Below are positions 1 to 64,000 of a stretch of DNA of 64,000 nucleotides, piece after piece. The stretch covers positions 744,001 through 808,000 of the forward strand of contig NZ_CP019344.1 in NCBI RefSeq assembly GCF_002117125.1, read 5' to 3'. Within the stretch, counting starts at the first letter, position 1; every line of letters starts with the position of its first letter. The notes below the pieces were generated by a model, which was not told where the DNA came from, made no database searches, and was given only the letters and a program-made list of their open reading frames with translations. A program made the position numbers and the translations under genes. Origin of the DNA: Nonlabens spongiae. GTDB taxonomy: Bacteria > Bacteroidota > Bacteroidia > Flavobacteriales > Flavobacteriaceae.

Positions 1-3000
1 TGCGAGCCAAATGCCGTATGAAATATAGTTGCCATCCCATTTCAATAAAAAAGGACTAACATGTTTCCCTCGTATTTGTTTAACATAAGTCTCATCAAGC
101 TTATAATTAGCATTGAATTTTCTCGAATCTTTGTCCTTTCTGACTTGTGGCGGTGTACCTTTTCCAATTTGATATTCTTTAATCCCACCCATGGTATTCG
201 ACACATTTGATAATGCAATCGAATTTCTCTTAATTTTCTGGAAGATTATTATTTGATTAGAATTCAACGTTACCGTAAAATTCAAGCCATCATTATTTTT
301 AAAGTTATTTTGATCAAAGTTATTTATCAATCTAAACTCCTTCTCTTTAAGCCTTTTAAATTCAGATTTACGTGGCTCAAAACCAAAAACATAAATTAAA
401 ACATCAACGGATGCATCTTCAAAAACCTTATCTCCACATTCTGAAATTTCCCAAATGTTAGCGTGAGTTAAAAGAAAATCTCTCAGATGTTGCGAGTTTT
501 TATTAGCTAAAAAAGCATTAGGTAGAATAAAAGAAACAATCCCTTTGTGATTTTTTAAGTATTGAGCCTTTTCTATAAATAAATGATATAAATCAAATTG
601 GTTTTCAGCAACTTTGAAATTTTTCAGATACCAGATAGTTTCCTTTTCATTTTGATATCTAGGTCGTACATAAGGCGGATTCCCAATCACCACATCAAAT
701 CCTCCTCCCTTCGCTGAAGCTACGGAAGGCTCGCCCCATCTTGCTGAAGCTCTGGAAGGCTCACCACCTTTTTCCTGCGCTTCCTCTAGCGTAGTGCACA
801 TCTCGTTGATGATCTGTTTGAGCTCGTCACTATGTTCAGGCAGCTCGTGTTTTAAGCGGTTGTTTCGTATGTATTTTAAGGTATTGTCCAGCTGTTCCTG
901 TGTGGTGACCTCTTTAGGAGCGCTGTATTTTTGAGACCAGAGCGGTTTGTTTTTCTGACTTCCAGCGGGCTTATCATTACCTAAAGGTGTACTAATCTCA
1001 AGGGGCTTAAGCCCCTTGAGATTATTACGCTTTCCTAATGCATAACTACTCCTACCCTTTATAAACTGTATGATCTCAGGAATTTCCTCCAGTTCACAAT
1101 ACAGCAATAAATGGATATGATCTGCACAGATGTTATAGGCCAAAACATCCAGATTCTTTTCTTTTATCACATCCTTAATCGCCTCTGTGATAACCAGATC
1201 ATCTTCTGGAGTGAAATAGATCACATTGGGATATGGATTTGTTCCTGCCTCACGATTTTCCCGCACCTTATATTTTTTCATGCGGTGTGAAGTACGGCTA
1301 TCGTGGAGCGCAGTGGTAATGTGATAAACGCTCTTAGGCTTGGCCCTAAAAACCTGCGGAAACTCCTCTTCCCACTTGAAAGCTTTATCGCCAGCTACCT
1401 TTTTACTATCGATCAGGCTGTTACCGCACTTAATGTTGCTGCTCAAATCGTTGAGTTTGCGGCGCGGCTGCGCCGTGCGTAGCCACAGCGATAGTTTGGC
1501 AATCTCCACACTTTCCTCATTCAGGTCCACACCGTAGATGTTGTTCTCAAGAATGGTATTCTCGATATCGGGAAAGGTAAAGCCACCGCCCAGCAGCTTG
1601 GTTTTTAATTCATCAATGTACTCGTGTTCCTTGATCAAAAAGTCCAATGCCTGATTCAAAAAGGCCCCACTACCACAGGCGGGATCACAAATCGTGAGCG
1701 ACAGCAGCCACTCGCGGTAATCGTCCAAAATCTGGATCAGTCGCTTAAGCGTTTTCTCCTGCCGGTTCTTACGACCTTTGAAATATTCCTCCTCGGCAAA
1801 GCCCAGTTCTTCCTTCTTCTCGGTACATAGCTTGCCCACCGTGTTTTCCACGATGTATTTGGTAATGTATTTAGGCGTGTAGAAAACGCCGTCTTTCTTG
1901 CGTTTACTGGTCTGTTTGTCAAAAGTATCGCCTTCAATCTCGGCATTCACGCTCTCGATCTCATTAAGCGAGTTCTCAAAGATGTGGCCCAAAATATTGA
2001 CATCTACCTGACTGGCAAAATCATAATTGGACAGCTGCAAGGTGTGTTTGTATAACAGGTCATTGTCTATTTCCAGCGCGTCGAGAATCGCATCGGGTTT
2101 GAACAGGCCGCCATTGTAGGCGTAAATTTCTGCACGTCGCGGCGTTCCCTTTCTACCCGTGTCAAGAAACGTAAAATATTGCTTGAACAAACCGTACAGT
2201 GGCCGCTCGTCGCCGAAATCCACATCATCCTTCCACTTGTTCAGGATCTGCAAGGTGGAATTAGAGGGCAATAGCAATCGGTCTTCCGCAAAAAAGATGA
2301 ACAGGAACCGGTCGATCAGTTTTTGAGATTTCTTGAATAACGTGAGCTTTACATTTTTCTCCAGGCGTTTTAAATCCTCGTCCCGATTGCTATCGGGATC
2401 GCCCACTTCGACTCCGTGGTCGCTGAGCATTTCGACTTCGCTCAATGACCTCGGAGCCGAAGCGCCTGGTGATCGGCTTTCGTTCAAATCTGCAAGCTTA
2501 GCCTTTACCGTTTTGGAATTACGCTTTATTAGGTCGCGGTACAACTCCCGCTTGAACAGCGAGTAATCCTTGTAGAACTTTTTGGTAATCGCCTCCTCCT
2601 CTGCCAGCGACTGTTCCTTGATCTTGAGCGGTACATCGTTGAGCACGTTATCCTTATACAGGCATAGATACAGTAGGTGGAACCGCTTTCGCGAAAGCGA
2701 GAACAGATCAAACTCCTCAAACTCCGTAGCATCATTGATGTAAAAACGCAGCTTCTCAAAGTTGGACGTGATAACGTAAACACAGTCCGGCTGGTTGTTC
2801 TTGTAGCCAAAAGCCTGCTGGCGTATGCTCTCCAGGTCCTTGGTTTTGGTTCCCTTGAGTTCGATCACCGCAACCGCTTTACCATCGTTGAGAATCGCGC
2901 CGTCTGCCTTTTTGGAATCGGTCACGTTCTTAAATTCCGTGGTCAGATTAAAATCCGGTTTGGGACTTAACGTGTAGCCCAAAATATTGACAAAGAGCTC

Positions 3001-3165
3001 ATCGAGGAACTTGGCTTGGAATTGCTCCTCTTTATTGGCCCTGATATTTTCCTGGATAGTAGTGTTATGAAAATATTTCTGGAATTTCTTGTATGATTTA
3101 TCTACGGTGTCAACATCCAGTTGCGCGAGATGCGACTTGAGTACAGAAGTTTGAAATAATGCCAT
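1..3165 (-). CDS. Type IIG (Eco57I-like) restriction-modification protein with embedded Y1 transposase domain, 3' partial
   Basis: An uninterrupted 1055-codon reading frame runs from an ATG at 3165 off the left edge. N-terminal PD-(D/E)xK-type nuclease residues are visible: D88 and IELKG with E102 and K104. The adenine-N6 methylase core follows: GVFYTPKYIT near 430, motif I DPACGSGAF at 494-502, GVDLNEE, CGNSLID, and catalytic NPPY at 829-832. A TaqI-like specificity region begins after about 985. This is the architecture of single-chain restriction enzymes that cut DNA at a distance from the site and methylate adenine. Between FPQVF (residue 606) and GGGFDVVIG (about 820) lies roughly 190 residues of HUH/Y1 transposase, which ordinary family members lack. 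A second, low-complexity insert sits at about 229-262. The gene faces away from umuD. I checked the frame through both inserts and found no shift. Family assignment is firm; the target site and nuclease activity are unknown. Confidence 0.9.
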   Translation of the reverse strand, partial: MALFQTSVLKSHLAQLDVDTVDKSYKKFQKYFHNTTIQENIRANKEEQFQAKFLDELFVNILGYTLSPKPDFNLTTEFKNVTDSKKADGAILNDGKAVAVIELKGTKTKDLESIRQQAFGYKNNQPDCVYVITSNFEKLRFYINDATEFEEFDLFSLSRKRFHLLYLCLYKDNVLNDVPLKIKEQSLAEEEAITKKFYKDYSLFKRELYRDLIKRNSKTVKAKLADLNESRSPGASAPRSLSEVEMLSDHGVEVGDPDSNRDEDLKRLEKNVKLTLFKKSQKLIDRFLFIFFAEDRLLLPSNSTLQILNKWKDDVDFGDERPLYGLFKQYFTFLDTGRKGTPRRAEIYAYNGGLFKPDAILDALEIDNDLLYKHTLQLSNYDFASQVDVNILGHIFENSLNEIESVNAEIEGDTFDKQTSKRKKDGVFYTPKYITKYIVENTVGKLCTEKKEELGFAEEEYFKGRKNRQEKTLKRLIQILDDYREWLLSLTICDPACGSGAFLNQALDFLIKEHEYIDELKTKLLGGGFTFPDIENTILENNIYGVDLNEESVEIAKLSLWLRTAQPRRKLNDLSSNIKCGNSLIDSKKVAGDKAFKWEEEFPQVFRAKPKSVYHITTALHDSRTSHRMKKYKVRENREAGTNPYPNVIYFTPEDDLVITEAIKDVIKEKNLDVLAYNICADHIHLLLYCELEEIPEIIQFIKGRSSYALGKRNNLKGLKPLEISTPLGNDKPAGSQKNKPLWSQKYSAPKEVTTQEQLDNTLKYIRNNRLKHELPEHSDELKQIINEMCTTLEEAQEKGGEPSRASARWGEPSVASAKGGGFDVVIGNPPYVRPRYQNEKETIWYLKNFKVAENQFDLYHLFIEKAQYLKNHKGIVSFILPNAFLANKNSQHLRDFLLTHANIWEISECGDKVFEDASVDVLIYVFGFEPRKSEFKRLKEKEFRLINNFDQNNFKNNDGLNFTVTLNSNQIIIFQKIKRNSIALSNVSNTMGGIKEYQIGKGTPPQVRKDKDSRKFNANYKLDETYVKQIRGKHVSPFLLKWDGNYISYGIWLA
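711..765. repeat. 30-bp tandem duplication at the exit of the embedded transposase domain
   Basis: Two imperfect 25-base copies (711-735 and 741-765) lie 30 bp apart, sharing GCTGAAGC and GGAAGGCTC blocks. They keep frame and encode the linker GEPSRASARW / GEPSVASAKG just before the NPPY region. Each copy contains a small CTTC-GCT-GAAG-like dyad, typical of short flavobacterial palindromic repeats. Confidence 0.7.
781..1347 (-). other. IS200-like/REP-associated (RAYT, Y1_Tnp) transposase domain embedded in frame in the methylase
   Basis: Residues about 607-795 of the restriction-modification protein read as a RAYT-type single-strand DNA transposase. VYHITTALHDSR resembles the family's opening strand. 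ICADHIHLLL carries the HUH metal-binding pair H683/H685. FIKGRSSYAL is the following helix. LKYIRNNRLKHEL carries the expected catalytic tyrosine Y765 in the YIxNN context. All catalytic residues appear intact. The domain sits exactly between the CGNSLID region and the NPPY motif, as if inserted into a surface loop. A 32-bp perfect palindrome lies inside it and a 30-bp tandem repeat closes it, which recalls REP sequences that flank stand-alone RAYT genes. Activity and origin by insertion are inferences. Confidence 0.82.
993..1024. repeat. 32-bp perfect palindrome inside the embedded transposase domain
   Basis: The sequence is its own reverse complement from 993 to 1024, centred on GGGGCTTAAGCCCC. 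It is translated as KGLKPLEIS-like residues (about 714-724) between the HUH helix region and the Tyr motif. As single-stranded DNA it would form a long hairpin, the kind of structure RAYT and IS200 transposases bind. The palindrome is certain; a functional link is inference. Confidence 0.85.
2381..2481. repeat. Palindromic repeat insert translated in frame (SEVEMLSDHGVEVG type)
   Basis: About 100 bp encode residues 229-262 of the restriction protein, a stretch unlike its surroundings. It starts with TCCCGATTGCTATCGGGA (2381-2398), one mismatch from the perfect palindrome at 10319-10334. It continues with the TTCGACT..GGTCGCTGAGC..TTCGACTTCGCTCA motif that I know as a dispersed repeat in flavobacterial genomes. 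The reading frame is preserved, so the repeat is tolerated as a protein insert. Confidence 0.65.
2684..2699. repeat. CGCTTTCGCGAAAGCG palindrome, copy 1
   Basis: Perfect 16-bp palindrome inside the restriction-modification gene, read as SLSRKR. Confidence 0.95.
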
Positions 3166-3299
3166 GAATTACCCTTGGTTAGCGGCTCTAAAATACTCAA
3201 AAGTGTAAGAATTCTAAGAACGCTATTGAAAATGATATAAGTAACACCTTGTTGAAAACTAAAAATTGAATTATTACATATCCACATTGGAATAGTTCC

Positions 3300-3307
3300 T
3301 AATTTTG
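3300..3307 (+). promoter_or_regulatory. Candidate Bacteroidota -7 box for umuDC
   Basis: TAATTTTG matches TAnnTTTG and lies 19 bp before the umuD ATG. No convincing -33 TTG is present at the usual spacing, so support is moderate. No LexA-type operator could be recognised. Confidence 0.4.
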
Positions 3308-3326
3308 TGATGGAAATAATCCAAAT

Positions 3327-3737
3327 ATGACGATTAAGAAAGCACTCACCTCTGTACTTGATATACCCTATCTGGGACCCATCTCTTGCGGCTTCCCCTC
3401 ACCTGCTGATGATCATCTGGATGAGGCGATAGATCTTAATAAAGAGCTGATTAAAAATAAGAGCACTACCTTTTTCGGCCGGGTGAATGGGGATAGTATG
3501 AAAGATGCCGGCCTGGACGATGGTGATTTGCTTATCATTGACAAAAGCAAAAAGCCCTCTAATGGTTCTATTGCCGTCTGTTTTCTCGATGGCGAGTTTA
3601 CGGTGAAGCGCATCAAGATCGAGCGAGATCGCGTGTGGCTCATTGCTGAAAATATCAAATATCCACCTATTGAAGTCAAGGCAGATAATGAATTCCTCAT
3701 CTGGGGAATTGTCATTCACGCCATTAAAAGTCTGTAA
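3327..3737 (+). CDS. umuD: UmuD-like S24 self-cleaving protein
   Basis: This 136-residue protein matches UmuD, the subunit that self-cleaves after RecA activation and joins UmuC to form a translesion polymerase. Visible elements are the cleavage site C21-G22 followed by FPSPADD, nucleophile S57 in NGDSM, and general base K94 in FTVKR. The E. coli residues have the same spacing, shifted by three. The stop codon overlaps the umuC start (TAATG), indicating translational coupling. Like UmuD it lacks a DNA-binding domain, unlike LexA. Damage regulation is expected from the family but no operator was identified. Confidence 0.93.
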   Translation: MTIKKALTSVLDIPYLGPISCGFPSPADDHLDEAIDLNKELIKNKSTTFFGRVNGDSMKDAGLDDGDLLIIDKSKKPSNGSIAVCFLDGEFTVKRIKIERDRVWLIAENIKYPPIEVKADNEFLIWGIVIHAIKSL

Positions 3738-4999
3738 TGTTTGCCCTGGTCGACTGCAACAATTTCTACGCGAGCTGTGAGCGAGTTTTCAATCCTGCAC
3801 TTAATGGTAAGCCTGTCGTGGTGCTTTCTAATAATGATGGTTGTGTCATCGCACGTAGCAATGAAGCCAAGCAATTGAACATTAAAATGGGAACACCCAC
3901 ATTTGTGATCAAGGATATGATTGCCAGCAAAAGAGTTCACGCCTTCTCTTCTAACTATGCGCTTTACGGAGAGATGAGCGCCCGGGTGATGGAAATCCTG
4001 AGCCGGTTCAGTCCAGATTATGAGGTTTATAGTATAGATGAGATTTTTATAAAATTGGAAGGATTCACCTACCACAACTTGAGAGAATATGGTGCAAAAA
4101 TGATCTCTAAGGTCACAAAAGGAACCGGCATTCCCATAAGCGTAGGCATCGCGCCCACAAAGGCTCTCGCCAAGGTAGCTAATAAAATCGCCAAAAAGTT
4201 TATACATAAAACCGGTGGCGTTCATGTAATCGATAGTGAAGAATTGATGGAAAAAGCGCTGCTCTGGACTCAAATTGATGATGTCTGGGGCATCGGTAGG
4301 CGCTATGCGGAGAAACTCAAAAAAATAGGTGTCACCACGGCACGGGATTTCACACAACTGCCCGATGCCTACGTTCTGAAAGAGATGACCGTGGTAGGCT
4401 TGAGACTCAAGCGCGATCTTTCTGGGAAACCTACGCTCGATCTTGAAGAAATGGCAGATCGTAAAAACATGGCAGTAACCCGATCATTTAAAAATGATAT
4501 TACTGATTATGCCGCTTTACGCGAAAGAGTAGTCACCTATGTCACTAAACTTGCCGAAAAATTGAGAAAGCAAAACAGCTGCTGCCAAAGCCTGCAGATC
4601 TTTATCCACTCAAACCCACATAAGAAAGAGCATAGAAAGTATTACAACAGCGTTACCATCAATCTTCCCTACGCGACTAATTCAACCATCGTTATGACTC
4701 AATATACCTTAAAGGGTCTACAAAAGATTTTTTTAAAAGGTATTCTCTATAAAAAAGCGGGAGTCATAGCCTTAGGACTCGCACCTAACGACAGCCGACA
4801 GCTCGCTATTTTTAAAGAAGAAACCGCAGAGCACGCTGCTCTATTCAGCTCTGTAGACCATCTGAATAAAAAAAATCATGGGAAAATCAAATTTGCAGGC
4901 CAGGACCTTAACTCCACTTGGAAAATGCGGTGCGAGCACTTAAGCAAGCGGTACACGACACGTTTACACGAGATCATCACTATAAGATGCAATCATTAA
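3737..4999 (+). CDS. umuC: UmuC-like Y-family DNA polymerase V catalytic subunit
   Basis: At 420 residues this is the usual length for UmuC. Catalytic acidic residues D6 (MFALVD) and D101-E102 (YSIDEIF) are present, along with the diagnostic VVLSNNDGCVIARSNEAK block. An HhH-type segment (DDVWGIGRRYAEKLKKIG) lies near 185-200 and a little-finger region fills the C-terminus. The product performs error-prone synthesis across DNA lesions together with processed UmuD. It is co-transcribed with umuD, with a 1-nt overlap, and ends just before a bidirectional terminator. A degenerate relative of the iterated palindrome occurs near 4513-4528 in this gene. Confidence 0.95.
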   Translation: MFALVDCNNFYASCERVFNPALNGKPVVVLSNNDGCVIARSNEAKQLNIKMGTPTFVIKDMIASKRVHAFSSNYALYGEMSARVMEILSRFSPDYEVYSIDEIFIKLEGFTYHNLREYGAKMISKVTKGTGIPISVGIAPTKALAKVANKIAKKFIHKTGGVHVIDSEELMEKALLWTQIDDVWGIGRRYAEKLKKIGVTTARDFTQLPDAYVLKEMTVVGLRLKRDLSGKPTLDLEEMADRKNMAVTRSFKNDITDYAALRERVVTYVTKLAEKLRKQNSCCQSLQIFIHSNPHKKEHRKYYNSVTINLPYATNSTIVMTQYTLKGLQKIFLKGILYKKAGVIALGLAPNDSRQLAIFKEETAEHAALFSSVDHLNKKNHGKIKFAGQDLNSTWKMRCEHLSKRYTTRLHEIITIRCNH

Positions 5000-5000
5000 A

Positions 5001-5026
5001 AAACCTCGACATTTCTGTCGAGGTTT
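5001..5026. terminator. Bidirectional terminator between umuC and the convergent small gene
   Basis: An 11-bp perfect stem (AAACCTCGACA / TGTCGAGGTTT) surrounds a TTTC loop. On the minus strand it is followed by six T residues; on the plus strand the tail is T-poorer. Confidence 0.8.
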
Positions 5027-5041
5027 ATAATTAGTTTATAA

Positions 5042-5410
5042 TTATTCTTTAGCAATTACAATTAATGGGTCGTGTTGCTCTCGTATTTGTTTGAATTTTT
5101 GGCGTTGTGGTACGGTGAGAATGTCGTTTAACTCGCGACCGTGCTCAATGTAAAGCTGTCGAAGCAGATCATTTTTGTTGGCAGTAGTACGTTTAGATCT
5201 CATGACAGCCTCTCTCCTAGCGATGAACTCTGTATACTTATTCCTAAACATCATTTCTTGTTTTGAAGTCAAGCCTAATTCGCCATCAAGCGCCTCGGCC
5301 ATTTTTACCGCTTCATTTTTTTGTTCTTCTGAAGCTGGCGGTGCTACAATATCTTGCGCACCTACTACTGTTATAAATAATAATGTAATTATGGTTACTA
5401 GTTTTTTCAT
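5042..5410 (-). CDS. Small secreted protein, unknown function
   Basis: The 122-residue product begins with a clear signal peptide (MKKLVTIITLLFITVVGAQ). The mature part is charged and predicted helical, with LTSKQEMMFRNKY and LTVPQRQKFKQIREQ segments. These two LTxxQ-like helices recall Spy/CpxP-type periplasmic helpers and similar short Bacteroidota proteins, but I would not assign a function on that alone. It stands as a single gene convergent with umuC, sharing the terminator. Confidence 0.75.
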   Translation of the reverse strand: MKKLVTIITLLFITVVGAQDIVAPPASEEQKNEAVKMAEALDGELGLTSKQEMMFRNKYTEFIARREAVMRSKRTTANKNDLLRQLYIEHGRELNDILTVPQRQKFKQIREQHDPLIVIAKE

Positions 5411-5533
5411 GGTGTTTTATTTTACTAGAAGATAATGATTCAACACCGCTCTTATAATTAATACCACGTTAAACCCACTGGTAAAATTGTTAGATTCTTT
5501 TAAACGTTTAAAAATCAAAGGTGTGTTTAATTT

Positions 5534-5555
5534 TTACGCTTTCGCGAAAGCGTAA
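5534..5555. repeat. Iterated palindrome, copy 2, extended to 22 bp
   Basis: The 16-bp core CGCTTTCGCGAAAGCG (5537-5552) is extended by TTA..TAA to a perfect 22-bp palindrome in the divergent 5411-5636 intergenic region. Confidence 0.95.
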
Positions 5556-5636
5556 TTCTCATCAATCCTTTTCCCTTTATCCAATAGCGTGACCTATATT
5601 TACAACTAAATAAATAGTTCTTTAAAACCAATTACC

Positions 5637-8531
5637 ATGATTAAAAACATTTTATCGATGATGGTAGCCGCAGGAATCCTTCTTGCTGGATGCTCACCAT
5701 CACAGAAAACCCAAACAAAAAATGCACCTCCTAGTACAGCAGATGTAAAAAAAGAAGCGGTAAACCTAAGTTCTGACCATGCAATGTCTGAAGGTTTACA
5801 GCAGCCCATACCCATGGATCCATCTGTAAAAATGGGTGTGTTAGATAATGGACTGACTTATTACATAAAGAATAATGGTAAACCAGAGGATAAAGTGGAG
5901 CTGCGACTTGCAATTAATGCAGGCTCTGTTCTAGAAGATGACGATCAACAAGGTCTTGCCCACTTCATGGAACACATGAACTTTAATGGAACAACTAATT
6001 TTAATAAAAATGAGTTGGTTGACTATTTACAGGGAATTGGGGTGAAATTTGGCGCAGATTTGAATGCCTACACCAGTTTTGACGAGACCGTTTATATACT
6101 TCCCATACCCAGTGATGACCCTGAAAAGCTGGAGAAAGGATTTCTTATTCTTGAAGACTGGGCGCACGGCGCGTTATTAGAAGAAGATGCGATCAACGAT
6201 GAGCGCGGTGTAGTACTTGAAGAATCCAGAACAGGAAAAGGTGCTCGTGATAGAATGAACAAGATCACCATTCCAGTACAATTTTATGGTTCTAAGTATG
6301 CTGAACGCTTGCCTATAGGAAAAGATTCCATCCTTAAAACATTTAAGCCAGAAGCCATTAAGCGTTTTTACAACGACTGGTACCGTCCAGACTTGATGGC
6401 TGTAGTTGCCGTAGGTGATCTGGATGTCGCGACCATGGAGCAAAAAATAAAGGAACATTTCGGTAAAATCAAGCCCGCTGAAAAGCCAAGAAAGCGTCCC
6501 GTTATTGAATTGCCTAATCATGACGATACAAAAATTGCCATCGCACAAGATGATGAGGCAACGTTTGCCTCAGTAAGTATTTCTTATAAGGATAGAACCA
6601 AATCTTCTCCTACCACTACGGTTGCTGATTTTAGAGACGATTTAGTGAATGGATTATTTTCTTTTATGATCAATAACCGTCTTCAGGAGTTAACACAAAA
6701 AGCAGATCCTCCTTTCATTTTTGGTTCTAGCAGCTATGGGGGTACCGTAGCGCGTAATAAAAATGAATACAGTTCTTTTGCCGGTAGCGCTCCGGACGGT
6801 CAGCTGAAAGCGCTTGAAGCCTTGCTTACAGAAAATCAACGTGTGAAACTTTATGGCTTTAACAAAGCTGAATTAGAAAGAGCAAAAACGGCTTACAAAT
6901 CATATTACGAAACCTTTTACAACGATAGGAATAAAAGAGAAAGTTCTAGAATTGTAGGAACTTATGTGCAATCTTATTTCTCTAAAGATGCTACACCTAG
7001 CGTTGAATGGACTTATGAAAAAATGAACGAACTCATCCCTGGAATCAGAGTAGAAGAGGTAAATGAAAAAATCACCGAATATATTCATGAAGATAATCGC
7101 ACCATCGTATTTACAGGACCTACTACAGACAATCCACCTACTGAGAGTCAAGTAATGAAGGTTCTTGAAAAGATTGAGAACGCTACGATTGAGCCTTATG
7201 AAGATGCAGAGATCAGAGAAAATCTGATTGAAGAAATGCCTACAGCTGGTTCAATCATGAATACAGAGAAAAACGAGGCGCTGGGAACGACCACCTATAC
7301 ATTGATTAATGGTATCAAGGTAATAGCAAAACCCACAGACTTCAAAAATGATGAGATCTTAATGTCGGCTTACAGCTATGGAGGTACCAGTCTGTATTCA
7401 AATGAAGATTATAAAAAAGTGATTAGAGCAAACGGTGGACTAACCGAAGCTGGAGTAGCTGGCCTGTCTCAAACTGATATGGATAAGTACATGACGGGAA
7501 AACTCGTGAGTGTTTACCCAAGTATTAGAACAAATACGGAGAATTTCAGCGGGAGTGCGACGCCTAAGGATCTAGAGACCATGTTTCAATTGATTCACCT
7601 CTATTTTACCGATTTAAATAAAGATGAAGAAGCTTATCAGAGTTTTATCTCAAAACAAAAATCATTCATCGGTCGCATGATGGCTAATCCAAATACCTAT
7701 TTCAGTAATGAAATTAACAAAGAGCGATTTAGCGATAATCCTCGTTATACTGGTTTTCCTACTGAAGAATCTTATGACGAAGCCGATTATGACAGAGCTT
7801 ATGAATTGTACAAAGAGCGCTTTGCAGATGCCAGCGACTTTAATTTCTATTTCGTAGGTAACGTAGATTTGGCAGAATTAGAAAGACTATCTAAGCTATA
7901 CCTAGCTAGTTTACCGAGCTTGAACCGTAAGGAAATGTATCAGGTCAATGACTGGAGAGAAAAGCAGGGAACTCGTAAGAAAATAGTTAGAAAGGGAACT
8001 GATGAAAAGAGTCAAGTAAGAATGAGCTGGAGCTATGAGATTTCAGAGTACAGTGCTAAGGATGATCTGCTTGTGGATGCACTAGGTGAAGTACTGACTA
8101 TCAAAATCATTGAAACCTTAAGGGAGAAAGAAGGTGGTATCTACAGCGGTGGCGCAAGAGGTGGCTTGAGCAAGATGAGCTATCCTAGCTTCTATTTCAA
8201 TATCTCTTTCCCTTGTGGTCCAGAAAATGTAGACAAACTGGTTGCTGCGACTCAGGCAGAAATTGAAAAGATCAAGAAAGAAGGTCCTACCGAAAAAGAT
8301 TTGAATAAAGTAAAAGAAGGGTATTTGTTAGAACACAAAGAAGAAATCAAAACGAACAGATACTGGTTGAGCACACTTTCTAACTCTGATATGGAGATGA
8401 GGGATATCAACCAAGCCTTGAATTTTGAAAAAACCGTTGAAAATATGACGGCGAAGGAAATTCAAGACGCCGCGAAGAAATACTTGAATAAAGATTATTT
8501 TCTTGCTATTCTACTTCCTGAAGAAAAGTAA
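5637..8531 (+). CDS. M16 family zinc metalloprotease lipoprotein (PqqL-like)
   Basis: The 964-residue protein carries a lipoprotein signal (GILLAGC, lipidated C19), so it is probably anchored in the envelope. The inverted zinc site HFMEH (H109, E112, H113) lies in the first M16 domain. It is followed by a downstream glutamate-rich EERGVVLEE region expected to supply the third ligand. A second, catalytically inactive M16-like half follows from about residue 520. Two fused halves of about 450 residues are usual for the bacterial PqqL type. The role is likely degradation of imported or periplasmic peptides. It is a single gene ending in a strong terminator. A near-consensus TATATTTA lies at 5595-5602. 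Confidence 0.93.
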   Translation: MIKNILSMMVAAGILLAGCSPSQKTQTKNAPPSTADVKKEAVNLSSDHAMSEGLQQPIPMDPSVKMGVLDNGLTYYIKNNGKPEDKVELRLAINAGSVLEDDDQQGLAHFMEHMNFNGTTNFNKNELVDYLQGIGVKFGADLNAYTSFDETVYILPIPSDDPEKLEKGFLILEDWAHGALLEEDAINDERGVVLEESRTGKGARDRMNKITIPVQFYGSKYAERLPIGKDSILKTFKPEAIKRFYNDWYRPDLMAVVAVGDLDVATMEQKIKEHFGKIKPAEKPRKRPVIELPNHDDTKIAIAQDDEATFASVSISYKDRTKSSPTTTVADFRDDLVNGLFSFMINNRLQELTQKADPPFIFGSSSYGGTVARNKNEYSSFAGSAPDGQLKALEALLTENQRVKLYGFNKAELERAKTAYKSYYETFYNDRNKRESSRIVGTYVQSYFSKDATPSVEWTYEKMNELIPGIRVEEVNEKITEYIHEDNRTIVFTGPTTDNPPTESQVMKVLEKIENATIEPYEDAEIRENLIEEMPTAGSIMNTEKNEALGTTTYTLINGIKVIAKPTDFKNDEILMSAYSYGGTSLYSNEDYKKVIRANGGLTEAGVAGLSQTDMDKYMTGKLVSVYPSIRTNTENFSGSATPKDLETMFQLIHLYFTDLNKDEEAYQSFISKQKSFIGRMMANPNTYFSNEINKERFSDNPRYTGFPTEESYDEADYDRAYELYKERFADASDFNFYFVGNVDLAELERLSKLYLASLPSLNRKEMYQVNDWREKQGTRKKIVRKGTDEKSQVRMSWSYEISEYSAKDDLLVDALGEVLTIKIIETLREKEGGIYSGGARGGLSKMSYPSFYFNISFPCGPENVDKLVAATQAEIEKIKKEGPTEKDLNKVKEGYLLEHKEEIKTNRYWLSTLSNSDMEMRDINQALNFEKTVENMTAKEIQDAAKKYLNKDYFLAILLPEEK

Positions 8532-8553
8532 TTTCAACAATTCCCTAAAATTC

Positions 8554-8584
8554 AAAAGCCTGATGAACTTCATCAGGCTTTTGT
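8554..8584. terminator. Strong bidirectional terminator
   Basis: A perfect 14-bp stem CAAAAGCCTGATGA / TCATCAGGCTTTTG surrounds a 3-nt loop, with T-runs on both strands. It separates the convergent M16 protease and the 8590 gene. Confidence 0.88.
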
Positions 8585-8589
8585 AGTTT

Positions 8590-9072
8590 TTAAAAGAATC
8601 GAGCATGCCAGCTCTCACTTGCAGGCACTTCCCAGTTTTCCCGATATTCTCCTACGTTCTGTACGAGATTGTTGAAAACTATAGTCTTTGAGGATACAGA
8701 TCGAGCCTTTGCCATTTTTCTAAAACTAGCCAAATCTTTATGAGCGAGATACTGACCATTTTTGTAGGTGACATTCATCTTGTCTAGTAGATCTACGTCA
8801 AACTTTTGCTCAAGCTGTTGAATAAAATGAACGGAAGCATCTATAGAACATCCTGTAGCGCCGGCTTGACTTTCATCCAGTCCTAATACGATGAATCGAT
8901 TATAAGGCAGATCGTAGCCAGCTTGTAGATCTTTACCGTGAGCCGTCCACTGTTTCAAGAATTCGTCAAGCAAAGGTTTCAACTCAACGAGCTCTTCCTC
9001 GGTAAAAGGTCGGTTGCTTTGATAAATCCAGACTCTGGCATTTTCTGGGAGTATTTTGAAATCAACAAGCAT
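8590..9072 (-). CDS. Conserved Bacteroidota protein of unknown function
   Basis: The 160-residue soluble protein has ENARVWIYQSNRPFTEEE near the start and DESQAGATGCSIDASVHFIQQLE in the middle. I recognise it as a family common in flavobacteria that is often auto-annotated as ABC transporter ATPase. No Walker A or signature motif is present, so that name should not be used. It is last in a run of minus-strand genes starting at 13.2 kb, with gaps of only 2-6 bp between the small genes, so it is probably co-transcribed with the Fe-S proteins. Confidence 0.8.
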   Translation of the reverse strand: MLVDFKILPENARVWIYQSNRPFTEEELVELKPLLDEFLKQWTAHGKDLQAGYDLPYNRFIVLGLDESQAGATGCSIDASVHFIQQLEQKFDVDLLDKMNVTYKNGQYLAHKDLASFRKMAKARSVSSKTIVFNNLVQNVGEYRENWEVPASESWHARFF

Positions 9073-9075
9073 AAA

Positions 9076-9297
9076 CTAAGGTTTGTTTTTCTTCGGTTTT
9101 ATAAAGTACTTACTAAAAGTTAAATAACCTATGAATAGAAATGAAGTAAAAAACAGGCCCTCTTTCCAACCTATAGGGTCTTCCAAAATATAATAACGTG
9201 CTAGAAAATACAGGATACAAGTTAGAAAAGTATAACCTGATACATAAATCAATCTTGTTTTCCAGGGTAGTTCGTCAGGCTCGTGAGATGGCTTCAT
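9076..9297 (-). CDS. Small two-helix membrane protein
   Basis: The 73-residue protein has two hydrophobic segments (about 18-34 and 46-63) and a Lys-rich C-terminus (KPKKNKP). It is not recognised as a named family. It lies 3 bp from its upstream neighbour and 3 bp from the 8590 gene. That spacing, and the equally small membrane protein next to it, support a real gene in an operon. Confidence 0.7.
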   Translation of the reverse strand: MKPSHEPDELPWKTRLIYVSGYTFLTCILYFLARYYILEDPIGWKEGLFFTSFLFIGYLTFSKYFIKPKKNKP

Positions 9298-9299
9298 TG

Positions 9300-9497
9300 C
9301 TACTTTTTTCTTCGGTTATTAGAAATGAAGTTAATTACAGCAACGATAACGGCAAAAAGTAGAAAATCAACCAGTAACTTTTTGGGATTGAATGGTTCAT
9401 CATTGAAAAACTGATAAAACAGTGACATGATAATCGCATAAACCAGTCCCGCAATGACAGCCGAAGCAATCGTACCTTTTATTTTGTTTTTATCCAT
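9300..9497 (-). CDS. Small two-helix membrane protein
   Basis: The 65-residue protein has helices at about 9-29 and 40-58 and ends in NNRRKK. Its topology resembles the neighbouring 73-residue protein but the sequence differs. It starts 6 bp after the end of the CCG Fe-S gene, in the same transcriptional direction. Function unknown. Confidence 0.7.
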   Translation of the reverse strand: MDKNKIKGTIASAVIAGLVYAIIMSLFYQFFNDEPFNPKKLLVDFLLFAVIVAVINFISNNRRKK

Positions 9498-9503
9498 AAA
9501 GGA

Positions 9504-10295
9504 TTATAGATCGTCTGCGCTGGCGATGAGCTCGGCGACATCCAGCACTTCTACCTTACCCTCTTTTTCAGATCCTTTCACACCGTCACTCATCATGGTG
9601 TTACAGAAAGGACAGGCCGCAGCGATAATATCAGCTCCGGTATCAAGAGCTTCTTCTGTACGCTCGATGTTGATGTCTTTTTTACCTTCTTCAGGTTCTT
9701 TGAACATCTGTGCACCACCAGCACCACAACAAAGACCGTTACGACGGCTGCGTTTCATTTCAACCAGTGCGGCATCAAGTTTCTCGATGACTTCACGCGG
9801 AGCCTCGTAGATCTCGTTTGCACGACCTAAGTAACAAGGATCGTGGTAGGTAATCTTCTTTCCCTTGAACTTACCGCCTTCAATGGTAAGACGACCGGTT
9901 GCAATCAGGTCTTTTAAAAAGCTGGTGTGGTGAATAACTTCATAATTACCACCCAGTTCTGGATATTCATTTTTCAATGTGTTGAAACAGTGTGGGCATG
10001 CAGTAACGATACGTTTAATCTCATATCCATTCAGAACCTCGATGTTCATCATCGCCTGCATCTGGAACAAAAATTCGTTACCAGCGCGTTTTGCAGGGTC
10101 ACCGGTACAACTTTCTTCGGCTCCCAGCACGGCAAATTCTACCCCAGCTTTATTTAAAAGCTTTACAAAGGCTCTGGTAATCTTTTTTGAACGATCATCA
10201 AAACTTCCACTACATCCTACCCAAAACAGTACTTCGGGCTGTTTGCCCTGAGCGATGAACTCTGCTGCCGTAGGTACTACTAATTTCTCACTCAT
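9504..10295 (-). CDS. CCG-domain (Fe-S)-binding protein, heterodisulfide reductase-like subunit
   Basis: The 263-residue soluble protein has two cysteine-rich CCG-type modules. C28, C63, C100 and C103 form the first. C154, the CCG at 189-191, C228 and C231 form the second. Such modules bind a noncubane or [4Fe-4S] cluster in HdrB, GlpC, LutA and glycolate oxidase subunits. The membrane dicluster ferredoxin-like gene at 10868 supplies the other half, so the two probably form a split HdrD/GlpC-like quinone-linked oxidoreductase. The electron donor is not encoded here. The HAD gene lies between the two. Confidence 0.88.
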   Translation of the reverse strand: MSEKLVVPTAAEFIAQGKQPEVLFWVGCSGSFDDRSKKITRAFVKLLNKAGVEFAVLGAEESCTGDPAKRAGNEFLFQMQAMMNIEVLNGYEIKRIVTACPHCFNTLKNEYPELGGNYEVIHHTSFLKDLIATGRLTIEGGKFKGKKITYHDPCYLGRANEIYEAPREVIEKLDAALVEMKRSRRNGLCCGAGGAQMFKEPEEGKKDINIERTEEALDTGADIIAAACPFCNTMMSDGVKGSEKEGKVEVLDVAELIASADDL

Positions 10296-10318
10296 AAATA
10301 TGTAATTAAGAATTCAGT

Positions 10319-10334
10319 CCCGATAGCTATCGGG
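10319..10334. repeat. CCCGATAGCTATCGGG palindrome
   Basis: Perfect 16-bp palindrome in the 10296-10431 gap. A one-mismatch copy is translated inside the restriction gene at 2382-2397, so this is a second dispersed palindrome family. Confidence 0.9.
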
Positions 10335-10392
10335 CTTGATATTCTCGTTGTTTCTTTCCTCCTTTTCCGTATTACAAAGTCATTTTCTATTC

Positions 10393-10408
10393 CGCTTTCG
10401 CGAAAGCG
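10393..10408. repeat. CGCTTTCGCGAAAGCG palindrome, copy 3
   Basis: Perfect 16-bp copy, intergenic, 60 bp from the other palindrome family member at 10319. Confidence 0.95.
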
Positions 10409-10431
10409 TAAACATTAAATACAATCTCTCC

Positions 10432-10863
10432 TTACTTGTGGTTTTTGAAAACCTCAATCGTCACTTCCTTCTCTACTAAATGCGTGAACTCACCCGTATA
10501 ACGTGTGGCACGTACCATGTGGTTATCAATCCAGTGGTAGTTACCACCTCTGGGTTTTCCCATCAAGAGACTGTGGAACTTGAAACCGTGTTTGTTAAGC
10601 CAGTTCTCTGTCACCTCACGGTGTTCCTCAGTACGAGAAGTGAAAAAACAGATGATGTGACCATCGTCATACCACTCATTGAGGGTCTTGAGAGCGTCTG
10701 GAAACGGCTCACAGGTCGCCATGCGTTCTGGTTCCTCATTAGGCACATCTTCTGTGATGGTCCCGTCTATATCAATCAAATAATTTTTTACGCCTTCAGG
10801 AAGTACGGGACTAGCCGTAGTTCCATCTGCGTTAAGTGCTTCTTTAAAGCTTTGGTTGCTCAT
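10432..10863 (-). CDS. HAD-superfamily phosphatase
   Basis: The 143-residue protein shows the HAD catalytic motifs: DIDGT at 31-35 (nucleophile D31, acid D33), FFTSRT as motif II, GKPRGG as the lysine motif, and WIDNH as the motif IV acidic site. It is small, with little or no cap domain. Homologues in flavobacteria lie next to the same Fe-S genes and are sometimes labelled phosphoheptose isomerase, for which I see no support. The substrate is unknown. It starts 4 bp after the 10868 gene ends, so it is in the same operon. Confidence 0.85.
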   Translation of the reverse strand: MSNQSFKEALNADGTTASPVLPEGVKNYLIDIDGTITEDVPNEEPERMATCEPFPDALKTLNEWYDDGHIICFFTSRTEEHREVTENWLNKHGFKFHSLLMGKPRGGNYHWIDNHMVRATRYTGEFTHLVEKEVTIEVFKNHK

Positions 10864-10867
10864 ATAT

Positions 10868-12223
10868 TTATTCGTTTGCCCAGTTCAGGCGGTCCATCTG
10901 GTTGTAAGGCCATGGTGCCCCATTATTTTCTATGTTACCCATGGTGATGTTGAGTTCATTAGGTGCGGCACTGTTCTCTAGAACAAGGTAACGACGCATA
11001 TCCATAATGATACTCAGCGGGTCTATACCTATAGGACACGCCTCCACACATGCATTACAGGTGGTACACGCCCAGAGTTCCTCAGTCGTTATATAATCGT
11101 TGAGAAGGGTTTTACCATCGTCTTCAAACTTGCCGTTCTTATTGATGATTGCGCCTACATCTTCCAGCCTATCTCTCGTATCCATCATGATCTTGCGAGG
11201 GCTCAATTTCTTACCAGTAATATTGGCAGGACACTCAGATGTACATCTACCACACTCCGTACAGGTATAGGCATTTAGTAACTGCACCTGGTTCAAATCA
11301 AATATATCTTTTGCACCCAGCGATTCTGGTTCTCCTTCTTCCTCACCAGGTTCTGGAGCGGCAAACGGATCGGCATTAGGATCCATCATCATTTTTACTT
11401 CTTTAGTCACGGCTTCCATGTTAGTAAATTGACCCTTTGGTGTCAATTTTGCCAAGTAAACATTTGGAAAGGCCAGCATGATGTGCAAGTGCTTGGACCA
11501 GTAGAGATAATTCAAAAAGATCAAAATTCCCACGATGTGTAACCACCAGCAAACCCGCTCAATAATATGCAGTGTCTCAAAACTCATCCCATCAAAAAGT
11601 GGGGTGATCCATGAACTGATCGGGAAACTACCGGCTTGAACGTAATGTGAAGCGGCCTCACTGGTAAAAGTTCCAGCGGCAACGCCGTTCTGAATAGCAA
11701 CATCTGCCGCGTTCATGGTTAAGAACAACAACATGAGTACAACCTCAAAATATAAAATGTAATTCGCATCATTTTTAGGCCAGCCTTTTAATTCTCTAGC
11801 AAGAAAACGACGAATGTTCATCACGTTTCTTCTGATCAAGAAAATAATGACGGTAATAAGAACTAGAAATGCTAGAATTTCAAAAGTGGCGATCAAGAAA
11901 TCATAGACAGGACCTAGAAACGGAGCAAAAATTCTATGCTGACCCGTAAGACCATCTATGATGATTTCAAGTACCTCAATGTTAATGATGACAAATCCTA
12001 CGTAGACAATGATATGAAGGAAGCCTGCGATGGGTCTCTTGACCATTTTAGACTGCCCCAGCGCTATGCGGGTCATTTGAGCCCAACGCTCGTTTTTACG
12101 ATCAGATCGATCTACTTCACGTCCCAACTTAATGTTGCGGATCATTTTTTTGATGTTCATCGTGAAATAGCCTATACCAGCTATTAAAACAAGGGCAAAT
12201 AAAATAGGTGCTATAAATTCCAT
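10868..12223 (-). CDS. Membrane-bound dicluster [4Fe-4S] oxidoreductase subunit
   Basis: The 451-residue protein has an N-terminal membrane part with about five helices (near 5-22, 65-90, 108-130, 155-178, 222-240). It resembles HdrE/NarI-type cytochrome anchors. A cytosolic dicluster module follows, with CxxCxxCxxxC at 321-331 and at 386-396. An acidic linker (EPGEEEGEPE) separates the parts. With the CCG protein at 9504 it forms a likely quinone-reactive electron-transfer complex. It begins 3 bp after the MlaD-like gene ends. The fusion of anchor and clusters is usual in this group. Confidence 0.9.
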   Translation of the reverse strand: MEFIAPILFALVLIAGIGYFTMNIKKMIRNIKLGREVDRSDRKNERWAQMTRIALGQSKMVKRPIAGFLHIIVYVGFVIINIEVLEIIIDGLTGQHRIFAPFLGPVYDFLIATFEILAFLVLITVIIFLIRRNVMNIRRFLARELKGWPKNDANYILYFEVVLMLLFLTMNAADVAIQNGVAAGTFTSEAASHYVQAGSFPISSWITPLFDGMSFETLHIIERVCWWLHIVGILIFLNYLYWSKHLHIMLAFPNVYLAKLTPKGQFTNMEAVTKEVKMMMDPNADPFAAPEPGEEEGEPESLGAKDIFDLNQVQLLNAYTCTECGRCTSECPANITGKKLSPRKIMMDTRDRLEDVGAIINKNGKFEDDGKTLLNDYITTEELWACTTCNACVEACPIGIDPLSIIMDMRRYLVLENSAAPNELNITMGNIENNGAPWPYNQMDRLNWANE

Positions 12224-12226
12224 GGA

Positions 12227-13180
12227 TTATTGGTCGCGACTTTCTGGTTCTTCATACTCTCCTGGCTTCTTTCCGAAAACCGAGAAGTGTACATAACGTT
12301 TAGGGTTCAGTTTAATATCTTGTATCAGTTCTTCTGCTTGTTTACTCATCTTTTCAAGATTCACATAGAGCGCATCATCTGTCATCAACTTACCTAGGCT
12401 ACCTTCACCGTTACCTACCTTATCTAGGACATCATTAACCTTTGCAATGGCGGCTTCCATTTCTTTGACAGTTCCCGCAATCTCTACTTGAGCAAGCGTG
12501 TCTGATATTTTGGCAAAATTAGCGGTTGTAGTGTCAAGATTAGCAAGAGTACGGTTCAAATTTTCTTTATTGTCTGCAAGCAGGGAGTTAGCGTTGCGAG
12601 ATAGCATTTTAAATTCAACCAGAGTTTGATTGAGCTCTTCTATGCTTGAAGTAATCGCCTTTCTAGTTTTAGGGTTCAGCGTTCTATTTACATTCTCTAA
12701 AACAGTATCTGCCGTTACCACAAAATGCTCGATTTTATCTTTTAAAGGTAAGAACTGGTCCATCATTTCCCCCTGAAAACCTTCATCAATTTTAGAAGGC
12801 AAGGTATCTCCAGGCTTAGCCACCGGAGCAGTACTGTCAAATTTAGGCACTATGGAAAGTGCTTTACCTCCTATTAAACTAGTGCTGTACACTTGGGCAG
12901 AACTTTCGCTAGAGAAACTGAATGCTTCATCTACATGAAACTTAACGAGCAGTCTACCTCTATTGTCCAGAAACTCGATATCGTCTATATTCCCTACACG
13001 TAATCCATTGATAGTTACAGGAGCAGATTTAGTAAGACCCTCCACATTATCATAGACTGCATAGAAAACCCGATCATTTTGAAGGAGGTTGCGGCCCTTA
13101 AGGTACTGATATCCAAAAATGAATAAGGCTATTGCCGCTACCGTCAATAGTCCCACCTTGATTTCTTTAGAAAATTTCAT
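12227..13180 (-). CDS. MlaD/MCE-domain lipid transport protein
   Basis: A single N-terminal anchor helix (IKVGLLTVAAIALFIFGYQYL) precedes an MCE domain (about 30-110, VYDNVEGLTKSAPVTINGLRVG). A long helical tail (150-300) follows. MCE proteins carry phospholipids between inner and outer membranes, with an ABC transporter encoded elsewhere. I place the start at 13180 (MKFSKEIKVG). The longer ORF starting at 13198 would begin inside a TAnnTTTG box (minus strand, 13196-13203). Neighbours are the amidase upstream and the Fe-S genes downstream. Confidence 0.88.
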   Translation of the reverse strand: MKFSKEIKVGLLTVAAIALFIFGYQYLKGRNLLQNDRVFYAVYDNVEGLTKSAPVTINGLRVGNIDDIEFLDNRGRLLVKFHVDEAFSFSSESSAQVYSTSLIGGKALSIVPKFDSTAPVAKPGDTLPSKIDEGFQGEMMDQFLPLKDKIEHFVVTADTVLENVNRTLNPKTRKAITSSIEELNQTLVEFKMLSRNANSLLADNKENLNRTLANLDTTTANFAKISDTLAQVEIAGTVKEMEAAIAKVNDVLDKVGNGEGSLGKLMTDDALYVNLEKMSKQAEELIQDIKLNPKRYVHFSVFGKKPGEYEEPESRDQ

Positions 13181-13195
13181 GAATGCGCTTTTACA

Positions 13196-13203
13196 CAAAT
13201 GTA
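13196..13203 (-). promoter_or_regulatory. Candidate -7 box (TACATTTG) before the MlaD-like gene
   Basis: This minus-strand TAnnTTTG match would start transcription near 13189, upstream of the ATG at 13180 but downstream of the longer ORF's ATG. It therefore helps choose the start. No -33 TTG is seen. Confidence 0.35.
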
Positions 13204-13250
13204 AATATACTGTAGTCTAGTAAAGTGGGGCTAACATTTATTTAGTACAA

Positions 13251-14334
13251 CTAGAGTCGTGATCGCTCACCATTCACGTATTTTACGATGAAAGCGCTGC
13301 TATAACCTTTATTTTTAGCTTCTTGGAGCAATTTTTTGATCTCATTCAGGTCGTTTGTAGATCCTGCAAAATATCTGTAGATATTGCCTTCTTGTTCTCT
13401 GGAAATCTCTGGAAGCTTCTTAAAATTGTAGGATTTTGCGGGTAGTTTGCGACTACTGGCTGCGAGTTGGACTTTATAGACCGTGCTTGAATTAGCACTA
13501 ACTTCGTTAATTTCAAGTTCAGAAATGGGCTCAACCTCAAAGGCATTGATGTCCCGATTTTGATGGTAATCTAATATGGCATCATAGATCGACTTAGCCA
13601 CTTTTTGTTGACCTGCCTTGGTTTTGAGAAAATTACGCTCTTCAGTATTTGTGATAAACCCTGTCTCTATCAAAACACTAGGCATATAGGTCAGTCGCAA
13701 TACAGCAAAACCTGCTTGTTTAACTCCTCGGTTCTTTCGGGAAAGGTTTTTATGAAATTCTTGCTGTATTTGTGCCGCCATCTGGATGCTGTTGTCCAGG
13801 TATTCTTCTTGGATCAACTGCATGTTTGCAAAACTGGAAGGATCTGTCGGGTCAAATCCTACATACTTTTCTTCATAATTTTCTTCCAGAAGTATAACCG
13901 CATTCTCTCTTTTAACCACCTCTAGGTTATCGGCATTTCTGTGCAGTCCCAGTACAAAGGTCTCATTCCCTTTTGCCGCTCTACTATCAGCTGCATTACA
14001 GTGAATGGAAACAAAGAAGTCAGCTTTGGCATCATTTGCAATATCAGCGCGCTGGTACAACTCCAGAAATTTGTCTGCTTTTTCTGGTGTAAATGACTTT
14101 GATGTCCTTATTCTTCTCCAGCATCTCTCCTACGAGCTTTGTAACGCTCAGAGCAATATCCTTCTCTGCTGTTTTAGCATAATATTTACCGGGATCCTTG
14201 CCGCCGTGACCCGCATCAAGCACTACGGTAAATGTATTTGCCTGAAATATTTTGGTGGTATCTCGCTCAATTCCAGTATCTGAATGGGCCTGTAAGGACA
14301 GTAGGGCAATAATGTAAAATAGGTACGTTCTCAT
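13251..14334 (-). pseudogene. N-acetylmuramoyl-L-alanine amidase with SPOR-like tail, frameshifted
   Basis: The gene is split into two reading frames. The first (14334 to 14044) has a signal peptide and VVLDAGHGGKDPG, with the first zinc histidine. The second carries ADFFVSIHCNA (zinc His) and VLIETGFITNTEE (catalytic Glu), then a SPOR-like C-terminus (YKVQLAASS..). The breakpoint is a run of five A on the coding strand (14079-14083 as T on plus). Removing one A restores YTRKADKFLELYQRAD. Amidase_3 enzymes cleave septal peptidoglycan. Either this is an assembly or sequencing error at a homopolymer, or a true loss-of-function allele. Every catalytic motif on both sides is intact, favouring error or a very recent mutation. 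Confidence 0.85.
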
Positions 14335-14367
14335 AAATAGTTATAGCGGTATGATCCTTGTTAATCG

Positions 14368-14389
14368 TTACGCTTTCGCGAAAGCGTAA
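14368..14389. repeat. Iterated palindrome, copy 4, extended to 22 bp
   Basis: Core CGCTTTCGCGAAAGCG (14371-14386) with TTA/TAA flanks, between the divergent amidase and LptD genes. It ends 28 bp before a TAGTTTTG box. Confidence 0.95.
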
Positions 14390-14417
14390 TTATCAAAAAA
14401 CGCTTGAAAATTATATG

Positions 14418-14425
14418 TAGTTTTG
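14418..14425 (+). promoter_or_regulatory. Candidate -7 box for lptD
   Basis: TAGTTTTG fits TAnnTTTG, and transcription would begin near 14432, 43 bp before the TTG start. The nearest TTG upstream (14404) is too close for a standard -33 element. Confidence 0.4.
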
Positions 14426-14474
14426 ACATTTCAAAAACCAGACCAGAACATTAACGAAAATAGCATCGCATAGA

Positions 14475-17201
14475 TTGTTTACTTCATTACGGCATATCAT
14501 TTTATCCATATTGTTACTAACAATCTCACTCATGGGTGCTGCGCAAGAAGTTCCCGCTAAGAATGAGCCCATACCGCCGGTTGAAGAGAAAATAGACAGT
14601 CTCAAAATCTCTAAGGAAGATGCGATTAACCAGGTTCAGGAAGGCGTTAAGACTGATAGTACTGAAAAGGATTCCGTTAAGCCTAAAGGTCCTCTGGAAT
14701 TTATTCTAGAGACCTCTGCCTCTGATCGTAAGGTCATAGACAGGCGCAATAATACCGTAACATTATATGACAACGCGGTGGTAGTTTATGGCGACATAAA
14801 GTTAGAAGCGGGTAAAATAGTCATCGATAACAAGACGGGCGATATCTACGCTTATGGAATTGTAGAAGACAGCACGGGAACCTATGTGCAGAAACCCATT
14901 TTCACTCAAGGAACTAACGTTGTTAAACCCGACAGTATCATTGCAAACAAGGATACTAAAAAGGTCATCACCTATAATTCAAATACTAAACAGGGTGAAT
15001 TCAACGTGGTCGCTGAAGTAGTAAAACGCGTGAACGATTCAGTTTTCTATATGCGCAATGCTCGATTTACAACTTCTGAGAATCCTGAAGATCCAGAGTA
15101 TTATTTTCTGGCTCGCAAAATAAAATTTGTTCCCAAGAAAAAAATCGTTACTGGTCTGGTAAACATGTACATTGCAGATGTGCCTACACCGCTTGCCCTA
15201 CCCTTTGCTTATTTCCCAATGACGGATGAACGCAAGAGCGGCATCATAGTTCCTGCATTTGGTAATAATAACTCACAAGGTTACAACCTACAGAATGGTG
15301 GTTATTATTTTGCAGTCAACGATTATATGGATCTCACGCTGCTCGGTGATTATTTTACAAATGGTAGTTATGGCTTTAGAGCTGAGAGTACATACCGAAA
15401 ACGCTATGCTTTTAACGGCTCAGTGAGATTACTTTATGAAAATCAAAAACGTAGCGAGCGAGGGTTTTCTGATTTTCAACAAACCACACGATACAATTTT
15501 AACTGGCAGCACAGTCAAGACGCAAAGGCTAATCCCAACAACCGTTTTAGCGCAAGTGTAAACCTAGGGAGTAGCCAGTTTTACCGTCAGTCTTTCAATC
15601 AAATCAATCAGGCGGCAACTCTAAACAATAATTTAAGTAGTTCTATATCATTCTCAAAGACTTTTCCCGGAGAACCGCAGATCAACCTGACCACATCTGC
15701 CACTCACAATCAGAACGTTAATACAGGAGTCATAAATGTGACCCTACCCACAATCCAGGGAAGCATATCGCGTATTTTCCCATTTGCACCTAAGCAAGGG
15801 GTAAAAAAAGGAATTATTCAGAACATCAACTTCCAATACAACTTGCGTGCAGAGAATCGCATTACGACTAATGATGATGATTTCCTGACCGGTGATATGT
15901 TTGAAGGAGCTCTAAGTGGTGTTACTCATTCCATTCCTGTTGCGACCAACTTCAAGTTGGGATATTTCAGTCTAAGTGCAAATGCTAATCTTGAAGAAAA
16001 CTGGGTATTCCAGACCACACGCCAAACATTTGTAGAGAACGAAGCTGGTAATTTTGAAATAAGACGTGACACGGTAAGCGGCTTTGATAGTTACCGCACT
16101 TACAGTTATGGAGCAAATGTGGGAACCACCATTTATGGAACTTGGGAATCCAAAAACAAAAACTCCCGCATTCAAGCGGTACGTCACACCATAAGGCCTA
16201 ATATCAGTTATTCCGCAAATCCAAGTTTTGATCAGTATTACGAGCGCATTCTAGACGAGCAGGGACTGGAAGTGAGTGAGGAAGAACGACTCTTCTCCAG
16301 ATTTGAAAACACCTTTGCAGGTGCACCAGGTCGTGTATTCTCCAGCAGTATAGGAATAGGAGTGCAAAATCTCGTGGAAGCAAAAGTGCGGGATCGCGAT
16401 TCTACAAAAACGGAGCTTAACAAGATTCAGTTGATCAAAAGTTTGAATTTCAATACGGCTTACAATCTAGCGGGAGATTCCTTAAACTGGAGTCCATTGC
16501 GCATAAGCGGTGTGATCCCCATTACTAAAACCGTAGATCTTAACCTTGATGCTAATCTGGATCCCTATGCGCTAGATTCAAACAATCAAAGGATCAACAC
16601 TTTCAACATCAATAATGGAGGTAGTTTATTCCGGTTGACCCGCGCTGGTGCACGCGTGAACTTCAGGCTGAGTGATAAAGACTTTTTGCCTGAGGATGAA
16701 AAAACCGATCGCGATCCTGGAACTACTAAAGTAAATGACCGTACTCTTCAACAAGGAGGTCGTGAGGATGATCTTTTCGGTGAGGCTATCGACTACGCAG
16801 AAAATCAAAAAAAGCAAGATGCTGAAAAGCAGGAAGTAGATGTTTCTAAAGATCGGTATCGTTTTAAGATCCCGTGGAACCTGAATGTCGCCTATACAAT
16901 GACCTACAGCAACAGTGCGCGTCAAAACGAGATCAGTAACCAGAGTCTTATGTTTAGCGGCGACCTGGAGCTCTCACCTCGCTGGAGCATAGGTGGTAAC
17001 TCAGGTTATGACTTTGCGCGCAAGGGTGTTTCTTTTACCACTTTACGTTTTCAGCGGGATCTAGAAAGCTGGAGATTGAGTTTCAACTGGACACCGCTGG
17101 GCGGTCCGCGTAGCAGCTGGTTCTTCTTTATCGGTATTAAGGCCGGCGCATTAAGTGATATCAAGTGGGATCAGAGAAAACAGCCTGACCCGATCTTTTA
17201 G
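14475..17201 (+). CDS. lptD: LptD-like outer membrane LPS assembly protein
   Basis: The 908-residue protein has an OstA-like N-terminal domain (about 65-215, DRKVIDRRNNTVTLYDNAVVVYG). A large beta-barrel with aromatic-rich strands then runs to the C-terminal ..FFFIGIKAG region. It inserts lipopolysaccharide into the outer leaflet, together with LptE. The start is a TTG at 14475: an in-frame stop lies at 14424, no ATG occurs before the signal peptide, and the next Met falls inside it. The gene is divergent from the amidase. The acidic, charged insert at 735-790 lies in a predicted loop. Confidence 0.88.
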   Translation: MFTSLRHIILSILLLTISLMGAAQEVPAKNEPIPPVEEKIDSLKISKEDAINQVQEGVKTDSTEKDSVKPKGPLEFILETSASDRKVIDRRNNTVTLYDNAVVVYGDIKLEAGKIVIDNKTGDIYAYGIVEDSTGTYVQKPIFTQGTNVVKPDSIIANKDTKKVITYNSNTKQGEFNVVAEVVKRVNDSVFYMRNARFTTSENPEDPEYYFLARKIKFVPKKKIVTGLVNMYIADVPTPLALPFAYFPMTDERKSGIIVPAFGNNNSQGYNLQNGGYYFAVNDYMDLTLLGDYFTNGSYGFRAESTYRKRYAFNGSVRLLYENQKRSERGFSDFQQTTRYNFNWQHSQDAKANPNNRFSASVNLGSSQFYRQSFNQINQAATLNNNLSSSISFSKTFPGEPQINLTTSATHNQNVNTGVINVTLPTIQGSISRIFPFAPKQGVKKGIIQNINFQYNLRAENRITTNDDDFLTGDMFEGALSGVTHSIPVATNFKLGYFSLSANANLEENWVFQTTRQTFVENEAGNFEIRRDTVSGFDSYRTYSYGANVGTTIYGTWESKNKNSRIQAVRHTIRPNISYSANPSFDQYYERILDEQGLEVSEEERLFSRFENTFAGAPGRVFSSSIGIGVQNLVEAKVRDRDSTKTELNKIQLIKSLNFNTAYNLAGDSLNWSPLRISGVIPITKTVDLNLDANLDPYALDSNNQRINTFNINNGGSLFRLTRAGARVNFRLSDKDFLPEDEKTDRDPGTTKVNDRTLQQGGREDDLFGEAIDYAENQKKQDAEKQEVDVSKDRYRFKIPWNLNVAYTMTYSNSARQNEISNQSLMFSGDLELSPRWSIGGNSGYDFARKGVSFTTLRFQRDLESWRLSFNWTPLGGPRSSWFFFIGIKAGALSDIKWDQRKQPDPIF

Positions 17202-17247
17202 GCCTTCCCCCAACCCGTTCCAGCATAAGGGGAATTTTCAACACGTA

Positions 17248-17688
17248 TTATTTTGAAGCGCTGAGTATTCTGTTCTGTTCTTCCATGAGATCTTTCAAGT
17301 CGCTCAACAGTTCAATATCCTTAGGTGTCACCACCACTTTGTTCTTGGGATCATCTGCTTTTTGACGTAAGCGGTTCATGAGTTTTACAACGATAAATAC
17401 CACGATACCGATTACTATGAAATCAATAAATGCATTTATAAGCTCACCATAGGAGATAGCAATTTCTTTAGCCTGTTTACCGGTTCCCCCTTCTATCGCT
17501 TCACGCAGCACATATTTCTTGTCTTCAAAATTGACGCCGTCCGTCAAGTAGGAAAGCGGTGGCAATGCGACTTTTTTTACCAGCGTTTGTACGACATTGT
17601 TGAATGCAGTACCTATAATAATACCCACCGCCATGTCGATCATGTTTCCTTTGACCGCAAACTCTTTAAATTCCTTGATTAACCCCAT
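17248..17688 (-). CDS. mscL: Large-conductance mechanosensitive channel MscL
   Basis: IKEFKEFAVKGNMIDMAVGIIIGTAF is the classic MscL N-terminal helix and TM1, apart from lineage substitutions. A periplasmic loop and TM2 (INAFIDFIVIGIVVFIVVKLM) follow, then a cytoplasmic helix. The protein opens under membrane tension to release solutes on osmotic downshock. I prefer the start at 17688 (MGLIKEF..), which matches homologue N-termini. The ORF could begin at 17718 and add ten residues (MESVNIKIVP). It is convergent with lptD, about 46 bp apart, with no clear terminator. Confidence 0.92.
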   Translation of the reverse strand: MGLIKEFKEFAVKGNMIDMAVGIIIGTAFNNVVQTLVKKVALPPLSYLTDGVNFEDKKYVLREAIEGGTGKQAKEIAISYGELINAFIDFIVIGIVVFIVVKLMNRLRQKADDPKNKVVVTPKDIELLSDLKDLMEEQNRILSASK

Positions 17689-17818
17689 TGGTACAATTTT
17701 GATGTTTACGCTTTCCATAGTTCGCCAAAGGCTTGCCGACGGCGAAGCGCGAAAGCAAAAAAAAGAAATTCAGGAATATAAAAGGTTGTAGAAAATGTAA
17801 ATCCTAAATTATTTCTCT

Positions 17819-18640
17819 CTAGTGGTGTGTAATCAGTTGCACGAGCATCTCTGGTGTGGGTAAGTCCATGCTGTCTTCTTCTAGGGACTCTTTTTGGGAA
17901 TTTGGCGTATGATGAATCAATTGCCATGAACCATCATTGTACTCTAGCGAAGTAAGGTTTTCAACCCAGTCGCCGCTATTCAGATACAGTGTTGAGCCTT
18001 TTGAGTTTTTTACAACTCTTTTTTGTGGCTGGTGAATGTGTCCACAGATCACGGTATCATACTGATTTTGAATCGCAAGATCGGTTGCCGTAGCTTCAAA
18101 ATCGTCGATGAACTTTATTGCACCTTTGACTGATTCCTTTATTCGTTTAGATAGACTGTATTTTTCCCTACCTAATTTTAAGAGGAACCAGTTGATCAAC
18201 CTATTGAGCAAAATCAGGATATCATAGCCCCAGCCGCCCAGTTTAGCCAACCATTTACTGTGCTGGATGCTGGCATCAAATACATCACCGTGAAAAATCC
18301 AGGTTTTAGCACCGTTTAAATTCAAGACTAATTTGTCCACAAGTGCGATGTTGCCTAGTTGATTATTGGAGAATTTACGCAACATCTCGTCATGATTACC
18401 CGTGATATAGCTGACCTTTGTTCCCTTGCTCGCCATGGAAACAATCGTTTTTATGACTTTAAGATGGGATTTTGGGAAATAGCGCTTTCTAAACTGCCAG
18501 ATGTCTATAATATCACCGTTAAGAATGAGATGGTCAGGATCGATGCTTTTCAGATAATCCTTGAGTTCTGCGGAATGGCATCCATAGGTTCCCAAGTGGA
18601 CATCACTAATCACGACTACTTGAACTTTGCGTTTACCCAT
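17819..18640 (-). CDS. LpxH-like UDP-2,3-diacylglucosamine diphosphatase family metallophosphoesterase
   Basis: The 273-residue protein has all metallophosphoesterase motifs: D13xH15, GD at 42-43, GNHDE (N82, H83), H117 in FHGD, and GHIH (H201, H203). In this family the enzyme hydrolyses UDP-diacylglucosamine to lipid X during lipid A synthesis. The LptD gene nearby fits an envelope theme. The C-terminal 40 residues are acidic and poorly conserved. Exact substrate is inferred from the family; related Bacteroidota paralogues act on other substrates. Confidence 0.85.
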   Translation of the reverse strand: MGKRKVQVVVISDVHLGTYGCHSAELKDYLKSIDPDHLILNGDIIDIWQFRKRYFPKSHLKVIKTIVSMASKGTKVSYITGNHDEMLRKFSNNQLGNIALVDKLVLNLNGAKTWIFHGDVFDASIQHSKWLAKLGGWGYDILILLNRLINWFLLKLGREKYSLSKRIKESVKGAIKFIDDFEATATDLAIQNQYDTVICGHIHQPQKRVVKNSKGSTLYLNSGDWVENLTSLEYNDGSWQLIHHTPNSQKESLEEDSMDLPTPEMLVQLITHH

Positions 18641-18750
18641 TTCATAGTGTTTTCACAAAGATCACAGCTTATCAACAGGTTATTGTCATCTAATTATGAA
18701 ATTCACGTTAACATAAAGCTCTTATAAACAGGGTGTTGTTGATAATTGGG

Positions 18751-20025
18751 TTATGATTGAACAAACTGAGAAAGCACCACAACCGCATTTACATCACCAA
18801 ATCCAAAGCTGGCCTTAATCAAATGATTGATTTTTAAATGCTCTGAATTCTCGGGAATATTTTCTCTTGAAACAAAACCATCCAGATCAGGATGGAGTTC
18901 TGTAATGTTGGAATTCCCGTAGATCATCTGTTCTTTCAGTTGCAAAATGCTTCCCACGAGCTCAATGCTGCCTGCCGCAGCAAGGCAATGGCCTATAGTG
19001 GATTTGAACGTATTGATTTTTGGGAAATTAGAGTTTTTTAAGTTGAGCGCCTCAGACCAATTTTTAATCTCATAGGCATCTTTTACGGTTGCGGTAAGAT
19101 GACCATTGATCGCATCAATATTTTCAGGTTGAATTTCAGCATTTGCAATTGCTGATTTGATACATCGTTTCACAGCTTTACCATTAGGCGCCGTCATAGA
19201 GCCATCACCACGATGACCCCCAGCGTTTAAAGCACCGCCTAATACCTCGCAGTAAATTGTTGCTCCTCTCGCTATGGCACTGTCTCTATCTTCAAGTATC
19301 ATGGCTCCTGCGCCGCTTCCAGGTACAAATCCTGCAGCATCATTTGATAAAGGTCTGCTGGCAGCTTCGGGTTGATCATTGTATCGTATGGACAACACTC
19401 GCATCGCGTCAAAACCTCCCCAAATGTAGGGGCCAGAATCACTGGTGGAGCCCACGAGCATTTTCTTAGCCATGCCCGTTGCGATTCTCTCGTATCCTAA
19501 AATAAAAGCTTCAGTTCCCGTGCAGCAGGCAGATGAATTGGAAGTGACCAGATTTCCCGCGCCCAGTTCTCCAGACAACCACGCACTGATCCCGCTGGTC
19601 ATGGTCTGAATCACACTCGTACTGCCCAGCCGGCGCACATTCTTATCGTCTATATAATGTATCGCTTCTCTGAATTTCTCGCCGCCGCTCTGCCCTGTTC
19701 CCATGATGATCCCAAAATCTGGATCTTCTTCTTCTCCAGCTTCCAGTTCAGCATCTTGAAACGCCTCCTTGCCTGCTATCACTCCATAGACCAGTCCGCT
19801 GGCTTTAAGACCTCGCAGTTGCAGGTTTGTGAAGTTTTTTGATATGACTTCTTCACTTAATTGAGGTGTCCCTGAGACCTGGCATTTAAAGTTCAATTCG
19901 GCGAGTTGAGGGTCAAATCGTATTCCAGATGTTTGATTTTGTAACGCTTTCGCGAAAGCGGAAACACCAACAGCGTTAGGCGCAACAACTCCTAGTCCAG
20001 TAACTACTACTCTATTTTTTTGCAT
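18751..20025 (-). CDS. Beta-ketoacyl-ACP synthase (KAS I/II type)
   Basis: At 424 residues it is standard length for a condensing enzyme. The Cys-His-His triad is present: C167 in NSSACCTG, H309 in NGHLTATVKD, H346 in KSTIGHCLAAAG, along with the GSGAGAMILE glycine loop. NGHLTAT replaces the usual EAHGTGT-like text, so it is a divergent paralogue and probably not the housekeeping FabF. It stands alone here. The type III PKS operon at 48.5-52.4 kb has dehydratase and reductase but no such synthase, so a shared pathway is possible (inference). The iterated palindrome encodes SAFAKAL at residues 22-28. Confidence 0.9.
   Translation of the reverse strand: MQKNRVVVTGLGVVAPNAVGVSAFAKALQNQTSGIRFDPQLAELNFKCQVSGTPQLSEEVISKNFTNLQLRGLKASGLVYGVIAGKEAFQDAELEAGEEEDPDFGIIMGTGQSGGEKFREAIHYIDDKNVRRLGSTSVIQTMTSGISAWLSGELGAGNLVTSNSSACCTGTEAFILGYERIATGMAKKMLVGSTSDSGPYIWGGFDAMRVLSIRYNDQPEAASRPLSNDAAGFVPGSGAGAMILEDRDSAIARGATIYCEVLGGALNAGGHRGDGSMTAPNGKAVKRCIKSAIANAEIQPENIDAINGHLTATVKDAYEIKNWSEALNLKNSNFPKINTFKSTIGHCLAAAGSIELVGSILQLKEQMIYGNSNITELHPDLDGFVSRENIPENSEHLKINHLIKASFGFGDVNAVVVLSQFVQS
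19945..19960. repeat. CGCTTTCGCGAAAGCG palindrome, copy 5
   Basis: Perfect copy inside the ketoacyl synthase, read as AFAKA. Confidence 0.95.
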
Positions 20026-20142
20026 ACTCGATAAAGTTACGTGAGAACGATGGTTTAAGATGCGATGCTGCCCGAAAATGATGAAAAATGGAGTTTGTGA
20101 TCTAATTCCGAAAAAATTATACCCGCAATACTCCGAAACTGT

Positions 20143-20150
20143 TAATTTTG
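20143..20150 (+). promoter_or_regulatory. Candidate -7 box for the ZIP transporter
   Basis: TAATTTTG ends 7 bp before the ATG at 20158, implying a leaderless or nearly leaderless mRNA. No -33 match is seen. Confidence 0.4.
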
Positions 20151-20157
20151 CCGGCTC

Positions 20158-20826
20158 ATGAATTTATTGCTTCCTTTTCTAATGGTTATCGCCGGCGCTG
20201 GTGCAGCTTATGCGATAAAGCCCAAAGACAAGACCGGGATAAAGATGTTGCTTACATTTTCCGGTGCTTTTTTGCTGGCTGCGGTAGCTGTGGAATATCT
20301 ACCAGAAATTTACGAGAGCGGCGATGAATCTATGGGAGCCTACCTTTTATTAGGGGTTTTTATCCAAATTATTTTGGAATTTTTCTCTAAAGGAGCTGAG
20401 CATGGGCATTTACACGTCCAGGGAAAATCAAAAAGCTTTCCATGGTTACTGTTTGTGAGTCTTTGCATCCATGCTTTTTTAGAAGGAATCCCATTACAGT
20501 ATAATGATACTATGGTTTACGGTATAGCCATTCATAAGCTCCCTGTTTCCTTCATTCTCACGGCATTTTTGATCTCCAGCCGTTACTCGATTGCGAAGAT
20601 TATGGTGGCAGTCTTGTTTTTTGCCAGTATGTCTGGAATAGGAACGCTGTCAGCCCAACAAATAGGTGTTTTGAATGATTATATGTTACCTATTAAATCG
20701 GTTGTTACTGGAATCGTGTTGCATGTAAGCACAACGCTGATTCTTGAATCAAGTGATGGACATAAATTCAACGTTAGAAAGGTTATTTTAATGATCGCTG
20801 GTGCCACGCTGGCGTTTCTTATCTAA
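20158..20826 (+). CDS. ZIP family metal transporter
   Basis: The 222-residue protein has about seven to eight membrane helices. The ZIP metal-site helices are recognisable: HAFLEGIPL near 113-121 and AIHKLPVSF near 129-137. A His-containing loop (EHGHLHVQG, about 82-90) precedes them, and GIVLHVSTTLILE is a later helix. ZIP proteins move Zn2+ or other divalent cations into the cytosol. The gene is convergent with the TrhA gene, and the two overlap by 4 bp at their 3' ends. Metal specificity cannot be read from sequence. Confidence 0.85.
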   Translation: MNLLLPFLMVIAGAGAAYAIKPKDKTGIKMLLTFSGAFLLAAVAVEYLPEIYESGDESMGAYLLLGVFIQIILEFFSKGAEHGHLHVQGKSKSFPWLLFVSLCIHAFLEGIPLQYNDTMVYGIAIHKLPVSFILTAFLISSRYSIAKIMVAVLFFASMSGIGTLSAQQIGVLNDYMLPIKSVVTGIVLHVSTTLILESSDGHKFNVRKVILMIAGATLAFLI

Positions 20827-21455
20827 TTAAATAAGACTGAGTCGACCATAAGATAATGGCTCAAACTACCTCCTAAAACAAAAAGATGCCAGATCACATG
20901 ATTGAAGTACAACCGATTCCAAGCATAAAACACGATACCTATGGTAAAGAATGCGCCGCCAGCGATAAGTAGATTCAACTGATCTGTGCTGAAAGCTGCA
21001 AGGAGGTTGTTAATATCCAATACGATCAACCAACCCATAGCTAAGTAAAGAAGACTGGAAAAAGCTTCAAACTTTCCAGTGAAAAAGAGTTTCCAAACCG
21101 TCCCGAACACAGCAATTCCCCAAACCGCCGCAAGAATCAAGTAACCATTACTATCAGCTAGCGTAATCAAACAAATGGGAGTATACGTTCCCGCAATCGA
21201 TCCATAAATAGAGATATGATCTAATTTGCGGAGCTTGAATTTGAGCTTGCCCGGCTGTACATAATGATATCGTGTAGAAGCACTGTACAAAAAACATTGA
21301 GAAAACAAATAAACCCCCACGCCGAGCCATTGCAACTGCGTTAAACCCTCTGCTGCAACGATTATGTAAAATGACAATCCAAAAAACACGACAGCTCCGA
21401 AACCATGAGTGATCACATTCCAGCGTTCTTCAACCTGAGTTTGGGCTCTTGCCAT
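20823..21455 (-). CDS. trhA: TrhA/hemolysin III family (PAQR) membrane protein
   Basis: The 210-residue protein has seven hydrophobic helices. The PAQR metal-site residues are present: ITHGFGA near 15, STRYHYVQPG and KLDHISIY near 62-84, and HVIWHLFVLGGSLSHY near the end. Bacterial members act in membrane-fluidity or energetics homeostasis; the hemolysin III name is historical. The start overlaps the stop of the upstream nitronate monooxygenase gene by one base (TAATG), so the pair is translationally coupled. Confidence 0.9.
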   Translation of the reverse strand: MARAQTQVEERWNVITHGFGAVVFFGLSFYIIVAAEGLTQLQWLGVGVYLFSQCFLYSASTRYHYVQPGKLKFKLRKLDHISIYGSIAGTYTPICLITLADSNGYLILAAVWGIAVFGTVWKLFFTGKFEAFSSLLYLAMGWLIVLDINNLLAAFSTDQLNLLIAGGAFFTIGIVFYAWNRLYFNHVIWHLFVLGGSLSHYLMVDSVLFN

Positions 21456-22408
21456 TAATCCAACTTCAGATCATGCAATTCCTGACGCACCTGTTCAAAT
21501 TCTAAAATCATTTCCTTAACCACTTGCGCTGCTGGAATAATGTTATCAATCAATCCAGAGACCTGACCGATTTCCAACTCACCTTCATCCATGTCTCCCT
21601 CAAACATCCCTTTCTTAGCTCTGGCTCTTCCCAAGAGATCTTTGAGTTCTTCGGGAGTGGGGCACTTTTGATAAAGTTCTTGGATATCCTGATAGAACTT
21701 ATTCTGAAGTAAACGTACTGGAGCCAACTCTTTAAGCGTTAATCTTGTGGCTCCATCTTGAGCTTCTACTATGGCATTTTTAAAGTTGATGTGACTACTG
21801 GCTTCATGAGTCGCTACAAATCTACTGCCTACTTGTACACCACTTGCTCCTAGCGCAATTGCAGCCATCATGGCGCGACCCGAACCGATTCCACCAGCGG
21901 CTATCACAGGGATATCGAGTGCTTTGACTATTTGCGGTATTAAGGTTAGCGTAGTAGATTCTTCCCTCCCATTATGGCCACCAGCTTCAAACCCTTCGGC
22001 TACGATAGCATCTACTCCAGCTTCTTGCGCTTTAAGAGCAAATTTTACCGAGCTCACCACATGAACCACTTTAATTCCAGCCGATTTTAGTTTAGACGTA
22101 TACTTCTTTGGATTACCGGCGCTGGTAAAAACGATGGGGACTTCTTCTTCAATTATGATGTCGATCAACTGCTCTAGATCCGCATAAAGTAGTGGAACGT
22201 TGACTCCATAGGGTTTATCTGTATTTGCTTTTGTTTTTTGAATATGCTCTCTCAAAACATGAGGGTACATGGAGCCAGCACCCAATAGTCCCAGCCCTCC
22301 AGCGTTGCTTACCGCCGTCACTAATTTATTACCACTCGCCCAGATCATTCCGCCTTGAATGATGGGGTATTTAATTTTAAAAAGATTTGTGATGTTTTGT
22401 TTACCCAT
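21455..22408 (-). CDS. Nitronate monooxygenase / 2-nitropropane dioxygenase family flavoenzyme
   Basis: The 317-residue TIM-barrel FMN protein shows YPIIQGGM at the start, AEGFEAGGHNG near 140-150, and AAGGIGSGRAMMAAIALGASGVQVGSRF near 172-200 for FMN phosphate binding. The GGHNG histidine is the usual catalytic base in nitronate monooxygenases. FabK enoyl-ACP reductases share the fold, and I cannot exclude that activity. It is coupled to trhA downstream. Confidence 0.85.
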   Translation of the reverse strand: MGKQNITNLFKIKYPIIQGGMIWASGNKLVTAVSNAGGLGLLGAGSMYPHVLREHIQKTKANTDKPYGVNVPLLYADLEQLIDIIIEEEVPIVFTSAGNPKKYTSKLKSAGIKVVHVVSSVKFALKAQEAGVDAIVAEGFEAGGHNGREESTTLTLIPQIVKALDIPVIAAGGIGSGRAMMAAIALGASGVQVGSRFVATHEASSHINFKNAIVEAQDGATRLTLKELAPVRLLQNKFYQDIQELYQKCPTPEELKDLLGRARAKKGMFEGDMDEGELEIGQVSGLIDNIIPAAQVVKEMILEFEQVRQELHDLKLD

Positions 22409-22487
22409 ATTGATTATGTAGGCTTCAAAGGTAGTAACTGACTTGAAAATTAATAATCCGCTCCAGATCTATTTTTTACCTAATAAA

Positions 22488-22534
22488 TTAGTTGAAACTA
22501 AATATTTAGTTATATTTGAACTAAGAACTTAGTT
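22488..22534 (+). promoter_or_regulatory. blaI-type promoter with three TTAGTT/AACTAA operator dyads
   Basis: The -7 box TATATTTG (22511-22518) has a TTG 16 bp upstream (22492-22494). Three dyads overlap it. TTAGTT-GA-AACTAA lies at 22488-22501. The perfect AACTAAATATTTAGTT lies at 22496-22511. AACTAAG-AA-CTTAGTT lies at 22519-22534. They cover -33, spacer and start site, as expected for autorepression by the BlaI-like product encoded immediately downstream. No in-frame alternative start disturbs this reading. Confidence 0.78.
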
Positions 22535-22535
22535 T

Positions 22536-22901
22536 ATGAAGACACTTACTACTGCTGAGGAAGAAATCATGCAACATCTTTGGACACTTGAAGAAGCCAG
22601 TGTCGCACAGGTCATTGAAGAAATGCCCGAGCCAAAGCCGGCATATAACACGGTATCTACTATTGTACGTATTCTTGAAAATAAAGGTTTTGTAGATTAT
22701 AGAAAACAAGGTCGCGGACACATTTACTTCCCACTTATTTCAAAGCAAGAATATTCCAGCGCGACAGCTAAGAAATTTGCTGCCAATTACTTTAAAGGTT
22801 CCTACAAAAGCATGGTATCCTTTTTTATGAAACAAGAAGATTTGAGTGTTCAAGATCTCGAAGACCTGCTTGAAGAAATCGATAAAAACAAAAAGTCATG
22901 A
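22536..22901 (+). CDS. BlaI/MecI/CopY family transcriptional repressor
   Basis: The 121-residue winged-helix protein has TTAEEEIMQHLWTLEEASVAQVIEEMP and PAYNTVSTIVRILENKGFVDYRKQGRGHIYFPL, the family's recognition helix and wing. A C-terminal dimerisation helix follows. In the family, cleavage by a partner M56 membrane protease releases repression. That partner follows here, overlapping by 4 bp (ATGA). Several operator dyads precede the gene. The signal need not be a beta-lactam; no beta-lactamase gene is nearby. Confidence 0.93.
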   Translation: MKTLTTAEEEIMQHLWTLEEASVAQVIEEMPEPKPAYNTVSTIVRILENKGFVDYRKQGRGHIYFPLISKQEYSSATAKKFAANYFKGSYKSMVSFFMKQEDLSVQDLEDLLEEIDKNKKS

Positions 22902-24721
22902 ATTACTTGATACACAGTGCGCTACTTACATTTCTCTTTTATGGTGTCTACCAAATGTTTTTGAAAAAGGAAACCTTTCATCAATTTAAGAGAGCCTATC
23001 TCCTACTCGTTCCTGTCTTGAGTCTCTTACTGCCATTGGTTACCGTAGGAACGATTCAAATTCCCGATCTTTTCGCAGAGCCTACTCCAGTTATAAACGA
23101 GCTAGTCGCTACAGAACGAGTTGAGATCGTGACTGATCCATTACCAATTTCAATAGAACAAGAAGTCGAGAATTTGACAATTACGGAATATGCCTGGATG
23201 GCTTATACTGGCGTCGGCTTTGTATTTCTACTTCTTTTTATTCTGAAAATCGCGCGTGTACGATCGCTTATTGCTGGTGGCGTTACAAAATTTCTAAATA
23301 ATCTTTTTGTAACACGAGTTCAGGAATCAGGTGTGGCTTTCTCATTTTTCAATCATGTAGTCCTTGATGAACAATTTGATGAGGACATCACCAAATCCAT
23401 CGTGGAACATGAGCGCATTCACATTGAGCAGAAACATTCTTGGGACTTGATGTTTTATGAGGTTTTAAGAGTGGTATTCTGGTTTCATCCTGTGAGTCAC
23501 TTAGCGCAAAGAGAACTCCAAGTGGTTCATGAATATATCGTTGATCAAAAGCTGGCTTCCAATCAATCCATACCGTACCAAGAAAGCCTCCTCGCTCAAA
23601 CGCTAGGGGTAACTCAAATTTCTCTAGTCAATTCCTTCAATAAAAAATCAAACCTTAAAAAACGTATCGCCATGATTTCAAAAACCAAGTCCCAACCCAC
23701 AAAATTGCTCAAACTTCTTTGGATTATTCCTATCGTGTGTGCTAGTCTTATCTATACGGCCTGTACGGATGATGTTATTGAACAAGAAACCGCACAGCAA
23801 AAAAAGTCTGAGATCATCGATCTGAAAGATTTCAAAGAAGGTCAAGTCGATTTCTATAAAGGGTTGACGGAAGAGGAGAAAGATCTTGTTGAGAAATATC
23901 CAATTTCAGAGACTAAACCATCAAAAGAATTTTATGAATATCTTCAAACTGAGGAAGGCGAGATACTCTTGACTGCTTGGGTAAAAGTCAATCATAATGG
24001 CACAACTTACGCAATTGACAGAGAAAACGGCGACCAGCTTATAAGTATAATCGAGCATAAAGATAGAGATCCAATATTCCGTGACGTGGAACAAATTAAA
24101 GCTTTTGACATTCCGAAGGATAAAGAAATGATCTTACACCTATTTGAAATTCTATCTAGAGATCGACCTGCAATGGCTTCCATAGACAGTGAAGAATTTT
24201 CCATTCTAAAAGGTGAACGTGAAGATGGCAACTCGCCCTGGCACTTTGAAAATGTGAGTTATGATGAGAACGGCAATGAGATCATTGAAGTTGTTGAAAT
24301 TGAAGAATTGTCTGACCCCTATAGCAATGTGCAACCAATAAGTGAAAACATAACTCATAGCGTACCATTTTCAATTCTGGAAAAAGCACCTACCTATCCT
24401 GGATGTGAGAACCTCCTTACTAACGAAGAGCGAAAGAAATGCATGAGTGATAATATATCAAGATATGTAAGCAAAGAATTCAATACTGGACTTGCCGCAG
24501 ATTTAGGTTTAAAAGGTAGGATCAAGATCAATGTCCAATTCAAAATTGATTCTAATGGTAATATTATAGACATTGCCTCATCAGCTCGTCATCAAAAATT
24601 AGCAGAAGAAACTTTTAGAGTCATTAGCAGTTTACCCACAATGCAACCTGGCGAACAACGCGGTGAAAAGGTAAGCGTTATCTATGCCCTTCCCATAATA
24701 TTTCAGGTACAGGACAACTAA
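22898..24721 (+). CDS. BlaR1-like M56 membrane peptidase with TonB-type C-terminus
   Basis: The 607-residue protein has four N-terminal membrane helices (about 5-20, 32-52, 92-115 and one after the catalytic site) and a zinc site HERIH at 171-175. A further helix (LLKLLWIIPIVCASLIYTAC, 270-290) leads to a large extracytoplasmic part. Its last 75 residues (KGRIKINVQFKIDSNGNI.. to VIYALPIIF) resemble a TonB C-terminal fold, not the penicillin-binding domain of BlaR1. It probably senses an envelope signal and triggers cleavage of the upstream repressor. TonB-like tails are common in Bacteroidota BlaR1 homologues. Confidence 0.88.
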   Translation: MNYLIHSALLTFLFYGVYQMFLKKETFHQFKRAYLLLVPVLSLLLPLVTVGTIQIPDLFAEPTPVINELVATERVEIVTDPLPISIEQEVENLTITEYAWMAYTGVGFVFLLLFILKIARVRSLIAGGVTKFLNNLFVTRVQESGVAFSFFNHVVLDEQFDEDITKSIVEHERIHIEQKHSWDLMFYEVLRVVFWFHPVSHLAQRELQVVHEYIVDQKLASNQSIPYQESLLAQTLGVTQISLVNSFNKKSNLKKRIAMISKTKSQPTKLLKLLWIIPIVCASLIYTACTDDVIEQETAQQKKSEIIDLKDFKEGQVDFYKGLTEEEKDLVEKYPISETKPSKEFYEYLQTEEGEILLTAWVKVNHNGTTYAIDRENGDQLISIIEHKDRDPIFRDVEQIKAFDIPKDKEMILHLFEILSRDRPAMASIDSEEFSILKGEREDGNSPWHFENVSYDENGNEIIEVVEIEELSDPYSNVQPISENITHSVPFSILEKAPTYPGCENLLTNEERKKCMSDNISRYVSKEFNTGLAADLGLKGRIKINVQFKIDSNGNIIDIASSARHQKLAEETFRVISSLPTMQPGEQRGEKVSVIYALPIIFQVQDN

Positions 24722-24751
24722 GAATAACAAAATTTTTGAGTGTTCATATCT

Positions 24752-24780
24752 AAAAAGCGGATCAATTGATCCGCTTTTTT
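24752..24780 (+). terminator. Terminator of the blaI-M56 operon
   Basis: A 28-bp perfect palindrome (24752-24779) built on AAGCGGATC / GATCCGCTT is followed by further T residues. This is a strong intrinsic terminator. Confidence 0.88.
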
Positions 24781-24977
24781 TTATCTCTATAATAGTATTA
24801 AGATATCTTTTATGCTAAGAAAATTTGACCTTAACAAAAATTTTGCTAATAATATTTGCATTTCAATTATTTGGTTTACAGTTAATTAAAGTTAACAAAG
24901 TGATTTTGGCAGAATTTCTCAGTAACAATTTGATTTCTGCTGCGTCTATTAGATATAACCTTAAAAAAACAAACACT

Positions 24978-25085
24978 ATGAAAACTTCAGCAGGATTTTT
25001 AAACGCAGGAAAAGAAACTAACAACAGAACGAGCAACAATGTCACCTTCAGTGATTCTTGGAACTCCAGACGTAGGTATAGATAA
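24978..25085 (+). CDS. Putative 35-residue peptide
   Basis: An ATG at 24978 opens a 35-codon frame. The product is rich in Asn, Ser and Thr and ends in NSRRRYR. An A-rich stretch (TTAAAAAAACAAACACT) precedes the start, as is common for flavobacterial translation initiation. The frame can be extended upstream to 24825 through a hydrophobic stretch, but that ORF lacks an ATG. It is followed 25 bp later by a second short ORF, and both lie before a good terminator, so this is likely a short transcript. Function unknown; no modification enzymes nearby. Confidence 0.45.
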   Translation: MKTSAGFLNAGKETNNRTSNNVTFSDSWNSRRRYR

Positions 25086-25110
25086 TATTCACCTCTTAAA
25101 TAACTTCACG

Positions 25111-25233
25111 ATGCAACTTTCAAAAAACACTCTTACGTCAGAATTTCCGGTACTGTCGCGCAACCGCTCTACAGATCAGAACAACCCTTTCAATGAAGAT
25201 CGAGAGGCGACGAGCACGCTCCTCGTTTACTAG
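25111..25233 (+). CDS. Putative 40-residue peptide
   Basis: A 40-codon frame with ATG at 25111 is Ser/Thr/Asn-rich and ends in STLLVY. It lies 25 bp after the 35-residue ORF and before the terminator at 25294-25325. No family is recognised. Coding status is uncertain and rests on placement in a terminator-bounded unit. Confidence 0.4.
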   Translation: MQLSKNTLTSEFPVLSRNRSTDQNNPFNEDREATSTLLVY

Positions 25234-25293
25234 CTTACGTGTCAGATTTATTTGAATTAGCCTTCACAAAAGACACACCTAGTAACTCTATAT

Positions 25294-25325
25294 ATCCCGT
25301 GGTTTGATAGCCACGGGATTTTTTG
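25294..25325 (+). terminator. Intrinsic terminator after the small ORFs
   Basis: Stem ATCCCGTGG / CCACGGGAT (25294-25302 and 25311-25319) with an 8-nt loop, followed by a run of T residues. Confidence 0.85.
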
Positions 25326-25334
25326 TTTTGTTCT

Positions 25335-25350
25335 CGCTTTCGCGAAAGCG
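25335..25350. repeat. CGCTTTCGCGAAAGCG palindrome, copy 6
   Basis: Perfect intergenic copy 10 bp after the small-ORF terminator. Confidence 0.95.
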
Positions 25351-25428
25351 GAAACTCAATCATGCGCCTCACTCCACTTCATCGCTATATTGTATAAAGA
25401 ATTTTAGTAGTTAACTTTAGCCAAAAAC

Positions 25429-26616
25429 ATGCGCCCACTCTTACTAATACTTCTTTTATTCTATTTTGTCGCCTGTAAGCAGGAAGAAAAACCATCGTCT
25501 AGCATCGCAGTAAATGACAGCGAAAGTATCGAGACAACCGATAAGATCAGCACTCCCACTGACCTTGATGAGCTACAACTCCATGAAGATCCTGAGAACT
25601 ATAATATCGTTCCTGTAGTCAAGAATTTGAGCAATCCGTGGGGGATGGATTGGATGCCTTCTGGTGATCTGATTTTTACCGAGAAAGAAGGTAAAATGTT
25701 CCGTTTTGATGGTACGACTACCCATGAAATCAAGAATGTACCAGAAATTTATGTGCGTGGTCAGGGAGGTTTGCTCGATGTAATTTTACACCCAGATTTT
25801 GAAGATAACCAATTCATTTACATCTCTTATGCCAGCCAGCAAGGAGAAGGAAATGGTGGAAATACCGCTATCGCACGGGCAAAATTGATTAATGATGAGC
25901 TACAACAGCTTGAAGTGATTTATAAAGCAACTCCCAATACTAAAAAAGGACAGCATTTCGGCTCTCGATTTGCTTGGGGAAATGATGGTAAGCTCTACTT
26001 TTCCATTGGTGAAAGAGGTGCACGAGACGTGAATCCGCAAGATTTGAGTCGCGATGGCGGAAAAATTTACAGAATTAACGACGACGGCAGTATTCCCAAT
26101 GACAATCCTTTTATGGAACGTGAAGATGCGCTGCCTGCAATCTTTACTTATGGAAATAGGAATCCGCAGGGATTGTTGAAACATCCTAAAACTGGAGAAA
26201 TCATTGCGCATGAACATGGGCCTAAAGGTGGCGATGAGATCAACATTATCAAACCTGGCGTGAATTATGGCTGGCCAGTCATCAGTTATGGTGTGAATTA
26301 CAGCGGTACAAAATTTACAGATAAGGTTAAGCAAAAAGGAATGGCACAGCCTATGGCCTACTGGGATCCCAGTATCGCGCCCAGCGGTTTCGCGGTAATC
26401 GATAGCAACAAATATCCAGGCTGGAAAGGCAATTATCTCATAGGTTCTCTCAAGTTTTCATACGTTGAAATGCTAGAAACATCGGGTGATAAAGCTGTAA
26501 AAAGAACGAAACTAGCTGATGGTTTTGGTCGCATGCGCAACGTAAAAATGGGACCTGACGGTTTGATCTATCTGGGTGTTGAAGGCGATGGAATTTACAG
26601 ATTAGAGCCTAAATAA
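25429..26616 (+). CDS. PQQ-dependent sugar dehydrogenase (aldose dehydrogenase-like) lipoprotein
   Basis: The 395-residue protein has a lipobox (FYFVAC, C16) and a glucose/sorbosone dehydrogenase beta-propeller. NLSNPWGMDWMPSGDLIFTEKEGKM opens it, QGGLLDVILHPDF follows, then GDEINIIKPGVNYGWPVISYG and PSGFAVID. This resembles the soluble aldose dehydrogenase YliI type that uses PQQ to oxidise sugars in the periplasm. The next gene encodes a lipoprotein cytochrome c, a natural electron acceptor. No PQQ synthesis genes are in the window. Confidence 0.9.
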   Translation: MRPLLLILLLFYFVACKQEEKPSSSIAVNDSESIETTDKISTPTDLDELQLHEDPENYNIVPVVKNLSNPWGMDWMPSGDLIFTEKEGKMFRFDGTTTHEIKNVPEIYVRGQGGLLDVILHPDFEDNQFIYISYASQQGEGNGGNTAIARAKLINDELQQLEVIYKATPNTKKGQHFGSRFAWGNDGKLYFSIGERGARDVNPQDLSRDGGKIYRINDDGSIPNDNPFMEREDALPAIFTYGNRNPQGLLKHPKTGEIIAHEHGPKGGDEINIIKPGVNYGWPVISYGVNYSGTKFTDKVKQKGMAQPMAYWDPSIAPSGFAVIDSNKYPGWKGNYLIGSLKFSYVEMLETSGDKAVKRTKLADGFGRMRNVKMGPDGLIYLGVEGDGIYRLEPK

Positions 26617-26639
26617 ACGCACAGAATGGTAGACCAACT

Positions 26640-26647
26640 TACCTTTG
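26640..26647 (+). promoter_or_regulatory. Possible -7 box before the cytochrome gene
   Basis: TACCTTTG matches TAnnTTTG, 17 bp before the ATG. There is no -33 TTG, and read-through from the dehydrogenase gene is equally possible. Confidence 0.3.
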
Positions 26648-26663
26648 AATTTCAATTGAAGCT

Positions 26664-27104
26664 ATGAAAAAATTATTGATACCCGCATTACTAATTATTG
26701 TTGCTTGTGGCGGTAAAGAGAAAAAGGAAAAATTTACCATCAACAGAAAATCGGATACCGAAAACGTGCAGAAAACACCTTTACAACAGAGCGCGGAACG
26801 CGGTAAAGAAGTTTACAGTGAACTGTGTGTCACCTGTCATATGGCAAATGGCAAGGGCGTACCCGGCGCCTTCCCTCCTCTCAACCCTTCAGACTGGCTT
26901 ACTGAAAAACGCACTGAGAGCATTCACGCCGTTAAATATGGATTGAAAGGTAAAATCGTAGTCAACGGTCAAGAATACAATAACGTGATGTTGCCGCTAG
27001 GCCTCGACGATGAAGAAGTCGCTGATGTTATGAACTACACCATTCAAACTTGGAATGAGGGTGAGATGGTTACGGTTGAGGAGGTGAAAGCTGTGAAGAA
27101 GTAA
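26664..27104 (+). CDS. Lipoprotein cytochrome c
   Basis: The 146-residue class I cytochrome has a lipobox (IIVAC, C15) and heme site CVTCH (C55, C58, H59). GVPGAFPPL follows, and M109 in NNVMLPLG is the probable axial ligand. It is anchored in the envelope and likely accepts electrons from the PQQ-type dehydrogenase encoded 47 bp upstream, passing them to the respiratory chain. The pairing of PQQ dehydrogenase and small cytochrome c is common in Bacteroidota. Confidence 0.92.
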   Translation: MKKLLIPALLIIVACGGKEKKEKFTINRKSDTENVQKTPLQQSAERGKEVYSELCVTCHMANGKGVPGAFPPLNPSDWLTEKRTESIHAVKYGLKGKIVVNGQEYNNVMLPLGLDDEEVADVMNYTIQTWNEGEMVTVEEVKAVKK

Positions 27105-27157
27105 AAGTTTACATTATACCCATTCCTGAGTATTATCCAAATCGTTTATCATTAGAA

Positions 27158-27189
27158 TTGGTAACTTGAGCTCATTCTCATTAAATTTG
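27158..27189 (+). promoter_or_regulatory. Promoter of the 27218 lipoprotein gene
   Basis: TTG (27158-27160) and TAAATTTG (27182-27189) are 21 bp apart, a good fit to the Bacteroidota -33/-7 pattern. The expected start site is near 27196. Confidence 0.5.
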
Positions 27190-27217
27190 AAAATTAAATA
27201 AAAACCATCATTAAAAA

Positions 27218-28093
27218 ATGAACAAACTTTCTCTGATCATCGGATTATTTATTGGATCATTCTTTGTCGGCTGTACTTCTGACGATAATAATAGTGTCAT
27301 AGATGATCCTCAAGAACCACTTAAACAACTTGTAAGAATTGAATCTACAGAGTCTTCTAATGGCATGACCTCTGCTGAGATCAACAGATATTTTGAAGAT
27401 GGAAAACTGAAGGTCGATAGTATTTGGAATGCAAATGGTGATTTTCAAAGCAAAAGAAATTATACTTATAATTCCGATGGTGTAATCATCAGCGAAATTT
27501 TTGAAAACGAGGAATCAGGACTTACTGCAATTTGGAATTACACTTATGACGGACAGGGACGAGTGCAATCATCAAGTTTTATTGAAAGTGAACCTGGCTT
27601 TCCTGACTTTGAACGAAATTTTGAATACAGTTATATCTCAAATACCCTAGTGGAAGCAAGAAATACTGAAAGTGGTGATATCACTCAGTTCAACTTTTCA
27701 TCTGAAGGTTTACTGTTATCACGTCGAAATACCGAATTTTCTTATAAGGATAACAATGATATTGAAACCATAAACTACGGAGGTGTGGATAATGAAGTTG
27801 TGACTGTAAACTACTTGTCGGTTCCTGTAAATGGTGGATTCTCTAGGCTGGATAAGTTCTACGAGGGCAACATAATGAATTTTCTCATCGATGCAGGAGA
27901 AATACCCTATGCCGGCGAATCATATTTTGGAGCAAGAAACCTTATTACCTCTCGCGTTCATGAACGTAATGGTTTTACGTCACGCGTAGAATATCAGCAT
28001 ACACTTGATGGTGATGGGTATTTAATTGAAGAAGTTCAAACTTCTGTTGATTATGACGGAGATATCTATTCTTCAGAATATTTCTACGAGTAA
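27218..28093 (+). CDS. Lipoprotein with YD-like repeats, unknown function
   Basis: The 291-residue protein has a lipobox (GSFFVGC) followed by an acidic spacer. It then repeats motifs of the type NYTYNSDGVIISE, NYTYDGQGRVQSS and FEYSYISNTLVEA, resembling RHS/YD-type or DUF4595-like beta repeats. It is probably surface-exposed. It has its own promoter and stands as a single gene before the convergent gldG. A specific family is not assigned. Confidence 0.75.
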   Translation: MNKLSLIIGLFIGSFFVGCTSDDNNSVIDDPQEPLKQLVRIESTESSNGMTSAEINRYFEDGKLKVDSIWNANGDFQSKRNYTYNSDGVIISEIFENEESGLTAIWNYTYDGQGRVQSSSFIESEPGFPDFERNFEYSYISNTLVEARNTESGDITQFNFSSEGLLLSRRNTEFSYKDNNDIETINYGGVDNEVVTVNYLSVPVNGGFSRLDKFYEGNIMNFLIDAGEIPYAGESYFGARNLITSRVHERNGFTSRVEYQHTLDGDGYLIEEVQTSVDYDGDIYSSEYFYE

Positions 28094-28114
28094 AGCTTCA
28101 CTAGAACGGAGTTA

Positions 28115-29806
28115 CTAAGTGTACCTCCGCTTTCGCGAAAGCGTAAACAGCAAACCAAATATTCCTAAAACAACAAGTGGTAAAACAATGTTGATCATTT
28201 GCCATTTAAAACGCTCATCATAAGCTTTTTGAGTGTTGAGAAAGGGTATTTTGATGTCTTTGTTGCGCAAATCAATGATGCCACTATCATCGAGCAAATA
28301 ATTCACGCTGTTCATCATGAATTCTTTATTTCCGTAAAAAACACCAGTTTTGCGATCATAACCCAAATCTTGGGGTTGCCCACGATCCACCTGATTTTTC
28401 ATTACGTCTCCATCGGCGATGAGCAATAATGCGCTCTCTGCGCTCTGATCTTTGTGTGATGGCGTGTCAAAAGGTTTGACACGATTCTTGTAAGCGCTGG
28501 TGAGAGCACCTTCTGTAAGTACTGCAAGAGGTTGTGATGAAGCCGTAAACTCCGACCGGTCTGGCTGCTGTTCAATTTCAGCAAGTGAAACTACCGCAGG
28601 TAAAGTGACGATCTGTGTATTTTGTGACGAAGCGAGTAAAACGGTCTTAGGATTAGGTGTTTTGAGCGTATCGATGGAACCGGTGTACTCAAACTTGACA
28701 TCTTCAATATTTTTAGTGATCGTGTTTTCCTTGTCAGATAATGGATTCCCTTTTGAAATAGGGTAATAAGGCCACGGAAAAGCTTGATATTGCGTATTTC
28801 TCCCCTGACCTGCCGCAAGCGCAATAGGTCCAAAATTCAGGTCCTTAATCAATCCAGAATTCAAACGCAATCCATAGCGGAAAAGCATCTCGTCGATTTC
28901 AAGATCTCTGGGAATGGGGTAAGCGATGGCCTGCTCATTAGAAAGGCTATCATTTTCCATGACAATGGGATCTACCGCCATGATCATTTTACCGCCGTTC
29001 ATGAGGTACTGATCGAGAATGTATTTCTTAGTTTCTGAAAAGGCTATGGTAGGTTTTGGCTCGATCACCAGGTCGTATTTTTTTAGCTCTTCTAGCACCT
29101 CGACAGGCGAGATACTGTCATTGCGTGTCACAAACTCCACTCCGAAGGGCGCTGCTTTATAATATTCTTGAATACTCGCAAGGAAGTCGGCAATTTTAAT
29201 ATTGCTCAACTCGCCGCTGTCGCGCATGATGGCGATTTTCTTGTTTTTGGGCTGGCTTACCTTTCTCAAGCCGTCCATCAGTTGGTATTCGAGTTGCTGG
29301 ATGCTGCTATTCACACGCTCTTCAGTAGAGGCACGTGCCACAGATTTAAGTAAAGGCACGGCTGTGCGAGCTCCATCATAAAGAATGATAGCATAAGGAA
29401 AAACCACCACATTTGTTCTTTTCACATTATCCATGATGGTCGCCATAGCAGGTTTCACGCCGTTTTTACCCAATTGTTCCACCACTTGTGCGCGCTCGTT
29501 ATCGTCTAATCCCTCAACGGGATTGATAAAGTTGAACTTCAAGTTAGGATGAACAGCAGCAAGTTCCTCCAGGGTTTGCTGGGTTTCTTGTTGGAGTTTT
29601 CTAAATTCTGCCGGTAAATCTCCTGCTAGAAATACATCAACGATGATGGGTAAAGGAGCATTTTCCAATAATTCCAAACTCTGATCAGACAGAGTGTAAC
29701 GACCGTCGCTCGTCATATCAAATCGCTCAAAAACAGCGCTTGAAATCCAGTTCACGGCGATGAGAACGATCAGTAACAGAGCTATATTTTTTACATATCT
29801 ACCCAT
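28115..29806 (-). CDS. gldG: Gliding motility ABC transporter component GldG
   Basis: The 563-residue protein has an N-terminal membrane helix (VKNIALLLIVLIAVNWISS). The ABC-type auxiliary domain follows (RYTLSDQSLELLENAPLPIIVDVFLAGDLPAEFRKLQQET). A C-terminal helix ends LFTLSRKRRYT. GldA, GldF and GldG form an ABC transporter required for gliding in Flavobacterium johnsoniae, although some gliders lack it. It lies 1 bp after gldF ends, in one operon; gldA is not in the window. The iterated palindrome forms the last codons (LSRKR). Confidence 0.93.
   Translation of the reverse strand: MGRYVKNIALLLIVLIAVNWISSAVFERFDMTSDGRYTLSDQSLELLENAPLPIIVDVFLAGDLPAEFRKLQQETQQTLEELAAVHPNLKFNFINPVEGLDDNERAQVVEQLGKNGVKPAMATIMDNVKRTNVVVFPYAIILYDGARTAVPLLKSVARASTEERVNSSIQQLEYQLMDGLRKVSQPKNKKIAIMRDSGELSNIKIADFLASIQEYYKAAPFGVEFVTRNDSISPVEVLEELKKYDLVIEPKPTIAFSETKKYILDQYLMNGGKMIMAVDPIVMENDSLSNEQAIAYPIPRDLEIDEMLFRYGLRLNSGLIKDLNFGPIALAAGQGRNTQYQAFPWPYYPISKGNPLSDKENTITKNIEDVKFEYTGSIDTLKTPNPKTVLLASSQNTQIVTLPAVVSLAEIEQQPDRSEFTASSQPLAVLTEGALTSAYKNRVKPFDTPSHKDQSAESALLLIADGDVMKNQVDRGQPQDLGYDRKTGVFYGNKEFMMNSVNYLLDDSGIIDLRNKDIKIPFLNTQKAYDERFKWQMINIVLPLVVLGIFGLLFTLSRKRRYT
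28128..28143. repeat. CGCTTTCGCGAAAGCG palindrome, copy 7
   Basis: Perfect copy in the last codons of gldG, read as LSRKR. Confidence 0.95.
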
Positions 29807-29807
29807 T

Positions 29808-30536
29808 TTATTTACGATCGAGGATTTGTTTTAGTGATATTTCGCTTAAAGCGAAAAAGAACACGGCAATACTTATGAAATAGATTAAATCTCGAGTGTC
29901 CAGCACACCACGAGCAATGCTTTCAAAATGATATTTGAGACCAATTTTTTCAATAAACAAAGCGTCAGGAAACAAAGTTGCAGCCGATTCAAAGCCAAAA
30001 TAGAACAAAAAGGAAACAACTGCGGCGAGTAAAAAAGCTACAATTTGATTTGAAGTAACTGTTGAGGCAAATACCCCTATAGACGTGTAAGTCAAAGCGA
30101 TAAAAACCAAACCGAGATAACTTCCAAATGTACTGCCGTAATCCAAGTTATAGATTTCCTCACCCAGCTGACCAATGGAAAAAATGTAAATCAACGTGGG
30201 CAAAAGTGCCAAGATCATTAAAGCTACAGCTGCCAAATACTTACCAAGTAGAAGTTTTCTCAAACTCAGTGGTCGGGTAACCAAGAGTTCCAGAGTTCCT
30301 AGATCCCGCTCGTTGGTCAAGCTGCGCATGGTTATCGCTGGGATTAAAAATATAAACAGCCAGGGAACGATGAGAAAAAAGGGTGTAAGATCAGCAAAAC
30401 CATAATCCAGAATGTTGAAATCGCCTTCAAATACAAAGACAAACAATCCCGACAATAACAGAAATAGAGCAATGACAAGATAACCCGTCAAACCAGAGAA
30501 AAAGCTATTAAATTCCTTGAGAAAGATGGCTCTCAT
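29808..30536 (-). CDS. gldF: Gliding motility ABC transporter permease GldF
   Basis: The 242-residue permease has six membrane helices and opens with AIFLKEFNSFFSGLTGYLVIALF. It has the ABC-2 motif RSLTNERDLGTLELLVTRPLSLRKLLLGKYLA, which contacts the ATPase GldA. It is adjacent to gldG, as in F. johnsoniae. Its start overlaps the end of the upstream monooxygenase-like gene by 4 bp. The text TTCGCTTAAAGCGAA near 29850 is a near-palindrome also found at 37608. Confidence 0.93.
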   Translation of the reverse strand: MRAIFLKEFNSFFSGLTGYLVIALFLLLSGLFVFVFEGDFNILDYGFADLTPFFLIVPWLFIFLIPAITMRSLTNERDLGTLELLVTRPLSLRKLLLGKYLAAVALMILALLPTLIYIFSIGQLGEEIYNLDYGSTFGSYLGLVFIALTYTSIGVFASTVTSNQIVAFLLAAVVSFLFYFGFESAATLFPDALFIEKIGLKYHFESIARGVLDTRDLIYFISIAVFFFALSEISLKQILDRK

Positions 30537-30829
30537 AACAGGCTGTGCACTTTTGAAAGTGAATGAGCTACGGGTTTTTGATCAAACATGGCTTTAGTTC
30601 TAGGCCATATTTCCTTGAATGTTTCTGAATGGCGGTAAGCTTCAAGAGCAGCCTCGTCTTTCCAATAGCTATACGTATAAAATCTCTGTTTATCTTGTTT
30701 ATCTTGATACAATTCAAGGAGTTGGCAGCCAGGTTGATTGCGTATTTTCTCTTTTATCTCATCAAACATTTGTTCAAAGGCTTCTATATGTTCCTTCTCA
30801 AAATGCATTTGTACAACTCTTACAATCAT
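30533..30829 (-). CDS. ABM-domain (antibiotic biosynthesis monooxygenase-like) protein
   Basis: The 98-residue dimeric ferredoxin-like fold is suggested by MIVRVVQMHFEKEHIEAFEQMFDE and YTYSYWKDEAALEAYRHSETFKEIW. Members act as quinol or heme-like monooxygenases or have no known activity. It overlaps both neighbours by 4 bp (30826-30829 and 30533-30536), so it is part of one operon with the SAM hydroxide adenosyltransferase and gldF/gldG. No substrate can be inferred. Confidence 0.85.
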   Translation of the reverse strand: MIVRVVQMHFEKEHIEAFEQMFDEIKEKIRNQPGCQLLELYQDKQDKQRFYTYSYWKDEAALEAYRHSETFKEIWPRTKAMFDQKPVAHSLSKVHSLL

Positions 30830-31662
30830 ATGCGTTCAAAGTTAATGATCACGGGCGTATCTATACGCAAACCGAAAAGGCTGCTTGCACTTCCTACCGT
30901 AAGCGGATTAGACTTATAAGTCGCTATCTCAATGTAGCCTGCACTATTGAAAATACACAAGCCCTTACCATCTACATCCCTGTGCTCTTCATTCACATCA
31001 AAATTTACGATGTCAGAATAACGCTCATGTATTTTTTTATAACGTTCACTTCTAGCAGATAGTTCAAAGGCACGCCCCTTCCCTATTTTTTCAAAAATTT
31101 CTCGGGTAATATTTGTAACGCTATTACCGTAGTTATCTATATAGATCACCTGACCGTGAATATAGAGATGCTGGTCTGATACTTGGGGGAATATCCCGGC
31201 GATGCGCTGCAAATAAGTCACCGGTTTACCGATCACTTCTAGCGTTCCACCTCTGGCGATGTGACAGGCCGTTTGCACAAAAGCATCGAGCATGGTAAAG
31301 TTGGATTCAATGCGGTCATGAATGTTGATCTCTACCATTTTCTCTGGACGCAACTTGTTCATAATCAAACACAGTACCCCATTATCAGCACAGATAAAAT
31401 AATGTCCATTGAGCAGCACCGCCACATGCCGATTCTCAGGAGTATGCTCAGCGTCCACACCTATGATGTGGATGGTACCTTCTGGAAATGTGATGTAACT
31501 GTTTTGGATGATATAAGCCGCTTCAGCGATGTGAAACGGAGTAATGAAATGTGAGATATCCACCACATTCACATTAGGCAATTGCTTGAAAATAGCACCC
31601 TTTACCGCACCTACATAAGGATCTTTAAGACCGTAATCTGTAGTGAGTGTAATTATTGCCAT
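30826..31662 (-). CDS. SAM hydroxide adenosyltransferase (DUF62 family)
   Basis: The 278-residue protein has the DUF62 signature: TLTTDYGLKDPYVGAVKGAI at the start, DISHFITPFHIAEAAYIIQNSY, and GVDAEHTPENRH. A C-terminal beta-barrel domain includes YIDNYGNSVTNI. The family hydrolyses S-adenosylmethionine to adenosine and methionine and is related to fluorinase and chlorinase. The operon continues with the ABM protein and gldF/gldG, an arrangement common in flavobacteria. It is divergent from phoH. Confidence 0.9.
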   Translation of the reverse strand: MAIITLTTDYGLKDPYVGAVKGAIFKQLPNVNVVDISHFITPFHIAEAAYIIQNSYITFPEGTIHIIGVDAEHTPENRHVAVLLNGHYFICADNGVLCLIMNKLRPEKMVEINIHDRIESNFTMLDAFVQTACHIARGGTLEVIGKPVTYLQRIAGIFPQVSDQHLYIHGQVIYIDNYGNSVTNITREIFEKIGKGRAFELSARSERYKKIHERYSDIVNFDVNEEHRDVDGKGLCIFNSAGYIEIATYKSNPLTVGSASSLFGLRIDTPVIINFERI

Positions 31663-31763
31663 ATACTGTAAACTACCGTTGTTGATTAATTGATGGTTAA
31701 ATCTTTAGTTGCGCTGCTCGTGAATGAAGTTTTTTCTTAATTTCATACGGTACAAACGCTTAA

Positions 31764-31771
31764 CAAAACTA
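31764..31771 (-). promoter_or_regulatory. Possible -7 box for the DUF62-gldFG operon
   Basis: TAGTTTTG is present on the minus strand, about 100 bp before the start at 31662. The -33 element is not seen. Confidence 0.3.
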
Positions 31772-31810
31772 TAAAATAAACCACGCATACACTCACATAA
31801 ATCATCGCTT

Positions 31811-32761
31811 TTGAACGAACTTATCATAGACCTTTCCGAGACCAATCCAAGTGAATTTTTTGGAGTTAAAAATTCAAACCTAGCCTTTCTCAAACAACAC
31901 TTTCCTAAATTAAAAATTGTCGCTCGTGGCAGCACTATGAAGGTGTATGGTGATGAAGAACAGCTGGAGGAATTTGATAAACGCATCGAGATGATGTTGG
32001 GGCATTTTGGCAAGTACAATCAGATGGATGTGAACATTATGGAGCGTTTATTAACTACCGATACCAGCGAAGATTACGCTTCAAACGATGCTGACGATAT
32101 TCTGGTTCATGGAAACCACGGTTTGCGCATACGTCCCAAGACGCCTAACCAGCGTAAACTCGTCAAGCTATGTAAGGAAAACGATATGGTATTTGCCATA
32201 GGCCCTGCGGGAACCGGTAAAACCTACATAGGTGTCGCTCTTGCCGTTAAGGCGCTGAAGGAAAAGCAGGTAAAAAGAGTTATTATAACCCGCCCAGCCG
32301 TTGAAGCAGGGGAAAATCTAGGTTTTTTGCCAGGTGATCTCAAAGAAAAGCTGGATCCATACATGCAACCTATATACGATGCATTACGCGACATGATCCC
32401 AGCAGAAAAGCTGGCTGGTCTCGTAGAAAAAGGCGTGATTCAAATCGCTCCACTCGCGTTCATGCGCGGTCGCACGCTGGATAATGCCTATGTAATTCTT
32501 GATGAGTCCCAAAACACCACCCACGCACAAATGAAGATGTTCCTGACGCGTATGGGTAAAAATGCCAAGTTCTTTATCACGGGTGATCCAGGTCAGATCG
32601 ACCTTCCTCGTCGTGTGACCTCTGGACTTAAAGAAGCTTTACTGATTCTCAAGGATATCAAAGGTGTAGGCATGATGTATCTGGATGATAAAGATGTGGT
32701 GCGCCACAGACTTGTGAAAAAAGTCATTGCAGCTTATAAAGATATTGAGAATAGGAATTGA
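31811..32761 (+). CDS. PhoH-like ATPase
   Basis: The 316-residue protein starts with TTG (LNELIIDLSE), as other flavobacterial PhoH annotations do; no suitable ATG precedes it. An N-terminal KH-like region comes first. Walker A GPAGTGKT follows at 131-138 and Walker B VILDE at 228-232. FITGDPGQIDLP is the sensor region. PhoH/PhoL proteins are linked to RNA and ribosome metabolism, often next to ybeY. It stands alone here. Confidence 0.92.
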   Translation: MNELIIDLSETNPSEFFGVKNSNLAFLKQHFPKLKIVARGSTMKVYGDEEQLEEFDKRIEMMLGHFGKYNQMDVNIMERLLTTDTSEDYASNDADDILVHGNHGLRIRPKTPNQRKLVKLCKENDMVFAIGPAGTGKTYIGVALAVKALKEKQVKRVIITRPAVEAGENLGFLPGDLKEKLDPYMQPIYDALRDMIPAEKLAGLVEKGVIQIAPLAFMRGRTLDNAYVILDESQNTTHAQMKMFLTRMGKNAKFFITGDPGQIDLPRRVTSGLKEALLILKDIKGVGMMYLDDKDVVRHRLVKKVIAAYKDIENRN

Positions 32762-32775
32762 TTAGTTTCATGTTA

Positions 32776-32791
32776 CGCTTTCGCGAAAGCG
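32776..32791. repeat. CGCTTTCGCGAAAGCG palindrome, copy 8
   Basis: Perfect intergenic copy 14 bp after phoH, between convergent genes. Confidence 0.95.
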
Positions 32792-32838
32792 AGACATTTA
32801 CTATTTACAAACGTCTATTAAACTTTGGGATAAAGAGA

Positions 32839-33681
32839 TCAGCTTTTGATTAAGGCTGACTCAATTTCTGAAGTGCATTCACCATTTTCATCGCTTTGAA
32901 TATTTCTTATAACACAGTCATAAAACAACTTGCTTTGCTTGTTTGGTGTGATTTCCTTCATATTTCTCAGTTCCTCTAAATATAATTCTTGAGATACTTT
33001 TGATGCAAATCTGGATGCAAGGACGGAAATACCAGGTTTTTTCAAAATGGAGTGCCTTAAAGTTTTTAAAGAGTCGTAGGCTTTCTCAAACTTGCCGTTT
33101 GCGTAAAGTTGCTTAGCTCCTTGAATAATATTCATACTTTCATATTGAAGCATTTGGTTTGAGGTGCTTTCATCCTGAACCGACTTAAAAATATCCTTGA
33201 AAATTTGACCATGACTAAAACCTTGTTCAAGGCTATAAAAATTTACGATTTTGAAACGGTCGTTCATATCTTTTTCAATATACAACACGACAAAATCTGA
33301 GACCATATCGTCCTCTGTATTTTGAATTTGATAGTTTGCTCTGTAGGTGTCACCTTGCTTATGAACATCAAATAAAATCATCTCAAGACCGAATTGATCT
33401 AAATGCTCCATAAAACTATAGGTTGCCGTTTCAAACTCTCCTCTCAAGAAAGTATACACATACTGCCGCTCCATTTTAGGAATATCATAAAACTCCTTTC
33501 CTAATCTCATGGCCAATCGTGTAGGACTAAAAAGGTTCAGAATATTCTTTGAGTAATAACTATTGTAGTCTTTTTCAGCAGTTTTTGCGATGTCAATTAC
33601 CTCAGAGAGTTCTTTTTCATCATCAGCCGTTCCACAGGAAATAATCAGTAAAATGAATAATAGGGAGTAAAATTTGCGCAT
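32839..33681 (-). CDS. Lipoprotein of unknown function
   Basis: I start at the second Met (MRKFYSLLFILLIISC); the ORF can begin two codons earlier at 33687. The lipobox is IISC. The body of about 260 residues is mixed alpha/beta, with a central DFVVLYIEKDMNDRFKIVNFYSLEQ similar to NTF2/DUF4019-like segments and a helical C-terminus. It follows the MoxR-like ATPase gene by only a few bases, so co-transcription is likely. The usual vWA partner of such ATPases is not present here. Confidence 0.72.
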   Translation of the reverse strand: MRKFYSLLFILLIISCGTADDEKELSEVIDIAKTAEKDYNSYYSKNILNLFSPTRLAMRLGKEFYDIPKMERQYVYTFLRGEFETATYSFMEHLDQFGLEMILFDVHKQGDTYRANYQIQNTEDDMVSDFVVLYIEKDMNDRFKIVNFYSLEQGFSHGQIFKDIFKSVQDESTSNQMLQYESMNIIQGAKQLYANGKFEKAYDSLKTLRHSILKKPGISVLASRFASKVSQELYLEELRNMKEITPNKQSKLFYDCVIRNIQSDENGECTSEIESALIKS

Positions 33682-33689
33682 ATGCAAAT

Positions 33690-35153
33690 TTAAATCCCCT
33701 TGATAAAATTACTGTACAGATCGTTGAATTGATATCCCTCTGAAAAGCGTTTTTTGCTGAGTTTATCAAATTCAACCAAAGACCACAAAATGAACTCTTT
33801 CAGAAAGTATTTATCCTGAGCTGAGAATTCTGGTTGGTATTTTTGAACCAAATCTTCTAGAGGCTGGACTTGATCTATCAACTGCTGATAATCTGAATTG
33901 CTCAATTCATCAAGAAGTTCTACTCCATCGTTTTGGAAAAACCACTCCACCAGCTTGTCATAAGGTGTTGCCTCGTCTTGTTTCTGTAGTTTTTTAATTT
34001 CTGGGAAATAGTTGGGAAATAAGGTTTTTGTCGCCTCACCAATCAGTTGTCGAGCAACAAAAGCAGCTCCCTCCTGCTCTCCTTCATAAACCAATTCTAC
34101 TTTTCCTGTAATTGCTGGAATTATTCCGTTGAAATCTGAAAATCTTACGGTGGTTTCATCATCGCCATTCATGAGGGCGCGTCGCTCTGCTGTGCTCACT
34201 AGATTCTCGTAAGCGGTAATGCTCATACGAGCACTTACGCCACTTTTCTCATCTACGTATTCACTCTCTCGAGCTGCAAAACTAATTTGCTCCAAAAGAT
34301 CCATCGCCAGTTCTGGGACGTGAACTGCGTCCTTGGATCGCTCATCGTTTCTAGCCTCTTGCTTTGTAATGATTTTGGCAACCTCAATATTTTCTGGATA
34401 ATGGGTCAGTATCTGAGAACCTATACGGTCTTTAAGCGGCGTTACTATGCTCCCGCGGTTCGTATAATCTTCTGGATTTGCAGTAAAAATAAACTGCATA
34501 TCCAGCGAAAGCCGCAACTTGAACCCTCTAATCTGAATATCTCCTTCTTGTAAAATATTGAAAAGTGCGACTTGTATACGTGCCTGTAGATCTGGTAACT
34601 CGTTGATCACAAAAATGCAACGGTTAGCTCTGGGGATCATCCCGTAGTGGATCACTCGATCATCTGCATAACTCAACTTGAGATTAGCAGCTTTGATCGG
34701 GTCTATATCTCCTATAAGATCGGCAACCGTGACATCTGGCGTTGCGAGTTTTTCATAAAATCGATCGTCTCTGTGCAGCCATTCAATAGGAGTATCATCG
34801 CCATGTCGATCAATTAATTCTCTGGCGGTGCGTGAAATAGGATGATACGGATCATCGTGTATCTCACTTCCAGCTACATAAGGTATATATTCATCCAGCA
34901 AACCAGTCATCAAGCGGGAGAGTCTGGTCTTTGCCTGGCCTCGCAAACCCAGCAAGTTGATATTATGTTTAGAGAGAATAGCCCGCTCCAGTTCAGGGAT
35001 CACGGTATTTTCATACCCATGAATGCCTTCAAAGGAATTTTTATGATTTATAATGTTTTCCTTGAGGTTATCCTTCAGTTCATCTTTTATAGATTTTGAT
35101 TGCCATCCACTGTTTTTAAGGTCACCTATCGTTCTGATTTCTTCTCTGTTCAT
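33690..35153 (-). CDS. MoxR/magnesium-chelatase-like AAA+ ATPase
   Basis: The 487-residue protein has Walker A GLRGQAKT (69-76), a Walker B-like FVINELPDL segment, and ANPEDYTNRGSIVTPLKDRIG resembling sensor 1 and the arginine finger. Bacteroidota genomes label it magnesium chelatase, although no chelatase subunits accompany it. MoxR proteins usually act as chaperones with a vWA-domain partner. Here the next gene is a lipoprotein, so the partner must lie elsewhere. Confidence 0.85.
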   Translation of the reverse strand: MNREEIRTIGDLKNSGWQSKSIKDELKDNLKENIINHKNSFEGIHGYENTVIPELERAILSKHNINLLGLRGQAKTRLSRLMTGLLDEYIPYVAGSEIHDDPYHPISRTARELIDRHGDDTPIEWLHRDDRFYEKLATPDVTVADLIGDIDPIKAANLKLSYADDRVIHYGMIPRANRCIFVINELPDLQARIQVALFNILQEGDIQIRGFKLRLSLDMQFIFTANPEDYTNRGSIVTPLKDRIGSQILTHYPENIEVAKIITKQEARNDERSKDAVHVPELAMDLLEQISFAARESEYVDEKSGVSARMSITAYENLVSTAERRALMNGDDETTVRFSDFNGIIPAITGKVELVYEGEQEGAAFVARQLIGEATKTLFPNYFPEIKKLQKQDEATPYDKLVEWFFQNDGVELLDELSNSDYQQLIDQVQPLEDLVQKYQPEFSAQDKYFLKEFILWSLVEFDKLSKKRFSEGYQFNDLYSNFIKGI

Positions 35154-35243
35154 CGCATTTTCTTAGAATGAACAAATTACAACTGGACTTTTAAGACAGC
35201 AATTAATAAAGAGATTTTTAACGGGACTAAGTTTTCGAATTTC

Positions 35244-35326
35244 AAACCTCGGAGGTCTCAACTTTTTGAGCTTAAGAAATTGATTCTAACTTCAGCGAGG
35301 TATAAGAATCAAGACCTCCGAGGTTT
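35244..35326. repeat. 83-bp element with 15-bp terminal inverted repeats
   Basis: AAACCTCGGAGGTCT (35244-35258) and AGACCTCCGAGGTTT (35312-35326) are perfect inverted repeats. A second nested pair TTGATTCT / AGAATCAA lies at 35280-35287 and 35305-35312. The element could form a long hairpin. No ORF and no clear target duplication are seen. It may be a small non-autonomous mobile or REP-like unit, or a large stem-loop in the 35154-35420 gap. Confidence 0.6.
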
Positions 35327-35381
35327 AGTTAATTCAATCGTTGAGAAACATATGAACGTGTAAGTAAGTTTTGCTGTATCT

Positions 35382-35397
35382 CGCTTTCGCGAAAGCG
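35382..35397. repeat. CGCTTTCGCGAAAGCG palindrome, copy 9
   Basis: Perfect intergenic copy 24 bp beyond the stop of the OmpA-family gene. Confidence 0.95.
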
Positions 35398-35420
35398 TTA
35401 TCTTAAACAAGCCTAAACAC

Positions 35421-37295
35421 TTATTTTAAAATCAAGAACTCACAGCGCCTGTTGATCGCATACTCGTCCTCGCTACAATTATCACCACAGGGAACAAGCG
35501 GCTCACGCTCACCATAACCCTTGCTGGTAAGTCTGGAAGGATCAATACCTTGGGAAATGATGTAGTCCATGGTAGCATCGGCCCGGTTTTGTGAGAGTCT
35601 CAAGTTGTAGGCATCTGAATTTCGGCTGTCTGTATGTGCCCCAAGCTGTACTTCCATGCGCGGGTATTTATTCAGTAGGTCAACCAGAATATCCAGCGTG
35701 CGCGCCGCCTGGGGTTTAATATCCCATTTATCCAGATCAAAATAGATGTTTTCCAATTGTACGTAAACATAACCGCTTTCCTGATCGGTTACCACCACAT
35801 CTTCTGCAGCGTCGTAGGATTCAAGTGTCAATTCTATATCGAATTCAACTACGCCCTCGTCCAGCGTTTCAATTTCTTCAGTATTTGTGATGTAAAAAGG
35901 TTTGTAACCTTCAACTTGGTATTTGGTATTAGGTAAAACATTGAAACTGTAGCCATTTTCATCTTCAATGAGCATTTGCTCCACCACTTCACCATCTTCT
36001 GACAATAAAGTAACAGTTGTCCCACTCAGGTTTTCACCAGTAATCGCATCTTTGATTTGTCCCTTGATGATGAAAGTTCGCTCATTTTCATCTCGTTCTA
36101 GATAGTACAGTTTATCCTGACCGGTTCTGTTAGATGACAAAAATCCTTTTTGATAGCTCTTGCTGAAATAGTAGGAGAAATCATCGCGACCGCTATTTAC
36201 TGTAGTTCCAAGGTTTATAGGCGGTGTAAAAGTTCCATCTTCCCGCTTGCGACACATGTAGATATCCAGTCCTCCAAAACCTTCAGGACGGTCAGAGGCA
36301 AAATAAAGTGTGCCGTCGTCGTCAATAAATGGAAAGTGTTCTCGGTACGGCGTATTGATCTCATCATTAAGCTTAACCGGCCTCGATACTACACCATTAT
36401 TATCGATTTCTACATAATAAAGATCAAAATCATTGTTGCCAGCCATGTTACTGGAAAAATACAGCTTAGGCTCGTTTTTATCCAGATAAGGATGCTGCAC
36501 AGAAAATAAGTCGCTACTAAAAGGCAACTCTTCAATATTTTTCCACTCACCGTCCAGTAAATCTGCCTTCCAAATTTTAACGTGAGCGATCTTTTGTCCA
36601 CGTATATCCACGCGTTTTTTATTAGTACGTGAGAAAAACATAATTTCACCATTGGTGGTAAATGAAGCATTGCTCTCGTGGGTTTTGGTATTGATCTCAT
36701 CTGAAAATGGTTCAATATCCACAAGCTCGTTGTCTTCAGTGAGTTGCCCCATGTAAAGATCGAGATAAGGTTCATCATTCCATTTGTAATTGGACTTACT
36801 CTTGTTACGAATGCTAGCAAAAACAATGGTATCGTTATAGAAACTCGCACCGAAATCGCCAGCCTCGCTCCCTCCCACTTCTTTTACGATGTAATTGTGC
36901 GGGACGATTTTTTCCAGCTCGAGAGCAAGTGAATCGGTATCAACTTTTCGATCTGTATAGGTGTTAAGTATGCTATCTGCCAGTTTGTAATTTCCCAGGC
37001 CTTTGAGCGCATGGCTGTAGCGCTCAGCATACTCCGTTTTGATACCCTTTTTATATTTGGCGAAGAGGGTTTCATAAGTAGTTGTGGCCTGTTCCAACTT
37101 ATTGGTATAATAATAGGAATCCCCTAGATTTTGGAGATTTCGTCTAGAGGGTCGCTGTTCCTTATAGATTTCAATGGCTTGCACATAGGCACGGTTCTCA
37201 AAGAGTTTATCAGCCTTAGACAGTTTTTTCTGGGCAAAAGAATTTCCCGATGCTAACATCAAAATAAAAACCAATAAAAATCGAATCGCCTTCAT
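35421..37295 (-). CDS. OmpA-family protein with TPR and WD40-like repeats (T9SS/PorE-like)
   Basis: I take the start at 37295 (MKAIRFLLV.., signal peptide to NSFAQ), one base after the SprF stop. The ORF could begin 11 codons earlier at 37328. Domains in order are TPR-like repeats (to about 130), PD40/WD40-like propeller blades (SSNMAGNNDFDLYYVE, ASDRPEGFGGLDIYM), a carboxypeptidase-regulatory fold (GQIKDAITGENLSGTTVTL), and a peptidoglycan-binding OmpA domain (VQLGAHTDSRNSDAYNLRLSQNRA, GYGEREP). Such proteins link type IX secretion partners to the cell wall. It is third in the adhesin operon. Confidence 0.92.
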   Translation of the reverse strand: MKAIRFLLVFILMLASGNSFAQKKLSKADKLFENRAYVQAIEIYKEQRPSRRNLQNLGDSYYYTNKLEQATTTYETLFAKYKKGIKTEYAERYSHALKGLGNYKLADSILNTYTDRKVDTDSLALELEKIVPHNYIVKEVGGSEAGDFGASFYNDTIVFASIRNKSKSNYKWNDEPYLDLYMGQLTEDNELVDIEPFSDEINTKTHESNASFTTNGEIMFFSRTNKKRVDIRGQKIAHVKIWKADLLDGEWKNIEELPFSSDLFSVQHPYLDKNEPKLYFSSNMAGNNDFDLYYVEIDNNGVVSRPVKLNDEINTPYREHFPFIDDDGTLYFASDRPEGFGGLDIYMCRKREDGTFTPPINLGTTVNSGRDDFSYYFSKSYQKGFLSSNRTGQDKLYYLERDENERTFIIKGQIKDAITGENLSGTTVTLLSEDGEVVEQMLIEDENGYSFNVLPNTKYQVEGYKPFYITNTEEIETLDEGVVEFDIELTLESYDAAEDVVVTDQESGYVYVQLENIYFDLDKWDIKPQAARTLDILVDLLNKYPRMEVQLGAHTDSRNSDAYNLRLSQNRADATMDYIISQGIDPSRLTSKGYGEREPLVPCGDNCSEDEYAINRRCEFLILK

Positions 37296-37296
37296 A

Positions 37297-38241
37297 TTAG
37301 AAAAATCTTGGACTTTTATCATACCCATTACCTGTGCGGTTCAAATCCAGTAACAACATCACCTCATGTGAACCATTATTAAATCTTCCTAAATTAGAAA
37401 ACAGGTAATCGTAGGCATAACCTATTCGCAAATAGTCGGTGACCTTAAAATTGACCAACGCTGCGGCTTCATTTTCAAATCCATAGCTGGCACCTATTTC
37501 AAACTTATCATTAAAGAGAAGGTTTGCCGTTACATCCAGGCTGATAGGTGAATCCATGACTTGATTTGCGAGAAATGCTGGTTTTAGTTTTAGGTTTTCG
37601 CTTAAAGCGAAAACGTAACCTCCAGTAAGATAAAGGTGTAATTCTTCTTGAGCACTACTAAAAACACCATCGTTATCTCTTATGTGCTCAGATTGCAAAA
37701 TGTTAGGAGATGATAAACCTACATAATAGTTGTCACCAAAAAAGAAAGTACCTAGCCCCACATTAGGGAAGAACGAACTTCTATTTTCGGCAAACGACGG
37801 ATCTGGTAGTGGATCACTGAAGACAAATCCAGAAAAATCAGTGCTGAATGAGGTAAAACCTGCTTTTATACCAAATGACAGCGCATTTGACTTTCCCATT
37901 GGCAACACATAGGCGTAATCAACATAGAAATTGGTTTCTTGAACCACGTCACCTATTTCATCGTGAACAATTGAAACTCCACCCTGCATACGGTCTGTAA
38001 AAGACATATGTCCAAATAGAGTTCCTGTGGTGGGACCACCTACGGAACCTACCCATTGAGCGCGGTATAGCAGTCCAGCTTGAATGAGATCATTATCAGT
38101 CAGCGCATAAGCTGGATTTACAACACTCATGTTATACATATACTGTGTATAATTGGGATCCTGCTGAGCAGAAACCTTTCCTGCGATGGCGGCCACTATT
38201 AAAAAACAGAAATATTTTATGTACTTAATCAATCTTTTCAA
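37297..38241 (-). CDS. PorP/SprF family type IX secretion outer membrane protein
   Basis: The 314-residue protein has a signal peptide (..AGKVSAQ) and the family opening QQDPNYTQYMYNMSVVNPAYA, followed by beta-barrel strands. SprF in F. johnsoniae is needed to secrete and attach the SprB adhesin, and similar pairs serve other C-terminal-domain type B cargo. The gene lies 4 bp downstream of the giant adhesin and 1 bp upstream of the OmpA-like gene, so it probably handles that adhesin. The near-palindrome TTTTCGCTTAAAGCGAAAA occurs in it. Confidence 0.93.
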   Translation of the reverse strand: MKRLIKYIKYFCFLIVAAIAGKVSAQQDPNYTQYMYNMSVVNPAYALTDNDLIQAGLLYRAQWVGSVGGPTTGTLFGHMSFTDRMQGGVSIVHDEIGDVVQETNFYVDYAYVLPMGKSNALSFGIKAGFTSFSTDFSGFVFSDPLPDPSFAENRSSFFPNVGLGTFFFGDNYYVGLSSPNILQSEHIRDNDGVFSSAQEELHLYLTGGYVFALSENLKLKPAFLANQVMDSPISLDVTANLLFNDKFEIGASYGFENEAAALVNFKVTDYLRIGYAYDYLFSNLGRFNNGSHEVMLLLDLNRTGNGYDKSPRFF

Positions 38242-38245
38242 TTTT

Positions 38246-41200
38246 TTAATCGCTTAGATAAAATCTTCCCTGAATGTCGTCTTTGTTGGCATTGAGATCC
38301 AAGACAAAGAAATAGACTCCTGCCGGCACCGTACCAGAACCTATGGTTACATCTCTAGCATTAGAGCCATCCCAATCTGGATCTTGTGCTCTTCCCGTAA
38401 ATAAAATATCTCCATTCCTATTGTAAATTCTCAACACAAAGAACGGATATAGCTCCCGCAAGTTCTTAATCTCAAAAGTCTCGTTGATCCCATCACCATT
38501 TGGTGAAAAACCATCTGGGATGATAATCCCTAGTTCATCACAAGGTTCAACCAAAACTCTTACCTCGACTCGTTCATTTGTAACGCAATTTGAAGAACTA
38601 ATTGCTTCAGCGTAGTAAATCCCACCATTGGTCAAGGCATCTTGAGGGTCAAATAAATTACCACCTATGGCAGAATCAAACCAATTTACAGATAGCGTTG
38701 TATTAAGGTTATTAGTTAACTCTTGAATTGTAGGATTATCCTCTTCACAAAACACGTTTCCGTTAGGTTCTAATGTTACTGGATCGGTGCTGATGACTTC
38801 AAATCCCTCTGTTGGATTGTTTGTTAGGATTGTACCGCATGGCAATGTATTGCCAGTAGTAGATATAAGCTCGATATTAGTTAAACCAGCATTGGTTAAT
38901 GAACTCGGGAGAATATCAACTTGCGTGGTGCCTGCGATAACCTCAAGATTGAAAGTCAAGTTGACAGAATTAATTCCTGACAACTGAAACTCAAAATCAT
39001 AGAAACCATCAGGTAAATTTCCAAGTCCTTCAATCAAAACGATATTTCCATTTCCAAGACAAACTTCTGGTTCTGGTGTGATAACCACATTATTTAATTC
39101 AATAGCGCTGTCTAAAATTATCGTGATGGATGATGAACTAGCTGAACCACAATTATTTCCATTCAAAGTGTAGGTGTAAACTCCAGCAGCATCGACCGCA
39201 GGATCAAAGACTCCGCTTCCACTTGCCAAGGCTGGTGACCAGATTCCGCCTGCATCTGGTGTTCCTCCCAGAACAGTAAACAGGTCAATCGGATTGTCAT
39301 TGGAACAGAGGTCAAGGCTCGCATCTGCTCCGGCATCGGGAGCATCCTCTACAGTAACCGTCACCACGGCCGAATCGTCCGATGTACACGGTGCCGTTGC
39401 CGCTACCGTATAGGTGTAGGCTCCTGTGGTATCCACCGCAGGATCGAAGACTCCGCTTCCACTGGCAAGTGCAGGACTCCAGGTCCCTCCCGCATCGGGA
39501 GTGCCGCCCAACAAAGTAAATAGGTCGATCGCTGCATCGTTGCTACAGATGTCCAAAGCGGCATCCTGACCCGCATCAGCCTCTGGTGTGATATTAACGG
39601 TAACCTCACTCGTCGATGAGATCGCACACGCGGCACTCGTTACCGTGTAGGTATAGGTTCCAGCAGCATCCACTGATGGATCAAAGACTCCGCTACCACT
39701 TGCCAAGGCTGGCGACCAAGTTCCTCCCGCATTTGGAGTTCCTGCCAGAACGGTAAACAGGTCTATCGGACTGTTATTCGAACAAATATCAAGGCTCGCA
39801 TCTGCTCCAGCGTCGGGAGCATCCTCTAGAGTAACGATCACCACGGCCGAATCGTCCGATGTACACGGTGCCGTTGCCGCTACCGTATAGGTGTAGGCTC
39901 CTGTGGTATCCACCGCAGGATCGAAGACTCCGCTTCCACTGGCAAGTGCAGGACTCCAGGTCCCTCCCGCATCGGGAGTGCCGCCCAACAAAGTAAATAG
40001 GTCGATCGCTGCATCGTTGCTACAGATGTCCAAAGCGGCATCCTGACCCGCATCAGCCTCTGGTGTGATATTAACGGTAACCTCACTCGTCGATGAGATC
40101 GCACACGCGGCACTCGTTACCGTGTAGGTATAGGTTCCAGCAGCATCCACTGATGGATCAAAGACTCCGCTACCACTTGCCAAGGCTGGCGACCAGGTTC
40201 CTCCCGCATTTGGAGTTCCTGCCAGAACGGTAAACAGGTCTATCGGACTGTTATTCGAACAGAGGTCAAGGCTGGCATCTGCTCCAGCGTCGGGAGCATC
40301 CTCCACAGTGACGGTCACCACGGCAGAATCGTCCGATGTACACGGAGCGGTTGCCGCTACCGTATAGGTGTAGATTCCGGCTGTGTCCACAGCAGGGTCA
40401 AAGACTCCGCTTCCACTCGCAAGGGCCGGATTCCAGGTACCTCCTGCATCGGGAGTGCCTCCCAACAATGTGAACAGGTCGATCACTGCATCGTTACTAC
40501 AAATGTCCAAAGTGGCATCCTGACCCGCATTGGCCTCTGATGTGATGTTAACGGTAACCTCACTGGTCGATGAAGTTGCGCACGCGGCACTCGTTACCGT
40601 GTAGGTATAGGTTCCAGCAGCATCCACTGATGGATCAAAGACTCCGCTACCACTTGCCAAGGCTGGTGACCAGGTTCCGCCCGCATCTGGAGTTCCTCCC
40701 AGAACGGTAAACAGGTCTATCGGATTGTCATTGGAACAGAGATCAAGGCTGGCATCTGCTCCGGCATCGGGAGCATCCTCTACAGTGACCGTCACCACGG
40801 CAGAATCGTCCGTCGTACACGGAGCAGTTGCCGCTATCGTGTAGGTGTAGGCTCCGGCGGTGTCCACAGCAGGATCAAAGACTCCACTTCCACTCGCAAG
40901 GGCCGGATTCCAGGTACCTCCTGCATCGGGAGTGCCTCCCAACAATGTGAACAGGTCGATCACTGCATCGTTACTACAAATGTCCAAAGTGGCATCCTGA
41001 CCCGCATTGGCCTCTGATGTGATGTTAACGGTAACCTCACTGGTCGATGAAGTTGCGCACGCGGCACTCGTTACCGTGTAGGTGTAGGTTCCAGCAGCAT
41101 CCACTGATGGATCAAAGACTCCACTTCCACTTGCCAAGGCTGGCGACCAGGTTCCTCCCACATCTGGAGTTCCTGCCAGAACGGTAAACAGGTCAATCGG

Positions 41201-44200
41201 ATTGTCATTCGAACAGAGGTCAAGGCTCGCATCTGCTCCAGCATCGGGAGCGTCCTCTACAGTCACAGTCACCACGGCAGAATCGTCTGTTGTACACGGA
41301 GCCGTTGCCGCTACCGTATAAGTGTAGGCTCCGGCTGTATCCACCGCAGGATCAAAGACTCCGCTTCCACTCGCAAGGGCCGGACTCCAGGTACCTCCTG
41401 CATCGGGAGTGCCTCCCAATAAGGTTAACAGGTCGATCGGAGCATCATTACCACAGATGTCCAAAGTGACGTCCTGACCGGCATTGGCTTGTTGCGTAAG
41501 TCCTACGGTCACTTGGCTTGATGATGAGGTCGCACAGGCTGCGCTCGTAATTGTATAAGTATAGATTCCGGCAGCATCGACCGCAGGATCAAAGACTCCG
41601 CTTCCACTTGCCAAGGCTGGTGACCAGATTCCGCCTGCATCTGGTATTCCTCCCAGAACAGTAAACAGGTCAATCGGATTGTCATTAGAACAGAGTTCGA
41701 GGCTGGCATCGGTTCCAGCATCGGGTGCGTCCTCCACAGTGACGGTCACCACGGCAGAATCGCTAGCCGTACACGGAGCGGTTGCCGCTACCGTATAAGT
41801 GTAGGCTCCGGCTGTATCCACAGCAGGATCAAAGACTCCACTTCCACTCGCAAGGGCTGGACTCCAGATTCCTCCTGCATCGGGAGTACCGCCTAAAATA
41901 ACGAACAGGTCTACAGGGGTATCAGTGACACATAGAGTTAAATTTCTATTTTGACCAGCATTAGGTAAGTTTTGAACGAAAACTGTAACTTGGGCAGCAT
42001 CACTTTCATTGCAAGGTGCGCCTGAATTTACAGTATATGTATAAACTCCAGAAGGGTCAATAGCTGGATTAAATAGTCCAGTTCCACTATTTAGCGCAGG
42101 AGACCATGTTCCTCCTGCATCGGCATCATTACCCAACAAATTAAACAGATCCAGTCGAGCATCAGACTCACAGAAACTGATTGAAGAATCATTGCCAGCA
42201 TTAGGGCTATTCTCAAACGATACGGTTACCGTAGAGCTTGAAGGATTAGGACATTGAGATGTACCTGTGACAGTATAAGTATAGACACCTTCTGGATCAA
42301 CAGTAGGATCGAAAATTCCTGTTCCACTATCTAAGGTAGGCGACCATACTCCACCAGCATCTGGGCTTCCTCCTAATACCGTAAACAGGTCTAGAGCAGT
42401 CGCATTAGTACATATTGAGATCGAGGAACTTACACCTGAATTAGATGAAGGTACTATAGTAACGTCAATTATAGACGAAGCGGCGATATTACAAGGTGCA
42501 GAACTTACTACTGTATAGCTATAAGAGCCTGCGGAATCTATAGATGGATCAAAGATTCCTGTTCCACTACTTAAAGCAGGAAACCACGTACCACCGCTTT
42601 CTGGAAAACCTCCTAAAGCAGAAAATAGATCAACTGTACCATCATCAGAACAAACATTCAAGCTCCCATTGGTACCTGGATCAGGAAGGGGTTGAGCGTC
42701 AACGATTACAGTAGCTGTTGCCGATGCATTACAGGGCGTAATTCCATTTACCGTGTAAGTGTAAGTTCCAGATGGATCGACACCAGGCCTGAAGATATTA
42801 TCGTTATTAGACAAAGCCGGTGTCCAAAAACCTCCAGCATCAGGTGTTCCTCCTAAGACTGAAAATAAATTTGTTGGACCATCAAAAGGACAGATTGTTA
42901 TTGTTGCATCAATTCCTGCATCAGGCTCTGTTTGTAAATTTACAGTAACAAATGACGAGCTGGAGCTAGAGCAACCAGAGTTGGATACAGTATATTCATA
43001 AATACCTGCTTGATCTATAGAAGGGTCAAAGACACCTGAGCCACTACTCAAGGCTGGCGACCATACACCACCGCTCTCTGGGGTACCTCCAAGGACTGAA
43101 AAAAGATCAACTATCGCTGAAGATTCACACAAATCGATGGAAGCATTCGTTCCTGCATTAGGAGCTGCGCTTATTGTAACTATAAGTGTCGATGTTGATA
43201 CTGAAGTACATGGTATTACTGGATTGACATTATAAGTATAGGTGCCGGCTGTATCTACTGAAGGGTCAAAAATTCCCGAGCCACTAGCCAAAGCTGGTAA
43301 CCAATAACCTCCTGCATCTGGATTACCACCTAACAAGGTGAATAAGTCGATCAGACCATCACTTTCACAAATATCAGCACTACCTCCTACTCCAGCATTA
43401 GCTGGCAGTTGGACAGTTACTGTAACTAGAGATGTATCACTATTACCGCAAAAGGTGTTTTCTGATACCTGATATTCATAACTACCGGCTGTATCTACTT
43501 GTGGATCAAAAACTCCTGAACCACTTGCAAGTGCCGGAACCCAAACACCACCTGGATCAGGATTACCAGCTATTTCTGCAAAAAGATCACGTGGAGCATC
43601 TGTGCTACAAAAATCAATTGTACTGTCTAACCCAGCATTAGGAGAGTCTAATAAATTTACAGTCACAGTTGAGCTAACAATATCCGAACAAAAGCCCGTA
43701 GCAGTAATTGAATACGTATACGTACCAGCAGGATCTATGGTAGGATCATAAAATCCAGTGCCACTTGAAAGTGCAGGATTCCATACTCCTCCTACTTCAG
43801 CGTCTGGTCCAAGTAAAGGAAACAAATCTACTGAAATTCCATTCTCACAAATATCAATGGAGTTATCGTTTCCGGTATCAGGAAAATCCTGAACGATAAC
43901 AAGCACTACAGATTGATCAGTTGTCATGCAGGAACCGTTTGATGAGACCGTGTAGGTGTAGACTCCTGTAACATCTACACTAGGATCCAATACGCCTGTA
44001 CCACTTGCCAAAGCAGGCGTCCAAACTCCTCCAGCATCAGGTGTACCTCCGAGAAAAGTGAACAGATCTACAGGAGCATCGGTTTCACACAATTGTACAT
44101 CTCCATCTTCACCAGCATCTGGAATGGTATCTATCGTGATGGTTAAAACAGATTGGTCGGTCTGAGTACAAGGCGGCATAGCATTCACGGTATAGGTATA

Positions 44201-45616
44201 ATCACCAGCCGGATCAACTAAAGGATCAAAAATGCTAGTGCCACTTGCCAGACTCGGACTCCAGGAACCGCCAGTATCAGGGTTACCTCCTAAAAGCGTT
44301 AATAGATCTACTGGACCATCACTGTTGCAAACATCAGCATTCCCACCCACTCCAGCACTTGACTCATTCTGGACATTGACCACTATGGTTGCCGATGATC
44401 CCTGGTTGCAAGGAGGAACAGATGGAAAAGAATATATATAACTACCTGCTGCGTCTACAGCTGGGTCAAAAATATCTGTACCACTGTTCAATGCAGGAGT
44501 CCAAGTTCCGCCTACATCTGGATTGCCGTCTAGAATCGAAAACAAATCTATTGGAGAACTTGTCTCACATAGATTTATAGTATCGCCTATTCCTGCAGAT
44601 AATGGAGTAGTAATATTAAAAGTAAGGGTACTTGAACTTGCAGGACACGCCGCTGATGCTGTAACGCTATATGTAAAAATGTAAGGTCCTCCATTTGTAT
44701 TTAAATCACTGGTATTGATTAAATTCCCAGATATAGGAATGGGCCCTGTCCAAGTACCACCAGAAACGGGAGTGCCATCTAGTAATGTAAATAAATCTAG
44801 AGTAGGCTGCCCTACGAGACTTGAACTACAAAAATCAACAATAGTATCATCTCCTGAATCATTTGCAGGCTCAAGAACCACCTCTACTCTGAATCGGTTT
44901 GAGCTTTCACAAGGAAGATCGATAGTCGTTGCAAAATAATCTTCTCCATCCTCAAGTGGAGTTGATGGATCAAGGGGAGCTGCAGAACTAGCATTTCTGT
45001 ACCATCTATTTTCTCCAGAAGCCACAAGGTCTGCTATTGTCGGCGTGCCGGTCGCAGTGCAAAAAGTTTGAACCGGTTGGCCTGTTGGACTATTTACAAA
45101 AACGACTTCTACAACTACAGAGAGTCTAGAAGTACGGCAGTTTGAGACAGGGTTTTGCTGATCTGCATAGTATATCTGTCCATCAAAAATGGGTGTATTG
45201 AGTGGCAGAGAGGCTCCGCCGGTGTTTTGATTATACCATTGAACATCGATTCCATTCACGGCTAGATCATCCAATGTAGGCTGCATGTTATCAGTGACAC
45301 AAATCCCTTGGAAGTTTGCGCCTCTAGGCTGACCAAAAATACCTACAGTTACTCGTTGTCTATTACCACATCCACCAGATGCTGAATCCAGGAACAACAC
45401 TTGATTATCAGTAAGAAACTCATTGCTCGGTATGGGGGTATTTGAGCTGGGCGTTCTAAACCAGTTAACACCAGCGCCGTTATCTGTAGCTGGGAGGTCG
45501 CTAACCTGAGCCTGATCCAGATCACAAAATTGCGGATTGTTATTTCCAATAGATGGACATTGAGCCGAAAGCCAACCACTCACTAGAAAAAACACTACAT
45601 ATAAATATGTCCTCAT
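38246..45616 (-). CDS. Giant repetitive adhesin with gliding-motility C-terminal (T9SS type B) domain
   Basis: The 2456-residue secreted protein has a signal peptide (..VSGWLSAQ) and a non-repeat N-terminus. About 24 tandem repeats of roughly 79 residues follow, each of the form LDxCxxxxPIDLFxxLGGTPDAGGxWSPALASGSGVFDPxVDxAGxYTYTV. A C-terminal gliding-motility domain ends it (IPDGFSPNGDGINETFEI to GVYFFVLDL), the sorting signal for type IX secretion and SprF-dependent attachment. The N-terminal repeats are diverged; the C-terminal eleven are nearly identical with a two-repeat, 477-bp period. It resembles SprB in size, repeats and downstream SprF and OmpA partners, but is not obviously SprB itself. 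Each repeat has conserved cysteines and acidic residues. Confidence 0.93.
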   Translation of the reverse strand: MRTYLYVVFFLVSGWLSAQCPSIGNNNPQFCDLDQAQVSDLPATDNGAGVNWFRTPSSNTPIPSNEFLTDNQVLFLDSASGGCGNRQRVTVGIFGQPRGANFQGICVTDNMQPTLDDLAVNGIDVQWYNQNTGGASLPLNTPIFDGQIYYADQQNPVSNCRTSRLSVVVEVVFVNSPTGQPVQTFCTATGTPTIADLVASGENRWYRNASSAAPLDPSTPLEDGEDYFATTIDLPCESSNRFRVEVVLEPANDSGDDTIVDFCSSSLVGQPTLDLFTLLDGTPVSGGTWTGPIPISGNLINTSDLNTNGGPYIFTYSVTASAACPASSSTLTFNITTPLSAGIGDTINLCETSSPIDLFSILDGNPDVGGTWTPALNSGTDIFDPAVDAAGSYIYSFPSVPPCNQGSSATIVVNVQNESSAGVGGNADVCNSDGPVDLLTLLGGNPDTGGSWSPSLASGTSIFDPLVDPAGDYTYTVNAMPPCTQTDQSVLTITIDTIPDAGEDGDVQLCETDAPVDLFTFLGGTPDAGGVWTPALASGTGVLDPSVDVTGVYTYTVSSNGSCMTTDQSVVLVIVQDFPDTGNDNSIDICENGISVDLFPLLGPDAEVGGVWNPALSSGTGFYDPTIDPAGTYTYSITATGFCSDIVSSTVTVNLLDSPNAGLDSTIDFCSTDAPRDLFAEIAGNPDPGGVWVPALASGSGVFDPQVDTAGSYEYQVSENTFCGNSDTSLVTVTVQLPANAGVGGSADICESDGLIDLFTLLGGNPDAGGYWLPALASGSGIFDPSVDTAGTYTYNVNPVIPCTSVSTSTLIVTISAAPNAGTNASIDLCESSAIVDLFSVLGGTPESGGVWSPALSSGSGVFDPSIDQAGIYEYTVSNSGCSSSSSSFVTVNLQTEPDAGIDATITICPFDGPTNLFSVLGGTPDAGGFWTPALSNNDNIFRPGVDPSGTYTYTVNGITPCNASATATVIVDAQPLPDPGTNGSLNVCSDDGTVDLFSALGGFPESGGTWFPALSSGTGIFDPSIDSAGSYSYTVVSSAPCNIAASSIIDVTIVPSSNSGVSSSISICTNATALDLFTVLGGSPDAGGVWSPTLDSGTGIFDPTVDPEGVYTYTVTGTSQCPNPSSSTVTVSFENSPNAGNDSSISFCESDARLDLFNLLGNDADAGGTWSPALNSGTGLFNPAIDPSGVYTYTVNSGAPCNESDAAQVTVFVQNLPNAGQNRNLTLCVTDTPVDLFVILGGTPDAGGIWSPALASGSGVFDPAVDTAGAYTYTVAATAPCTASDSAVVTVTVEDAPDAGTDASLELCSNDNPIDLFTVLGGIPDAGGIWSPALASGSGVFDPAVDAAGIYTYTITSAACATSSSSQVTVGLTQQANAGQDVTLDICGNDAPIDLLTLLGGTPDAGGTWSPALASGSGVFDPAVDTAGAYTYTVAATAPCTTDDSAVVTVTVEDAPDAGADASLDLCSNDNPIDLFTVLAGTPDVGGTWSPALASGSGVFDPSVDAAGTYTYTVTSAACATSSTSEVTVNITSEANAGQDATLDICSNDAVIDLFTLLGGTPDAGGTWNPALASGSGVFDPAVDTAGAYTYTIAATAPCTTDDSAVVTVTVEDAPDAGADASLDLCSNDNPIDLFTVLGGTPDAGGTWSPALASGSGVFDPSVDAAGTYTYTVTSAACATSSTSEVTVNITSEANAGQDATLDICSNDAVIDLFTLLGGTPDAGGTWNPALASGSGVFDPAVDTAGIYTYTVAATAPCTSDDSAVVTVTVEDAPDAGADASLDLCSNNSPIDLFTVLAGTPNAGGTWSPALASGSGVFDPSVDAAGTYTYTVTSAACAISSTSEVTVNITPEADAGQDAALDICSNDAAIDLFTLLGGTPDAGGTWSPALASGSGVFDPAVDTTGAYTYTVAATAPCTSDDSAVVIVTLEDAPDAGADASLDICSNNSPIDLFTVLAGTPNAGGTWSPALASGSGVFDPSVDAAGTYTYTVTSAACAISSTSEVTVNITPEADAGQDAALDICSNDAAIDLFTLLGGTPDAGGTWSPALASGSGVFDPAVDTTGAYTYTVAATAPCTSDDSAVVTVTVEDAPDAGADASLDLCSNDNPIDLFTVLGGTPDAGGIWSPALASGSGVFDPAVDAAGVYTYTLNGNNCGSASSSSITIILDSAIELNNVVITPEPEVCLGNGNIVLIEGLGNLPDGFYDFEFQLSGINSVNLTFNLEVIAGTTQVDILPSSLTNAGLTNIELISTTGNTLPCGTILTNNPTEGFEVISTDPVTLEPNGNVFCEEDNPTIQELTNNLNTTLSVNWFDSAIGGNLFDPQDALTNGGIYYAEAISSSNCVTNERVEVRVLVEPCDELGIIIPDGFSPNGDGINETFEIKNLRELYPFFVLRIYNRNGDILFTGRAQDPDWDGSNARDVTIGSGTVPAGVYFFVLDLNANKDDIQGRFYLSD
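39100..41900. repeat. Recently expanded tandem repeat block within the adhesin (477-bp dimer period)
   Basis: Repeats alternate between two versions (LDICSNDAxIDLFTLLGG and LDLCSNDNPIDLFTVLxG), so the unit of duplication is a pair. Blocks 39403-39636 and 39880-40113 translate identically in an off-frame too, 477 bp apart. The text CACTGGTCGATGAAG recurs at 40561 and 41038, again 477 bp apart. The similarity at silent sites implies recent unequal crossing-over or slippage. Confidence 0.85.
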
Positions 45617-45624
45617 TATCCTAA

Positions 45625-47430
45625 CTAATAGCTTTTAACTTTAAATGAACCAGATTGATAGTGTCGATCCCCTACTTTTCTATAAGAAACTACCTCCATT
45701 TTATCACCTTTCAAATAAGGTATGACATCAACCCCTGAGTCATTATCCATAACTTTAAGTTTTCTTACAACATCATAAGTCGTCTCAAAGCCTATATGGT
45801 ATGCGCTTGCACCAACCTGAAGATTGTTGTCTGATTCTGGATAAATCATTTTCAAAATTCTAAAACGCTTACTGGAAACATTTTCCTCTTGTGGAAGATA
45901 TTTTTTATCAAGAATTGAGGTTTTGATGTCGTATCGCGAGCTCAACTTCAACAATGAATTGGTAACATTTATCATTACACCATTTGCATCTGTATTAAAA
46001 ACGATATAATTGGTTTTTCCGTTTTTTAGAAGACCTTCAATCTCCTTTTCGGTGATACGTTTAGTAGGTGTTTCAGTAAGGATAGAAATTTGTGGGTATC
46101 TCGCTTTCGCGAAAGCGGAATAATCAGCTCTTGCCAGATCATTAATTAAGATTACATTGTCTGAATGATCAACTACGTAATCCAGCATAAAGGTTTTCAC
46201 GCCTTCATTAGTAGAATTATTTTCAAATAAAATCAAGTTATCATTGCGCACATCAGAACGACCAGTTAAGATGAGAGCTTCATCTGGCACGATATTTTTG
46301 ATTTTTTGATTTAAGGAAGGGACTACATAGATTCTATTTTTATCCTGTAATGTCAATGTAGAATCTACTAAAAAAGTTAATTCAGGCACATTCTCGTAGC
46401 CCTGTGCTTTTAAAGAATCTAAAGCTCTAATCGAGCCTTTAGCAAATTGAGCATCAAAATCTTGTTTGTCATCAATCACATTCAACTCTGCTCTAGAAAA
46501 CGGAATCAAAATTTCTAAATTACTGGCTATATATGAATTATCCTCATTTGCCTCAACCTGAGCTTCAGTATTATTTTGCGTTTGGTCACTTGATTGAGAT
46601 TCTGTTTTATCATTTTGGGCGGTTGGATTTTTACTATTCTCATTCTCAACGACACCTTGATTCTGAGTGGCAGTAATATACTCTTTAGGTATCTTGATAC
46701 GATCGCCAGCTAAGAGAGTCGGTATCATACTTGGATTAAGCGATTCCAACTGCTCAATAGTCGCATTAAATTTCTTGCTCAAACCATATTTTGTATCCCC
46801 AGCCTGAACGAGATAAAAATCGTCATCAGTCTGAGAAGGACTGGGGGACGCCGCGTCTGGTATAACCAGTGTCTGACCCGCCAGCAAAACGTTGCCTAGC
46901 CTATCAATATTTGCATTGATTAATTGATCCAATGTGATTCCATACATCCTAGCTATACCATAAAGCGTCTCTCCCTTTTGTACGTAGTGGGTTTTTAATC
47001 CTTCAGTATTTGTAATATTTGTGGTAGTGACTTTGGGAACCCTGATTTGTGTATCTGCGAGCAAGGTGGGCACCATATTTGGGTTGATGGATTCCAATTC
47101 GGCAATGGAAACATTGAATTTTTTAGAAAGGCCAAACTTAGTATCTCCCTTCTCAACATAATAATAATCAAAATCTCCCAGACTGGCTGTAGGGTTAGCC
47201 GAAGGTATGGAGGGATTAGGAATTATCAATTCCTGACCTATCTGTATCAAATCAGAAGCGTTAGGATTGAGCTGCAGGATTTTTTTGGGACTGACTTTGT
47301 ATTTTCTGGCGATAGCATAAACTGTCTCACCTTTTTCCACATAGTGAACCCTGTCATTTTGAGCGCTCACCCAGCCTACTTGAAGCAATATATAAAAGCT
47401 TAAAGCTCTATGTAATAATCTTTTCCCCAT
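45625..47430 (-). CDS. LysM-repeat protein with periplasmic-binding-like C-terminal domain
   Basis: I start at 47430 (MGKRLLHRALSFYILLQVGWVSAQ, a signal peptide); the ORF can start at 47502. Four LysM modules follow (HYVEKGETVYAIARKYKVSPKKILQLNP, YYVEKGDTKFGLSKKF, HYVQKGETLYGIARMY, YLVQAGDTKYGLSKKF). They bind peptidoglycan. After a low-complexity Asn/Gln/Ser linker a type-1 periplasmic-binding-like domain begins (EILIPFSRAE..), probably not binding solute in transport. It lies 9 bp upstream of the adhesin and in the same direction. Palindrome copy 10 encodes SAFAKAR. Confidence 0.9.
   Translation of the reverse strand: MGKRLLHRALSFYILLQVGWVSAQNDRVHYVEKGETVYAIARKYKVSPKKILQLNPNASDLIQIGQELIIPNPSIPSANPTASLGDFDYYYVEKGDTKFGLSKKFNVSIAELESINPNMVPTLLADTQIRVPKVTTTNITNTEGLKTHYVQKGETLYGIARMYGITLDQLINANIDRLGNVLLAGQTLVIPDAASPSPSQTDDDFYLVQAGDTKYGLSKKFNATIEQLESLNPSMIPTLLAGDRIKIPKEYITATQNQGVVENENSKNPTAQNDKTESQSSDQTQNNTEAQVEANEDNSYIASNLEILIPFSRAELNVIDDKQDFDAQFAKGSIRALDSLKAQGYENVPELTFLVDSTLTLQDKNRIYVVPSLNQKIKNIVPDEALILTGRSDVRNDNLILFENNSTNEGVKTFMLDYVVDHSDNVILINDLARADYSAFAKARYPQISILTETPTKRITEKEIEGLLKNGKTNYIVFNTDANGVMINVTNSLLKLSSRYDIKTSILDKKYLPQEENVSSKRFRILKMIYPESDNNLQVGASAYHIGFETTYDVVRKLKVMDNDSGVDVIPYLKGDKMEVVSYRKVGDRHYQSGSFKVKSY
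46102..46117. repeat. CGCTTTCGCGAAAGCG palindrome, copy 10
   Basis: Perfect copy in the LysM protein gene, read as AFAKA. Confidence 0.95.
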
Positions 47431-47617
47431 ATTTATGCAGCTCGCACTACCACTTACAAAAATCAACCAAAAAAGTGTTAATTCTAAGGTTATTAGATAC
47501 AAACAGACTTAGTGCTATTAACAACAAGGAAAGAACTTGCTACAGATAACTGTCTGTGAATAAAATATTTGGGGGAATAGCCTAAAATTGCTGTTAGCAA
47601 CTTCTGGCAAATTTACT

Positions 47618-48421
47618 TTATTTTCTAGACTTTCTTCGCGCCTTTCTCGCCTTCTTTTCTTTATACTTTCTTATCCGTTCTGCGCGTGCAGCCATATTTA
47701 TGGAGTCGTAATCTTCAGGTAGGTTTTCTTCATATCTGTTCCATAATTCTCGGCCTTTATAATAATCAAAGGAGATAGCAGCTTCCTGTTCTGGCAGTTT
47801 GTCGTTGATGAATTCATTGAGTAGGATATCCTCAATGTAAAAATCCTCCACCACTTTTTCAGGATTGTATTCTTGCTTGAGCGACATGTCAAATAAAGAG
47901 GCGGTCTGATTGAACCAAAAAGCACTCCAGCCGCTTCTTAAGCGTTTCAATAGATCAAAAGCAGTCTGACCGGTCTGTCTGTGAATCAGCTTAATGAGAA
48001 TCTGTCCCTCGGTTTTAGAAAATTTCTTGAGCTCTTTTTTGAACTCGTCTTCTATGTAATCTTCTACCATACGGGAGTAGCGCTTGCGGTCGTTTTTGGT
48101 TTTGATTTTTGCCAGGCGTTGTTCCAAAACCACGAGTCGCTCTGCCGCGAGCTTTGCGTAAGGCCAGACTTTACGAACCTTACGCTTAAGAATCAAGTAT
48201 TTGATGCGTTCATATTTGCTATCAAAATTGAGTTTTTGCAAGAGCAACACATCCTCAAGTTCTATGGCATCGAGAGAATCGCCATCAACGTAGAAAAATT
48301 CGCGTTTGCCTACAATAGTTGAATCCTTTTCGACCGGCAAATTTTCTTCGGGCTGTTGAGCAGCAGAATAGCCGACTATCAACATGGAGAAAACAATAAA
48401 ATAAAAAGCTTTCAATTTCAT
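47618..48421 (-). CDS. DUF4294-type secreted protein
   Basis: The start at 48421 gives a signal peptide (MKLKAFYFIVFSMLIVGYSAAQ); the ORF extends ten codons further upstream. The body is helical and charged (RKVRKVWPYAKLAAERLVVLEQRLAKIKTK, EGQILIKLIHRQTGQTAFDLLKRLRSGWSAFWFN). It ends in a strongly basic tail (EKKARKARRKSRK). I recognise it as the DUF4294 family of Bacteroidota. Function is unknown. Its upstream neighbour is the type III PKS operon in the same direction. Confidence 0.85.
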   Translation of the reverse strand: MKLKAFYFIVFSMLIVGYSAAQQPEENLPVEKDSTIVGKREFFYVDGDSLDAIELEDVLLLQKLNFDSKYERIKYLILKRKVRKVWPYAKLAAERLVVLEQRLAKIKTKNDRKRYSRMVEDYIEDEFKKELKKFSKTEGQILIKLIHRQTGQTAFDLLKRLRSGWSAFWFNQTASLFDMSLKQEYNPEKVVEDFYIEDILLNEFINDKLPEQEAAISFDYYKGRELWNRYEENLPEDYDSINMAARAERIRKYKEKKARKARRKSRK

Positions 48422-48500
48422 CTGAGTAATGCTAAACCAAAAGCGTTCCAAAAGCTACTACGATCATGAAAATTTCCAGGCAAATCAACTTATCAATAAA

Positions 48501-48935
48501 CTAACTACCGCTCATTCCGCTCATCCAGCCCTCGGCAACTTTATTCTCGTTCTCATCCAGCATTTGTACGAGGACTTTAAGTTTACCAAACCTATGATAT
48601 TTCTTCACGGCGCTCACGATTACCGTTGTTTCTGGTTGCACTTGCTTTAAAAAAACCACATGATTTTCCGTCATCGCAAAGGACTTGATGGCTTCATCCT
48701 TATTCAAATAACTGCCCAGACAGGCAAGACCTATCTGCGCCATACATTCTGTCAAAATGACGCCCGGCACGACGGGATTATTGATGAAGTGATGCTGGAA
48801 GAAGGGTTCGCTTTCGCGAAAGCGATAAATCCCCACTACCCTATCGTCACTAATTTCTAGCAACTTGTCTACAAATTTAAATCCAGCGCCATAGGGCAAG
48901 TTTTGTACTATTTTATCTAAAGGGTCTAACAACAT
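48501..48935 (-). CDS. FabZ/FabA-like 3-hydroxyacyl-ACP dehydratase
   Basis: The 144-residue hotdog protein has the dehydratase signature FFQHHFINNPVVPGVILTECMAQIG, with catalytic H49 and E63. It overlaps the SDR gene by one base at 48935. It probably dehydrates a hydroxyacyl intermediate during synthesis of an unusual acyl chain for the type III PKS. It may be a variant of housekeeping FabZ, but the cluster context argues for a specialised role. The iterated palindrome encodes RFRES (38-42). Confidence 0.88.
   Translation of the reverse strand: MLLDPLDKIVQNLPYGAGFKFVDKLLEISDDRVVGIYRFRESEPFFQHHFINNPVVPGVILTECMAQIGLACLGSYLNKDEAIKSFAMTENHVVFLKQVQPETTVIVSAVKKYHRFGKLKVLVQMLDENENKVAEGWMSGMSGS
48809..48824. 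repeat. CGCTTTCGCGAAAGCG palindrome, copy 11
   Basis: Perfect copy within the dehydratase gene, read as RFRES. Confidence 0.95.
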
Positions 48936-49717
48936 TACCTGAGGCTTTCTCCACCATCTACCTTGATGACGGTTCCATTAATCCATTGCGCTTCTCTTTT
49001 ACAGAGCAAGTAAACCACATCTGCCACACGCTCTGGCGTGGTGAGTTTCTGATACGGGTTTCTATTTGTCGCGTGATTTTTGATTCCTTCGTAATCTGGG
49101 ATCATTTTAAGACTGACGGTATCTGTGACACCAGCTTGAATACAATTTGCGCGCAAGCCTAAGGGAGCCAATTCTACCGCCATAGATTTGGTCAACATTT
49201 CAAGGGCTGCTTTTGCTACACTCACAGCAGCATAACCAGCACTGGGCCGCTGGCTGCCTTCACTGGTAAAGCTCAAAATTCGAGCAGATTTTTCAAAAAG
49301 ATCGTTTTCAATCAGCGCCTGAGTCCAGAAATGAAGACTTAAAGCCATGCTGTTCAAAGTCTGTGTAAAATCTGAATTTTTGAGCCTATTATCCCCCAAA
49401 AGCGGCTTTAGGTTTCCTTTTGATATGCTATGTAACAATAAGTTGATAGATTTCCCATTCAATTTCTCCTTGACTAGAGTTTTCAGATCTTCCAATAGAT
49501 CTTCTCTCGTGGCGTCCTTATTAAAGGCATACAACTCGACACCTTGAGCTCTGATCTTATCAAATTTTGATTCAATCTTTTGTTCATCGCGACGAGGTGC
49601 ACGGTAAAAGATGATCAGGTTCATGCCATGTTGCGCCAATTTCAATGCACTGGCATAACCCAGGCCAGAACTACCGCCTAGAATCAATCCCCACTGTCCT
49701 TCGAAATCTCTTACCAT
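48935..49717 (-). CDS. SDR enoyl-ACP reductase (FabL-like)
   Basis: The 260-residue Rossmann protein has nucleotide-binding GGSSGLG (14-20) and catalytic Y162-x6-K169 (YAAVSVAK). The six-residue spacing marks enoyl-ACP reductases of the FabI/FabL type, whereas ketoreductases have YxxxK. The C-terminal VINGTVIKVDGG is typical of classical SDRs. It overlaps both operon neighbours (49711-49717 with the PKS, one base with the dehydratase). Predicted role: reduction of the enoyl intermediate of the alkyl starter chain. Confidence 0.88.
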   Translation of the reverse strand: MVRDFEGQWGLILGGSSGLGYASALKLAQHGMNLIIFYRAPRRDEQKIESKFDKIRAQGVELYAFNKDATREDLLEDLKTLVKEKLNGKSINLLLHSISKGNLKPLLGDNRLKNSDFTQTLNSMALSLHFWTQALIENDLFEKSARILSFTSEGSQRPSAGYAAVSVAKAALEMLTKSMAVELAPLGLRANCIQAGVTDTVSLKMIPDYEGIKNHATNRNPYQKLTTPERVADVVYLLCKREAQWINGTVIKVDGGESLR

Positions 49718-50763
49718 TCTAGAAGAATTCTTTGAGCGGTAAAACCAGGCCCAAAACTCAACATTAATCCTTTGCTCCCTTTCTCACAGCCTTTTTCCAT
49801 AAATGCTTTCAGCACAAACAGTACGGTCGCGCTACTCATGTTTCCGTATTTACGCAGGACTTCTTTGGTTTCATTCACATTTTTTCCTAAGTCAGCAAAT
49901 AAATCTTCAACTGTTTGAACGATCTTTTTACCACCCGGATGAAAAACAAGGTGATCTATATTCTTTATTTCTAAACTGTACTTTTCTAAGAACGGATGGA
50001 TGATGTTGGGTAAATGACCTGATATGGTTTCCGGAACCTGTTTATCAAGTACCATCTGCAAACCAGAGTTGACCAAATCAAACCCCATCATGCGTGTGGC
50101 ATCAGGAAAATGATACATCTCGTGTCCTAGAATTTTGACACCTCCATCTTCAGGATGGGAAGACAAGGTCACGCAAGCGCAGCCATCACCAAAAATCGCC
50201 GCGCTCACCATATTGGTCATGCTGTAATCCTCAAGTTGAAAAGTCGCCGTAGGCGCTTCTACCGCGATGACGGCCGCTCGTTTATTTGGATTGGCTCGCA
50301 AGAACTGCTCGGCGTAAATCAGACCTGAAATTCCGGCAACGCAGCCCATTTCTGTCACCGGTAAACGCACAATATCTTGACGCAAACCCAATTCGTTAAT
50401 CAAATAGGCATCAATCGATGGTATCATTATTCCCGTGCAACTCACCGTGATAATGTAGTCCAGCTGATCAGCCGACCAGTTATTTTTCTCCAAGGCATCC
50501 GTTAGTGCCTTGCTAGCTAACGGCACGACTTCTCTTTTATAAATGTCATTACGCTCTTGAAACGAGGAGTGCGTAAAAACCTCCACGGGATCCATGATGG
50601 AATACCTGCGGTCCACACCCGCACCTTCAAAAATCTTGATGGTCTTGCGTTTTAAACGCTCGTCTTGACCATCCAGCCATTGTTCCACAAAGGGAATGAT
50701 CTCTGGAGTTTCTTTATAAAATCTAGGTAAGGCTGTGGTGACCTGCGTGATTTTGACGCTCAT
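49711..50763 (-). CDS. Type III polyketide synthase
   Basis: The 350-residue chalcone/stilbene synthase-fold protein has the triad C141 (TEMGCVAGISGL), H275 (VFHPGGKK) and N308 (RKYGNMSSATV). Homologues condense malonyl-CoA onto acyl starters to give pyrones, resorcinols or related products. It lies between a methyltransferase (41-bp overlap at 50723-50763) and an enoyl reductase. This strongly suggests an alkyl-pyrone, alkylresorcinol or quinone-type lipid. No FAD oxidoreductase, common in related clusters, is seen. The product is not determinable from sequence. Confidence 0.93.
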   Translation of the reverse strand: MSVKITQVTTALPRFYKETPEIIPFVEQWLDGQDERLKRKTIKIFEGAGVDRRYSIMDPVEVFTHSSFQERNDIYKREVVPLASKALTDALEKNNWSADQLDYIITVSCTGIMIPSIDAYLINELGLRQDIVRLPVTEMGCVAGISGLIYAEQFLRANPNKRAAVIAVEAPTATFQLEDYSMTNMVSAAIFGDGCACVTLSSHPEDGGVKILGHEMYHFPDATRMMGFDLVNSGLQMVLDKQVPETISGHLPNIIHPFLEKYSLEIKNIDHLVFHPGGKKIVQTVEDLFADLGKNVNETKEVLRKYGNMSSATVLFVLKAFMEKGCEKGSKGLMLSFGPGFTAQRILLEW

Positions 50764-51466
50764 AAGTAGGAATAATCCATAGATAACGGAACGACCACTT
50801 CCATTTTAAAAGGTCATTTTTGATCCCAGCGGCAAGGGCATATTTTTTAAAACACGCCTGTTTGAACCCAGACGCAATACTGATCAGACCATCTTGCCGA
50901 GAGATCTTATTGCGTATAAAAATAGGACTAAAAAGCCTAAAGAATGTATAAGCGACCCTATGACGGTGCAGATCATTAATTATGATGTACTTAGTCGCAA
51001 TTTCCTTGAATTTTTTCAGTAGATACACAATTTCTCCATCGCTAAAATGATGCAACGTGAGTGAGCTGATTAAGATGTCGCATTTGAGGTATTGATCTTT
51101 GAGAATATCGCTTTCGCGAAAGCGAACTCTATTCAAACCCTCTGACAATTCACGAGCTTTTTGAATACTATTGGCAGAGAAGTCTACTCCTAAAAATGTA
51201 ATGCGTTCATCTTTGATATGATTGTTCAAATAGCGCAACATTTCTCCATCCCCACAACCAGCATCGCAGATTACCAATTTCTCATCTGGAAACTGAGCTG
51301 CCACTTTGCGTACCTCTTTTAAGGTGAACTTAAATCCACCTAAAACTTTGTTGATTTTGTTGATATCATTTACCGCAAGCTGCAAGATTTTGGGATCCAG
51401 ATCTGGATCGTCCATTTGCTCTGGGTCTGTGTTGCGGTGTTTTGAAGAATATTTTGAGAACAACAA
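50723..51466 (-). CDS. SAM-dependent methyltransferase
   Basis: The 247-residue class I methyltransferase has motif I VICDAGCGDGEML (D68, G70, C71, G72). Motif II ends LGVDFSANS, and motif IV is DILISSLTLHHFSDGE. The long overlap with the PKS gene indicates strict co-expression. It likely O- or C-methylates the polyketide product. The palindrome encodes RFRES (VRFRESDILK). Confidence 0.9.
   Translation of the reverse strand: MLFSKYSSKHRNTDPEQMDDPDLDPKILQLAVNDINKINKVLGGFKFTLKEVRKVAAQFPDEKLVICDAGCGDGEMLRYLNNHIKDERITFLGVDFSANSIQKARELSEGLNRVRFRESDILKDQYLKCDILISSLTLHHFSDGEIVYLLKKFKEIATKYIIINDLHRHRVAYTFFRLFSPIFIRNKISRQDGLISIASGFKQACFKKYALAAGIKNDLLKWKWSFRYLWIIPTYERQNHAGHHSLT
51109..51124. repeat. 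CGCTTTCGCGAAAGCG palindrome, copy 12
   Basis: Perfect copy in the methyltransferase gene, read as RFRES. Confidence 0.95.
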
Positions 51467-51516
51467 TTTTTGTTTAGATGACTAAAGTATCCTTGAATAG
51501 CTCGCCCTTAAAAGAA

Positions 51517-52371
51517 TTAGGCAAATAATAACAAATTGATAAACCACAAAATAGGAATTCCCTCCACCCAAAAGCTGGCATAATAATCAGATCGCTCGCG
51601 GCTGCTGAACCAGATCATGACAGCAGTCAAAAGAAAGAAAACCATGTTGAGAATTGATCCAATTTCGAAATATTGGAATAATAGGATTTCTATAATCAAA
51701 GTGATCACGCAAAGAAAAACGCCAAGCAATTTTGATTTTCCAACACCTATCAGTTGGGGAAGAGTCTGCAGATCTTCCTCATCATATTTCAGATCCCTTA
51801 TTTCAAAGGGAATGCAGAGAGCAAAAACATAGATTAGTACTTGAACGCCTCTAAGAATCAGAATTGCGTATGCATTCCTGCTTTCAACTATCACATGCCA
51901 TCCAGAAATATGCTGTGCTACCAAAAGCTCAAAAATCCATGGCAGGACAACAATTAAAAGAACCCAAATCACAGAAACCGAGATCAGCTTCACCACGGGA
52001 AAGTGCCTTAAACTTTTACCCTTACATATAGGAAACGTATATGAAAAACCGATCAAAGCTATCAAACCTAGTAACACGATCAATTCAGTATTAAGAACTG
52101 GTATGATTAGAATGGCGCTCAACAAGCAACATACTATGGTTACTATTGTTGTTAGAATTTTGAATGGAAATGTCTTTCGAGCTAGCCAAAGATGAGCATA
52201 CTTGGTAACGTTATACCCTACGAGTGTCAGGCAAAATAATATTAAGGGAACACCATAATCTAGGTTGCCTGTAACATTGGAATTCATCAATACCGCCAGA
52301 CAAACAAGCGCTACGGCTACATGCATACTTGACCGAATGTAGAAATCAAGAATGTTCTTTAAAAATCGCAC
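51517..52371 (-). CDS. UbiA-superfamily-like membrane prenyltransferase, divergent
   Basis: The 284-residue protein has about eight membrane helices. The second Asp-rich loop of UbiA enzymes is recognisable (EIRDLKYDEEDLQTLPQLIG). The first NDxxDxxxD motif is replaced by GYNVTKYAHLW, with only the Asn retained. It may therefore be a degenerate or non-prenyltransferase member. A GTG start at 52371 is used; a Met at 52326 is the alternative. It is first gene of the PKS operon, 50 bp from the methyltransferase, and probably acts on the same lipid product. Confidence 0.72.
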   Translation of the reverse strand: MRFLKNILDFYIRSSMHVAVALVCLAVLMNSNVTGNLDYGVPLILFCLTLVGYNVTKYAHLWLARKTFPFKILTTIVTIVCCLLSAILIIPVLNTELIVLLGLIALIGFSYTFPICKGKSLRHFPVVKLISVSVIWVLLIVVLPWIFELLVAQHISGWHVIVESRNAYAILILRGVQVLIYVFALCIPFEIRDLKYDEEDLQTLPQLIGVGKSKLLGVFLCVITLIIEILLFQYFEIGSILNMVFFLLTAVMIWFSSRERSDYYASFWVEGIPILWFINLLLFA

Positions 52372-52376
52372 GAATT

Positions 52377-52384
52377 CAAAGGTA
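52377..52384 (-). promoter_or_regulatory. Possible -7 box for the type III PKS operon
   Basis: TACCTTTG on the minus strand lies 5 bp before the GTG start, implying a leaderless message if used. No -33 is seen. Confidence 0.3.
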
Positions 52385-52448
52385 GTTCCCCATGGTTGAT
52401 AACTGCCCTAAAAAGGTTGAAAAATAACCCGCAAGCTCTAGCTAATGC

Positions 52449-52482
52449 TTGTTAGTTTTCCTAACCTAATCGACTACTTTTG
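52449..52482 (+). promoter_or_regulatory. gcvP promoter
   Basis: TTG (52449-52451) and TACTTTTG (52475-52482) are separated by 23 bp and match the Bacteroidota consensus. The start site is expected near 52489, 20 bp before the ATG. An IR GTTAG / CTAAC spans the spacer. No glycine riboswitch fold was recognised in this short leader. Confidence 0.6.
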
Positions 52483-52508
52483 CAACCTAAATTAGAGAGC
52501 ACGCTGTT

Positions 52509-55346
52509 ATGAATACTGATCGTTTTGCCCTGAGACACATAGGCCCTAGAAAGGCAGATCTCCCTGAAATGCTTGAAACCATTGGCGTTTCGTCCATCGA
52601 CGAGCTGGTTTATGAAACCGTTCCGGATAATATTAGACTCAAGAAGGATTTGGATCTAGATCCAGCCATGAGTGAGTATGATTTCCTGAAACACATCAAG
52701 GAGCTAGGCGACAAGAATCAGCAATTCCGTACTTATATAGGTCTTGGTTATAACGCAGCTATCACACCGGCGGTTATACAGCGTAATATTCTCGAGAATC
52801 CTGGTTGGTACACGGCCTACACGCCTTATCAAGCTGAGATTGCCCAAGGCCGTCTTGAGGCACTTCTGAACTATCAGACTATGGTGGCAGATCTTACGGG
52901 TATGGAGCTCGCAAATGCTTCTCTTCTTGATGAGTCTACTGCAGCTGCTGAGGCGATGACCTTATTGTTTTCTGTAAGAGAGCGCGATCAAAAGAAAAAT
53001 GAGGTAGTCAAATTTTTTGTGGATCAGGACTGCTTGCCACAAACTAAGGAATTGCTCAAAACCCGTGCTATTCCGCTGGGGATTGATTTGGTTGAGGGCA
53101 ATCCGCAAGAAATGGATCTCGATGACAGCTATTATGCCGTTTTATTACAATATCCTGGTGCGAGTGGAAATGTGGTTGATTATACCGCTTTCGCGAAAGC
53201 GTGCCACAGCAAAAACATACGTATAGCCGTAGCAGCAGATATGCTATCATTAGTACTTCTCGAGGCTCCGGGCCACTGGGGAGCTGATGTAGTTGTTGGG
53301 ACTACACAACGATTTGGTATACCATTAGGTTATGGTGGACCACATGCTGCCTATTTTGCGACTCGTGAAGAATTCAAAAGACAGATTCCAGGACGTATTA
53401 TAGGGGTAACCCGCGATATGGATGGAAAACGAGCACTGCGCATGGCGTTGCAGACTCGCGAGCAACACATAAAGAGAGACAAAGCGACGTCAAATATTTG
53501 TACGGCCCAGGTACTTCTTGCGGTAATGGCCGGAATGTATGGTGTGTATCACGGGCCTCGTGGTCTCAAATACATCGCCAGCAAGTTGCACCGTCAGACC
53601 GCTACCCTAGCTGATGCTATTGAGAAACTAGGTATCTATCAGACAAATGAGAACTATTTTGACACGCTCTCATTTAAAACTGATGCAGCGGCGGTTCACA
53701 AAATTGCGGTTCAAAAAGAAATCAATTTTCATTATCCTGATACTGAAACCGTTCAGGTTTCTCTCAACGAGACAGTAAACCTAAAAGACCTTAATGATAT
53801 TGTAGAAGTCTTTGCAACGGCTTTGGGCAAACCTTTTGAGAAGATTGAAAAACTTATAGATAAGTCTTATCTAGGTACCGGTCGTCAAACCGATTTCATG
53901 ACTTATGAAGTCTTCAATTCCTATCACTCTGAAACGGAGTTGATGCGTTACATAAAAAAATTGGAGCGCAAGGATCTTGCTTTGAATCAATCCATGATTT
54001 CTCTTGGCTCGTGTACCATGAAACTCAACGCTGCGGCTGAAATGCTGCCGCTGAGCAATCCGCAATGGGGAAATATTCACCCATTTGCTCCGGTTGAACA
54101 AGCTGCTGGTTACCAAGAAATGTTGAGAAAGCTAGAGCTACAGCTTAATGAAATTACTGGTTTTGCTGGAACGTCCTTACAGCCCAATTCTGGTGCTCAA
54201 GGAGAATTTGCCGGCCTTATGGCGATCAGAGCCTACCACATTTCACGTGGTGATGAACACAGAAACATCTGTTTGATTCCGTCGAGTGCGCATGGGACTA
54301 ATCCTGCAAGTGCGGTGATGGCTGGTATGAAAGTCGTTGTAACAAAAGCATTGGAAAACGGAAACATAGATGTGGAAGATCTGCGTCAAAAAGCCGAAAA
54401 ACACAAGGATAACCTTGCTGCCCTTATGGTAACCTATCCATCTACGCACGGAGTTTATGAGAGTGAGATCGTTGAGATTACTTCGATCATTCACGACAAC
54501 GGTGGGCAAGTCTATATGGACGGTGCTAATATGAACGCTCAGGTAGGCTTAACGAATCCAGGTAACATAGGCGCTGATGTTTGTCACTTGAATCTGCATA
54601 AGACTTTTGCCATTCCACATGGTGGTGGTGGTCCTGGAGTAGGTCCTATTTGCGTAGCTGAACAATTGGTTCCTTTCCTACCAACAAACCCAGTGATCAA
54701 AACAGGTGGTGAGCAAGCGATTACTCCTATAAGTGCAGCTCCTTGGGGAAGTGCCTTGGTGTGTATTATTTCTTACGGCTACATCTGCATGCTGGGAGCA
54801 AAAGGCTTGAAGCGATCTACAGAGTATGCGATTGTAAATGCAAACTATATCAAACAAAGATTAGACGGTAGTTTTGACTGCCTGTATACTGGAGAGAAAG
54901 GTCGCGCGGCTCACGAGATGATCATCGATTGTAGACCTTTTAAAGCTAAGGGAATCGAAGTTACCGACATCGCCAAGCGATTGATGGATTATGGCTTCCA
55001 CGCTCCTACAGTAAGTTTTCCAGTTACTGGAACCATGATGATCGAGCCTACAGAATCTGAAAGCAAAGAAGAAATGGACCGTTTTTGTGATGCTATGATC
55101 TCCATTAGAAAAGAAATCGAGGCAGCGGATAAAGACGAGCCTAACAATGTTTTGAAAAACAGTCCACATACGTTACAAATGATTACTGCAGATGAGTGGA
55201 ATTTCCCTTATTCTAGATCTCAAGCGGCGTATCCACTAGACTATGTTCAAGAGAATAAATTCTGGCCTACCGTACGACGCGCTGATGATGCCTTCGGTGA
55301 TCGTAATTTGATGTGTACTTGTGCGCCTATGGAGGAATATCTATAG
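52509..55346 (+). CDS. gcvP: Glycine dehydrogenase (decarboxylating), P protein
   Basis: The 945-residue single-chain P protein has both homologous halves. The pyridoxal phosphate lysine is K698 in HLNLHKTFAIPHGGGGPG. It decarboxylates glycine and passes the aminomethyl group to lipoylated GcvH. Length is typical for the fused form. gcvH and gcvT are not in the window. Palindrome copy 13 encodes AFAKA at about 227-231, on a helix surface. A terminator-like hairpin follows. Confidence 0.97.
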   Translation: MNTDRFALRHIGPRKADLPEMLETIGVSSIDELVYETVPDNIRLKKDLDLDPAMSEYDFLKHIKELGDKNQQFRTYIGLGYNAAITPAVIQRNILENPGWYTAYTPYQAEIAQGRLEALLNYQTMVADLTGMELANASLLDESTAAAEAMTLLFSVRERDQKKNEVVKFFVDQDCLPQTKELLKTRAIPLGIDLVEGNPQEMDLDDSYYAVLLQYPGASGNVVDYTAFAKACHSKNIRIAVAADMLSLVLLEAPGHWGADVVVGTTQRFGIPLGYGGPHAAYFATREEFKRQIPGRIIGVTRDMDGKRALRMALQTREQHIKRDKATSNICTAQVLLAVMAGMYGVYHGPRGLKYIASKLHRQTATLADAIEKLGIYQTNENYFDTLSFKTDAAAVHKIAVQKEINFHYPDTETVQVSLNETVNLKDLNDIVEVFATALGKPFEKIEKLIDKSYLGTGRQTDFMTYEVFNSYHSETELMRYIKKLERKDLALNQSMISLGSCTMKLNAAAEMLPLSNPQWGNIHPFAPVEQAAGYQEMLRKLELQLNEITGFAGTSLQPNSGAQGEFAGLMAIRAYHISRGDEHRNICLIPSSAHGTNPASAVMAGMKVVVTKALENGNIDVEDLRQKAEKHKDNLAALMVTYPSTHGVYESEIVEITSIIHDNGGQVYMDGANMNAQVGLTNPGNIGADVCHLNLHKTFAIPHGGGGPGVGPICVAEQLVPFLPTNPVIKTGGEQAITPISAAPWGSALVCIISYGYICMLGAKGLKRSTEYAIVNANYIKQRLDGSFDCLYTGEKGRAAHEMIIDCRPFKAKGIEVTDIAKRLMDYGFHAPTVSFPVTGTMMIEPTESESKEEMDRFCDAMISIRKEIEAADKDEPNNVLKNSPHTLQMITADEWNFPYSRSQAAYPLDYVQENKFWPTVRRADDAFGDRNLMCTCAPMEEYL
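53186..53201. repeat. CGCTTTCGCGAAAGCG palindrome, copy 13
   Basis: Perfect copy inside gcvP, read as AFAKA. Confidence 0.95.
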
Positions 55347-55375
55347 AAATTTCCTACGTTACATAACATATTACG

Positions 55376-55418
55376 AGCTCAAGAATTTATCTTAATACAG
55401 GTGATTCTTGAGCTTTTT
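55376..55418 (+). terminator. gcvP terminator hairpin
   Basis: AGCTCAAGAAT (55376-55386) pairs with ATTCTTGAGCT (55404-55414) around a 17-nt loop, followed by TTTT. The rest of the 55347-55669 gap shows only low-complexity AT-rich sequence and no recognisable gene. Confidence 0.65.
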
Positions 55419-55669
55419 ATTTACCAAAGAATTTTAAGGACCTTAGATCAACTTCTGCGTTATTCTCAATGTAATAGTGAAATAATTATACTTCTTATAA
55501 CTCCCAATGATTGGCTTTATCTAATTATAAAATACAATCAACTGATAAACAATATTTTAAAATCACCTGTTTACAAATCTAGTTTTTTCGTTTAGAAAAA
55601 ATTAAGCATTTATCGATGGTGCTTTCCTAGAAATTTCAAATTTGTCTCAAAACCTCTCAAAGACTCAAG

Positions 55670-56950
55670 ATGAAACAGAAATGGAATTTTGTATTGTTGA
55701 TTGTCGTTGTACTACTCATTTTATTTTTCAGCGGTAGTTATGATTTAGGAGAAGCTCCCGATAGTATTGATACAGGAGATACTGCATGGATGCTGGTGGC
55801 TAGCGCCTTTGTACTTTTAATGACACCTGGTCTTGCCTTTTTCTATGGGGGAATGGTTAACCGTAAAAACATCATTTCTACAATGCTACAAAGTTTTGTC
55901 GCACTGGGAATTGTAAGCGTGCTGTGGGTGTTTGTTGGTTTTAGCTTGGCCTTTGGCGATAGTCTGGGAGGGATAATCGGTGATCCTCGTACCTATTTTA
56001 ACTTTAATGGTGTGTCGCTGTCTCCACATCCAGATTTCGGTGCTACCATTCCTTTTTTATTATTTGCTTTTTTTCAACTGAAGTTTGCCATAATCACGCC
56101 TGCATTAATTACTGGTAGTTTTGCGGGAAGAATACGCTTTAGAGCGTACATTGTTTTTATCGTTCTTTTTATTCTGCTGATCTATGCTCCCCTTGCCCAT
56201 ATGACTTGGCATCCTGATGGATTGTTGAGAAATTGGGGCGTGCTTGATTTTGCCGGTGGAACCGTCGTACATATGTCAGCAGGGTTTGCAGCTCTTGCTG
56301 GTGCGGTATTTTTAGGAAAACGCAAACGAGTTACTCATGAAACCTCAAATATTCCTTATATTATTTTAGGTACAGCGTTGTTGTGGTTTGGGTGGTTTGG
56401 TTTCAATGCTGGTTCTGCGCTTGGAGTGAACACTGACACGATTATTGCATTTGCAAATACCAATCTAGCGAGTGCCACCGCTATGATCACCTGGATCTTT
56501 TACGATCGCTTTGCGGGTAGAAAAATGAGTGCCCTGGGTGCGTGCATTGGCGCTATAGTAGGATTGGTTGCGATTACTCCCGCCGCTGGTTTTGTGACCT
56601 TGGGTCAGAGTATTTTTATAGGTGCCATTGCAGCGCTCATAAGCAACTGGGCGATTCAGATCAAGAACAAATCTGAGCTGGATGATACGCTGGATGTCTT
56701 TCCCTCACACGGTGTAGGCGGTGTCGTAGGTATGATCTTGACAGCTGTTTTTGCTGAAGAAGTAGGTCTCATTCACGGTGAAACCGAAACATTCATGTGG
56801 CATTTGATCGCATTAGTCCTTGTGGCGCTATTCACCTTTGGGGGTAGTTTGATCTTGTATTGGATCGTCAATAAAATCATTTCCATGCGCGTACGCGAGG
56901 ATCAAGAGGAGCGCGGTCTGGATGCTTCACAACATGGTGAGGTGTATTAA
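55670..56950 (+). CDS. amt: Ammonium transporter (Amt family)
   Basis: The 426-residue protein has eleven membrane helices plus an N-terminal signal or helix. Family text is clear: GDTAWMLVASAFVLLMTPGLAFFYGGMV at the start, DFAGGTVVHMSAGFAALAGA and LGTALLWFGWFGFNAGSAL in the core, and SHGVGGVVGMILTAVFA with the twin-His region. It conducts ammonia across the inner membrane. No PII gene (glnB/glnK) is adjacent, which is less usual. The promoter is not clear. Confidence 0.95.
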   Translation: MKQKWNFVLLIVVVLLILFFSGSYDLGEAPDSIDTGDTAWMLVASAFVLLMTPGLAFFYGGMVNRKNIISTMLQSFVALGIVSVLWVFVGFSLAFGDSLGGIIGDPRTYFNFNGVSLSPHPDFGATIPFLLFAFFQLKFAIITPALITGSFAGRIRFRAYIVFIVLFILLIYAPLAHMTWHPDGLLRNWGVLDFAGGTVVHMSAGFAALAGAVFLGKRKRVTHETSNIPYIILGTALLWFGWFGFNAGSALGVNTDTIIAFANTNLASATAMITWIFYDRFAGRKMSALGACIGAIVGLVAITPAAGFVTLGQSIFIGAIAALISNWAIQIKNKSELDDTLDVFPSHGVGGVVGMILTAVFAEEVGLIHGETETFMWHLIALVLVALFTFGGSLILYWIVNKIISMRVREDQEERGLDASQHGEVY

Positions 56951-57021
56951 TCTTTAATAACTGGACAGCTTTTTAGTAGAAAGAGGCAAATAATCACTAG
57001 CAGGCTGGCTTATTAGAATTA

Positions 57022-57037
57022 CGCTTTCGCGAAAGCG
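57022..57037. repeat. CGCTTTCGCGAAAGCG palindrome, copy 14
   Basis: Perfect intergenic copy between amt and ppk1, in the 56951-57128 gap. Confidence 0.95.
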
Positions 57038-57128
57038 AGAGGAAAAACCACATTTTCTTTACAATTTTGTCTGTAAACTTAACCCTACTTTCACAAGTTG
57101 CTGCGGGTAGCCTCTTATTTTTACTTGC

Positions 57129-59180
57129 GTGAAAGATGAATTCCCATACCGCCATCGCGATATTAACTGGTTAAGCTTTAATGATCGCGTTCTTCAAGAG
57201 GCCGCTGATAGATCTAATCCTTTATATGAGAGGCTCAAATTCATAGCTATTTTTTCCAGCAATTTAGACGAGCATTTTAGGGTGCGGGTTTCTCAATTGC
57301 GACAGCTTAAAAAGGTCAAGAAAAGCATTCGTAAAAAACTGGCTTTACGACCCAACAAGATCGTGAAAAAGATCCTCAGTAAAGTGCATAGCCAGCAAGA
57401 ATATTTAGGAGATTTGTTTTTTGGAGAAATAGTGCCTGAGTTAGAATCTCATGGCATCAAACTTCTCGAATTTGATGAGGTATCAAAAAAATACAAAGCC
57501 GAGGCTACCGAATATTACGAGAAATACTTAAAGGACCTTGTCACTCCAAAATCTGTAGAGGCCTCAAAATCGAGTGATATACTATTAGAAAATCAGCAGC
57601 TGTATTTTATTGTGACCTTTGATCATGAGGACAAGTACGGTGTGGTAAATATTCCCTCTGATCAACATGATAGATTCATCACTTTAAAACAAGAAGATGG
57701 TAAACATATCATTGCATTTTTAGATGATATTATCAAACTCAATATAGATAAGATATTTCCCGATGAAACCGTTACGGATAGTTATTCCGTAAAACTTTCC
57801 AGAGATGCAGAATTATATCTGGATCAGGAGCTGGGTGAAGATCTCGCAGAGCAGATCTACAATTCCCTGTCTCAACGTGACGTGGGACAAGCCACACGAT
57901 TTTTGTATGACGAGGCGATGCCTAAATCAGTCAGAAAAAACATAAGAAAAAGTCTTGGCCTCGGTAAAATAGATATGGTTGCTGGTGGAACGTATCACAA
58001 TTTCAATGATCTTTTTTCATTTCCAGATCCTACAGATAATCCAGAATTACACGACTCAGGTTTTGAGCCTATCAAACATAAGCATCTAGAAAATTCAGAT
58101 AAAGATTATTTTGAGATCATCTCAGAAAAAGATCAGATCGTGCACTTTCCCTATATGTCGTTTGACTATGTGCAACGCATGATTGATCAGGCAGCGGTAG
58201 ATGAACACGTTCGTGAAATCAAAATATCGCTTTATCGAGTTGCCAGTGAGAGTGCGCTGACCTCTGCACTCCTCAAAGCCATTGATAATGGTAAAAAGGT
58301 AACTGTATTCGTAGAAGCAAAGGCCAGATTTGACGAAGAGAACAACATCGAGTGGGGTCGCAAGTTTGAGGCAAAAGGCGCACGGGTAATTTACAGTTAT
58401 CCTAAAATAAAGGTTCACAGCAAGGTCATGCTCATCACCCGTGAAGAGAATGAAAAAATTAAGCGATATGCCTACATAGGTACGGGTAACTTTAACGCGC
58501 AGACCTCAAAAATTTATTGTGATCACGGGCTTTTTACCGCAGAAAAGAAAATAACAAAAGACCTCTCGAGAGTATTTGACGTGCTCCAAGGGGATTTGAT
58601 CATACCACGAGCCAAAAAGCTTTTGATAAGCCCCTTCTCTACCCGTCGCACTTTTGAGCATATGATTAGGAATGAGATGGATCTTGTGCGCGATGGTAAG
58701 GTGGGAAAAGTCACCGCAAAAATGAATCAGCTGGAGGATCCAGATATGGTTAACTTGCTGTACAGAGCGAGTCAAGCAGGTGTTCAGATCCGGCTCATAG
58801 TTAGAGGATTTTCCTGTTTAGTGCCGCAAGTTGAGGGACTGAGCGAGAATATAGAAATTACATCCATTGTAGATACGTATCTTGAGCACGGCAGACTTTA
58901 CATATTCAATAACGATGGCGATCCTAAAATGTTTATGGGTAGCGCAGACTGGATGAGCCGTAACCTGGACCGTAGAATTGAGGTGCTGGCTCCTATTGAA
59001 GATCCAGAAGTTTTTCAAGAACTCGAAGATATTTTAGCCATTCAGTTAAAGGACAATGTAAAAGCCCGTATCCACACGCCCGAAGAAGATAATCCTTTCG
59101 TGGAGCCGGAAAATGGAGCTGCAAAAATTCGCTCGCAGCGTGCCATTTACGATTATCTTAAAAACAAGCACACAAATTAA
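57129..59180 (+). CDS. ppk1: Polyphosphate kinase 1
   Basis: The 683-residue protein uses a GTG start; no in-frame ATG occurs nearby. N-terminal DINWLSFNDRVLQEA and SNLDEHFRVRV are typical. The phosphorylated histidine is H430 in KVHSKVML, with the second conserved His region at GTGNFNAQTSKIYCDHGLF. The enzyme polymerises phosphate from ATP. An SBP-like gene follows 21 bp later, likely co-transcribed. Confidence 0.96.
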   Translation: MKDEFPYRHRDINWLSFNDRVLQEAADRSNPLYERLKFIAIFSSNLDEHFRVRVSQLRQLKKVKKSIRKKLALRPNKIVKKILSKVHSQQEYLGDLFFGEIVPELESHGIKLLEFDEVSKKYKAEATEYYEKYLKDLVTPKSVEASKSSDILLENQQLYFIVTFDHEDKYGVVNIPSDQHDRFITLKQEDGKHIIAFLDDIIKLNIDKIFPDETVTDSYSVKLSRDAELYLDQELGEDLAEQIYNSLSQRDVGQATRFLYDEAMPKSVRKNIRKSLGLGKIDMVAGGTYHNFNDLFSFPDPTDNPELHDSGFEPIKHKHLENSDKDYFEIISEKDQIVHFPYMSFDYVQRMIDQAAVDEHVREIKISLYRVASESALTSALLKAIDNGKKVTVFVEAKARFDEENNIEWGRKFEAKGARVIYSYPKIKVHSKVMLITREENEKIKRYAYIGTGNFNAQTSKIYCDHGLFTAEKKITKDLSRVFDVLQGDLIIPRAKKLLISPFSTRRTFEHMIRNEMDLVRDGKVGKVTAKMNQLEDPDMVNLLYRASQAGVQIRLIVRGFSCLVPQVEGLSENIEITSIVDTYLEHGRLYIFNNDGDPKMFMGSADWMSRNLDRRIEVLAPIEDPEVFQELEDILAIQLKDNVKARIHTPEEDNPFVEPENGAAKIRSQRAIYDYLKNKHTN

Positions 59181-59189
59181 ATCCTATAG

Positions 59190-59197
59190 TACCTTTG
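59190..59197 (+). promoter_or_regulatory. TACCTTTG match upstream of the SBP-like gene
   Basis: It fits TAnnTTTG, but only 4 bp separate it from the ATG, so any message would be leaderless. It may be chance. Confidence 0.25.
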
Positions 59198-59201
59198 TTA
59201 T

Positions 59202-60080
59202 ATGCAAGAAAACGTGACTATACGCATAGGCGGTGTTCCTGAACATTTTAATCTTCCATGGCATCTGGCTCTTGAAGATGACGCTTTCGCGAAAGCGGGA
59301 ATAAATTTAGAGTGGCAAGACGTGCCAGAAGGAACCGGTCGCATGAGCAAGCTGCTGAGAGAGAATAAAATTGATGTGGCTTGCATTTTAACCGACGGAA
59401 TCGTCAAAGATATCATCGCAGGCAATCCATCGCGAATCTTACAAGTGTACGTCTCCAGTCCACTGTTGTGGGGTGTTCATGCGCCAGCAGCCATCGAGGC
59501 AGATGATACCAGGCAGTTAGAAGATGCTACGATCGCCATAAGTCGTTATGGTAGCGGCTCCCATCTTATGAGTTATCTACTCGCAAAGAAACACGGCTGG
59601 GATACTGATGAGATTGTATTCAAACCTGTAGATACTCTTGATGGCGCTGTAACAGCTCTCAGCAATAACGAGGCTCAGTTGTTTTTATGGGAACGCTATA
59701 TGACCCAGCCTATAGTTGATAAAGGGATTTTTAAGCGGCTGGAAACTATTGCGACACCTTGGCCCAGTTTTGTAATCGCAGCTACACAAGATTGTATCGC
59801 CGAGAAAGAAATGGCGCTTGCCAAAATGATGCAAGTCATCAATAATTACACTGTTGATTTTAAGGAAATTCCCAACATCGATGTTACCATCGCATCGCAT
59901 TACGACCTTCAAGTGGGTGACGTACAACAATGGCTTATGCGTACAGAGTTTAGCGACGGTCAGCTCTGGGAATCTACCGTAGATATCATTCTTGAGGAAT
60001 TTCAAAATACGGGTATCATAGATAAAAAAGTCAGAATGGAAGATTTGATTTATGATTTGCCTGCTCTTGACGATGAGTAA
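59202..60080 (+). CDS. SsuA/THI5-like substrate-binding protein without a signal peptide
   Basis: The 292-residue protein has the two-lobed binding fold: RIGGVPEHFNLPWHLALEDDAFAKAGINLEWQDVPEG, ACILTDGIVKDIIAG and AISRYGSGSHLMSYLLA. There is no signal peptide or lipobox at the N-terminus and no ABC permease nearby. It is probably a cytosolic solute-binding or enzyme-like protein of the NMT1/THI5 superfamily. The iterated palindrome encodes AFAKA. It lies between ppk1 and mscS. Confidence 0.82.
   Translation: MQENVTIRIGGVPEHFNLPWHLALEDDAFAKAGINLEWQDVPEGTGRMSKLLRENKIDVACILTDGIVKDIIAGNPSRILQVYVSSPLLWGVHAPAAIEADDTRQLEDATIAISRYGSGSHLMSYLLAKKHGWDTDEIVFKPVDTLDGAVTALSNNEAQLFLWERYMTQPIVDKGIFKRLETIATPWPSFVIAATQDCIAEKEMALAKMMQVINNYTVDFKEIPNIDVTIASHYDLQVGDVQQWLMRTEFSDGQLWESTVDIILEEFQNTGIIDKKVRMEDLIYDLPALDDE
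59282..59297. repeat. CGCTTTCGCGAAAGCG palindrome, copy 15
   Basis: Perfect copy in the SBP-like gene, read as AFAKA. Confidence 0.95.
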
Positions 60081-60140
60081 CTAGCACTTGGATTTTATCA
60101 AGTTTTAAACTTCCTCTAACAGAGTTCAAAGTCAGAATTT

Positions 60141-60148
60141 TAACTTTG
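60141..60148 (+). promoter_or_regulatory. Candidate -7 box for mscS
   Basis: TAACTTTG lies 14 bp before the ATG at 60163. No -33 TTG is seen. Confidence 0.42.
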
Positions 60149-60162
60149 CAAAAAACAAAAAT

Positions 60163-60990
60163 ATGTTAGAAAATCTCAATGCAGAGACCATCTTAAATGT
60201 AATACTGGAATATGGTGTTCCTATAATTAAGGCACTTCTGCTTTATATCATCGGAGGATGGCTCATTAAAAGAGCCGTTAAGATTATAGGTAAGTTGATG
60301 GAAAAGCGTGGTTATGAAATCACATTGCAAAAGTTCCTTATCAATATTATCACCTACGGTCTTTGGATCCTACTGCTAGTTGCATTAATCGGAACTCTGG
60401 GAATTGAGACCGCAGGTCTTGCTGCCGCCCTAGCTGCTGCTGGTCTAGCCATAGGTCTTGCGTTGCAGGGGTCTTTATCTAATTTTGCTGGTGGAGTCTT
60501 ATTACTTCTTTTCAAGCCTTTTAAAGTAGGCGATACCATCGAAGCTCAAGGCGTGACCGGAACAGTAAAGGAGATCGATATACTTCAAACTAAAATTCTA
60601 TTGTTTTCGCGCAAGCTAGCCATCGTGCCTAACGGACCTTTACTCAATGGGAACATCATCAATTTCAATACTGAAGGTATTTTAAGATGTGAGACAACAA
60701 TTGGTGTGAGCTACGATGCTGATATACCAAAAACTCTAGAGCGATTACGCAAGCTTTGTACAGATCACCCCCTAGTTCTTGAAGATCCAGCTCCTGTTGT
60801 TCAGGTAGTTGAAAATGCAGATAGTTCTATCAATATTATCGTGCGGCCATATACGCTTACTGCAGATGTCTGGACGGTCAACTTCTATCTACAAGAAAAC
60901 TTCGTTTCTGCTCTTGCAGAGATAGGTGTGGAAGTACCATTCCCACAGCGCGTTATTCACCAAGCGGTGAAGCCAGTAGAGGAAAAATAG
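60163..60990 (+). CDS. mscS: Small-conductance mechanosensitive channel MscS
   Basis: The 275-residue channel has an N-terminal helix pair and the pore helix GLAAALAAAGLAIGLALQGSLSNFAGGVLLLLFKPFKVGDTIE, with the Gly/Ala packing pattern of MscS TM3. The beta domain (TGTVKEIDILQTKI, VPNGPLLNGNI) and C-terminal vestibule follow. It relieves turgor on osmotic downshock, complementing MscL at 17.2 kb. A strong terminator follows. Confidence 0.94.
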   Translation: MLENLNAETILNVILEYGVPIIKALLLYIIGGWLIKRAVKIIGKLMEKRGYEITLQKFLINIITYGLWILLLVALIGTLGIETAGLAAALAAAGLAIGLALQGSLSNFAGGVLLLLFKPFKVGDTIEAQGVTGTVKEIDILQTKILLFSRKLAIVPNGPLLNGNIINFNTEGILRCETTIGVSYDADIPKTLERLRKLCTDHPLVLEDPAPVVQVVENADSSINIIVRPYTLTADVWTVNFYLQENFVSALAEIGVEVPFPQRVIHQAVKPVEEK

Positions 60991-61013
60991 AATCAATAGG
61001 TTATAAAAGAATG

Positions 61014-61047
61014 AACCCCAATTCTAATTGAATTGGGGTTTCATTTT
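61014..61047 (+). terminator. mscS terminator
   Basis: AACCCCAATTC / GAATTGGGGTT stem (11 bp) with a TAATT loop, followed by TCATTTTTTT. Confidence 0.88.
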
Positions 61048-61093
61048 TTTAAGCTAAGCTGAAGCTTTAAAAGTTGTAATTATATTATAAATA

Positions 61094-61927
61094 ACCCGTT
61101 GTGCTAGTAGTTCCATGCATGCCTGATCCTATTTATTGGTCTGTTGTTTTCCCTATTGAACATCTGCAGCATGACAACTGCGGCCAGTTTGCTTGAGACC
61201 CTTGTCAGGAAGCCCTTGAAGCTCTTTGCGAGGTTGATCTTGATGTAGAACTGGGAGCATAACTGTGAAAACCTTGTCTCTATAAACTTACGGTTCTTTC
61301 TCCTCTCGGGCGAGAATGCGCTTTTGACCAGCTGGTTTTTTCTGGGTGGGGTGAGAAGTTCTATACCGTAGCTTGTGAACAGATCGGCCTGGAGCTCCCT
61401 GGATATTTAGCCTCGATCGCCGATGATCTCCCTCTCTTCGCTACCGTCGTACTGCCTTTCCTTCAGGAACTTTATGTCGTGTACGTTTGCTGGGGTCACT
61501 GCCATGTCATGGAAGATGCCCTGCATACTCATGAGCAGGTGGAGCTTGTATCCAATGTAGTAGCGGCGGTCAACCGCCGAGTAGCCCTTTCTCGGAGCCG
61601 TGCCCAGATCTTCCATACAGATCTTCATGCGGTGCTCCCTGGCATTGTGCACGATGGGACAGGGCATCGAGGCCGCCTCTCCGGTAATGGCGAGTGCCAT
61701 GACCTCCAGGTCATTCATTTTAGTGTTGACCGGTCGCTTGTTGAAGTTTCCGTCCACCGTGACGGATTGGTAAGATCAATGAGATAGGAAAGGTGTTTTT
61801 TGTACATTGCAGGTAGATCGTGCATGGTATCAGAATTACAGATTAGACACCATTAATATACTGAATATCAATAAAATGCACGGTCTTTTTTTGAATCTGT
61901 TTTTTAATTTTAACTAGCACAACGGGT
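61094..61927. mobile_element. IS982-family insertion sequence, decayed, with intact ends
   Basis: The ends are perfect inverted repeats: ACCCGTTGTGCTAGT at 61094-61108 and ACTAGCACAACGGGT at 61913-61927. An 8-bp target duplication TATAAATA flanks them (61086-61093 and 61928-61935). The ACCC terminus and duplication length fit IS982. At 834 bp it is shorter than usual family members (about 1 kb), because the transposase gene has lost an internal segment. Intact ends and duplication imply it could still be mobilised by a full copy elsewhere. It sits between the mscS terminator and a thiolase vestige. Confidence 0.88.
61104..61825 (-). pseudogene. IS982 transposase, internally deleted, frameshifted and with a premature stop
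   Basis: A first frame from 61825 reads MHDLPAMYKKHLSYLIDLTN. Near 61755 it must shift to join RPVNTKMNDLEVMALAITGEAAS. The text PCPIVHNAREHR then follows directly, so the middle (about 60-70 residues in full-length relatives) is missing. GYSAVDRRYYIGYKLHLL and TPANVHDIKFLKERQ, the DDE-family core, are clear. At 61407-61409 a TAA replaces the tyrosine codon of GDRGY. The frame resumes as ISRELQADLF..GIELLTPPRKNQ and ends at 61104-61106. Not functional. Confidence 0.85.
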
Positions 61928-61986
61928 TATAAATAAGCATTGTCAATGATTTTAGCATATCCCTGCCCTACTCCTATAAATACATA
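61927..61986 (-). pseudogene. Vestige of a thiolase C-terminus
   Basis: The minus strand reads VFIGVGQGYAKIIDNAYL then stop, close to CVGVGQGYAMVIE at the end of the thiolase gene at the right edge. Upstream the frame closes after about 14 codons, so only the last residues survive. At DNA level GCATATCCCTGCCCTACTCC (61955-61974) and GCATACCCTTGCCCTACTCC (63945-63964) nearly match. Remains of a duplicated thiolase gene, or of an insertion that split off a copy of its 3' end, are the likely explanations. Confidence 0.55.
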
Positions 61987-62295
61987 ATAATTATTAGTTC
62001 TTAGCGTCTCTTAACACCATTACTGTAGGAATAATAGTCCAAATGAGACTTTAAAAAAAATAGATAATCATGGTTTAAATGAGGTTTATTAGTGGTAATT
62101 CAATATTCTTGAGTGGTTTTTTAGAAAAAATCGATGATCCAATTGAAAATTATATTTTTTATTCAATTACAATAATCACAGACCTCTTGACATGTTGAGT
62201 TCAACATATCATAAGTAAATCAATTCAAAGAGTTTACAGCTTCAGAAAAGATAGATGCTATATTTTAGGAAATATAGGTTCATAAAAACCTTTTG
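61987..62295. other. AT-rich intergenic region, no gene recognised
   Basis: About 300 bp of AT-rich sequence between the thiolase vestige and the LRR lipoprotein stop. No ORF of coding appearance, terminator or dyad of note was seen. Confidence 0.5.
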
Positions 62296-63783
62296 TTAAT
62301 TACATGCACAATCTACTGAACTGGTTAAATCACCTGGCATGACGTTACATCCATTCCCCCTACAGGTGAAGTTATCGCTATTCAAATTCATGTTATTAGC
62401 TAAGGTGTTCAAGCCACAGAAATCTACGAGACTGTTATTTATAACGATGTTAGCACTTTGTAGATGAGTTAAAAAAGTTAACCCATCTAAATTTTCTAAT
62501 AAGGAATTGTACCCAATTTGAAGGTTGCCAGACATAGAATTAAGTTGTGGAAAATTGAAATTTAATAATTGATCATTATTCCATAAGCGCATATGTCCTA
62601 TGCTTGCCAAATTATCAAATGATAAAAAATTCAGTTGCTCATTATCCTCAAATTCAATTCTTCCAATAAAATCTAAGCTGCTATTTTGAAATTCTACTAA
62701 ATTATAATTATCGTTTATATTTAAAACATTGCAATTCTCGAGGGCTGGAAAACTCAAGGTTTGTAAACCATTATTTTCAATATAAACCACTCTACAATTT
62801 ACTAATCCCTCGAGAGAAATTTGATTTAAAGCGCTATTACCTAGTAATGAAAAAGTATCAGTGATCTCTGTAACATTATTCAAACCGGAGAGATTGTCTA
62901 GATGAGAATTATTGGAGATAAGTAAGTTATTTAATGTGGATATACTTTGAGAAAAACCATCCAATGATGTCATGCTCTGATTATTCCTGATATCAAATCT
63001 TTCCAAATGTGTTAACTCTTCTAACCCAGTAAGATTTGTTAGATTATGATTGTTATTGATTTCTAGTGATCTTACCCTGAGCAGTCCCGATAGTCCACTC
63101 AATGTATTTACACTAGTATGTCCTAAAACTATCCTGTCAGCAAACTCTAGATTGCTTAGACTCTGAATATCAGACAATACGTTGTTACTTCTCAAGCTTA
63201 ACATACCATCTATTGAACTTAAGTTTTCTAAACCTCGTAATGATCTAAGATCCGCATTGCTTCTAATAGTTAAATAATTAATTTCCTCCGCTCCTTCGAG
63301 CCCAACTAAATTTAGAAGTCTATCATTACCTTCAATATATATCGAATTGAACTCCGTAATACCGCCTAGTGAATTTACATTTGTAAGTTCATCATTAAAT
63401 TGTATATACAGTACATCTACAGGTGAAGAAACGTTTTCTAGTCCATCCAAATTAACTAAGTCTGTATGCTTAATTGTCAAACTACCTCCAATTGAATTTA
63501 TTGAGTTTAACGGTGACAAATTTGTTATTCTATTATCTAGAACATCGGTTCCATCAATAATAACTTCCCCATTAATTCTCGTATAATTCTCTTCGCCAAA
63601 TAAATCAATTTCAAGTTGATTAGTAAGAACTAGGTCATAATCAAAAATATTCTCAATAGGTTCTACTATTGCTTCATCATCAGTGGTGGTATCATCATTA
63701 TTACTATTAGGTGAGCATGAAAATATAGTCCAAAGAAATAACGATGAAATTAATATTTCAAAAGAAAATATCGGATTTTTCAT
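62296..63783 (-). CDS. Leucine-rich-repeat-like surface lipoprotein
   Basis: The 495-residue protein has a lipobox (LWTIFSC) and an acidic low-complexity spacer (NSNNDDTTTDDE). A series of 20-24-residue repeats of the receptor L-domain/LRR kind follows, such as LTIRSNADLRSLRGLENLSSIDG and IEGNDRLLNLVGLEG. The C-terminus has a Cys-rich cap (FCGLNTLANNMNL.. TCRGNGCNVMPGDL.. CACN). It is probably surface-exposed and binds protein or glycan. The gene lies between a thiolase vestige and the real thiolase gene, so it may be an insertion there. Its codon usage is AT-richer than the neighbours. Confidence 0.82.
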   Translation of the reverse strand: MKNPIFSFEILISSLFLWTIFSCSPNSNNDDTTTDDEAIVEPIENIFDYDLVLTNQLEIDLFGEENYTRINGEVIIDGTDVLDNRITNLSPLNSINSIGGSLTIKHTDLVNLDGLENVSSPVDVLYIQFNDELTNVNSLGGITEFNSIYIEGNDRLLNLVGLEGAEEINYLTIRSNADLRSLRGLENLSSIDGMLSLRSNNVLSDIQSLSNLEFADRIVLGHTSVNTLSGLSGLLRVRSLEINNNHNLTNLTGLEELTHLERFDIRNNQSMTSLDGFSQSISTLNNLLISNNSHLDNLSGLNNVTEITDTFSLLGNSALNQISLEGLVNCRVVYIENNGLQTLSFPALENCNVLNINDNYNLVEFQNSSLDFIGRIEFEDNEQLNFLSFDNLASIGHMRLWNNDQLLNFNFPQLNSMSGNLQIGYNSLLENLDGLTFLTHLQSANIVINNSLVDFCGLNTLANNMNLNSDNFTCRGNGCNVMPGDLTSSVDCACN

Positions 63784-63916
63784 AATTAGCAGTATTTGCT
63801 TAAAAATAAGATAAACCTTAATACTAATGACTTATATATTCTAGATGCTTAAACAAAACTATTTTAACTAAGCTTGCAAGTTGAGCAGGCAAATTAGGTC
63901 AGTTCACCTTATTGTC

Positions 63917-64000
63917 TTAAGATTCACTACTCTCGATTACCATTGCATACCCTTGCCCTACTCCCACGCAAAGTGTTACTAATGCGTAACGCTTTCGCGA
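63917..64000 (-). CDS. Acetyl-CoA C-acyltransferase (thiolase), C-terminal end only
   Basis: Twenty-seven codons and a stop are visible. The text SRKRYALVTLCVGVGQGYAM is the C-terminal beta strand of thiolases (YGLVTLCIGGGQG type), which carries the catalytic Cys-x-Gly. The rest lies beyond the right edge. Thiolases act in fatty acid degradation or acetoacetyl-CoA synthesis. The truncated palindrome copy encodes the SRKR residues. Confidence 0.8.
   Translation of the reverse strand, partial: SRKRYALVTLCVGVGQGYAMVIESSES
63990..64000. repeat. CGCTTTCGCGA, copy 16, cut by the window edge
   Basis: The first 11 bases of the palindrome are visible at the right edge, inside the thiolase gene. Confidence 0.85.

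Follow-up and report, generated by a model that had tools for sequence, protein, structure and literature searches.

The type IIG restriction-methylation gene at the start of the 64,000-nucleotide stretch of Nonlabens spongiae DNA analysed here (the window) carries a RAYT-type transposase domain in frame, and on balance we lean slightly towards the view that this insert is a RAYT/REP element living within type IIG genes and mobile by means of its own HUH domain. The sequences display an intact Y1 HUH domain at a fixed point before the NPPY motif, with a conserved internal palindrome that recurs in frame in linkers elsewhere in the gene, patchy occupancy of the site and rare free copies. An intact HUH domain, an internal hairpin, close-range copies and clean presence or absence are the traces that we would expect an in-frame mobile RAYT/REP unit to leave. 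In such a scheme the HUH domain would bind its hairpin where the gene that encodes it is single-stranded, cutting and rejoining the hairpin through Y765; REPs would be copied into nearby tolerated linkers, and the REP-RAYT unit would shift from one allele to another, in rare cases taking the free REP-RAYT-REP form.

The inserted domain and its host enzyme

The host gene (Eco57I family; PADLOC REase_MTase_IIG, 1.9e-262) occupies window positions 1..3165 on the reverse strand. Its whole extent is G000:C1:743311-747165, of which the window holds 1055 of 1284 codons, the remainder lying outside; the full protein (1284 aa) is referred to as P0001. What we take, by eye, to be a PD-(D/E)xK nuclease motif comprises D88 ... 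E102-L-K104 (2854..2904, reverse strand), and these putative motif columns are nearly invariant in alignment A2. The same strand encodes methylase motif I, DPACGSGAF (1660..1686), the CGNSL motif (1414..1428) and the methylase motif NPPY (residues 829-832; 670..681), at which the host frame resumes (GGFDVVIGNPPY). That nuclease, methylase and TRD lie in one chain, as judged by profile and, for the nuclease, by the motif read by eye, places the protein among type IIG enzymes. UmuD-like and UmuC-like genes (window 3327-4999, recognised by eye from their translations) adjoin the enzyme gene on the opposite strand; among 23 genomes of the genus, including the window's own, a 65% match to the umuDC side occurs in one other. 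The window's genome also contains a type IIG paralogue whose site is empty (L165, G000:C1:1176897-1179983).

The RAYT-type Y1 HUH domain spans residues 607-796 (778..1347, reverse strand), between CGNSL and NPPY of P0001. It carries, on the same strand, the HDSRTS signature of its RAYT subfamily (H621-S626; 1288..1305), the HUH motif H683-I-H685 (1111..1119) and the catalytic tyrosine Y765 within YIRNNR (871..873), and an HxH motif with a single tyrosine is the arrangement of RAYT/TnpAREP (Y1 HUH) proteins. The earlier note had claimed that a type IIG enzyme here contains a complete RAYT-type HUH/Y1 domain, and this is confirmed by these motifs, by a Pfam match and by a structure model with the Y1 HUH fold, matching the RAYT structure 4ER8 in fold and active-site layout. 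The insert scores 48 bits against NCBIfam NF047646 (REP_Tyr_transpos), below the curated cut-off of 80 bits.

Among the 120 relatives listed (of 145), 113 inserts were aligned, seven without a motif being left out. H683, Y765, W743, R770 and DSRTS are present in 113/113 of these inserts, H685 and D682 in 112/113 and H621 in 111/113. For the insert, dN/dS was 0.06-0.27 in eight of nine chosen pairs, those with finite dS, and by this sequence measure the inserts examined evolve under purifying selection. Given the retained catalytic residues and the low dN/dS, the active site appears to be maintained. Some fused copies (L011, L017, L022, L029, L035, L046 and L064) look broken after the insert, since their frames run to 677-926 codons as against about 1200-1300 usually.

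Enzymes of the same kind with an empty site were found by searching with the methylase region, which gave at least 8000 matches. Ten of the best 120, which were those examined, have Y1_Tnp; by motif, 107 are empty, nine are occupied and four lack a motif. From CGNSL through NPPY there are exactly 41 residues in 100 of the 107 empty homologues among these best 120 matches, in agreement with the earlier statement that Eco57I-type enzymes normally run straight on to NPPY; the remaining seven span 46-73 residues, the occupied ones 225-253 and P0001 253. The idea that the insert is an ordinary variable or target-recognition region of a type IIG enzyme, resembling a transposase by chance, could draw on the spot before NPPY accepting short extra peptides in 7/107 empty homologues; it is ruled out by the Pfam match and the structure model, and we regard it as vanishingly improbable. 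A SLR..TKQS-like peptide, presumably a translated CGTC-type REP, occurs in 9/107 empty proteins, in four exactly at the insert point and in five in the residue 220 linker, and in that linker of 2/114 occupied proteins.

The host enzyme would tolerate the insert because it sits in a loop, so that, unlike an intein, it would need no splicing; no intein splicing (HINT) domain was matched in Pfam at E<=1. As the loop before NPPY accepts extra peptides, the enzyme carrying the insert probably stays active, and the host nuclease (putative) and methylase motifs are kept.

Palindromes in the insert and in the host gene

A 32-bp palindrome (993..1024; core CAAGGGGCTTAAGCCCCTTG at 999-1018) lies within the domain, with a 14-bp stem and a TTAA loop in the window copy and a consensus of CAAGGG-N8-CCCTTG among inserts. 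Its earlier interpretation as REP-like is borne out by comparison with 60 synonymous-codon draws per row over the variable segment between HUH and Y: the best-palindrome score averages 10.0 as against 5.0 under the draws and goes beyond them (p<0.05) in 68/74 rows and not in 6/74, these rows being related sequences and hence not independent. The 74 rows are 62 fused loci, seven free copies and five from a further genome search, two repeating a gene; six rows without a bounding motif and six variant loci were left out. All four pair types appear at stem position 8 (GC 46, AT 46, CG 26, TA 26) and at stem position 4 (GC 109, TA 23, CG 4, AT 3), again among related sequences. Since the synonymous draws and the paired stem changes both point there, selection or copying at the DNA level is indicated. 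By sequence, the domain has associated REP hairpins as RAYT/TnpAREP proteins do, cognate binding being putative. The flanks of 211 palindrome sites mostly read YAA before and TCA after, with no GT[AG]G foot. A palindrome outside the enzyme gene in the window's genome (L010, G000:C1:182289-182312) differs from the window REP core by one compensated pair.

REP density was compared across 67 fused loci by applying to all the DNA a single criterion taken from the insert palindromes, and by counting the rest of frame-broken genes as flank. We found 106 palindromes in 40.2 kb of insert (2.64/kb), 87 in 184 kb of remaining ORF (0.47/kb) and 18 in 457 kb of flank (0.039/kb), so that the REPs in host-gene linkers, which are in frame, are 12-fold denser than those in flanking DNA. 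At least one host-part REP is present in 36/67 fused loci. They recur in linkers near P0001 residues 95, 220, 415, 466, 587-592, 1186 and 1210-1228, and within the insert near 643, 714-733 and 780-795; 55 of 88 host-part REPs, one gene being counted twice, sit at positions that are gaps in most empty homologues. Host-part REPs are closer to the insert REP within the same gene than to that of a randomly paired gene (0.916 vs 0.764 +- 0.019, a likeness reached by 0/2000 permutations over 34 genes), and 26/85 are identical to their own insert REP, compared with a mean of 5.3. In the window gene, a REP-like repeat of a different family, CNTTTCGACTNCGCTCANTG, lies in the residue 220-245 linker (2430..2450, forward strand); it has 22 genome sites at <=1 mismatch, one of them in the type IIG linker. 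In some relatives CAAGGG REPs are present in the linker at residues 220-241.

No host-gene REP was found in the 20 empty-site ORFs with DNA; 30 loci were looked at, three had no frame, and the single REP match belonged to a fused gene. Likewise, REP-like peptides outside the insert occur in 27/114 occupied vs 0/107 empty proteins. Across 23 fused genomes, 38/75 exact REP sites are within the fused ORF; in three of these genomes most sites lie elsewhere (G123 4/5, G411 9/11, G419 18/21). Twenty genomes without an insert-profile match have nine pattern sites in five genomes, against four for a reversed control pattern, and the cores of the eight sites listed pair incompletely; with the reversed control, one site turned up among fused and free genomes. 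Two 30-nt direct repeats at the exit of the insert (713..772, reverse strand), which the earlier note had offered as a sign of REP origin, proved uninformative: their pattern has no further site in the N. spongiae genome, and on this ground and from the alignment of inserts they are rejected as a trace of insertion.

Occupancy of the site and its history

A protein search with the insert region gave 145 matches at E<=1e-3, of which 120 were listed; it was limited to 0.55-1.75 x query length, and free RAYTs were excluded by this filter. Every one of the 120 matches listed has Eco57I and Y1_Tnp domains, and in 113 of them the insert lies between the same two motifs. Among GTDB genome contigs 114 relatives were found and 80 fetched; taking as fused those with a CGNSL-type motif before and/or an NPPY-type motif after, in the methylase frame, 73 of these 80 loci are in the methylase frame and seven are free-standing (L020, L065, L066, L068, L070, L076 and L082). 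A one-off insertion is thus too narrow a description, many relatives sharing the insertion point. HDSRTS begins exactly 41 residues after the CGNSL start in 57/67 fused loci; seven have a longer spacing, each with a REP in between, one (L023) a shorter one (34), and two are without the CGNSL pattern. L065 (CP034120.1) is titled Glaciecola (Gammaproteobacteria), yet its RAYT and preceding gene resemble those of L066 and L082, both from Fluviicola, and its title may be wrong. Carriage on viral or plasmid DNA was rejected, the 26 pattern matches in a viral contig collection including no relative and tblastn of a plasmid collection returning none.

P0071 (Gelidibacter pelagius, occupied) and P0154 (empty) are 97.8% identical outside one 184-residue gap; the same site is occupied or empty in near-identical hosts, as with homing-type elements. 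The alternatives of the earlier note, entry in frame or a working domain kept by a lineage, both find support, since the catalytic residues are kept and yet the domain is absent from a near-identical enzyme; because of such presence and absence, a maintained mobile element fits better than a fixed defence module. A domesticated domain, adding single-strand hairpin binding or nicking for defence or target choice and kept for that reason, would account for the retained catalytic residues and low dN/dS, for a position adjoining the methylation motif and for fused loci, many of them from MAGs, being titled as six phyla (Bacteroidota, Chlorobiota, Ignavibacteriota, Neomarinimicrobiota (Fidelibacterota), Cloacimonadota and Pseudomonadota). 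We nevertheless think it improbable, given the empty enzyme just described, free copies outside the enzyme and a strong match (E<1e-20) in only 6/397 genomes of the window's family, one per genus in six genera.

The main rival to HUH-driven movement is recombination between alleles. The insert may be a passenger that entered long ago and has been spread or lost only through recombination or transfer of type IIG genes, with gene conversion keeping the in-gene REPs alike and the HUH domain moving nothing today. Host genes do recombine heavily: L043 and L044 DNA is mostly 91-100% identical up to around codon 755, drops to about 25-58% in the target-recognition part and is 100% identical after it, and the host is itself mosaic (left/right rho 0.18). 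The nearest left part to that of the window gene is found in the empty P0121 (94%), while the right part differs (37%). Immediately left of the insert, P0071 and P0154 differ at six of 29 residues, whereas the 415 preceding residues are identical, 6/9 left-side differences falling within 29 residues of the site, as if the flank had come along; as a group, however, 16 occupied/empty pairs show no excess over 67 empty/empty pairs (p=0.64), and flank co-conversion is therefore unsupported as proof of homing. Agreement between the insert tree and the host tree is poor (Mantel rho 0.15, p 0.022; nearest neighbour shared in 13/57), in part because of recombination inside the host, and insert history follows the left host part to some degree (rho 0.26), so the two histories are not fully independent. 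A fourfold-site test of recent transfer, of low power, was set aside, 1/780 discordant pairs passing Bonferroni.

A passenger would leave unexplained the nearly invariant HUH motif and tyrosine and the purifying selection, the match of host-part REPs to their own insert REP, the absence of REPs from the empty homologues examined and a free copy with REPs at both ends, and we consider it unlikely, though clearly less so than domestication. That free copy, L020, encodes a 184-aa RAYT between ilvA (named by eye) and the next gene, and at L020:5956-6573 forms a REP-RAYT-REP unit with an internal REP, one at each end and 25-nt perfect inverted ends. It nests among fused Flavobacteriaceae inserts (starred branch, 19 rows); the other six free copies cluster together (support 89) next to fused copies. 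In a host-core tree with 58 rows of each kind, occupied and empty, and the window gene entered twice, 19 changes are required to account for occupancy (no fewer than 14 by starred branches); the left part alone requires 16 (at least eight by starred branches) and the right part alone 38, gain and loss being indistinguishable on these trees. For 42/169 occupied rows, some genes being counted twice, there is an empty homologue that reaches at least 75% identity in the left part and 60% in the right. Movement of the RAYT/REP unit by its own HUH domain would fit these patterns, and they suggest a domain that appears and disappears as a mobile protein segment, placing its own hairpin repeats in frame across the host gene.

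The difference between L043 and L044 at codons 755-1090 is a clean target-recognition swap between near-identical genes with unrelated flanks, and REPs at codons 723 and 1118 of L043 flank the swapped part. The idea of the RAYT as driver of such swaps was abandoned because empty homologues also differ in the target-recognition part.

Relation to known systems

The E. coli TnpAREP (PDB 4ER8) shares its fold and active-site layout with the insert model but is encoded by a separate gene, and its REPs are dispersed genome-wide. The TnpA proteins of the IS200/IS605 family (IS608, ISDra2) have the same Y1 HUH fold but belong to autonomous insertion sequences and are not embedded in frame. These elements excise precisely as single strands, which provides a model for the movement proposed here, and the apparently precise restoration of the empty site recalls this excision by analogy. 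Inteins and homing endonucleases are also patchily present at one fixed point near an active-site motif; the insert, however, has no Pfam splicing domain, its nuclease is of the HUH kind and its homing is putative.

TnpAREP subclass 2.4 (RAYT group 4), as described by Quentin et al. (2018, PMC6006769), consists of free genes with a median of 194 aa and Bacteroidetes among the hosts; its motifs are NH[IFV]H and YIxNNP, and REPs of the double-foot type carry a GT[AG]G foot. The insert likewise has a REP in frame between HUH and Y, but differs from that description in having DHxH, YIxxNR and HDSRTS, in showing no GT[AG]G foot in its flank composition and in lying inside a type IIG enzyme. In that study, a few unexpectedly long proteins were discarded as gene fusions or annotation errors. 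A 2013 paper on GTAG/CGTC repeats (PMC3733652) describes REPs and Rickettsia palindromic elements inside ORFs, in frame in proteins and perhaps as linkers or loops, with repeats in unrelated genes and CGTC repeats apparently without a dedicated transposase. These too are short in-frame palindromes, whereas here the transposase domain lies within the same protein.

In the accessible text of the open-licence PMC papers searched, no description of a RAYT/type IIG fusion was found, and a 2021 TnpAREP study (PMC8266576) states that evidence for tnpAREP mobility is lacking and that REP spread remains to be elucidated. A homing-like reading of the HUH domain would, if true, be the first evidence within this literature of a tnpAREP gene itself moving. 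A bolder proposal, which we hold with rather less than even confidence, is that a splicing-free, homing-like HUH domain of this sort represents a new class of protein-embedded mobile element that lives in one catalytic-site loop of restriction enzymes and moves between alleles via ssDNA, the host gene being a main landing ground of its REPs. New here are the internal palindrome with compensated changes, the enrichment of REPs in the element's own gene and the patchy, precise occupancy; occupied and empty alleles, a free copy and own-gene REPs offer a natural system for testing tnpAREP mobility and REP spread. The data also suggest a restriction enzyme that tolerates a complete nuclease domain in frame beside a catalytic motif, and such tolerance would bear on protein engineering and on the settling of mobile elements in defence genes.

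The weaker matches in the window's family are presumably free RAYTs, their frames being 100-223 aa long; the exception is L097 at 621 aa. There the RAYT-like domain (G072:C54, around 940904-941377) is at the C-terminal end of the frame, and the host portion resembles, by eye, a cobyrinate synthase of the CbiA/CobB type, making this another fusion.
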